Shown: positions 1 through 35,208 of the stretch, piece after piece
Position numbering within the stretch: position 1 is the first letter of the stretch
Layout of the letters: each line of letters begins with the position of its first letter
Assembly (NCBI GenBank): GCA_022824765.1
Contig: JAJDZG010000062.1
Location: forward strand, 1-35,208
DNA: 35,208 nucleotides
Direction of reading: 5' to 3'
DNA from: Dehalococcoidia bacterium
Lineage (GTDB): Bacteria > Chloroflexota > Dehalococcoidia > Bin125
The notes under the pieces: generated by a model
The model's database searches: none
What the model was told of the DNA's origin: nothing
What the model saw: the letters and a program-made list of their open reading frames with translations, nothing else
Program-made: the position numbers and the translations under genes

Positions 1-64
1 CGTGTCGGGGCAGGGGGACACGGAGGAGGGGGCAGGGGGGCGTCCGAGCGGGGAAACCAAGCGG

Positions 65-85
65 GTCCCTGCGTGAAGCAGGGAC
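65..85. other. Perfect 8-bp stem hairpin
   Basis: GTCCCTGC (65-72) pairs exactly with GCAGGGAC (78-85) around the loop GTGAA. There is no T-tract, so a terminator role is uncertain. It follows a G-run-rich stretch at 7-40 with four runs of 4 to 6 G. Together these suggest a structured intergenic element, possibly the 3' end of a gene lying left of the window. Confidence 0.5.
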
Positions 86-97
86 TGGGAACCCCGT

Positions 98-146
98 ACA
101 CCAAGGTTCGTGTCCCCGTGCGCACACCAAGGTTCGTGTCCCCGTG
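98..146. repeat. Two-copy 23-bp direct repeat, 26-bp period
   Basis: A 23-bp sequence at 98-120 recurs exactly at 124-146; each copy contains the core CCAAGGTTCGTGTCCCCGTG and three bases separate the copies. The second copy leads into CTCCGACACGGGG, which can pair with the CGTGTCGGGG at the window's left edge. It lies just upstream of the SixA-type gene. Only two copies are visible, and the array may continue beyond the window. Confidence 0.8.
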
Positions 147-197
147 CTCCGACACGGGGCGGCAGCGTTCGCGAGACCATCCCCCTACCCTGCCACC

Positions 198-692
198 GTG
201 AACCTCTACCTCATGCGGCACGGCAAGGCCGAAACCCGCGGACCCCAATGGCCCGTCGACGACCTGCGCCCCCTCTCCGACGTCGGCCTCCGACGCACCC
301 GAGCCAGCGCCATCGGCCTCCGACACCTCCGCGTCGCCCCCCAGCGGACGCTCGCCAGCCCAATCCTCCGCGCCCGCCAGACCGCCGACCTCCTCCACCA
401 CAGCCTCAACCTGCACACCCCCATCGAAATCGTCCACTCGCTCGCCGGCTGGCGGCTCCCCAGCATCATCGCCGACGCCGCACGCGAAGACGCAGCATCC
501 GTCCTCCTCATCGGCCACGAACCGACCCTGAGCGAGCTGATCGGACTGCTGATCGGCGGCCGCGAAGCGTCGATCCGTCTCCGACCAGGCAGCATCGCCC
601 TGCTCAACGCCCCAGAACTCAGCGCCAGCCCCTGCGCCGAGCTCGAATGGCTGCTCACACCCAAACAGCTCGCCGCAATCGGCGCACGTTAG
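198..692 (+). CDS. sixA: SixA-type phosphohistidine phosphatase
   Basis: Histidine phosphatase superfamily, SixA branch, which removes phosphate from phosphohistidine on phosphotransfer proteins in the cytoplasm. I chose the GTG at 198 because it puts the family's opening MxLYLMRHGKAE at the N-terminus and gives 164 aa, close to E. coli SixA; an upstream ATG at 144 would add 18 unrelated residues that overlap the direct repeat. Visible motifs are the catalytic RHG (R7-H8-G9), the SPxxRARQTA arginine motif near residue 58, and the second active-site histidine in GHEP (H107). It converges on hmuU with only 3 bp between the stops. The substrate cannot be told from sequence; the phoR kinase in this window is one possible partner but not supported by proximity. 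Confidence 0.85.
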   Translation: MNLYLMRHGKAETRGPQWPVDDLRPLSDVGLRRTRASAIGLRHLRVAPQRTLASPILRARQTADLLHHSLNLHTPIEIVHSLAGWRLPSIIADAAREDAASVLLIGHEPTLSELIGLLIGGREASIRLRPGSIALLNAPELSASPCAELEWLLTPKQLAAIGAR

Positions 693-695
693 ACC

Positions 696-1805
696 TCAGA
701 AGCCCGACGCGAGGCTGCGCCGCGAACGATCAATCAGGAAGAGGAACACCGGCGTACCAATGATCGCAGTCAGCACGCCCAGCGGCATCTCCGCCGGCGC
801 AGCAATCGTCCGCGCCCCCAGATCAGCGCCCAGCACCAGAATCGCCCCAGCCAGCGCCGACGCCGGCATCAGCCGCCGATGATCAGGTCCCACCGCCAGC
901 CGCACCATATGCGGCGCGATCAGTCCAATGAACCCCACGACCCCCGCCACCGCCACGCCGGCGCCTGTCGCCAGCGCCGCCGCCGTCACGATCAACAGCT
1001 GCGTCCGCTGCACCCGCACCCCCAGATGGCGCGCCTCCGCATCGCCCAACGTCAGCAGATTCAGCGGCCCCGCCTGGCGAATCAGCACGATCACCGCAAT
1101 CAAGATCAGCGGTCCCGCGTAGTAGACAAAGTCCCACAGCGATCCTGCCAGACTGCCCAGCAGCCAGAACACAATGTCGCGCAGCTCCGCGTCGTCCGAG
1201 AACGAAAGAATCAAGCTGATCGCCGCGCCAAGCAGCGCGTTGACCGCAATCCCCACCAGCAGCATCGTCGCCATCTGCGCCCGTCCGCTGCGCCGCGCAA
1301 ACCCGTAGATCAGGAAGGTCAGCACCAATCCGCCCAGAAACGCGGCAATCGGCTGCACCCACAGCCCCCACGACGTGATCCCGACCACAATCGCCAACGC
1401 CACAGCAAACGACGCCCCGCTCGACACGCCGATCAAGCCCGGATCGGCCAGCGGATTGCGGAACAGTCCCTGCAGCGCCGCCCCCGAGATGCCCAGCCCC
1501 GCACCGACCAGCGCCGCCATCAACATGCGCGGCACCCGAATCACCCAGACCACCGCCTCCTCCCGCGTCGAGTACTCGATGCCCAGGTCAACGCCCAGCT
1601 GTCCAAACAGCACCCCAATGATCCGTGGAATCTCCACCTCGAACGCGCCCAGCGTCAGATTCAGCAAGATCAGCGCCACCAACCCAGCCGACATCACCGC
1701 CCAGAACAGCGGTCCCAGCACCCGCGGGAAGGGCAGATCGGCGTCCGCCGACAGCTCCGGCCGCCGCTCGCGTAACTGCGCCAGCGGACCCTGGCTCATG
1801 CTCAC
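696..1805 (-). CDS. hmuU: Hemin/iron ABC transporter permease (FecCD family)
   Basis: FecCD/BtuC-type inner-membrane permease of about ten helices that moves hemin or an iron chelate from its binding protein into the cell. Typical motifs are RVPRMLMAALVGAGLGISGA and QGLFRNPLADPGLIGVSSGA in the first half, and GVVGFIGLIAPHMVR in the cytoplasmic coupling region; 369 aa is normal. The start is GTG at 1805, which overlaps the hmuT stop in a GTGA tetranucleotide and implies translational coupling; an ATG at 1799 is the alternative. The name rests mainly on the HmuT-like partner. No ATPase gene follows: the next gene is convergent sixA 3 bp away, so the energising subunit must come from elsewhere. 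Confidence 0.9.
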   Translation of the reverse strand: MSMSQGPLAQLRERRPELSADADLPFPRVLGPLFWAVMSAGLVALILLNLTLGAFEVEIPRIIGVLFGQLGVDLGIEYSTREEAVVWVIRVPRMLMAALVGAGLGISGAALQGLFRNPLADPGLIGVSSGASFAVALAIVVGITSWGLWVQPIAAFLGGLVLTFLIYGFARRSGRAQMATMLLVGIAVNALLGAAISLILSFSDDAELRDIVFWLLGSLAGSLWDFVYYAGPLILIAVIVLIRQAGPLNLLTLGDAEARHLGVRVQRTQLLIVTAAALATGAGVAVAGVVGFIGLIAPHMVRLAVGPDHRRLMPASALAGAILVLGADLGARTIAAPAEMPLGVLTAIIGTPVFLFLIDRSRRSLASGF

Positions 1806-2995
1806 TCCGCCTCAATCTCCGCCTGGACACCGCGCAGGTAACCGCTCAGGTCAGCGATCGCCTCAGGCAAGCGCGGTCCGAAGCCCAACAAGTAGAGATC
1901 GGGCATCGAGATGATGTACGGCCCGCGACCCGCCCGCGTCTCCGACATGCCCGGAATCTGCAGCAATCCCTCAACGCCGCCAACCACTTCGAGGCCTCGA
2001 TCCATGACCAGGTACACATCCGGATCCGCCGCAACCAGCGCCTCCGGTGTCAGCAGCACCCACCCCACGATACCCGCCGCAGCCGCCGCATCGACGCCGC
2101 CAGCCGCCTCAATCATCGCCTGCGCCCGGTTGCCCTCGCCCGACACCAGCTGCAGTCCGCCCCGCCGCGTGTACACATGCAGCACGCTCAGCGGTTTCTC
2201 GTTCGCCGCCTCGGCCATCACCGCCTCGAGCCGCTTCGCTACATCCAGCGCGAGCGCTTCGGCCCGCATCGGAATCCCCAGCACCTCGCCAATCCGCCGA
2301 ATCTTGATCTGCGGCGCCTCAAGCGTGTTGACGTCCTCAAAGATCAAGACCTCCACACCCGCCTGCTCCAGCTGCTCCAACACGCCCGGCGGCCCAGCCA
2401 TCGGCGTGCCCAGCACCAGCGTCGGCTCGAACTCGAGAATCGCTTCCGCATTCAGTCCGCCCGCGAACCCGAGGTTGGGCAGCTCCTCGGCCTCGGGCGG
2501 ATAGATCGAGCTCGTATCTCGCGCGACGAGATACGCCTCAGCCCCCAACGCATAGACAATCTCCGTCAGATCGCCGAACAGCGTGATCAGCCTCGTACCC
2601 TCAGCGACGGCCTCCGTCACTTCCTGCTGGCCTTGCTGCTGCGCTTGTTGCAAAGCCTGTTGCTGGGACGCCGCATCGGCCTGCTCCTGCTGCCCCTGCT
2701 GCATCACCTGCCGCTGTTGATCCTCCTCCGATGCCGCGGCCTCTTGCTCAGCCTGCTCCAACCCTGCGGCCGCCGACTCTTCCTGACGCTCATCCTCAGC
2801 GGCAATCTCCTCCGACGCCTCTTCAGCCGCCACAGACTCCTGCGCAATCACTGCGTCTTGCGGCTCTGTCCCCGTCTCAGGCTGCGACTGGTCGCCGCCG
2901 CTGCAAGCGCTCGCGACCAACAACCACACGATCAGCAACCCAATCACCACCAACACTGAGTCTCGGCGCAACGACCATCCAATCAGCTGGGTCAT
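1802..2995 (-). CDS. hmuT: Hemin-binding ABC lipoprotein with Q/E-rich stalk
   Basis: Extracytoplasmic solute-binding protein of the HmuT (hemin) family. I chose the ATG at 2995 because it begins a proper lipoprotein signal: charged GWSLRRD, a hydrophobic stretch, then LVASAC with the lipidated Cys at about 31; a GTG at 3040 would add 15 charged residues. Residues 32-131 are a stalk of almost only Q, E, A and D. The binding domain follows, with family signatures RDTSSIYP, GPPGVLEQLEQAGV and SMPDLYLLGFGPR. The gene is the first of a two-gene operon with hmuU (4-bp overlap) and is divergent from the di-heme oxidoreductase across 134 bp, which could share control. I found no clear Fur box. Confidence 0.88.
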   Translation of the reverse strand: MTQLIGWSLRRDSVLVVIGLLIVWLLVASACSGGDQSQPETGTEPQDAVIAQESVAAEEASEEIAAEDERQEESAAAGLEQAEQEAAASEEDQQRQVMQQGQQEQADAASQQQALQQAQQQGQQEVTEAVAEGTRLITLFGDLTEIVYALGAEAYLVARDTSSIYPPEAEELPNLGFAGGLNAEAILEFEPTLVLGTPMAGPPGVLEQLEQAGVEVLIFEDVNTLEAPQIKIRRIGEVLGIPMRAEALALDVAKRLEAVMAEAANEKPLSVLHVYTRRGGLQLVSGEGNRAQAMIEAAGGVDAAAAAGIVGWVLLTPEALVAADPDVYLVMDRGLEVVGGVEGLLQIPGMSETRAGRGPYIISMPDLYLLGFGPRLPEAIADLSGYLRGVQAEIEAE

Positions 2996-3129
2996 TCGTG
3001 AATCATTTCCCAAGCGAACACGCTGACACTGGTGTATCACAACCGCTCACCGAACCGATCTCACCTCCCGCCGACCCCCACAGCGATACGATCAACCTGC
3101 AGAGCGCACCCAGGAGCGAAGTCACCCCG

Positions 3130-4599
3130 ATGTTGCAGCGGCGGAACGTCATGCGACCGGTCGCTACGGCGCTAGCCATCGCGCTGATCTCCGCCGCCGC
3201 AATCGCGAGCGCCGTCTGCGACTCCGACACCCAAGACGCTGGACCGCTCAACCTATCGCCCCGCGACCTCGACAACCTCGCCAGCGGCGGCGAGACCACC
3301 GTCTTCGACCAGTCCCGCAACGCCTTCTCCTCCCCAGCCCGCAACCTGACCGCCGAGCAACGCCGCCGCTTCGACGCGGGCGACCGCCTCTTCGAACAAC
3401 TCTGGATCTCTGCACCAGCCCAAACGGAAGATCGCGACGGTCTCGGCCCGCTCTTCAACGCCCAGTCATGCGCCAGCTGTCACGGCGCCGACGGACGCGG
3501 ACGCCCCCCGCTCGGCAGCGACGACTCCGAACGCGGCATGCTCTTCCTCCTCTCCCTGCCAGAGCAGTACCGCGACCTCTACGCTCCCGACTCCCTCGCC
3601 GCTCCGATCGGCGCGCCAGTGCCCGACCCAACCTACGGCCGACAGCTGCAAGATCGCGCCATTCACGGCGTACCAGCCGAGGGACGAATGTCCGTCACCT
3701 ACACCGAGATCAAAGGCAGCTACGCCGACGGCACGACCTACACCCTGCGCCAGCCGTTCTACGAGATCGCCGACCTCGCCTACGGCGACCTGCACGAGGC
3801 AATCCAGATCTCACCGCGCGTCCCGCCCGGCGTCTTCGGCGCTGGACTCTTGGAAGCGATCCCAGCAGAGCTGCTCGAGCTGCTCGCCGACCCCGACGAT
3901 GTGAACGCCGACGGCATCTCAGGACGACTCCACATGATCTACAACAACGACACCGGCCAGTTCGACATCGGACGTTTCGGCTGGAAGGCAACCGTCCCCA
4001 GTGTGCGCCAGCAGTCGGCGATGGCCTTCCTCGACGACATCGGCATCACCTCAACCACGCACCCCAATCAAAACTGCGGCCGCACCCAGCGCGAATGCCG
4101 CTTCGCCCTCCACGGCGGCAACCCCGAACTCGACGACGCCCAACTCGACGACGTCGTCTTCTACAACCAGACCCTGGCGCCGCCCGCCGCGCGAGGCTAC
4201 GAAACCCGGTCAGACGGCGCCGAGCTCTTCTTCGCCGCCGGCTGTCACCAATGCCACACGCCGCGTCTCACCACCGGCAGGCACAACATCGACGCGCTCA
4301 GCGGACAGGTCATCCTCCCCTACACCGACCTGCTGCTGCACGACATGGGCCCCGACTTAAGCGACGAACGGCCCGTCCACGACGCCGCAGGCTCCGAATG
4401 GCGCACCGCGCCGCTCTGGGGCATCGGCCTAATGCCAGAAGTCAACGGCCATCAACGCCTGCTGCACGACGGACGAGCCAACGGCGTCGCAGAAGCCATC
4501 CTCTGGCACGGCGGCGAGGCCAAACCATCCCGCGAAGCCTTCCGCAACATGTCGGCCAAAGACCGCCAAACCCTCATCGACTTCATCAACTCCCTCTAA
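3130..4599 (+). CDS. Di-heme c-type oxidoreductase (DUF1111/DHOR family)
   Basis: Member of the di-heme oxidoreductase (thiol-oxidoreductase-like) family, related in heme arrangement to bacterial di-heme peroxidases and located outside the cytoplasmic membrane. Two heme-attachment motifs are visible: CASCH (C114, C117, H118) and CHQCH (C372, C375, H376), plus the family's HDMGPDLSD and PLWGIG segments. The N-terminus has a hydrophobic export signal (ATALAIALISAAAIASA) followed by a Cys that could be lipidated, although AVC is a poor lipobox. ATG 3130 is preceded by AGGAG at 3112-3116, rather far away (13 nt); ATG 3151 is the alternative. Length is 489 aa. It is divergent from the hemin importer, so heme supply and heme use sit together. 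The substrate is unknown. Confidence 0.88.
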   Translation: MLQRRNVMRPVATALAIALISAAAIASAVCDSDTQDAGPLNLSPRDLDNLASGGETTVFDQSRNAFSSPARNLTAEQRRRFDAGDRLFEQLWISAPAQTEDRDGLGPLFNAQSCASCHGADGRGRPPLGSDDSERGMLFLLSLPEQYRDLYAPDSLAAPIGAPVPDPTYGRQLQDRAIHGVPAEGRMSVTYTEIKGSYADGTTYTLRQPFYEIADLAYGDLHEAIQISPRVPPGVFGAGLLEAIPAELLELLADPDDVNADGISGRLHMIYNNDTGQFDIGRFGWKATVPSVRQQSAMAFLDDIGITSTTHPNQNCGRTQRECRFALHGGNPELDDAQLDDVVFYNQTLAPPAARGYETRSDGAELFFAAGCHQCHTPRLTTGRHNIDALSGQVILPYTDLLLHDMGPDLSDERPVHDAAGSEWRTAPLWGIGLMPEVNGHQRLLHDGRANGVAEAILWHGGEAKPSREAFRNMSAKDRQTLIDFINSL

Positions 4600-4632
4600 C
4601 AGCCCCCTCCATCACCCCAGCCCTCCTCCGCC

Positions 4633-4651
4633 ATTCCAGCTTGTCTGGAAT
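4633..4651. terminator. Possible bidirectional terminator hairpin
   Basis: ATTCCAG (4633-4639), loop CTTGT, CTGGAAT (4645-4651): a perfect 7-bp stem in the gap between two convergent genes. It has no T-tract, so the role is inferred from position. Confidence 0.4.
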
Positions 4652-4689
4652 CTCGCCCCCTCTCCCCCCAGCCAAAGCTGCAACCACCC

Positions 4690-5628
4690 CTAGCCCAACG
4701 GCGACAGCCCAGCTTCCACCCGGACCGCGTTGATCGTCTCCAACACCCGATCCTCGAACGGCGCGTACTCCACCTCAAACTCCTCGACCAGCCGAGCGTT
4801 GTCCATCCGATGCAAGCCCGAACCCTCATAACCCCCTGTCTCCCGCTCGAAGTTGATCTCCGCCTCGGGCAGATACCGATGGACGATCTCGGCCAGACCT
4901 CGCAAGCTCGTCGCGTGCCCGCCCGAATTGTAGATCGCATGCGCCGTCTGCTCAGCGAGCGTGACGCGGACAAAGACCTCGGCAATGTCCTCCACGTGCA
5001 ACGGCAGCGTCATCGCGTCAGCGTACGGAAACGTGACCGCCTCGCCCCGCGCCGGCAGCACCTGGCACTGCACGTGATTCATCGACCCGCGCTCCTTGTC
5101 AGGACCCGTGATGTTGGCCGGGCGGACACCCGTGATCGCCATGTCGTAGGCCCGGTTATACCACTCCGCCTGATGCTCGTTGAAGATCTTCGAGACCGCA
5201 TAGATGCCCCGACCCAGACAGAGATCGTCCTCCGTCACCGCCCGATCACCGTGCAGCCGCTGCGGCCCATAGACCGCCAGCGAGCTCGCGTAGACCACCC
5301 GGCGGACATCCAGCAGACGCGCCGCCTCAAAGCAGTGATCCATACCCAGAATGTTCAGCCGCACCTGCGGATGCGGATCAGCCTCGGACGCGCCCAGCGC
5401 ATAAGCGAGATTCAGCACCCGATCCGGCTTGCTCACCGCCAGCGCCTCCACGACGTCATCCATCAGCGTGACATCGCCATGTGTGATCTCAACCCGATCG
5501 CGCAGCGGATCAAGCGCAGCCGCACGTGGGTTGATGTCCATGCAGTGCACCTCATGCCCATGCTCGACCAGCCGCCGCATCACCCGCGGGCCGATGAATC
5601 CGCTGCCGCCCAGCACTGTCACTCGCAT
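4690..5628 (-). CDS. NAD-dependent epimerase/dehydratase (extended SDR)
   Basis: Extended short-chain dehydrogenase of the nucleotide-sugar epimerase/dehydratase type, cytoplasmic. The N-terminal Rossmann motif GGSGFIG is at residues 7-13, a putative catalytic Ser lies in VVYASSLAVYG (115-116), and the catalytic pair YAVSK gives Y143 and K147. The C-terminal half carries the substrate-binding part (GVRPANITGP). Length 312 aa is typical. ATG 5628 has a GGAAGG-like ribosome site about 8 nt upstream. It stands alone: convergent with the di-heme oxidoreductase and divergent (127 bp) from the luciferase-like gene. No sugar or envelope genes are nearby, so the substrate cannot be named; it might act on a nucleotide sugar or on a small hydroxy compound. 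Confidence 0.85.
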   Translation of the reverse strand: MRVTVLGGSGFIGPRVMRRLVEHGHEVHCMDINPRAAALDPLRDRVEITHGDVTLMDDVVEALAVSKPDRVLNLAYALGASEADPHPQVRLNILGMDHCFEAARLLDVRRVVYASSLAVYGPQRLHGDRAVTEDDLCLGRGIYAVSKIFNEHQAEWYNRAYDMAITGVRPANITGPDKERGSMNHVQCQVLPARGEAVTFPYADAMTLPLHVEDIAEVFVRVTLAEQTAHAIYNSGGHATSLRGLAEIVHRYLPEAEINFERETGGYEGSGLHRMDNARLVEEFEVEYAPFEDRVLETINAVRVEAGLSPLG

Positions 5629-5755
5629 CGCTCTGCCCTTCCAACGCTCGCGCTCAATCTCGACAGCAAGCTAGCAGGACGCGCGAACGGTTCCCGCGCA
5701 CAGCCCGCGATAGCCTGCGCACTGGACGAACAACCGACGGATTGCGAGGTGGACG

Positions 5756-6793
5756 ATGGATTGCGGCACATTCCTGCTCATGCAGTCGCCAAACGGCGCC
5801 GGACACGCCGAGATGTTCTCGCGCGCCACCGACATGGCGCAAGCCGCCGACCGCATGGGCTTCGACAGTATCTGGTGCGCCGAGCACCATTTCTCGACCT
5901 ACGGCTACCTCTCGCGACCGCTGATGCTCGCCATGCACCTCGCGGCGCACACCGAGCGGATTCGCGTCGGCTCCGCGGTGATCGTGCTGCCTCTCCATCA
6001 TCCCTTGGTCGTGGCCGAAGAGATCGCCACCGCCGACCTGCTCAGCGGCGGACGCCTCGACGTCGGGCTGGGGCGCGGCTATCAGCGCTACGAGTTCGAA
6101 CGCCTGGGCGCGCACCTCTCCGAGAGCCGCGGCCGCTTCGACGAAGCGATCGACATCATCCTCGACGCCTTCAAGGGCGAACCGTTCTCCCACGACGGCG
6201 AGTACTACCACTTTGACGAGACCAGCATCTTTCCCCTGCCCATCCAACAGCCCCATCCTCCGATCTGGGTGGTCGGTCAGAGCCCAGAGTCAATCGCAAC
6301 AGTCGCCGAGCGTGGCTTCAACCTCGTCTCGGGCGGCTTCGGAGTCTCAGTCGAGCGCCTCGCCCAGTTCCGCCAAGCGTTCGACTCAGCCCTGCCCGGC
6401 GGCAAGCAGCCTGAGGGGCTGCGCATCAGCACTCAGCGCGCCGTGTATGTCACTCACGACGAGTCGGAGCTGCCCGAAATCGTCGAGCAGGCGCGCTGGA
6501 ACATGCGCGTGACCTTGAGTCTGCGTCAAGGCCTGGCCCGCGTCGAGCGGGGACGCGCCGTGGCCATCCCCATGCCCGACGAACCGAGCACCGAAGACCT
6601 GCTCGACCGCTACTTCGTGATGGGCACCCCCGACACCTGCCTGCGCAAAATCGCCGAGATCCGCGAGATCATGGGCATCGACCACTTCAATGCCAACTTC
6701 TGGTTCGGCGCCATGTCCCAGCGACAAGTACTCGGATCCATGCAGCTGTTCGCCGACGAAATCCTGCCCGTCATGAAGTCCGGCGACATCTAG
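5756..6793 (+). CDS. LLM-class flavin-dependent monooxygenase
   Basis: Bacterial luciferase-like (TIM-barrel) oxidoreductase using FMN or F420; such enzymes oxidise organic substrates with O2 or move hydride from F420. Family features are FDSIWCAEHHF near residues 36-46, the IRVGSAVIVLPLHHPL strand, GRLDVGLGRGYQRYEF, and PPIWVVGQSPES before the C-terminal part. Length 345 aa is normal. ATG 5756 sits after GAGGTGG at 5746-5752. It is a single gene, divergent from the epimerase and convergent (31 bp) with the SDR/crotonase pair. Substrate and cofactor are not decidable from sequence. It is unlike the second luciferase-like gene at the right edge except in overall fold. Confidence 0.88.
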   Translation: MDCGTFLLMQSPNGAGHAEMFSRATDMAQAADRMGFDSIWCAEHHFSTYGYLSRPLMLAMHLAAHTERIRVGSAVIVLPLHHPLVVAEEIATADLLSGGRLDVGLGRGYQRYEFERLGAHLSESRGRFDEAIDIILDAFKGEPFSHDGEYYHFDETSIFPLPIQQPHPPIWVVGQSPESIATVAERGFNLVSGGFGVSVERLAQFRQAFDSALPGGKQPEGLRISTQRAVYVTHDESELPEIVEQARWNMRVTLSLRQGLARVERGRAVAIPMPDEPSTEDLLDRYFVMGTPDTCLRKIAEIREIMGIDHFNANFWFGAMSQRQVLGSMQLFADEILPVMKSGDI

Positions 6794-6824
6794 ACTGCTC
6801 CCGCCGCCCCTGACGCCCCGACCG

Positions 6825-7607
6825 CTACGCGCCGCCCGTTACGTCAATCGTCACCCCCGTCACGAAGTCCGCGTGCGACGACGCCAGAAAACACACCACG
6901 TTGGCCTGATCAATCGGCTCAGCGATCCGTCCCAACGGCGTCATCGCCACCGCGCGCTGGCGCACCTCGTCCGCACGACCCTGCCAATGCTTGCGGATTC
7001 GCTCGGTCATCGTGACCGCCGGTGCGATCGCGTTGACATTGATCTGGTCCGCACCGACCTCCAGCGCCAGCTTCGAGGTGAAGGCGATGATCCCGCCCTT
7101 CGCCGCTGCATAAGCAGACGAACTGCTCTCGCTCTTGCCGCGACCAGCGATCGACGCGAAGTTCACGATCTTCCCGCCGCCCTGCGACCGCATCTGCGGA
7201 ATCACCGCGTGGCAGAAGTGGAACGTGCCGCTCAGATTGAAATCGATCAGCCGCTGCCACTCTTCAAAACTCAGCTCCTCGGCCCGCGCCGACGAGTTGG
7301 CGATAATCGTCGATCCGCCGACACCATTGATCAAAATGTCAATCCGTCCGTACCGCTCAATCACATCAGCGACGACGCCGTCCACCTCAGACTGCTCCAG
7401 CACGTTGGCCTGGTAACCGTGATGATCCCCGCCGATCTCATTGAGCGCGCCCATCGCCTCGTCCAGCAGATCCTGGTTGTAGTCGACCGCGGCCACGCTG
7501 CCGCCCTCAGACGCGATGATCTCGGCGCTGGCCCGGCAGATGCCGCTGGCCGCGGCACTGATCAGCGCAACCTGTCCCGTAAACCGTGCAAAACTTGCTG
7601 TCGTCAT
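6825..7607 (-). CDS. SDR oxidoreductase with altered cofactor motif
   Basis: Classical short-chain dehydrogenase/reductase, 260 aa, cytoplasmic, expected to use NAD(P)H on an alcohol or ketone. Catalytic residues are present: N124 (DFNLSG), S152 (FASIAG), Y166 and K170 (YAAAK), and VDVTGG-like ITxxVTGG at the C-terminus. The glycine-rich nucleotide motif is unusual: where TGxxxGIG is expected, residues 17-24 read SAAASGIC, so only the middle glycine remains. ATG 7607 was chosen because the longer reading would begin with an Arg-rich shadow of the upstream gene. It lies 4 bp after the crotonase-family gene and is surely co-transcribed, suggesting consecutive steps of an acyl-CoA or ring-degradation route. 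Confidence 0.85.
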   Translation of the reverse strand: MTTASFARFTGQVALISAAASGICRASAEIIASEGGSVAAVDYNQDLLDEAMGALNEIGGDHHGYQANVLEQSEVDGVVADVIERYGRIDILINGVGGSTIIANSSARAEELSFEEWQRLIDFNLSGTFHFCHAVIPQMRSQGGGKIVNFASIAGRGKSESSSSAYAAAKGGIIAFTSKLALEVGADQINVNAIAPAVTMTERIRKHWQGRADEVRQRAVAMTPLGRIAEPIDQANVVCFLASSHADFVTGVTIDVTGGA

Positions 7608-7611
7608 CTCG

Positions 7612-8469
7612 CTAGCGCCCCTCAAACTCCGGCGCCCGCCGTTCGCGCAACGCCGCGCGTGCCTCATCCGCGTCGGCCGACGTCTGCAGAATCGGCGACG
7701 CATTGGACGTCAGCACCGCCGTCGTCTCCAACGTGCTGTCCATCGCCGCGCGAATGACGCGCTTGTTGATCCACGACACCAACGGTGGATTCTGCATGAT
7801 CCGACCGCACAACGCCCGCACTTCGTCCTCCAGCTCGTCCGACGCCACGAGCCGGTTGAGCACGCCCCACTCAGCAGCCGTCCGACCGTCCAGATGGCCC
7901 GTGAACGCGAACTCAAGCGCTCGGCCCAGTCCCGCCAGCCGCGTCAGGTAGTACGCGCCGCCGTTCTCGATGATCTGCCCCACCTGCTGGTAGGCGATGA
8001 ACCGCGTCCGCTCGGACCCGTAGCGGATGTCGCACTGCAACGCCATGTCCATCCCAAAGCCCGCCGCAACGCCGTTAACCATCGCAATCGTCGGCTTGCG
8101 AATGTATGAGATGTCCTTCATCAGCTTCGTGATCCCGTAGTAGAAGCGTTGCCGAGTCGCGTCGAGACTGCCCGCGTCATAGGGCGCGTTGCCCCGAAAA
8201 TTGTCGTCAGGCGTGAACTCGCCAAGGTCCGATCCCCGCACGTCAACGCCCGCGCAGAAGCCCCGACCGACGCCGGTCAGCACGATCACCTTCACGTCCG
8301 GGTCGTCATCACCCGCGCGCATGTACTCGCCGACCTTGGCCAGCGTGCCCGTCCGCTCCGTGCTGCCCACCGCCGCATTGAGCTTCTCGGGTCGATTGAA
8401 CTTGATCCAGAGGATGCCGTTCTCCTCCTTCTCGTAGAGCAGATAGGGAACAGTCTCGAGCGGTTCCAT
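7612..8469 (-). CDS. Enoyl-CoA hydratase/isomerase (crotonase) family protein
   Basis: Crotonase-fold enzyme of 285 aa acting on an acyl-CoA thioester. Two oxyanion-hole regions are recognisable: GRGFCAGVDV and VNGVAAGFGMDMAL. The two glutamates used by true hydratases appear replaced: the GGGCELAL position reads GFGMDMAL (Asp) and the FGxPE position reads FIAYQQ (Gln), so a different crotonase reaction such as isomerisation, C-C hydrolysis or dehalogenation is possible. ATG 8469 has AAAGGG about 7 nt upstream. It is the first gene of the pair with the SDR. The 157 bp upstream hold strong hairpins that isolate it from the betaine operon. Confidence 0.85.
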   Translation of the reverse strand: MEPLETVPYLLYEKEENGILWIKFNRPEKLNAAVGSTERTGTLAKVGEYMRAGDDDPDVKVIVLTGVGRGFCAGVDVRGSDLGEFTPDDNFRGNAPYDAGSLDATRQRFYYGITKLMKDISYIRKPTIAMVNGVAAGFGMDMALQCDIRYGSERTRFIAYQQVGQIIENGGAYYLTRLAGLGRALEFAFTGHLDGRTAAEWGVLNRLVASDELEDEVRALCGRIMQNPPLVSWINKRVIRAAMDSTLETTAVLTSNASPILQTSADADEARAALRERRAPEFEGR

Positions 8470-8529
8470 CGGGCACCCTTTCCGACTTCAAGCAGCTTGC
8501 GCCCAAAGGCTAACCTGCGCCAGATCAGC

Positions 8530-8563
8530 GAGGCCGCCGCCGGATCGCTCCAGCGGCGGCCTC
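8530..8563 (-). terminator. Long hairpin after betaine-transport operon
   Basis: GAGGCCGCCGC (8530-8540) pairs perfectly with GCGGCGGCCTC (8553-8563), an 11-bp stem with a 12-nt loop. Two smaller hairpins lie closer to the upstream stop: CGCGGCT/AGCCGCG at 8591-8609 and CGCGAC/GTCGCG just beyond. There is no T-tract. Position between the binding-protein stop (8627) and the next gene start (8469) favours a transcription end or mRNA 3' stabiliser. Confidence 0.6.
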
Positions 8564-8626
8564 GAATCTGGCCTGTGGACAGCCATTGCTCGCGGCTAGC
8601 TCAGCCGCGACATCTCTGGCGTCGCG

Positions 8627-9871
8627 CTAACCCTCGTCGGCCAACGCGGCAACGACGCGCTCGGCAACCTCAGCCGGCACCCGCGACATCCAGGCATCCT
8701 TGTTCTGCAGATACCAGATCGCGCCCGCGTCCGGCGTCTCGTCGTTGTCGCCCATCCAGATCTCAGTGTCGATCTGCTCCGCTGCGGTGTAGTCCCACGC
8801 GCGCAGGAACTCGATCACATCAGGCGCCCGATCAACCAGACTCGTGTTCACCGCAATCCGCACCTCGGACGACGGATACGCGCAGCCCTGATCGCCGTTC
8901 CAGCACTCCTCGCTCCACTCCGGCTCTTCCAGCCGGTACAGGTCGAGCGTGGCCGTCGGCTTCGTCGGACCCCAGATGTAGCCCAGCCAGTTGTCGCCGC
9001 GCGCGTACGCGCCTTCAAGGTCGGCGAACAGCGCCGCGCCGCTGCCCGGGTCGACAACATCCACGACATCCTCGAGCTCGTACGCGGTCACCTTGTTCAG
9101 GTTCACCAGCTCGCACGCCCAGCCCGCGATGCAGCCCACGAAGCGAGCCTTGCCGCGCGAATCGGCCGTCACAAACAGATCCTGGTAGTCAGGCAGGTCG
9201 AAGACCGACACCAGGCCCGGGTTGGCGTCCTTGACGTACTGCGGTACGACCCAGCCTTCCCAGTTCTCGTCCAGGCTGTCGCCGAGCAGCTCGATCACGC
9301 CCTCGTCGAGGTCATCGATCCAGGGCTGCTGCGCCGGCCAAATCTCCAGCGTCACGTGCGTGTCATTGTTCGTCAGACCCGCCCACAGCGAGACCGTGTC
9401 ACCGGCCACCAGCTCCGTCGGGTAGCCGTAGCCGTGCTCGACGATGTACGCCACCACGCGCGTCTGCACCTCAGAGCTCGTCCAGTTGAGATCCGAGAAC
9501 ACGATCGGGTCCTTCGGCTCCGCCTGCATCGCCTGCTGTTGCTGCTGATGCTGATGCTGCTGATCCTGCTCGTGATCGTGCTGATCCTGCTCGTGATCTT
9601 GCTGATCTTGCTGGTCGTCGTGCTGCTGCGCCTCGGCAACAGTCTGCTGCTCTTCTTGCTGCTCGGCCTGCATCGCCTGCTGCTGCTCTTGCTGCGGCTG
9701 CTCGGCTTGCATCGCCTGCTGTTGTTGCTGTTCCTGCTGCGGCTGTTCCGCGGCCGACTGCTGCTGCTCGTCGTCCGACGAACAGGCCGCGCCCAAGATT
9801 GCCACAGCTGCGGCTAGTCCCGCGAACGCAAGTCCCGCGCGGCGCAGCCGTTTCGTTCCCATCAAACGCAC
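8627..9871 (-). CDS. Glycine-betaine/proline-type ABC binding lipoprotein, Q/H-rich stalk
   Basis: Substrate-binding protein of the OpuAC/ProX type, 414 aa, lipid-anchored outside the membrane and delivering quaternary amines such as glycine betaine to the permease encoded upstream. The signal peptide ends LGAAC with lipidated C30. Residues 31-118 are a stalk dominated by Q, E, D and H, with the unit AMQAEQPQQEQQQ partly repeated and six histidines between 84 and 108. The binding domain starts near 121 (VFSDLNWTSSEVQTRV). I kept the GTG at 9871 because GAGG lies 6 nt upstream; ATG 9862 is the alternative. The binding domain contains Cys pairs (VGCIAGWACEL, EECWNGDQGC) that could form disulfides. 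Last gene of the operon. Confidence 0.87.
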   Translation of the reverse strand: MRLMGTKRLRRAGLAFAGLAAAVAILGAACSSDDEQQQSAAEQPQQEQQQQQAMQAEQPQQEQQQAMQAEQQEEQQTVAEAQQHDDQQDQQDHEQDQHDHEQDQQHQHQQQQQAMQAEPKDPIVFSDLNWTSSEVQTRVVAYIVEHGYGYPTELVAGDTVSLWAGLTNNDTHVTLEIWPAQQPWIDDLDEGVIELLGDSLDENWEGWVVPQYVKDANPGLVSVFDLPDYQDLFVTADSRGKARFVGCIAGWACELVNLNKVTAYELEDVVDVVDPGSGAALFADLEGAYARGDNWLGYIWGPTKPTATLDLYRLEEPEWSEECWNGDQGCAYPSSEVRIAVNTSLVDRAPDVIEFLRAWDYTAAEQIDTEIWMGDNDETPDAGAIWYLQNKDAWMSRVPAEVAERVVAALADEG

Positions 9872-10010
9872 TCATCACCTCAATGTCTCGCTCGACGCCA
9901 ACTCGACGCCTGTGTGCTCAACTCAAGCTATCAGATAGCGACGCCCGCGCCCTCCCCGATCAGGCCCATGCATCCATTGCCATAAGGGAAGCAGCAGCGC
10001 CAACGACCGC

Positions 10011-10271
10011 TCAATCCTGCGTACGGCGGCCTCGATTGACCCGATACGCCGCCCACAGCGTCATCCCAATCGCCATGATCACAAACAGCGCCTTCGCCCC
10101 GCCCAGAAACGCATTGGGCGACAAATCAGGATCCGCCAACGCAAAGCCAGCCAGCACCCAGAAAAACACCGCGATCAACCCCGTCGAGAGCATCCGAATG
10201 CCACTCGCCCGCTCTGCCAACCGTTGCATCTCATGCTCCTCCCGGCCGTGCTCCTCTGGGCCGCGGCTCAC
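10011..10271 (-). CDS. Small two-helix membrane protein coupled to betaine permease
   Basis: An 86-aa protein with a charged N-terminus (SRGPEEHGREEHE), two predicted membrane helices (LSTGLIAVFFWVLAGFALA and LFVIMAIGMTLWAAYRV) and a basic C-terminus. I do not recognise a family. It is likely real because its GTG start at 10271 overlaps the permease stop in a GTGA tetranucleotide, and it sits inside the transporter operon between permease and binding-protein genes. It may be an accessory or regulatory subunit of the transporter, but that is only inferred from position. A start at the internal Met-15 (10229) cannot be excluded. Confidence 0.65.
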   Translation of the reverse strand: MSRGPEEHGREEHEMQRLAERASGIRMLSTGLIAVFFWVLAGFALADPDLSPNAFLGGAKALFVIMAIGMTLWAAYRVNRGRRTQD

Positions 10272-11299
10272 TCGCCGCTGACCGCTTCCTGCTGACGGCG
10301 CGTCAGCGCCTGCGTCATCCGATCCATGATGATCGCCAGAATCACGATCCCCAGCCCGGCAATAAACGCATTACCAGGCTCGATCCGTCCCAACCCTTGG
10401 TAAACCTTCAGACCCAACCCGCCAGCCCCGATCAACGAGGCAATCGCCACCATCGACAGCGCCATCAGCGTGGTCTGGTTCACGCCCGCCATGATCGTCG
10501 GAATAGCCAGTGGAATCTTCACCTTCAGCAGCATCTGCCGACGCGTCGCCCCAAACGACTCAGCCGCCTCCAACGTCTCCGCCGGCAGCTGTCGAATCCC
10601 CAGATTGGTCAGCCGCACCGCCGGCGGCACCGCAAAGATCAGCGAAGCGAGCACCCCCGACACGTTGCCAAGCCCCAGAAACGCCACCACAGGCACCAGA
10701 TACACAAAGCTCGGCATCGTCTGCATCGCATCCAACACCGGACGCAGGATCACGTCCAGCCGATCACTCTGCGACGACCAAATGCCCATTGGCACCGCAA
10801 TCCCAATCGACAACGTCACCGTCACGATGATCAGCGCAACCGTCTCCATCGTCGCCGGCCACAGTCCGAACACCGCCAACACCAGCAGCGACGCCACCGA
10901 TCCAAACGCCATCCGCCAGCTCACCATCTGCAGACAAACCAGACCCACCATCGCAATGAACGCCGGCCACGGGAACCACAGCAGCATGTCCTCCAGGCTG
11001 ATCAAGAACCACGTCATCACATCCTTGATGCTCTGAAAGAACCACGAAACATTGGTCGTCAGCCAGTCAACCGCATCATCCAGCGCATTGCCCACGTCTC
11101 GGCCCACATCGACCGGCACCTCTTCGCTGCCCACCGCGTAGGCGATCAGAAAACTCAGCATGATCCCCAGCACGACCAACGGCCGAACGTACCATCGCTC
11201 GGGAATCGGCTGCCCGGCCATCGGCGACGAAATCAGCCCCCACAGCCAGCTCATTGGCAGCAGCAGACGCTTCAGTGCAGCAGGAGGAGGATCATCCAT
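10268..11299 (-). CDS. Glycine-betaine/proline-type ABC permease
   Basis: Inner-membrane permease of the ProW/OpuAB family, 343 aa. Hydrophobic helices fill residues about 37-330; the cytoplasmic coupling (EAA) loop reads EAAESFGATRRQMLLKVKIP, followed by LAIPTIMAGVNQTTLMALSM, a hallmark of this family. A soluble-looking segment around residues 57-95 (EEVPVDVGRDVGNALDDAVD) precedes the core helices, as in ProW proteins. It begins 5 bp after the ATPase gene and overlaps the small membrane gene by 4 bp, so the four genes form one operon for osmolyte or quaternary-amine import. Confidence 0.9.
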   Translation of the reverse strand: MDDPPPAALKRLLLPMSWLWGLISSPMAGQPIPERWYVRPLVVLGIMLSFLIAYAVGSEEVPVDVGRDVGNALDDAVDWLTTNVSWFFQSIKDVMTWFLISLEDMLLWFPWPAFIAMVGLVCLQMVSWRMAFGSVASLLVLAVFGLWPATMETVALIIVTVTLSIGIAVPMGIWSSQSDRLDVILRPVLDAMQTMPSFVYLVPVVAFLGLGNVSGVLASLIFAVPPAVRLTNLGIRQLPAETLEAAESFGATRRQMLLKVKIPLAIPTIMAGVNQTTLMALSMVAIASLIGAGGLGLKVYQGLGRIEPGNAFIAGLGIVILAIIMDRMTQALTRRQQEAVSGE

Positions 11300-11304
11300 A
11301 CGCG

Positions 11305-12366
11305 CTATCCCTCCGACGCAGCAGCCGTGGCAGCCTCATCCGACGCCATCGCCCGCGCCAGCAACTGCAGCGGGATCACCCCGACCAGCTCGCCCGAATC
11401 GCTCACCACCTGCAACGGCTTCGTCGCGGCCAGACCAGCCGGCACCAAATCGTCCAGCACCGTGCTCTCCCGCACCACGTAGCGATCCTCGGTCGGCTCA
11501 GCGAGCGCTGCCTCGCTGCTGTCCATAATCGATCCAGCCGTAACCATCGCATGCAAGCGCACGTCTTGCGTGAACTCACGCACGAACGCATTCGCCGGCT
11601 CCAGCACCACCTCCGTCGGCGTCCCCTGCTGGACAACCACACCGTCGCGCATAATCGCGATCCGGTCGCCCACCCGCACCGCCTCGTTCAAATCGTGAGT
11701 GATGAAGATGATCGTCTTCTGCACCGTGTCCTGCAGCGTCAGCAGCTCGTCCTGCAAGTCGCGCCGGATCACCGGGTCAAGCGCCGAAAACGGCTCGTCC
11801 ATCAGCAACAGCGGAGTGTCCAGCGCCAGCCCGCGCGCCAGTCCCACCCGCTGCTTCATCCCGCCCGATAGCTGGCGCGGCATCGATTGACCCCAGTCGC
11901 CCAGACCCACCAGCTCCAGCGCCGTCGCCGCCCGCCCACGACGCTCCCGACGTGCCACGCCCCCGATCTCAAGCGGCATCGCCACATTGTCCATCACCGT
12001 CCGGTGAGGCATCAGACCGAAGTGCTGAAACACCATCGCGATCCGGTAGCGGCGCAGATCACGCAGCGCCTGATCCTCCATCGCAGTAACCTCGTCCCCC
12101 TCCACCCACACCTCGCCCTTCGACGGTTCGATCAGCCGATTGATGCAACGCACCAGCGTCGACTTTCCGCAGCCCGACAGCCCCATCACGACAAACACCT
12201 CGCCCCGCCCAATCTCCAGATCGACCTTCGAAAGACCCAGCACCGCGCCAGTCTCTTCCTGGATCGCATCCTTCTCCGCGCCCGACAACGCCATCCCCAG
12301 ACCCAACTCATCGGGATCATTGAAGACCTTGTACAGCCCGCGTATCGAGACCGCCGATTCCGTCAC
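11305..12366 (-). CDS. Quaternary-amine ABC transporter ATPase
   Basis: ProV/OpuAA-type ATP-binding subunit, 353 aa, cytoplasmic face of the betaine-type transporter. Walker A GLSGCGKST is at about 62-70, followed by the QHFGLMPHRTV Q-loop, the signature LSGGMKQRV, Walker B LLLMDEPFSALD and the switch ITHDLNEAV. The last 70 residues resemble a single CBS module (VVRESTVLDDLV ... SGELVGVIPLQLLARAM), the ionic-strength sensor of OpuA-type ATPases, shorter than the usual tandem pair. I chose GTG 12366 because GGAGG lies 4 nt upstream and because family proteins start close before IRGLYKVF. First gene of the operon; the 64-bp gap to the hydrolase upstream is short, so read-through is possible. 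Confidence 0.9.
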   Translation of the reverse strand: MTESAVSIRGLYKVFNDPDELGLGMALSGAEKDAIQEETGAVLGLSKVDLEIGRGEVFVVMGLSGCGKSTLVRCINRLIEPSKGEVWVEGDEVTAMEDQALRDLRRYRIAMVFQHFGLMPHRTVMDNVAMPLEIGGVARRERRGRAATALELVGLGDWGQSMPRQLSGGMKQRVGLARGLALDTPLLLMDEPFSALDPVIRRDLQDELLTLQDTVQKTIIFITHDLNEAVRVGDRIAIMRDGVVVQQGTPTEVVLEPANAFVREFTQDVRLHAMVTAGSIMDSSEAALAEPTEDRYVVRESTVLDDLVPAGLAATKPLQVVSDSGELVGVIPLQLLARAMASDEAATAAASEG

Positions 12367-12430
12367 AGACCCTCCAAGCCAGCCACCGCGGCTGCCCCTC
12401 ACCATAGGGCACACCTCCAGGCCCACCCGA

Positions 12431-13120
12431 TCAACCGTGCAGGACGATCTCCGTCACCGCCTCAGGAGTGCTCAGCATCGGGTAATGCCCCGTCTCGATC
12501 TCGTGCCAGCGCGCCCCCAGCGCCTCCGCGCAGCGACGCTGGTGAGCCTCCCCTGGATTCGGCGCCTGACGACAATACGTCACCGACACATCCCACGACT
12601 CCTCCCAGAAACGATCGAGCACGACCGGCTGGTTGAACACCGCCGCCGGGTGCAAACCAAATCGATCCGCCGCCCACGACGCGAGCGGCTCCGCAATCGA
12701 CGCCTGCAACGTCGGCAGAATCCCTTCGAACGTCGGGCCGTACGCGATCTCAGTCTCCACTTCCGCCTGCCGCTGCACGATGTCCCGAATCTTCTCCCCA
12801 TTGAACAGCGCCAGCGCATCGATGAACACCAGCCTCGCGATCCGCTCCCGCGACAGCTCCGCCGTCCGCGCCATCACCATCCCGCCCGACGACGTGCCCA
12901 CCAGCACCACCTCCCTCAAATCCTCATAGCGCAGCAGCTCCGCCAGTTCCGCCGCCTGAGACTCCGTGTCGATCCCCGCTCGGACCTGCCCCGCCCGCTC
13001 AGCGCAGCCGTCCAGCGACGGCGCCAGCGCTCGATGTCCCTGCGCCTGCAACTGCTCCACCACCGACGACCAAATCCAGCCGCCCTGATACGCCCCGTGA
13101 ATCAGTAGAAACGTCGCCAT
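12431..13120 (-). CDS. Alpha/beta hydrolase (methylesterase-like)
   Basis: Alpha/beta-fold hydrolase of about 229 aa, similar in layout to the plant methylesterase/hydroxynitrile-lyase-like group. It opens with ATFLLIHGAYQGGWIW, carrying the HG oxyanion motif, and has the nucleophile elbow GTSSGG near residue 80. The catalytic acid cannot be assigned with confidence; the catalytic His is probably in IETGHYPMLSTPE. ATG 13120 was preferred to an upstream TTG because GGAG lies 6 nt before it. It follows the second hydrolase by 15 bp, so the two are probably co-transcribed. Substrate is unknown; a small ester or lactone is plausible. Confidence 0.8.
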   Translation of the reverse strand: MATFLLIHGAYQGGWIWSSVVEQLQAQGHRALAPSLDGCAERAGQVRAGIDTESQAAELAELLRYEDLREVVLVGTSSGGMVMARTAELSRERIARLVFIDALALFNGEKIRDIVQRQAEVETEIAYGPTFEGILPTLQASIAEPLASWAADRFGLHPAAVFNQPVVLDRFWEESWDVSVTYCRQAPNPGEAHQRRCAEALGARWHEIETGHYPMLSTPEAVTEIVLHG

Positions 13121-13135
13121 CTCCCACTCCAATCG

Positions 13136-13921
13136 TTATCCAAATGCCTCCGCGAGCAGCCGCTCGACTTCCGCGTTGAACGCCTCAGGCAGCTCCCAGT
13201 AAACGGAGTGCCCGCCCTCGGCCACCTCCACGTAGCGAGCGTTCGGCAGCAGATCCACCGCTCTCCGAACGACCGACGGAGGCACGAGCCGATCTGCCGC
13301 GCCGACGAGAAAGACAACCGGCATCGTCGCCCGCCGCAGCTCCTCCACCGAGGCCGCCCCTTCATCCACACCCAGCTGCCCCGACACCCGCAGCGGCGGA
13401 TTCAGCCCGCGTATCTGGTTGTACAGAAACAGCGCGGACGGTTCCCGCTCCGCGTAGCCCGGCGCGACCATGATGTTGGCCGCCTGATCCTGAAGCGCCG
13501 CCCGCGCCGCCGCCAGCTGCGTTTGCAGCTCCCCGAGCAGATCCGCATCGCCGACACCGATGATCGTGTCAGCCATCATCACCGCAGCCGCTCGCGCCGG
13601 CTCCCGCGCCGCAAACGGCAGCACCGAAAATCCGCCCAGCGACTGCCCGACCAGCGCCGCACGCTCAATCCCAAGCGCATCCATCAGCTCGCCCAGATCG
13701 CGCGCGTACGCGCGCGGACCCTCCCCCGAGTGGTCGGGGCTGCCCGCGAAGCCCCGCACCGAGTACGTCACGCAGCGGTAACGATCCATGAAACGCGGAA
13801 TCTGATTCCACCAGCTCAGCCAATTGCCGCCGCCCCCGTGCACGAAGATGATCGTGTCCGGGCCGTCGCCAAACACCTCATAGGACAGCGTCGCGCCCCT
13901 CACTTCCTGCGTTTGGACCAT
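13136..13921 (-). CDS. Alpha/beta hydrolase
   Basis: Second alpha/beta hydrolase, 261 aa. Oxyanion motif VHGGGGNW is near residues 27-34, nucleophile elbow GQSLGG gives S94, the acid is D210 (GAADRLVPP) and the base H238 (EGGHSVYWELP), so the triad is complete. This arrangement resembles ring-cleavage-product (meta-cleavage) or lactone hydrolases and esterases, but sequence alone does not choose. ATG 13921 is preceded by GAGGTG at 4 nt; the longer reading overlaps the dnaE2 end and lacks family residues. It starts 50 bp downstream of dnaE2 and might be read from the SOS operon, though a functional link is unlikely. Confidence 0.83.
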   Translation of the reverse strand: MVQTQEVRGATLSYEVFGDGPDTIIFVHGGGGNWLSWWNQIPRFMDRYRCVTYSVRGFAGSPDHSGEGPRAYARDLGELMDALGIERAALVGQSLGGFSVLPFAAREPARAAAVMMADTIIGVGDADLLGELQTQLAAARAALQDQAANIMVAPGYAEREPSALFLYNQIRGLNPPLRVSGQLGVDEGAASVEELRRATMPVVFLVGAADRLVPPSVVRRAVDLLPNARYVEVAEGGHSVYWELPEAFNAEVERLLAEAFG

Positions 13922-13971
13922 CGGACACCTCGATTCTGCCGCAAGGTTCAGCCTGCTCAGGTGCGGCAAGG

Positions 13972-16900
13972 CTAATGCCAATCGTGCGCGCTCGGCATGC
14001 GGATCTCCGCGCCGATCGCCTCGACCCGCTCGGCCACGATGTTCGTCGTCCCGTCCCAGCGATCGATCCGCCCCTCAATGATGATCAGCTGGTTACGCAG
14101 CGACCGACGGCTCCGCTCGAAGACCTGCGGCCAAATGATCGACTGCACATCGCCCGTTTCGTCCTCGATCGTGACGAACACCGTCCCGTCCTGACCGCGC
14201 GGATGCTGCCGCGCGATCGGCCAACCCGCCACGCGGACACGCTCCCCGTCCCGGCACGCATAGACGTCGCGGCAGCGCCGCACGCCCGCCGCCAGCCTGG
14301 GACGGATGAACTCCATCACATGCCCGCTCGGATAGATGCCCAGCACCCGATACTCGCCGACCATCTTCTCGTAATCCGAAACATCATCAAACCGCGGCGG
14401 CGGCTCCGCGCTCGCCGTCGGAAACGCCCGCTGACCCGACCGGCCCGGACGAATCGAGAGCCCCGCCTCCCACAGCGCCGCCCGACGGTTCGGCGTCACC
14501 CGGTCGAACCCACCAGCCTCGATCAGCGAACGCACCGCTTGCGGCTTGAGGCCAGTCCGACGGACCAGCTCACCCGCATCGGAGTACGGCCCGCCCTGCT
14601 CCCGCTCCTCGACGATCACCCGCGCCGACTCAGGTCCGATGTCCTTGATCATGGCCAGCCCCAGTCGGACTCGCCCAACGGAGGACGCACAGGAATCGGG
14701 CGCGGCGCCCACAGCGCTCTGGTTGATGCACGGATTCAGAAACTCCACCCCGAACCGCCGTGCATCCTCCTTCAGCGTCTCCAGCGGATAAAAGCCCATC
14801 GGCTGGTTGTTGAAGAGCGTGACGAAAAACTCCAGCGGGTGGTACCGCTTCAGCCACGCGGCCTGAAACGCCGTGATCGCAAACGCGTGCGAGTGCGACT
14901 CGGGAAACATGTAGTGACCGTTGATCTTGCCAAAAATCTTCTCCGCCGTCTCATCGTCGACCCCGTTCGCGCGCGCGCCATCCATGAAGCGCTCACGATG
15001 CATCGCGATCAGGTGCTCGTTGTTCGCCCGCGCGAACGCACGGCGCACCTCATCCGCCTCCGCCGCCGACATCCCGGCCACGTCCATGATCAGCTGGACC
15101 ACCTGCTCCTGCCAGACGATCACCCCGCAGCCGCGCTCCAACGCCCGTGCTTCCAGCGGGTGATCGTAATCCCACTCCACGCCGTGCCGATAGCGATCGA
15201 CAAACTCGCTGACCGCACTGCCCTGTGTACCCACACCTGGCCGGATCAGAGCCACCTGATACGCAAGATCGAGCAGCGTACGCGAGCGCAGCCGCTGGCC
15301 CATCTTCAACTGGGCCGGCGACTGCAGCAGAAACACTCCCTTCGATCGGCCCGCGTTGATCATGTCGTACACCCCGTCGTCGTCCGGACTCAGCTGGCTC
15401 AGATCAGGCCGCTCGCCAGTCCGCTGCTCGATCAGCTCCAGCGCCTCCTCCAGCTGATCGAGCACGGGCAGCGAGAGCAGGTCGATCTTCGCGAAATTGG
15501 CGTCCGCCACACTGTCCTTGTTCCAGTCCATGATGTAGCGGCCCTCGATCGCCCCAGCCCGCACCGGCACCATCTCCGGAATCGGCGCGTCGCTCAGAAT
15601 CATCCCCCCCACGTGCTGGCTCAGGCCGCGCGGCGCATCCATCAGCTGCGGCGCGAGCGCGACCAGATCTCGCCAGCCGTGCGCACCCACCTTCTCGCGG
15701 AACGACGGCAGCTGCGCCATCTCCTCCCCCAGCCGCGACCCGTCGTGCGAGTGAATCTGCTTCGACAGCAATCGCAAATCGTCCCGCGGCAGCCCCAGCG
15801 CCTTGCCCAAATCCTGAATCACGCCCTTCACCGAATACGTCGTGATCGCGCCGGTCAGCACCGCATAGTCACGACCGAAGTAGTCGTGCACCCGCGCGAT
15901 CAGCTCGTCCCGCAGCCCGCGCGGAAAGTCGAGATCAATATCCGGCAGCGACGTCATGTCCTCAGGCAGAAAGCGATCGAGCGTCAAGTCCCACTTCAGC
16001 GGATCGACATGGCTAATCCCGATCAGATACCCAACCAGCAGCGCCACCGACGACCCCCGGCCGCGACCAGGCGGACGCGCCTCCAGCGACGTTTCAGGCT
16101 CAGCCAGGCCGCGCTCCTGCATGATCCCCAGCGCCAGCCGCACGATCTCCCGGTACAGCAGCAGAAACCCCGCCAGACGGTGACGCCTGATCAGGCGAAA
16201 CTCCTGCTCCAGCCGCTCGCGGACCGCCGGCCCGATCGTCCCATAGCGGCGCGCAGCCGCCTCCTCGCAGAGCCGCTGCAGATAACCCTCCGGTGTGTAA
16301 CCGTCCGGCACGATCGGATCCGGCAGCGTGTAGCCCAGATCCGTACTCAGGTCGAACGTGCACTGCTCGGCGATCCGCCGCGTGTTCGCCACCGCCTCGG
16401 GACAGTCCGCGAACAGCCGCGACATCTCCGCCGGACACTTCAGATGCAAATGATGGTTCGGCTGAATCTGCGGCAGCGCCTGATCGATGCTCCGGTTCCA
16501 CTTCGCCGCCACCAGCGCGTGCTGCAAGCGATACCGCTCCGGCGAGTGATAGTGGACATCGTTGCTGGCCACCAACGGCGCTCCATGCTCGACCGCAAAC
16601 GAGGCCAACTCGCGGTTGCGGGCCGTATCGCCGCGTAGGAAATTCTGCTGCAGCTCCAGATACACCGCGTCGCCGCCGTACCACTCGCGGTAAGAACCCA
16701 GCAGCGCTCGAGCCTCCACCTCGCAGCCGCCCAACAGCAACCGCGACAACGCACTGCCCCGTCCCCCAGCCAGCAGCGTCAGACCCGCCGAGTGCGCAGC
16801 CAGATGAACCGGATCCAGCCGCGGCTCACGACGATCCACATCATTCGCCAACGTGAACAGCCGAGACAGATTCCCATAACCCTCCCGAGTGCGAGCCAGC

Positions 16901-17136
16901 AGCGTCACCCGCGAATCGTCCAGCAGCCTCAGCTCGCCGCCCGTGATCGGCTGAATCCCCAGGCTGTTCGCCAGCCGAGCAAACTCCAACGCCCCGCACA
17001 GGTTCGTATCCGTCTGGGCCATCGACCCCATCCCAAAGCTCGCCGCCTGGGCCAGCAGCTCGTGCCCGTGTGACGCGCCCACACCGAACGAATGGAAACT
17101 CTTGGCGTGCAACTCAACGTAGTCAACGTCAGTCAT
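13972..17136 (-). CDS. dnaE2: Error-prone DNA polymerase III alpha (DnaE2/ImuC)
   Basis: Translesion polymerase of the damage-inducible ImuB-DnaE2 mutasome, 1,054 aa. Order of parts: PHP domain (about 1-270), palm and fingers with catalytic acids in PDIDLD (398-403) and KIDLL (D552), GLSQHVGGMILS, the DnaE2-typical NNQPMGFYPLETLKEDARR, then a helix-hairpin-helix (ESARVIVEE ... RSLIEAGGFD) and an OB fold (RVAGWPIARQHPRGQDG). The PHP metal site is degraded: LHAKS stands where HxH is normal and TDTN where TDH is normal. ATG 17136 fits the family start; ATG 17166 would add 10 residues. It follows imuB by about 50 bp and shares its SOS promoter. Confidence 0.93.
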   Translation of the reverse strand: MTDVDYVELHAKSFHSFGVGASHGHELLAQAASFGMGSMAQTDTNLCGALEFARLANSLGIQPITGGELRLLDDSRVTLLARTREGYGNLSRLFTLANDVDRREPRLDPVHLAAHSAGLTLLAGGRGSALSRLLLGGCEVEARALLGSYREWYGGDAVYLELQQNFLRGDTARNRELASFAVEHGAPLVASNDVHYHSPERYRLQHALVAAKWNRSIDQALPQIQPNHHLHLKCPAEMSRLFADCPEAVANTRRIAEQCTFDLSTDLGYTLPDPIVPDGYTPEGYLQRLCEEAAARRYGTIGPAVRERLEQEFRLIRRHRLAGFLLLYREIVRLALGIMQERGLAEPETSLEARPPGRGRGSSVALLVGYLIGISHVDPLKWDLTLDRFLPEDMTSLPDIDLDFPRGLRDELIARVHDYFGRDYAVLTGAITTYSVKGVIQDLGKALGLPRDDLRLLSKQIHSHDGSRLGEEMAQLPSFREKVGAHGWRDLVALAPQLMDAPRGLSQHVGGMILSDAPIPEMVPVRAGAIEGRYIMDWNKDSVADANFAKIDLLSLPVLDQLEEALELIEQRTGERPDLSQLSPDDDGVYDMINAGRSKGVFLLQSPAQLKMGQRLRSRTLLDLAYQVALIRPGVGTQGSAVSEFVDRYRHGVEWDYDHPLEARALERGCGVIVWQEQVVQLIMDVAGMSAAEADEVRRAFARANNEHLIAMHRERFMDGARANGVDDETAEKIFGKINGHYMFPESHSHAFAITAFQAAWLKRYHPLEFFVTLFNNQPMGFYPLETLKEDARRFGVEFLNPCINQSAVGAAPDSCASSVGRVRLGLAMIKDIGPESARVIVEEREQGGPYSDAGELVRRTGLKPQAVRSLIEAGGFDRVTPNRRAALWEAGLSIRPGRSGQRAFPTASAEPPPRFDDVSDYEKMVGEYRVLGIYPSGHVMEFIRPRLAAGVRRCRDVYACRDGERVRVAGWPIARQHPRGQDGTVFVTIEDETGDVQSIIWPQVFERSRRSLRNQLIIIEGRIDRWDGTTNIVAERVEAIGAEIRMPSAHDWH

Positions 17137-17187
17137 GGTCAACACAGGCCATCGGCAAACTGGCATCGCTCGCGTGCAACGGCACCC

Positions 17188-18738
17188 TCATGCCGTTTGC
17201 TGGTACCAGGACGACTGGTGCTCGTCTCGGTAGAGGACCTGGCTCTGGCCGTTCCGTTGCGTGATCTGGTAATACTGACGACTCATCGGCGTCGGACGCC
17301 ACCAGAGATCAAAGCTCCACCGATCCTCGATCCGGGCGACCGCCTGCCACTGATCGTTCACTCGGATCGCCGCCGGCTCCTGGCCCGGACCTTCGCGAAC
17401 CTCGATCGCCGAGGGCTCCGCCAGCGGACGCAGGCGATCGGCCGCCGCAGGATCGATCGGCACCTGCAGCATCCGCAGCTCCGGCGCCGGATGCCACGCT
17501 GCCGCCTCGACGACTCGGTGCAGCGCCGGCCGACCGCCCAGACGAGCGCTCAACTCTCGCTCCACCGTCAGCAAACGCTGCTCGCGTTCGACTCGGGCAT
17601 CAGGAAACAGCGACAGCTGCAGACCTGATGCGCCGCTGATCTCGCTCAGCGTGATCGTCATCGACTCAACCGGCCCCGGCGGATGATCCCGCTCCAGGCG
17701 CTGCATGATGATCTCCACAGCCCGCCGACGGCTCTCCGCGCCCGATCCAATCCCGCCCTTGAAGTGAACCGCACGCTCCCAAATCCGTTGCCAGTCAGGC
17801 GCATCCTCCAGCGTGCAAGCCATCACCGCCGCGCCCGCCCGCCGACCCTGCAGCCGCGCGTGCCCGCACAGCCGGGCCAGCAGCGTCTCCACCGCCACCC
17901 GCAGCACCTCCAGCGATACCGCAGCCGACGGCAGCGCGAGCGTCTCGCTGACCGACTCCGCATCCAGCCGCGGACGCAGCGGACGTGGATCGATCCCCCG
18001 CGCCAGCTCCCAGATGCGTCGGCCCTCGCGACCGAAACGATCGAGCAGCGCCGACCCGTCCTGCGCCGCGATGTCCCCCAGTCGCCGCAAACCGAGCCGC
18101 TCCAGATCGTCCAGCAGATCAGGCGCAGCCAGCTCCGCCGGCAGCAGACGGATCGGCAGCGGCGCCAGAAAGCCCGCAGCGTCAGCGCCGACCCGGCTGA
18201 CGCCCGACGACTCACGCGTCCGCGCCGCTACGAACGCAGCAAACTTGCCTCCCGGCTGACCCGGCTGACTCGGCGCGACTCCGATCCGCGGCCCGAACTG
18301 CGACGGCACCGCCTGCAGCAGCGCATCAAGCATCGGCGCCTCCCCGCCGTACATCACCGCCAGACCCTCCAGTCCCACATACACGACGCCCAGCTCCGCA
18401 CCCTCAACGCGGTCGCTGACCTCCTCCAGCGCAGCCAACACCTGCTCGAACTCACGCCAATAGCCAGGCTCATCGGCCTCCACCACCACAGCCTCAGGCA
18501 CCTGCGACAGCACCTGCTCAACCGTCATCCCCCAGCTGATCGGCACCAGCGCCGGCAGCACATCCACGACCCGCCCGCGGCCATTCGCACGCTCCCCCGG
18601 CCGCTCGACAATCACGATCGGCCGCTCAGCCAGCTCCGGCCGCCGCGCCAGCTCGATCTGCGCGCGGACATGCGGGAACAGGATGCACGCAATCCCGGCA
18701 CTGCTGGCATCGGCGCAAACCCCGCGCGCTCGGCTCAT
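17188..18738 (-). CDS. imuB: ImuB-type Y-family pseudo-polymerase, mutasome adaptor
   Basis: Y-family-like protein of 516 aa that bridges DnaE2 to the sliding clamp during mutagenic repair. The Y-family fold is recognisable but the catalytic acids are gone: the first motif reads ACILFPHVRAQIE, without DxD, and the SxDE region reads VVYVGLEGLAVMYGG. A textbook clamp-binding peptide QLSLF is at residues 374-378. The little-finger region contains WELARGIDPRPLRPRL, and the C-terminal tail (WWRPTPMSRQYYQI) matches the ImuB type. ATG 18738 has AGGAAGG 8 nt upstream and lies just downstream of the SOS promoter. imuA is not upstream, where it often lies. Confidence 0.92.
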   Translation of the reverse strand: MSRARGVCADASSAGIACILFPHVRAQIELARRPELAERPIVIVERPGERANGRGRVVDVLPALVPISWGMTVEQVLSQVPEAVVVEADEPGYWREFEQVLAALEEVSDRVEGAELGVVYVGLEGLAVMYGGEAPMLDALLQAVPSQFGPRIGVAPSQPGQPGGKFAAFVAARTRESSGVSRVGADAAGFLAPLPIRLLPAELAAPDLLDDLERLGLRRLGDIAAQDGSALLDRFGREGRRIWELARGIDPRPLRPRLDAESVSETLALPSAAVSLEVLRVAVETLLARLCGHARLQGRRAGAAVMACTLEDAPDWQRIWERAVHFKGGIGSGAESRRRAVEIIMQRLERDHPPGPVESMTITLSEISGASGLQLSLFPDARVEREQRLLTVERELSARLGGRPALHRVVEAAAWHPAPELRMLQVPIDPAAADRLRPLAEPSAIEVREGPGQEPAAIRVNDQWQAVARIEDRWSFDLWWRPTPMSRQYYQITQRNGQSQVLYRDEHQSSWYQQTA

Positions 18739-18763
18739 CTGCTCAACCTTCCTGATGCAAAGC

Positions 18764-18792
18764 AGTGTATGAACGTTAGTTCTGATTTGCAA
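18764..18792 (-). promoter_or_regulatory. SOS promoter for imuB-dnaE2
   Basis: On the minus strand TTGCAA (18792-18787, -35) is separated by exactly 17 nt from TACACT (18769-18764, -10); each matches four of six consensus bases. The LexA-box palindrome occupies the spacer, so repressor binding would exclude RNA polymerase. The -10 lies 25 nt before the imuB ATG. Confidence 0.65.
18771..18782. promoter_or_regulatory. LexA (SOS) box GAAC-N4-GTTC
   Basis: GAACGTTAGTTC is a perfect match to the GAAC-N4-GTTC core of the Bacillus/Actinobacteria-type LexA (DinR) operator. It sits 32 nt upstream of imuB, a classic SOS gene, which makes chance occurrence unlikely. The box may be recognised by a LexA encoded elsewhere. 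Confidence 0.85.
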
Positions 18793-18867
18793 CGCCGAAT
18801 CACGCCAACGACCCAATACACATAACGTCAACTGCAACATCACCCACATACGCCACTTCATGACGCT

Positions 18868-19695
18868 TCAGGCACGCCCGGCATACACCTCCAGCAACCC
18901 AGACCCCACATCCCAGACCACCGCCCGAGCCTCCACCAGCTGCGCCAACTCCCGTGACATCTCCAGATTCCTCGCTCCCCCCGACACCAGCACCACAAAC
19001 TCCGCCGACTCCGGCACGCCCTTGCGACCGCCTCCCTCCGACATCAACACCCTCGCCGCGAGCTCGGGAGTTACCTCATCGCCGATCGCCGCTCCCCCGA
19101 CCTGCGCCGCAATCTCCGGCCGATGCACCGACCGCTCGTCCAGCGGACGCCCCAGCACGCCCGCACCAATCACCGCGCACACCACATCCGCCCCCTCGGG
19201 AATGACAGGCTCATGAGCGGCCGGCGCCTTGAACGGACGACCCTTCGACCCATCCGCCTCCACGCCGACCAGGCTCGCCTGCCCGCTATCCACCGCGCGA
19301 CGCGGCCAATCCGGCTCGATGCCCAGCACGCGCTCACGATCACCCCGCCCCGCTCCCACAACCGCGCTGCCCAGGCCGCGCGCAGCGATGTCCGCCAACG
19401 CGCCCGCCCGCGACGACTCCGTGCGCCCCAACACCAACGGCATCATCCGACCTGCCCGCGGAATCGTCATCCGCGTCGTCGTCGTCAAGACGCTCAGACC
19501 GCTCCCCCCAGCCTCCGCCCACTCCTGCGCGAGCGCGAACAGCACCGTCGTCTTGCCGCCACCGCCGACGCTGCTGAACACCGCCGGCCGCACGATCCCC
19601 AACGCCTCATGCAGCCTGGTCGCCCTACCACCGCTCAACGCCCCGCTGGACCCGATGGACCCGCTGGATCTGCTGGACCTCTCTGCTCCGGACAT
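18868..19695 (-). CDS. yqeC: YqeC-type molybdenum/selenium hydroxylase accessory protein
   Basis: Putative P-loop accessory protein of the YqeC family, linked to maturation of selenium-dependent molybdenum hydroxylases, 275 aa. The P-loop FSSVGGGGKTT lies near residues 40-50 and the family signature EADGSKGRPFKAPAAHEPVIP region near 167-186. The first 24 residues are a Ser/Gly-rich run from short GC-rich repeats and may not be translated, but no better start exists: ATG 19695 is the only ATG before the P-loop. It is divergent from mobA with 22 bp between starts, so both belong to a molybdenum-cofactor theme. No hydroxylase gene is in the window. Confidence 0.85.
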   Translation of the reverse strand: MSGAERSSRSSGSIGSSGALSGGRATRLHEALGIVRPAVFSSVGGGGKTTVLFALAQEWAEAGGSGLSVLTTTTRMTIPRAGRMMPLVLGRTESSRAGALADIAARGLGSAVVGAGRGDRERVLGIEPDWPRRAVDSGQASLVGVEADGSKGRPFKAPAAHEPVIPEGADVVCAVIGAGVLGRPLDERSVHRPEIAAQVGGAAIGDEVTPELAARVLMSEGGGRKGVPESAEFVVLVSGGARNLEMSRELAQLVEARAVVWDVGSGLLEVYAGRA

Positions 19696-19717
19696 GTCCG
19701 CAGCCTAGACTCAACCT

Positions 19718-20362
19718 ATGCACGACATCGCAGCCGCACCGTTCTCGGTCATCATCCTCGCAGGCGGATTCGGACGCCGGCTCGGCCGCGACAAGGCCAC
19801 CGCCGAGCTGGACGGACGCCCCCTGCTCCATTGGAGCCTGCTCGCAGCGACCGACGTGTCCGACGACATCGTCGTCTCCCGTCGGCCCGATCAAACCCTG
19901 CCCACCCTCGACGGCGCTGCTTGGCGCGAAGCAGTCGACACCCGCCCCGACCGCGGGCCGCTCGCCGGGTTGGAGTCAGCGCTGCCCCTCATCCGACACC
20001 AACTCGCCGTCGCCGTCGCCTGCGACATGCCGCTCTTGAGACCCGCGCTCTTGCGCGCCGTCGCCGACGCCTGCGCTGACGTCGACATCGCCATGCCCCA
20101 ACTCGACGGCGTCGCCCAGCCCCTGCTCGCCGCCTACCGACGCTCCGTCGCCGACACCGCGCGGCAGCTGCTGGACGAGGGTGAGGGACGCATCCGCGCT
20201 CTGCTCCCGTTGACCACCCATCGGCTGCTCGACGAACCGCAGCTCCGCCTCCACGACCCTGACCTCGCCTCCTTCACCAACGTCAACCGCCCCCAAGACC
20301 TCGAACGATTGACCACACGCATCTCCGGACGCTCAAGCCTGACCCATTCCTCAGCATCCTGA
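19718..20362 (+). CDS. mobA: MobA-like molybdenum cofactor nucleotidyltransferase
   Basis: Nucleotidyltransferase of the MobA family, 214 aa, which attaches GMP (or CMP in MocA relatives) to molybdopterin in the cytoplasm. The defining motif LAGGFGRRLGRDKA is near residues 15-28, with the second nucleotide-binding region RPDRGPLAGLESAL and the metal-binding ACDMPLLRPALL. MobA is favoured over MocA by DKA and GPLAG, but it could be either. No Shine-Dalgarno is visible before ATG 19718 and the gap to yqeC is 22 bp, so the transcript may be nearly leaderless. It begins a rightward run of genes continuing to 23337 with short gaps. Confidence 0.85.
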   Translation: MHDIAAAPFSVIILAGGFGRRLGRDKATAELDGRPLLHWSLLAATDVSDDIVVSRRPDQTLPTLDGAAWREAVDTRPDRGPLAGLESALPLIRHQLAVAVACDMPLLRPALLRAVADACADVDIAMPQLDGVAQPLLAAYRRSVADTARQLLDEGEGRIRALLPLTTHRLLDEPQLRLHDPDLASFTNVNRPQDLERLTTRISGRSSLTHSSAS

Positions 20363-20380
20363 CCCTCAGAGGAGGACCCC

Positions 20381-20692
20381 ATGCCGATGTTCCGACGAGT
20401 CCTGACCGGCCGCGTGGCCCCAGGCAAACATGGCGAGTTCCTGCGCGCCGTCGAGGCCGCCCTCGACTATCAGTCGCAGCGCGGCATCGAAGCACAGTTC
20501 TCCGTCTGGGACGCCATCACCGGTCCCGCCTCAGTCGTCGAAATCATCGCCGAATTCGAGGACCTCAAGGAACTCGAACAATTCGAGGAACTCGCCGCAC
20601 AGGACCAGCGCTTCGCCGAACTGCGACGAGCCGTCCGCGAGGCCATGGTCTTCGAGTCCGCCGAAATCAACATCTACCGAAACCTCGTCTAG
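20381..20692 (+). CDS. Small dimeric alpha/beta-barrel-like protein
   Basis: A 103-aa protein with the look of a ferredoxin-like dimeric alpha/beta barrel (NIPSNAP, EthD or antibiotic-monooxygenase type): a beta strand FRRVLTGRV, then PGKHGEFLRAVEAAL as helix, a second strand SVWDAITGPASVVEIIAEF, and a helix rich in E and L. No catalytic residue can be named. It has the strongest ribosome site in the window, AGAGGAGG with 5 nt before ATG 20381, suggesting high expression. It starts 18 bp after mobA and is followed 13 bp later by the next gene. Confidence 0.75.
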   Translation: MPMFRRVLTGRVAPGKHGEFLRAVEAALDYQSQRGIEAQFSVWDAITGPASVVEIIAEFEDLKELEQFEELAAQDQRFAELRRAVREAMVFESAEINIYRNLV

Positions 20693-20705
20693 GAGCCAAG
20701 GCCTC

Positions 20706-20987
20706 ATGGTCCCCGTCGATCCCCAACGCCAGGCCGAGTATCGCGACGCCTACGACGCCTGGCAGAAGCAGCTCTCCCGCATGCACGACGTCTTCCTCCA
20801 CGGCGACCCGCTGCCACCGCCCAAACTCAAGGGACTGCTCAATCGTGAAGCCCGCGCCAAGCAGCGCTACGACGCCGCCCGCGACGCCCTGCTCGGCATC
20901 GGCGCTCTCCCCAACAACATGCCCAATCCGACTCCCTCAACTCCCAGACCACCCCCAGCGTTGGACGCCATGCGGGAGCGTCCATAG
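20706..20987 (+). CDS. Uncharacterised 93-aa soluble protein
   Basis: Short protein starting at ATG 20706 after GGAGCCAAGG. It is mostly helical and charged (RQAEYRDAYDAWQKQLSRMH, LLNREARAKQRYDAARDALL), with a Pro-rich tail (NPTPSTPRPPPA). I do not recognise a family. Reality is supported by its position 13 bp after the previous gene, its ribosome site, and the tight spacing in a rightward run; the reading upstream of this ATG is a frame-shadow of the preceding gene. A helical-hairpin or coiled-coil partner role is possible, but nothing further can be said. Confidence 0.65.
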   Translation: MVPVDPQRQAEYRDAYDAWQKQLSRMHDVFLHGDPLPPPKLKGLLNREARAKQRYDAARDALLGIGALPNNMPNPTPSTPRPPPALDAMRERP

Positions 20988-21023
20988 ACTCACAAGGAGC
21001 CGACAGTACGGTCAGGCAGGCGG

Positions 21024-21479
21024 ATGAGCGACGACTACGGCGTCGACCTCGATGAGATCTTGCGCGTGGTGGACGGGGCGGCGGTCTTGATCGTCCGCTT
21101 TGACGTGCTTGAGCCGCGCCTGCTCGTCGACTTCCGCGCCGACCCCCCCGACAGACCCATCATCCTCCTCGTCGACCGCGTCAACTCCGCCGAAGAACGC
21201 TTCCGACATCTCAAATCCCTGCGACCACGCATGCCCTCGCCGGAACGAATCATGTCCTTCCCCTGGCCCCGCGCCGTGCAGGCCTTTGCCGACGCCGGCA
21301 TCTGGCTGCGCATCGAGACCCGACTGCTCGACCTCGGCGCCGACCCAGAACAGGTCAGCAGCGTCCAAGAACAGCTCCTCGAGGGCGAACGCGCCGTGAC
21401 CATGGCCGCAATCACCGGCGGTGCCGGCTTCCGCACCATCTGGGAACGCGGCACCGAGACCGACGGAGCAGCACCATGA
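21024..21479 (+). CDS. Uncharacterised 151-aa protein upstream of threonine aldolase
   Basis: A soluble alpha/beta protein with strands [24 protein letters not shown] and [16 protein letters not shown] and a segment [23 protein letters not shown]; no export signal or membrane helix. I do not recognise the family. The stop overlaps the threonine aldolase start in ATGA, so the two are translationally coupled and may act together. The ATG at 21024 follows GGCAGGCGG, a weak ribosome site. Confidence 0.7.
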
Positions 21480-22543
21480 CCACACCCACAGACTTCCCGC
21501 CAATCGACCTGCGCTCCGACACCGTCACCAAACCCACGCCCGCAATGCGCCAGGCGATGTTCGAGGCCGACGTCGGCGACGATGTCTTCGGCGAAGACCC
21601 AACCATCGCCAGACTGGAAGCCCGCGCCGCAGACCTGACCGGCAAGGACGCAGCCCTCTTCGTCTCCAGCGGCACCATGGCCAACCTCGTCTCCCTGCTC
21701 TCTCAGACCACAGCCGGCGACGAACTGCTGGTCGGCGACCGCGCCCACATCGTCCGCGCCGAAGCCGGCGGCGTTTCCCGCTTGGGCGGCGTACTCGCCA
21801 CCACCCTCCCCAACGACGCCGACGGCGGCTTCGACCCAGCACTGATCCCCGCAGCCGTCCGACCCAACGACATGCATCAGCCGCGCACGACCCTGCTGGC
21901 GCTGGAAAACACCCACAACTTCTGCGGCGGCGCCGTGCTGTCGCTCCAGCGCACGCAGGAGATCGCCGACACCGCGCACGAGCTCGGTCTGCGCGTCCAT
22001 CTCGACGGCGCACGCATCTTCAACGCCGCAGCCGCAGCAGGACACTCCGTCGCCGACCTCACCACACCCGCCGATACCATCGCCTTCTGCCTCTCCAAGG
22101 GTTTGGGCGCGCCCGTCGGATCCCTGATCTGCGGCGACGACGCCTTCATCCACCAGGCCCGCCGCACCCGCAAACTGGTCGGCGGCGGAATGCGTCAGGC
22201 CGGCATCCTCGCCGCCGCCGGCCTCATCGCGCTGGACGAAATGGTCAACCGCCTCGCCGACGACCACGCCAACGCCCGTCAGCTCGCCCGCGGACTCGCC
22301 GAACTCGGCTTCCAGATCAACCCCGAGCACGTCGAGACCAACATCGTCATCGTCCAGCTCGACACCTCGCACGACCCGGCCCCGTCGCCCACCCTGCAAG
22401 CGCAGCTCCGCGAGATCGGCGTCCTGGTCACCACCCCCGACCGTACCAAGATTCGCCTCGTCACCCACGCCGACCTCTCGGCGGACGACTGCGCCGAAGC
22501 CTTGCAGCGTATGGCCGCCGCCGAGATCGGGCCGTCCGCTTGA
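21476..22543 (+). CDS. ltaE: Low-specificity L-threonine aldolase
   Basis: PLP-dependent fold-type I aldolase, 355 aa, cleaving threonine or allo-threonine to glycine and acetaldehyde in the cytoplasm. Signatures in order: [18 protein letters not shown] at the N-terminus, [17 protein letters not shown], the cofactor-contact HLDGAR (D177, R180) and [10 protein letters not shown] with the PLP lysine K208. Length and all key residues are normal. The start overlaps the previous stop (ATGA), and its own stop overlaps a TTG that starts the following lipoprotein gene. Threonine versus phenylserine or beta-hydroxy amino acid preference cannot be read from sequence. Confidence 0.9.
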
Positions 22544-23337
22544 ACGGCACACATCAGCACACGCCGCGACGCGCCCGCCTGCCCGCCGCAGGAGCGATCA
22601 CGATCCTCCTCGCCGGCGCCATCGCGCTGCTCGCAGCCGCCTGCGGCTCCGACGCCAACTTCGACGACCCCGTCAACCCCGTCTCACAAATCGCCTGGCC
22701 CGACTTCGAACGCCTCCACTACGACATGCTCGACCAGACCGACACCCTGCTCGGCACGCTCGTCCTCGAAACTCAGCGCGAAAACGACCGCTACCGCCTC
22801 TCCCTCACCTTCGACCTCGACACGAAAGACGGCCCCGTCTCCGACATCGTCACCGTCTGGGTCGACGCCGACACCCTCCAGCCCATCCGCTACGAGCGCC
22901 AGGCTGAGTCCGCCGAGCAAGCGCTCACGGCAGAGGCAGATTACGAAATCGACAGCGACGGCCGGACGACGGTCTCAGTACGCGTCGACGACAACGGCGA
23001 CGTGACCGAAGAAACCGTCGACGCCGACACCTTCGCCTTCGACAACGACTCCTCGGCCTGGCTCTGGCGGTCACTCGCCTTCGAGCAAGACCTCGAGCTG
23101 ACCTACCGCTCCGTCAACGTGATCCAGCGACGCAGCCAGCTCGTCCAGGTCGCCGTACGCGGCCAGGACACATTGCGCGGACCAGATAACCAGGATTTCC
23201 TCGTCTGGCAGGTCGTCGCAACCCCCGGCGTCGAGATCTCACGCGCCTGGTACGAGGTCGACCCGCCCCATCGCCTCGTGCGTTGGGATCAGCAACCCCG
23301 ACGCTTCATCCTGACCAGGATCGAAACCGACCCATAG
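22540..23337 (+). CDS. Lipoprotein of unknown function, TTG start
   Basis: A 265-aa lipoprotein. No ATG or GTG fits, but TTG at 22540 overlaps the threonine aldolase stop in TTGA and begins a good signal: basic TPRRARLP, hydrophobic AITILLAGAIALLA, and lipobox LAAAC. The mature part has repeated beta-strand-like segments (YRLSLTFDLDTKDGP, SDIVTVWVDADTLQPIRYER, TTVSVRVDDNGDVTEETV) and may form a LolA/DUF3108-like half-barrel, to judge from the pattern of a measured quantity converted and then compared; this is a guess at fold only. It lacks the glutamine stalk of the transport lipoproteins. It ends 13 bp from a convergent ATPase gene. Confidence 0.75.
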   Translation: MNGTHQHTPRRARLPAAGAITILLAGAIALLAAACGSDANFDDPVNPVSQIAWPDFERLHYDMLDQTDTLLGTLVLETQRENDRYRLSLTFDLDTKDGPVSDIVTVWVDADTLQPIRYERQAESAEQALTAEADYEIDSDGRTTVSVRVDDNGDVTEETVDADTFAFDNDSSAWLWRSLAFEQDLELTYRSVNVIQRRSQLVQVAVRGQDTLRGPDNQDFLVWQVVATPGVEISRAWYEVDPPHRLVRWDQQPRRFILTRIETDP

Positions 23338-23350
23338 AGACCGCGACCCG

Positions 23351-24466
23351 CTACTCGTCGCGCGGACGCGCCCACGTCGGACGCTCCACCCCGGCAGGCG
23401 GCGCAAACGCCGCCTCCGCCTCGCTCGGCGGCTCCGCGTCCGGAATCTGCGGTTCCCACGACCCTTCGGACCCATCCGACTGCTCGGAGCCGGCCGACTC
23501 GTCCAACTCCGTCGGTTCGTCCGCGCCAAAGACGTGCCGCGCCTGCTCCTCCGAGATCTCCGGATGCGCAGCGCGTTCAGCCGCGACCCGCTCCTCCACC
23601 GTCGGCGCAAAGTCCGCCCCCATCGTCTGCGCCGCCGACACGTCTTCCTGCACGTCCGACGGCAGCTCCGCCGCAAACCGCGACCGCTCCTCGCGGACCG
23701 TGTAGCGGAACAGCTCCTGCTCATCAGGCTCCAGCAGCCGACCGTCCTTCATCTCCTCAACCCGAGGGACAAGCTCCATCACCGTCCGGTCGTGCGTCGT
23801 CGTGATGATCGTCACCCCCTGCTCCACGACGAGGTCGTGCAGCAGCCGGAAGATCGACACCGCAGTTGTCGAATCGAGCTCCCCCGTCGGCTCATCAGCG
23901 AGAATCAGCGCCGGCGAATTGGCCAGCGCCCGCGCAATCGCGACCCGTTGCTGCTCGCCGCCAGACAGCTCATACGGTCGATGCCGCGCCCGCCCGGCGA
24001 GTCCTACCGCCTCCAGCAGCTCCTCCGCCCGACGACGCCGCTCGCGAATGCCAGCCCCGGCAATCCGCAGCGACAGCTCCACGTTCTCGTACGCAGACAG
24101 CAGCGGCAGCAAACCAAACGACTGGAACACGAAGCCCACCCGGTGACGCCGCAGCTGCGTCAGTTGACGCTCCGAGTAGTCCGTGATGTTCTCACCGTCA
24201 ATCGTGACGTGTCCCGACGTCGGCGAGTCAAGGCCCGCGATCAGGTTCAGCAGCGTCGTCTTCCCCGATCCCGATCGGCCGATCAGCGCAACAAACTCCC
24301 CCCGCGCCACCTGCAGCGACACATCCCGCACGGCCCAGATGTCCGCTCCGCCCACCACGAACTTGCGCGAGATGCCCTGAACATCCACGACGAGGTCTCG
24401 CTCACCAATCGCGCCGGACCCATTGGCCATCGTGGAACTCATCGAACTGGCATGTGTCGTCGTCAT
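23351..24466 (-). CDS. ABC transporter ATPase (LolD/MacB type) with long acidic tail
   Basis: ATPase of 371 aa of the MacB/LolD export family. Walker A GRSGSGKTT is at 63-71, Q-loop FVFQSFGLLPLLSAYEN near 112-128, signature LSGGEQQR at 167-174, Walker B LILADEPTGELD at 187-198 and switch THD at 224-226. From about residue 250 a 120-residue tail rich in E, D, S and P follows; it has no recognised domain and could be a docking arm. ATG 24466 overlaps the preceding ATPase stop (ATGA), so the two are a coupled pair, suggesting a heterodimeric ATPase. No permease gene is adjacent on this strand. Confidence 0.88.
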   Translation of the reverse strand: MTTTHASSMSSTMANGSGAIGERDLVVDVQGISRKFVVGGADIWAVRDVSLQVARGEFVALIGRSGSGKTTLLNLIAGLDSPTSGHVTIDGENITDYSERQLTQLRRHRVGFVFQSFGLLPLLSAYENVELSLRIAGAGIRERRRRAEELLEAVGLAGRARHRPYELSGGEQQRVAIARALANSPALILADEPTGELDSTTAVSIFRLLHDLVVEQGVTIITTTHDRTVMELVPRVEEMKDGRLLEPDEQELFRYTVREERSRFAAELPSDVQEDVSAAQTMGADFAPTVEERVAAERAAHPEISEEQARHVFGADEPTELDESAGSEQSDGSEGSWEPQIPDAEPPSEAEAAFAPPAGVERPTWARPRDE

Positions 24467-25407
24467 CGCTCTGCCTCGTCATCGCCAGCCTCAGCCTCAT
24501 GCGCCGGCGTGATCACGATCCGACCGTCCCGCGAGTCCACGTAGGCGCGACGTCCCAGCGCGACCTGCTCGAGCAGCGGTTTGGGAATCTGCAACCGACC
24601 CGCGCCGTCCACGACCGCGAACTCCTCGTGCACGACCTCCGCAATCTCCGTGCCTGGATTCTCCACGCGCCGAACCGTCTCAGTCGCAATCGAACCGTCC
24701 CGGATCGCCACCACCCGGTCAACACGTGCCGCAATCGCCGGATCATGCGTCACAATCACGATCGTCAGACCGTACTGATTGGAAAGATTGCGGAACAGCC
24801 GAAAGATCTCCTCCGACGTGTGCGTATCCAGCTCGCCCGTCGGCTCGTCCGCCAGCAGCAACGGCGGATCGTTGGCCAGCGCCACCCCAATCGAGACCCG
24901 CTGCTGTTCGCCGCCCGACAGCTGGTCCGGACGCTGCTGCCGCTTGTCCATCAGCCCCACCGCCTCCAGCAGCTCCAGCGCCCGCTCCCGCGCAAACTTG
25001 CGCGGCCGACCAGCCAGGATCATCGGCACTTCGATGTTCTGCTGCGCGTTCAGATACGGAATCAGGTTCCGACCCGTCTGCTGCCAGACGAAGCCAACCT
25101 CCTCGCGCCGGTAGTCAACCAGCTCCTGCTCGGTCAACGCCAGCAGGTCAGCCTTGTTCACGTACGCCTGACCCGCCGACGGCACATCGAGCCCCGCCAG
25201 CACGTTGAGCAGCGTCGACTTGCCCGACCCGGACGCACCAACAATCGCCAGCACCTCGCCGCGGCCCACCGTCAGGTCGAGCCCCCGCAGGGCCACCACC
25301 TCGAGATCCGCAATCTTGTAGATCTTGAACAGATCGCGGCAGATCACATGCTGCTCTGCCATCATCTCGTCGGGACGAATCGGCGGCGCGGCCGCGCTTG
25401 TCGTCAT
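24463..25407 (-). CDS. ABC ATPase with C-terminal AbrB-like domain
   Basis: ATPase of the MacB/LolD family, 314 aa. Walker A GASGSGKST is at 57-65, signature LSGGEQQR at 163-170, Walker B LLLADEPTGELD near 183-194 and switch THD at 220-222. After the ATPase core, residues 262-301 (EFAVVDGAGRLQIPKPLLEQ onward) resemble the SpoVT/AbrB swapped-hairpin domain (VD-x-x-GRxxIPxxL pattern); in regulators it binds DNA, but here it may only dimerise. ATG 25407 has GGAG 7 nt upstream. First of two coupled ATPase genes. A permease partner must be encoded elsewhere or the pair acts without one. Confidence 0.85.
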   Translation of the reverse strand: MTTSAAAPPIRPDEMMAEQHVICRDLFKIYKIADLEVVALRGLDLTVGRGEVLAIVGASGSGKSTLLNVLAGLDVPSAGQAYVNKADLLALTEQELVDYRREEVGFVWQQTGRNLIPYLNAQQNIEVPMILAGRPRKFARERALELLEAVGLMDKRQQRPDQLSGGEQQRVSIGVALANDPPLLLADEPTGELDTHTSEEIFRLFRNLSNQYGLTIVIVTHDPAIAARVDRVVAIRDGSIATETVRRVENPGTEIAEVVHEEFAVVDGAGRLQIPKPLLEQVALGRRAYVDSRDGRIVITPAHEAEAGDDEAER

Positions 25408-25470
25408 GGGATCACTCCATGTCCTCCAGCCGCTCGGCGCATCAACGCTCAGGATACCGCCTGATCCGCT

Positions 25471-26046
25471 CTAGAACGGCCCAGTCACAAACTCCCAGAT
25501 CGCCTCCGCCGCCTCAAACGCCGAAAAACTGTCAAACCACCTGCCCGTATGCAGCGTGTACTCGTGGAAAATCTTCAGCCCCGCCAGGAACGCCAACCAG
25601 CGGATCGCCTCCGCTCCCCTCAGCGACGCCGGCGTCCCGTCCGCCTGCTCCGCCCATCCTGGACGCAGCCGCAACGGCCAATGCGGTCGCGCAGCGACGA
25701 ACAGAAACCAGAACTCGAACACATGCGGGAAGAAAATCAGGATCTCCCGCCCCGCCCCGGCCGTAAACGCAATGAACCCGATCAGCCGCCAGCCAAACAA
25801 CCACAGCGCAATCGTCCGCTCCCAGCCCGACCAGCGCCAGGCCACCACCAGAAACAGCCAGATGTACACCTGGTCGACCCACTTGTCCCACTCCTGATAG
25901 TTGGGCAACCCGCCCAGGTCAATGGCCTGGCGCAGAAACAAATCCGAGAGGTCCGTAAAGACCGCAATCAACCCGCCCACAAACGCCCAGCGCAGCACAG
26001 GCAACGAGCCCGCAACGCGGATCAGACCAATCACCACCGCTTCCAT
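25471..26046 (-). CDS. Uncharacterised integral membrane protein
   Basis: A 191-aa protein with about five hydrophobic segments: LRWAFVGGLIAVFTDLSDLF, VYIWLFLVVAWRW, TIALWLFGWRLIGFIAFTAG, ILIFFPHVFEFWFLFVAA and AIRWLAFLAGLKIFHEY. It is rich in Trp and Phe, with charged loops. I do not recognise a family. ATG 26046 has only a weak AGGCTG ribosome site. It is followed by the ATPase pair after 63 bp, so co-transcription is possible, but it does not look like an ABC export permease (no large periplasmic domain). The region upstream of it is a tandem repeat array. Confidence 0.7.
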   Translation of the reverse strand: MEAVVIGLIRVAGSLPVLRWAFVGGLIAVFTDLSDLFLRQAIDLGGLPNYQEWDKWVDQVYIWLFLVVAWRWSGWERTIALWLFGWRLIGFIAFTAGAGREILIFFPHVFEFWFLFVAARPHWPLRLRPGWAEQADGTPASLRGAEAIRWLAFLAGLKIFHEYTLHTGRWFDSFSAFEAAEAIWEFVTGPF

Positions 26047-26375
26047 CAGCGCAGCCTAAAACGAAACAAAGCCAAGCCTCCCCCGCGCGCAGAGGCAAAA
26101 TTCATCTCATCCTCCCCCGCTCGCCGGGGCAGAATTCATCTCATCCTCCCCCGCGTGCGCGGGCAGAATTCATTCCATCCTCCCCCCCAAGCAGGGGCAC
26201 AGTTCATTCCATCCTCCCCCCTCCGGGGGAGTTAGAGGGGGCCGCTCACCAGCAGTAGGAGCGAGACTCCGGTTAATCCCCCCCAAGCAGGGGCAGAATT
26301 CACTTCATCCCCACCCCCTTGCCGAGGCACAGTTCATTCCATCCTCCCCCTCCGGGGGGAGTTAGAGGGGGGCAC
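26047..26375. repeat. Intergenic 34-bp tandem array (A) with palindromic ends
   Basis: This 329-bp gap has no gene. TTCAT cores at 26101, 26135, 26169 and 26203 are spaced exactly 34 bp, and a second block repeats the pattern at 26299 (as TTCAC) and 26333. A typical unit is TTCATCTCATCCTCCCCCGC followed by a GCCGGGGCAGAA-type half, so each unit can fold as a CCCC/GGGG hairpin. Both blocks close with the same terminal element, a CCCCC-TCC-GGGGG-type hairpin followed by AGTTAGAGGGGG (26213-26241 and 26343-26372). The second terminal element ends 3 bp before the phoU stop codon's end on the other side. Confidence 0.85.
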
Positions 26376-27068
26376 CTACGGCATAGCCTCATACTCCGGG
26401 CTCGTGACCCGCTCGAATCGGCCCGTCACCAGAAAAATCGTCCGCTCGCAAATGTTCAACGCCCGATCACCAATCCGCTCCAGATTATGTGAACACCACA
26501 GCACATGCGTGATCGCGTCCGACGCCTCAGCATCCCCCTGCGCGCTCGTCAACCGCGCGATCAACCGTTCGTGGATCTCGCTGTAAATCTCGTCCACCTC
26601 ATCGTCCCGCTCGATCGTCCGACGCGCGAGCCGCTGATCACGCTCCAGAAATGATCGAGTCGCCGCCTGCAGCATCTCCCGCACGACGTCGGCCATCCGC
26701 CAGATGTCCGGCTCAGTCGCCGCGACCGGATTGTCTTCCAGGAATATCGCGTTCCGCGCAATCCCCTCCGCGTGCCCCGCTATCCGTTCCAGATTGAGCG
26801 CAATCGCCACGATCGACATCAACTCCCGCAGGTCGCCCGCCACCGGCTGCTGCAACGCGATGATGCTCGTCACCGCCTCCTCAATCCGGTAGCGCAGGTC
26901 CGTCGACTCATCCTCAGACTCCGCCACCCGCCGCGCCAACACCAGATCCCGGCGCAGCAGCGCCTGCATCGCATCCACAATCGATCGATCAGTCCGCGCT
27001 TGTTGCAGTCGCAGCTGATCAAGCACATCCGCGCGATCCGTGGTGTACGTCACCCGAACGGTTGACAT
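26376..27068 (-). CDS. phoU: Phosphate-specific transport regulator PhoU
   Basis: PhoU, 230 aa, a cytoplasmic two-bundle helical protein that mediates inhibition of PhoR by the Pst transporter when phosphate is plentiful. Two PhoU repeats are visible: ALNLERIAGHAEGIARN and SHNLERIGDRALNICER. The second keeps the ERIGD metal motif; the first has ERIAG with the Asp lost. ATG 27068 has GAGGTGG immediately upstream; ATG 27095 would add nine residues. It is the last gene of the pst operon, 92 bp after pstB, and its stop is followed by the tandem array. Length and order match the usual pstSCAB-phoU cluster. Confidence 0.92.
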   Translation of the reverse strand: MSTVRVTYTTDRADVLDQLRLQQARTDRSIVDAMQALLRRDLVLARRVAESEDESTDLRYRIEEAVTSIIALQQPVAGDLRELMSIVAIALNLERIAGHAEGIARNAIFLEDNPVAATEPDIWRMADVVREMLQAATRSFLERDQRLARRTIERDDEVDEIYSEIHERLIARLTSAQGDAEASDAITHVLWCSHNLERIGDRALNICERTIFLVTGRFERVTSPEYEAMP

Positions 27069-27160
27069 ATCCACCTCGCGATCGCTGCAAAGCAATCTCG
27101 TCGACGGGCCCCTCCCGCCGATCAGTCATTGCCATCGAGCCTCTGCGCTCTTCCCGCAGG

Positions 27161-28108
27161 TTAGCCATACCTGCCCGTAATGTAGTCCTCCGTGCGCTGG
27201 TCCAACGGATTCGTAAAAATCTCCTGCGTCGGACCGAACTCCACCAGACGCCCCACACGCTCCTCGCCAGCCAGCAAGAACGCCGTGTAATCGGACACCC
27301 GGCCCGCCTGCTGCATGTTGTGCGTCACCACCACGATCGTGTAATGCTCCGCCAGCTCCCGCATCAAATCCTCGATCTTCAGCGTCGCCACCGGATCCAG
27401 CGCCGAGGCCGGCTCATCCATCAGGATGATCTCCGGCTGCACCGCAATCGCCCGCGCGATGCACAAGCGCTGCTGCTGCCCGCCCGACAGCGCCAGACCC
27501 GACTTGTCCAGCTCGTCCTTGACCTCGTCCCACAGCGCCGCTCGACGCAGCGCGTCCTCGACCAGCCGATCCATATCGCCCGAATAGCCGTTGATCCGCG
27601 CCCCGAACGCCACGTTCTCGTAAATCGACTTGGGGAACGGATTGGGCTTCTGAAACACCATCCCAATCCGCCGTCGAACCTCAACCGCGTCCACCGTCGG
27701 ATCAATCAGGTTGCGCTCCTCGAAGCGAATCTCGCCCTCCACCCGCGCGCCAGGAATCAAGTCGTTCATGCGGTTCAGGCAACGCAGCAGCGTCGACTTA
27801 CCGCAGCCCGATGGACCAATCAGCGCCGTCACCCGATTCTTCGGAATCGGCAAGGAAATCTTATCCACCGCCTGGAACGTCCCGTAGAACGCTGAGACCT
27901 CCCGCAGCTCCAGCGCCATCTCGATGTCTTCCGTCAGATCATGACGCACCGCCTCCAGCGACGGATCGAGGTGCACCCCCACGCCGGCCGCTGGCGCTTC
28001 CTTCATGTTCGGCGGCGGCGGTGCCGTCGACCTTGAGCTCGACGACGGCCGAGCCGCCGTGCTGCTCGGCGCGCTCGATCGCATCACTGTGAAGAAGTTC
28101 CGTGCCAT
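27161..28108 (-). CDS. pstB: Phosphate ABC transporter ATPase PstB
   Basis: ATP-binding subunit driving phosphate import. Core starts at [13 protein letters not shown]; Walker [11 protein letters not shown]-loop [15 protein letters not shown], signature LSGGQQQR, Walker [12 protein letters not shown] and switch THN are all present and typical of PstB. Start is uncertain: ATG 28108 has a strong AAGGAG ribosome site with 6 nt spacing and gives 315 aa with a Ser/Pro-rich extension, whereas ATG 27919 gives the usual 252 aa but a poor ribosome site. Within the extension, 28011-28082 reads more protein-like in a shifted frame. pstA ends 62 bp upstream; phoU follows after 92 bp. Confidence 0.9.
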
Positions 28109-28170
28109 CTCAGGCTCCTTTGCCAGCGCGGCTCCAGCGGACTGCTTCCATAACCCAAAGCTACCAGCCG

Positions 28171-29553
28171 CTACCAATCGGTGCGCGTCCGTTGACGCAT
28201 GATGATCGCCGCCGCGTTCATCAGCAACAGAATCACCATCAACACGATGATCGCCGACGCCGCAATCTCGTGGAATCCAGCCTGCGGACGCGCCACCCAG
28301 TTGTAAATCTGGATCGGCATCACCGTGAAGTCGTCCGTCGGCGAATCCGCCAGGAACGCGATGAACGTCAGCGCCCCGATCGCGATCAGCGGCGCCGTCT
28401 CCCCAATCGCCCGCGACATCGCCAGGATGTTGCCCGTCAGCATCCCCCCGAACGCGTACGGCAGCACATGGTGGCGAACCACCTGCCAGCGCGTCGCGCC
28501 TACCGCATAGGCCGCCTCCCGCATCGACGGCGGCACCGTCCGCAACGCCTCCTGCGCCGACACGATGATGATCGGCATCACCAGCAGCGCCATCGTGCAC
28601 GCCCCCGCCAACACCGACCGCTCAAACTCCAACACCCGCACAAACACCTGCAGACCGAGCAGCCCATAGATGATCGACGGCACCCCGGCGAGATTCGAAA
28701 TGTTCACCTGGATCATCCGCGAAAACCAGTTGCGACGCGCGTACTCCTCCAGATAGACCGCCGCGCCCACCCCCAGAGGAAAAGCGATCGCCGCCGTAAT
28801 CGTCATCATGTAGAACGTCCCCGTCACCGCCGAAAATATCCCCGCCCCAGACGGCGACCGCGACGGATACGACGACAAAAACCACGGATCCATGAACAGA
28901 TAGACAATCCACGCACCGATCAGAATCGCCGGAATCAGCAAGCTCGGCTTGCGCATCCGATGCGACCAGAACCAGCCCATCAGCAGCAACGCCAGCGGCA
29001 GACCAATCCCCATGATCACCAGCCGCACGACCTGGAAACCCGATGCCTCCCCGAACAGCTGCAACACGTTGCCCGTCGCACCATCAATGTCGACCGCCTT
29101 CGCGTACTCGATGAAGTATGCCGACTCAAAGCGCACGTACAGGATGTGCAAGAAGACCGCGACCGGCGCAACGACCGCAAGGCCCATCAACCGCTCAGCA
29201 ACCCGCGGCACGCCGTGCACAACGCCGTGCGCAACGCTGTGCACCACACGCGGTCCCACAAATGGCAGCAGAATCGCAATCGGCAGCACCCAGCTCAGCC
29301 AGCCCATCCCCTCCGGCGTCGGCAAGTCCGACACGATGCTGCCGTCCCGCGCCTCCACAGACACCGCGCCGCCGTCCGTGAACAGCCGCGCCGCCCCATC
29401 CACCGCGATCTCCACAATCAGCGCACCCAGCATCAGGATCGAGACGGTGATCGCCAGCAGGGCGATCACCATGAAGCCCACCGAGATCCCCCGACGCACC
29501 CGCACACGCGGCGCGTACGCCGTGAGCTGAGCAGACGGCGTCGCTGCGCTCAT
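28171..29553 (-). CDS. pstA: Phosphate ABC permease PstA, N-terminally extended
   Basis: Second permease subunit of the phosphate importer, 460 aa against about 300 in most PstA proteins. The C-terminal half is canonical: [58 protein letters not shown] (EAA loop) and [15 protein letters not shown]. The first about 230 residues add several hydrophobic stretches ([52 protein letters not shown]), so extra helices and an external loop are likely. ATG 29553 overlaps the pstC stop (ATGA), which fixes the start. Confidence 0.9.
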
Positions 29554-30542
29554 TCGTATTCCTCCCGGAATCGCCGCGACACCCACTGCGCCACGACGTT
29601 CATCGCCAGCGTCAGCACGAACAGCGTCATCGCCACCGCAAACAACACCTTGAACTCAATCGACGTCGTCGGCGTGTCCCCCAGCGACAACTGCACGATC
29701 ATCGCCGTCATCGTCTGCACCGCCTCGAGCGGCCCCACGCCGAACTGCGGGTTCCCGCCGCCAGCAATCGTCACCGCCATCGTCTCGCCGACCGCCCGCG
29801 AAGCAGCCAGAATGATCGAGGCCACCACCCCCGAAAACGCCGCCGGCACCACCACCCGCAGGGACACCTCCATCCGCGTCGAACCGAGCGCATAAGCGCC
29901 CTCCCGCAGCGAACGCGGCACCGCCCGCATCGCATCCTCCGACAGCGACGCAATGATCGGCACGATCATCAGCCCCACCACGATCCCGGCCGACAGCGCG
30001 TTGTAAATGCCCACGTCCTGGCCGAAAATGTCGCGAATCACCGGCGACACCGAGACCAGCGCGAAGTATCCGAACACCACGGTCGGCACCCCAGCCAGCA
30101 CTTCCAGGATCGGCTTGACCACAGCCCGCACCCGCGGCGGCGCATATTCGCTCAGAAACACCGCCGCCATCAACCCCAACGGAATCGCCACAATCAGGCC
30201 GATCAGCGCGATCATGCCCGTGCCCCAGACCAACGCCCACACGCCGAACTGCTTCTCCGCAAACAGCGCCGACCACTTCGTCGAGCCAAAGAAGTCGATC
30301 AGTGGAATCTCGCGGAAGAACTCCACGGTCTCGAAAATCAGCACCAGCACGATGCCAATCGTCACAAACGCCGACAGCGTCGCCGTCAGAAACAGCGCGC
30401 CGTGAATCAGCCGGCCGGCCGCGGTCTCCCGTCCGCTCCCCGTCCGCGACGGCTGCAAGCGCTCCCGCCACAGCTCGGCCAGCAAAGAGCGAACGCTGTC
30501 CTGCGCGGGTCCGCCCGGCGGTCCTGGAACCTGTGCGGTCAT
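29550..30542 (-). CDS. pstC: Phosphate ABC permease PstC
   Basis: First permease subunit of the phosphate importer, 330 aa. Family features are GTGMIALIGLIVAIPLGLMA, FLSEYAPPRVRAVVKPILE, LAGVPTVVFGYFAL, the EAA loop RAVPRSLREGAYALGSTRME and AASRAVGETMAVTIAGG. Six or so helices follow a hydrophilic N-terminus of 45 residues. No good ribosome site precedes ATG 30542. It is separated from pstS by 242 bp holding a repeat array, unusual in a pst operon, and is coupled to pstA by a 4-bp overlap. Confidence 0.92.
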   Translation of the reverse strand: MTAQVPGPPGGPAQDSVRSLLAELWRERLQPSRTGSGRETAAGRLIHGALFLTATLSAFVTIGIVLVLIFETVEFFREIPLIDFFGSTKWSALFAEKQFGVWALVWGTGMIALIGLIVAIPLGLMAAVFLSEYAPPRVRAVVKPILEVLAGVPTVVFGYFALVSVSPVIRDIFGQDVGIYNALSAGIVVGLMIVPIIASLSEDAMRAVPRSLREGAYALGSTRMEVSLRVVVPAAFSGVVASIILAASRAVGETMAVTIAGGGNPQFGVGPLEAVQTMTAMIVQLSLGDTPTTSIEFKVLFAVAMTLFVLTLAMNVVAQWVSRRFREEYE

Positions 30543-30592
30543 AGTGGAGTCAAACTATGCAAGTCGCCCATTCAGGCGGTTAACGAGCGGTA

Positions 30593-30762
30593 AGCAAGCG
30601 GCGGGAGGACCAAACCAAATCCCTCCCCCGCAAGCGCCAGGAGGACCAAACTCAATCCCTCTCCAGCAAGCGGCGGGAGGACCAAACTCAATCCCTCCCC
30701 AGCAAGCGGCAGGAGGACCAAACTCAATCCCTCCCCCGCTTGCGGGGGAGGTTAGGAGGGGG
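30593..30762. repeat. Intercistronic 36-bp tandem array (B) with palindromic end
   Basis: GAGGACC begins at 30605, 30641, 30677 and 30713, exactly 36 bp apart; the unit is GAGGACCAAACTCAATCCCT followed by CCCC and a GCAAGCGGC-like half. The array ends with a perfect 9-bp-stem hairpin CTCCCCCGC-TT-GCGGGGGAG (30731-30750) and then GTTAGGAGGGGG. It fills the pstS-pstC gap, with the palindrome on the pstS side. No gene is seen here. Confidence 0.88.
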
Positions 30763-30784
30763 CCCCGCCAGCCTGACACCTCGG

Positions 30785-31978
30785 TCACTCAACCCCAAAG
30801 ATCTCCGCCAAGCTCGACCCCTCCGACGCCGACGCCATCGCCGACCCAGTGACCCCGCTCTCCACCCGCTCCAACACAGCAGCGTAGATCTCCGCCGGCA
30901 GCTGCACGTAGCCAACCTCAGGAGTGTCCACCAGCCACACACCATCCGTCAGGAAAAACTCCACGAACGCCGCCACCTCCTCACGCTCCAGCGACGACAC
31001 CGACGCATAGATGAACAGCGGACGCGACAGCGGATTGTACGACCCGTCTTTGATCGTCTCGTTCGACGGCGTCACCGCAACACCAGCGTCGTTCACCACC
31101 GGCACCGCCGTCAGCACGTCCGAGTTGTTCGCGTAGTAGCTGAAGCCGAAGTAGCCGACACCGCCGCGATCGTTGGACACGCCCTGCACCAGCACGTTGT
31201 CATCCTCCGAGAACGTCGTGTTGTCCGAGCGGTGCACCCCGCCGTCCCCGTTGATCGCCTCCGTGAAGTAGTCAAACGTGCCCGAGTCTGCACCCGGCGC
31301 GTACAAGGCAATCTCCACATCCGGGAAACCCGCCCGCACATCAGCCCACGACGTCGCATAGTCGTCCGGGCGGAAAATGTGGTTCAGCTCCGAAACCGTC
31401 AGAAAATCCACCCAGTCGTTGTCCTGGTTGATCACCACCGTCAGACCGTCGAACGCCACCGGTATCTCGATGAACTCAATGCCCGACTCCCCGCACAGCT
31501 CGACTTCCGAGTCCTTGATCGGCCGCGACGCATCCGAAATGTCCGTCTCGCCCGCGCAGAAACGCTTGAAGCCACCCCCCGTGCCCGACACGCCAACCGT
31601 CACCCGTACCCCGCGCTCCGTCAGAATCCCAAACTCCTCAGCCATCGCCTCCGTAATCGGAAACACCGTCGAAGACCCATCCACCTGAATCTCACCCTCG
31701 AGTCCCCCGAGCGCCTGAGCAGTCTGCTGCTGCTCCTGCTGCGACGGCTGCGCCGCCGCGGCCGCGGCCTGCTGTTGGTCGTCATCCTGCTCGGCCGCGG
31801 GCTCCTGTTGTTGCTGCGGCTGATCCTGTTGCTGGACTGCTGGCGCCGCTGACTGCTGGTCGTCGCCGCCGCAAGCGGCGAGCACCATCGCTCCGCCCAG
31901 GAGGACCGCGATCAGCAGCGGCAGCCAACGCACCGATACTCGCGACCCCAGATATTGTGCTGTCTCCAAGACCTTCAC
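30785..31978 (-). CDS. pstS: Phosphate-binding lipoprotein PstS with Q-rich stalk
   Basis: High-affinity phosphate receptor on the outer face of the membrane, 397 aa. GTG 31978 is chosen for its AGGAG at 6 nt (31985-31989); the longer reading adds 36 residues that carry no signal. The signal ends MVLAAC with lipidated Cys 36. Residues 37-92 are a Q, A, D and E stalk. Phosphate-contact segments follow: [38 protein letters not shown] and [14 protein letters not shown]. The gene stands downstream of phoR with a 183-bp gap holding a candidate Pho box, so it likely heads the pst transcript, and array B separates it from pstC. Confidence 0.93.
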
Positions 31979-32103
31979 CTTTCTCTCCTGCTGCGGACGG
32001 CTCTCTGCGCCGCCGCCGCAGCCTCGCGCGGGCTGAGGCGCACTCATCTTGAGTGCTCGCCATCTCCCGCGATCCATAGGGTTCACCCGATCGAGCGGCC
32101 CGC

Positions 32104-32132
32104 GTTAACCACCCTGATAACGACCAGTTAAG
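32104..32132 (-). promoter_or_regulatory. Candidate Pho box upstream of pstS
   Basis: Three related hexamers recur as GTTAAC (32104-32109), GATAAC (32116-32121) and GTTAAG (32127-32132), starts spaced 12 and 11 bp, the one-turn periodicity of PhoB/PhoP direct-repeat operators. They lie about 130 bp before pstS, whose -10-like TATGGA is at 32078-32073 on the minus strand. GTTAAC is itself palindromic, so orientation is ambiguous. GTTCACC motifs occur on both sides (32081 and 32152). Confidence 0.5.
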
Positions 32133-32161
32133 GGCGGGTTATTGCCCACACGTTCACCGCG

Positions 32162-33478
32162 TCACACTTCACGCTGCGACGCCTCAGTTTGCGCTGCGCC
32201 GCTCGGCTCCGCCACGGAACTCAAGGCCAACGGAATGCTGAAGCCAAACGTCGACCCCGCGCCCGGCGCGCTCTCCAACGACACGGCGCCGCCGTGCACC
32301 TCGGCGATGTGCCGCACGACCGCCAAGCCCAATCCCGTCCCTCCGCCCGACTGCCGCGCCCGATCGACCCGGTAGAAGCGCTGAAAAATGCGCGACTGCT
32401 CAGCTTGCTCAATCCCGATGCCCGTGTCCCGCACCCGAATCCACACCATCGGCGCAGGATCAGCCGGATCGCCATGCTCCGACCGCACCTCGATCTCGCC
32501 GCCCGCATCAGTGAACTTCACCGCGTTGTGCAGCAGGTTCAGCAGCGCACGCTCGACCAGCTCAGAGTCGGCATTGACCATCGTGCTGCCCCGACCGTTC
32601 GCCTCACAGCGCAACGACAGACCCTCCCGCGACGCCTGCGGGCGGATGCTCTCCACCGCCGCCCGAATCATCGACTCGATCGCCACCGTCTCCATCTGCG
32701 GTTCCGTCAGACCCGACTCCAGACGCGCCAGCGCAAGCATCTCCTCCACGAGCTGCTGCATCCGGCCCGCCTCCGACTGGATGATCTCCCGGAAGCGCTG
32801 CGCATCCTCAGGCTTGCGCGCGAGCTCCAGCGTCTCCGCCGCCGCCGATATCGTCGCCAGCGGCGTGCGCAACTCGTGCGAGGCGTTGATGAAAAAGTCC
32901 CGCCGCGCGATCTCCGCCTCGTAGAGGTCGGACAAATCATGCATCGCCAGCACCACCGACCACGGACCCGTCTCCGCGATGTCCGACACCGGCGCCACCA
33001 CCGTCCGATACCGTCGCTCCGCACGCAAGACCACCAGCATCGCCGGCGTACCCTCCGCATCCGCCAGCCGGACCGCATCGTATAGATCCGGATCCTCCAC
33101 CACGTCCAGCAACGGCGCATCTCGGACAGGACGCTCCGCGACGCCCAGCAATCGTTCCGCCGCCGGATTCAGGTAGCGAACCCGCGTGTCCCCGTCAACC
33201 GCGATCACGATGTCGCCCGTCGACGCAAGCGCCCGCTCAAGCTGATCCCGCTCCGCCTGTCGGCTGCCCAGTTCTTCCGCCAGCGCATCCCGCTCCTGAC
33301 TGGTCTCCGAGAGCGACCCGCGCAGCTCCGAGACGGCCGCGCCAGCGTTCCACAGACCGACTCCTGCGAGCACGACGCCCAACACCACGCACAGCACACC
33401 AGCGGCCACGGACATGTCGGCGGCGAGCAGCGCAACACCCAGCAGCAGGGCAGTGGCACCGATCGCGCTGGTCCGCAC
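32162..33478 (-). CDS. phoR: Phosphate-responsive sensor histidine kinase PhoR
   Basis: Membrane-anchored histidine kinase, 438 aa. Two N-terminal helices (about 8-45), a short coiled-coil (57-85), a PAS domain (about 85-185), then DHp and ATPase domains. The H-box FFINASHELRTPLATI gives phosphoacceptor H201; the N-box is NLLHNAVKFT, with DTGIGI and GGTGLGL lids. There is almost no extracytoplasmic loop, as in other PhoR proteins that sense phosphate through Pst and PhoU. GTG 33478 lies 2 bp after the phoB stop. The phoR name is supported by the phoB and pst neighbours. Confidence 0.9.
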   Translation of the reverse strand: MRTSAIGATALLLGVALLAADMSVAAGVLCVVLGVVLAGVGLWNAGAAVSELRGSLSETSQERDALAEELGSRQAERDQLERALASTGDIVIAVDGDTRVRYLNPAAERLLGVAERPVRDAPLLDVVEDPDLYDAVRLADAEGTPAMLVVLRAERRYRTVVAPVSDIAETGPWSVVLAMHDLSDLYEAEIARRDFFINASHELRTPLATISAAAETLELARKPEDAQRFREIIQSEAGRMQQLVEEMLALARLESGLTEPQMETVAIESMIRAAVESIRPQASREGLSLRCEANGRGSTMVNADSELVERALLNLLHNAVKFTDAGGEIEVRSEHGDPADPAPMVWIRVRDTGIGIEQAEQSRIFQRFYRVDRARQSGGGTGLGLAVVRHIAEVHGGAVSLESAPGAGSTFGFSIPLALSSVAEPSGAAQTEASQREV

Positions 33479-33480
33479 GC

Positions 33481-34158
33481 TCAGCGCTCGAATCGATACC
33501 CCGCCCCGCGCACGGTGATCAAGTGGCGCGGCGCGACCTCAGGCTGCTCTATCTTCTTCCGCAACCAACGCACGTGGACATCGACCGTCCGCGTCCCGCC
33601 AGCGAACGAGATGTCCCACACATCGTTCAGCAGCTGATCTCGGGTGAATGCCCGACCATCCCGCTGAACCAGATACGCCAGCAGCTCGTACTCCTTCGGC
33701 CGCAAAGGAATCGGCTCCCCCTCCCGAGTCAGCAGGTGGCGGTTCAGATCCAGCGTGAAATCGCCAAAGCTCAACACCCGCTCCTCCACCTCGATCTCCT
33801 GTTTGCGGCGCAGATGCACCCGCACCCGCGCCTTCAGCTCGGCCAACGAGAACGGCTTCGTGATGTAGTCGTCCGCCCCCAGATCGAGCCCCCTCACGCG
33901 ATCCGCCTCCGACGTCCGAGCCGTCAGCAGCAGCACCGGCGTCTGCGAGCGCTCGCGAATGCGGCGCAGCACTTCGATCCCGTCCATCCGCGGCAGCATC
34001 AGATCGAGCAGCACCAGATCCGGCTGCAGCGCCTGCGCCATCGACAAGCCCTCCAACCCGTCCTCAGCCGTCCGCACCCGATATCCCTCGTCCTCGAGAT
34101 TGAACCGCAGCGTCTCCGCCAACGGCGCTTCATCTTCGACCACCAACACCGTGCGCAT
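33481..34158 (-). CDS. phoB: OmpR-family response regulator PhoB
   Basis: Two-component regulator, 225 aa: receiver domain (1-118) with acidic pocket E8-D9-E10, phosphoacceptor D52 (LLDLMLPRMDG) and K101 (ITKPF), then a winged-helix DNA-binding domain (about 128-225) with RPKEYELLAYLVQ and the recognition helix in RTVDVHVRWLRKKIE. It should activate pst genes when phosphate is scarce. ATG 34158 has GGGAGAGG 7 nt upstream. First gene of the phoBR-pst set; a single GTTAACC (34223) in its upstream gap may be part of autoregulation but is too little to call. Confidence 0.92.
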   Translation of the reverse strand: MRTVLVVEDEAPLAETLRFNLEDEGYRVRTAEDGLEGLSMAQALQPDLVLLDLMLPRMDGIEVLRRIRERSQTPVLLLTARTSEADRVRGLDLGADDYITKPFSLAELKARVRVHLRRKQEIEVEERVLSFGDFTLDLNRHLLTREGEPIPLRPKEYELLAYLVQRDGRAFTRDQLLNDVWDISFAGGTRTVDVHVRWLRKKIEQPEVAPRHLITVRGAGYRFER

Positions 34159-34297
34159 CGCTCAGCCTCTCCCGCGTGCAAGCGCAGTCTACCGACGCAG
34201 CAGACCCGTCGGTTGCCATCCCGTTAACCCACTCAGAGACCCGCCCACTTCCCCTACCCTGCCCACACCACCACATCAAACGCGAAGGAACGACACC

Positions 34298-35208
34298 ATG
34301 CGATTCGGATTCTGGCCCGCCGCCTCCAACCCCTGGGCCGAAGTGCTGACCGAGGCCCGACACGCCGAGCGAACCGGCTGGGACCGCATCTGGTTCGCCG
34401 ACCACTTCATGCCCAACAAGCCCGTCGGCGAAGACGCCTCCGACGGCCTCGTCCACGAATCCTGGACCACCCTCGCCGCCTTCGCCGCACGCATCCCCCG
34501 CGTCCGACTCGGACACATGGTCTCCGGCAACACCTATCGACACCCAACCGTCACCGCCAAGATGGCCGCTCAGATCGACATCATCTCCGGCGGACGCTTC
34601 ATCCTCGGCCTCGGCGCCGCCTGGCAGGAAAACGAACACCACGCCTACGGCATCCACTTCGGCACACTCAAGGAGCGCATGGACCGCTTCGAAGAAGCCT
34701 GCCGACTCATCACCGAAATGTTCACCTACCAAAAGACCAACTTCACCGGCGACCACTACCAGCTGACCGACGCACCGCTCGAACCCAAGCCGATCCAGAC
34801 GCCCCTGCCCCTCATGATCGGCGGCGGCGGCGAAAAACGCACCCTCCGCATCACCGCCCAGTACGCCAACGAGTGGAACGTCTGGGGCACCCCTGAAGTG
34901 CTCGTCCACAAACAGTCAGTGCTCGACGCCCACTGCCGCGACATCGGCCGCGACCCAGCCGAAATCGACCGCTCCGCCTGCCTCCTGCTCATGATGACCG
35001 ACAACCAGGACGCCCTCGGCCCCGCCCGCGCCTCCGGCCGCCCCGTGCTCGGCGGCTCCAACGACGACATCAAAACAACCGTCCAGCAATACATCGACGC
35101 CGGCGTCGACGAACTCATCATCCCCGACTTCACCATGGGCGCCAACGCCTTCGAACGAACCGAATACATGGACCGCTTCATCCAGGAAATCGCCCCCGAA
35201 TTCCGCTA
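34298..35208 (+). CDS. LLM-class flavin/F420-dependent oxidoreductase, stop cut by window edge
   Basis: Luciferase-like TIM-barrel oxidoreductase; 303 residues are present and the last two bases are TA, so the stop probably follows at once. ATG 34298 has AAGGA 8 nt upstream. Signatures include MRFGFWPAASNPW, GWDRIWFADHFMPN, VRLGHMVSGNTYRHP, GRFILGLGAAWQENEHHAYG and PLMIGGGGEKRTLR, close to the F420-dependent LLM group. It is divergent from phoB across 139 bp. The substrate is unknown. It is not a duplicate of the gene at 5756: only the fold-level motifs match. Confidence 0.88.
   Translation, partial: MRFGFWPAASNPWAEVLTEARHAERTGWDRIWFADHFMPNKPVGEDASDGLVHESWTTLAAFAARIPRVRLGHMVSGNTYRHPTVTAKMAAQIDIISGGRFILGLGAAWQENEHHAYGIHFGTLKERMDRFEEACRLITEMFTYQKTNFTGDHYQLTDAPLEPKPIQTPLPLMIGGGGEKRTLRITAQYANEWNVWGTPEVLVHKQSVLDAHCRDIGRDPAEIDRSACLLLMMTDNQDALGPARASGRPVLGGSNDDIKTTVQQYIDAGVDELIIPDFTMGANAFERTEYMDRFIQEIAPEFR

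Follow-up and report, generated by a model that had tools for sequence, protein, structure and literature searches.

We found that a LexA-type palindrome overlaps the promoter of imuB in the window, as we call the whole 35,208-nt stretch of Dehalococcoidia DNA analysed here, and is a predicted operator. With a probability of about 0.87, LexA acts here as the repressor of a two-gene SOS operon, imuB-dnaE2, through an operator placed across its core promoter, and ImuB would serve as a scaffold for DnaE2. A two-gene SOS mutasome under a LexA box had been proposed in an earlier note on this DNA, and the proposal is supported by the presence of lexA, by the conservation of the box and by the absence of imuA. 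The box, GAACTAACGTTC on the minus strand (positions 18771-18782; GAACGTTAGTTC when read on the plus strand), is a GAAC-N4-GTTC palindrome, the form of the LexA box in Gram-positive bacteria. It lies between a -35 element, TTGCAA (18787-18792, minus strand), which is the counterpart of TTGACA-like hexamers in relatives, and a -10 element, TACACT (18764-18769, minus strand), separated by a spacer of exactly 17 nt. The minus strand thus reads TTGCAA-ATCAGAACTAACGTTCA-TACACT, followed after 25 nt by the imuB ATG (18738). The coordinates, the spacer and the position of the box within it, as claimed in the earlier note, were all reproduced.

A palindrome of this kind could also have arisen by chance or belong to another regulator, leaving the operon outside LexA control, and the pattern itself is common enough to keep this explanation in view: an exact GAAC-N4-GTTC occurs on average 0.31 times per shuffled window, and about 3 in 10 stretches of that length would be expected to have one. 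A lone box is not rare in the window, and therefore the case for an operator must rest on conservation. The genome-wide search for the pattern that the earlier note had suggested found a box at lexA and a near-box at recA, but no clear enrichment, since the whole 2.35-Mb assembly holds 23 sites against 18 for a reversed-pattern control; the idea that the pattern is enriched in the genome was dropped. Among the imuB promoters of relatives, the exact box is present in 28 of 34, compared with 5 of 6,370 control windows drawn from the same loci, where the 34 promoters span several families and share ancestry, so that 28/34 is not a tally of independent events. The relatives were taken from whole genomes and named records, nearly all titled as Chloroflexi, Chloroflexota or Dehalococcoidia MAGs. 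The box, whose absence from orthologous promoters had been named in advance as evidence against an operator, is therefore conserved, and across many families it sits at an equivalent place in the promoter, 2-6 nt past the -35 element, with a variable N4 and variable surroundings. The -35/-10 pairs around it mostly match 8-11 of 12 consensus letters with spacers of 16-18 nt, a geometry that is descriptive, because the promoter fit forced the box centre into the spacer, and that leaves the box count and its null untouched. Together with the same pattern at lexA and its degenerate form at recA, this conservation makes a chance palindrome or another regulator's site very improbable.

The conservation is not uniform. 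In most Chloroflexota relatives the C-terminal ImuB domain (ImuB-C) has an ORF of its own, which lies between the dead-polymerase gene and dnaE2, and across the phylum these split-type operons carry an exact box in 14 of 22 promoters and a box with one mismatch in 3 more, leaving about a quarter of the 22 with no good box. Three promoters of the fused type, to which the window belongs, have no good box either (L096, copy a of G009 and L082); in L082 the box is degenerate and dnaE2 is split over frames. Genome G009 holds two imuB-dnaE2 copies (L148, L149) and keeps the LexA box in only one of them, and another MAG likewise has two copies of the cassette (L087 and L089). The cassette is missing from 3 of the 15 genomes of the genus. 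A chromosome-scale record titled Candidatus Entotheonella, of another phylum (L095), holds a cassette closely related to the fused ones, whose box (GCACAAATGTTC) has one mismatch; this is a possible case of transfer between phyla.

For the window genome itself, a search with the lexA model TIGR00498 gave no match, while the same search recovered lexA in 14 of 14 congeners. That the genome lacks lexA could nevertheless be rejected: one of its 23 box sites, at position 356 of contig C14, is a lexA promoter, and this site at the contig end exposed a truncated gene. The contig ends inside lexA, leaving at its edge an N-terminal fragment, MPASVTATSS...PERIMAFLRRFFEDHHYPPSVRDIVEGCKLS. Its promoter carries an exact box, TCGAACACGAGTTCCG, and its DNA is 83% identical to the lexA locus of the nearest relative, which is intact. 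A lexA gene, the lack of which had also been set down beforehand as counting against LexA control, is thus encoded here as in the congeners. In the lexA promoters of 12 congeners the box is exact in 7 and has one mismatch in 5, and the congener LexA proteins have the residues for self-cleavage (the AAG site, the serine in GDSMIDA and the lysine in TLKR). Each of the 15 genus members (L104-L118) has a conserved near-box at its recA promoter, GCAC-N4-GTTC (given also as GCAC-N4-GTTCG), which in the window genome and in G007 is present in two copies, 26 nt apart. As predicted from these sequences, the SOS circuit of the genome is complete.

Exact boxes were also seen at other loci. One, CAGAACTTGTGTTCGT, is intergenic (L138:2028-2039), beyond a gene resembling uracil-DNA glycosylase and about 45 nt from the possible start of a short ORF. 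Others lie near a set of phage-like genes conserved in the genus (L156:411-1787, minus; L156:7079-9103, plus; L158:8263-9141, plus; L158:10532-11224, plus; with counterparts on contigs C83 and C129 of G000). The set includes a terminase large subunit (PHROG, E 2e-31) and an endolysin (E 1e-14), as well as a possibly portal-like ORF of 675 aa and a possibly capsid-like ORF of 293 aa, which have no family matches and take these names from their context; both are single-copy in 15/15 genus genomes and occur in 0/10 genomes outside it. In 9 of 15 genomes the 293-aa ORF is preceded, at a distance of about 610-670 nt, by an exact GAAC-N4-GTTC, and in two such a box stands directly before the 675-aa ORF. 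The set may be a domesticated prophage or a gene transfer agent with a link to LexA.

The two genes that follow the box in the window, imuB and then dnaE2, are both real, as the earlier note had claimed. The first (17188-18738, minus strand) encodes a 516-aa ImuB, an inactive Y-family polymerase fused to ImuB-C, which matches the Y-family IMS domain and whose structure model has the fold of a Y-family polymerase. Its reading as a protein with a dead active site and a QLSLF clamp motif was borne out: the catalytic carboxylates are gone, with ILFPH and AELGVVY in place of the MDAFF and SVDE of DinB from the same genome, and the beta-clamp-binding motif QLSLF occupies residues 374-378 (17605-17619, minus strand), with Q374 invariant in relatives. 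It is followed by a RecA-NT-like helix-strand motif (residues 379-411; 17506-17604, minus strand), in which VERELSARLGGRPALHRVVE resembles the N terminus of the RecA of the same genome, LLGDMERRFGEGALMRMGD, as compared by eye and unscored. The ImuB-C domain (residues 426-516; 17191-17463, minus strand), a separate ORF in sister lineages, is all-beta, and a search of its fold against the PDB gave nothing better than E 0.68, which agrees with a published remark that ImuB-C lacks any close structure. The second gene (13972-17166, minus strand) encodes DnaE2, an error-prone C-family polymerase that keeps the polymerase aspartates (PDIDLDF), and the genome holds a separate DnaE1 beside this full-length DnaE2. 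In its PHP domain several metal-binding residues are lost (HAKSFHSF, TDT), leaving a degenerate metal site. In the window the operon is flanked by unrelated genes, namely a phosphate pst-phoU-two-component cluster (26376-34158) and a glycine-betaine-type ABC transporter (8627-12426).

No imuA lies upstream of imuB, and none was found in the genome or in the congeners searched. Across 41 genomes the ImuA model NF033429 matched the recA region only and never reached its cut-off, ImuA' of the actinobacterium Kitasatospora gave no convincing match as a query, and each genus genome has one RecA. The earlier description of an imuA-less operon with yqeC upstream instead agrees with these searches. 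YqeC, or the alpha/beta hydrolases encoded downstream, could in principle be operon members replacing ImuA, given that yqeC (18868-19695, minus strand) lies on the same strand 129 nt upstream of imuB and that the start of the hydrolase ORF overlaps the end of dnaE2. Yet yqeC stands upstream of the box, outside the LexA-controlled unit, and adjoins the cassette, together with mobA, in one subclade only; on this synteny we rejected it as an imuA substitute. The hydrolase is present at only some loci, and both proteins come from unrelated families, making this the least probable of the explanations, with hardly any weight left to it.

Another explanation is that the operon is a canonical ImuA-ImuB-DnaE2 cassette that lost imuA, or whose imuA falls in an assembly gap. 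A fused ImuB-C is typical of canonical ImuB, and Chloroflexota do have canonical imuA-imuB-dnaE2 operons (L192-L194); on a megaplasmid of Thermomicrobium roseum (L160:2703-8168), a full-length RecA paralogue in the imuA position overlaps an imuB-like gene that is followed by dnaE2. Against this, none of the congeners searched has imuA, whose lack is thus not confined to this MAG, and the phylogeny of DnaE2 points elsewhere. In a tree rooted on DnaE1, built with no reference DnaE2X sequences that would fix the class name, canonical systems stand apart from a clade of split and fused ImuA-less systems (support 100/100), and the window's clade, with ImuB-C fused to the dead polymerase and no ImuA, is nested among the phylum's split systems. 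A constraint that unites all fused systems, and so joins the clade to the canonical ones, costs 144 log units and is rejected (p-AU 6.5e-84). The tree of the PolY core agrees in outline, but the same test there is borderline, with long branches (p-AU 0.055), and does not firmly exclude a single fused clade. The named comparators were obtained through DnaE2; tblastn for named ImuB comparators on plasmids found none. We therefore regard a stripped canonical cassette as unlikely. Of the imuA-less imuB-dnaE2 operon put forward in the earlier note, the two genes stand, but its DnaE2 sets the operon with the split, ImuA-less systems and not among canonical cassettes stripped of imuA.

The nesting in the DnaE2 tree and the rejected canonical grouping make the window's ImuB look like a second, independent fusion, and the simplest reading is that ImuB-C was fused once among the split systems, separately from canonical ImuB. 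A cassette of the fused type from another class of the phylum (L167, genome G255) is nested in the same clade, compatible with a possible transfer. We lean towards a second origin of fused ImuB in which, within split, presumably RecA-dependent and LexA-controlled cassettes, ImuB-C was fused to the dead polymerase and no ImuA was recruited.

Several elements of this system have been described before. That LexA controls the imuB-dnaE2 cassette wherever it is present has been stated as a general rule (PMC3323433), and a standalone ImuB-C alongside DnaE2 was already known (PMC3765255). ImuA-less variants with a standalone ImuB-C and a presumed RecA, such as the Kyrpidia tusciae type, were reported by Timinskas and Venclovas (PMC6511836), and in a 2026 survey this arrangement was later named DnaE2X and proposed as precursor of ImuA-ImuB-DnaE2 (PMC12926913). 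The regulation was therefore expected and is not new; what is new is the fused ImuB-C without ImuA and its apparent independent origin. In the part of the survey available, none of the 11 types is both fused and ImuA-less, and Chloroflexi go unmentioned (PMC12926913). Our literature search yielded no study devoted to LexA in Chloroflexota; RegPrecise includes Chloroflexi regulons (PMC3840689).

Compared with canonical LexA-controlled imuA-imuB-dnaE2 mutasomes (Caulobacter, Pseudomonas, Mycobacterium), the window shares a dead ImuB with a clamp motif and a fused ImuB-C, an adjoining DnaE2 and a LexA operator, whereas its genome has no detectable imuA and its DnaE2 falls outside the canonical group. 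With DnaE2X systems it shares an inactive Y-family scaffold next to DnaE2, ImuB-C and the lack of ImuA, and their RecA-NT-like motif may have a counterpart in the window's ImuB, seen by eye against the RecA of the same genome; unlike their standalone ImuB-C, that of the window is part of one 516-aa ImuB. The box resembles Gram-positive LexA boxes in its palindrome, in its overlap with the promoter and in its occurrence at lexA, but differs in its flanks, which are often AGAAC..GTTCT in relatives and CAGAAC..GTTCCG at lexA within the genus.

We hypothesise that LexA dimers bound between the -35 and -10 elements would keep RNA polymerase off the promoter, and that upon DNA damage RecA filaments would promote LexA self-cleavage, leading to the expression of imuB and dnaE2 together. 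The dead ImuB could then serve as a scaffold, with QLSLF contacting the sliding clamp and the ImuB-C beta domain contacting DnaE2, while its RecA-NT-like motif would bind RecA, standing in for the missing ImuA, and the tethered DnaE2 would copy past lesions. The regulatory half of this scheme is strongly supported by the operator with its conserved position and by a lexA gene with its own box. The protein half would follow from the motifs and from models published for related complexes, with RecA as the probable substitute for ImuA. We infer from these data that LexA binds, that the operon is induced, that the proteins make these contacts and that mutagenesis results.

LexA control of the mutagenesis cassette would thus span an uncultured, phylum-wide lineage in which both ImuA-less architectures are seen. 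A natural two-gene mutasome may allow the roles of ImuA and RecA to be separated, and it gives an evolutionary case against which to test the idea that ImuB arose when a dead Y-family polymerase became fused to a standalone ImuB-C protein. If the second origin is true, these cassettes would show in living organisms the kind of fusion from which the canonical mutasome has been proposed to originate, and they would form a mutasome of two proteins that relies on RecA itself.
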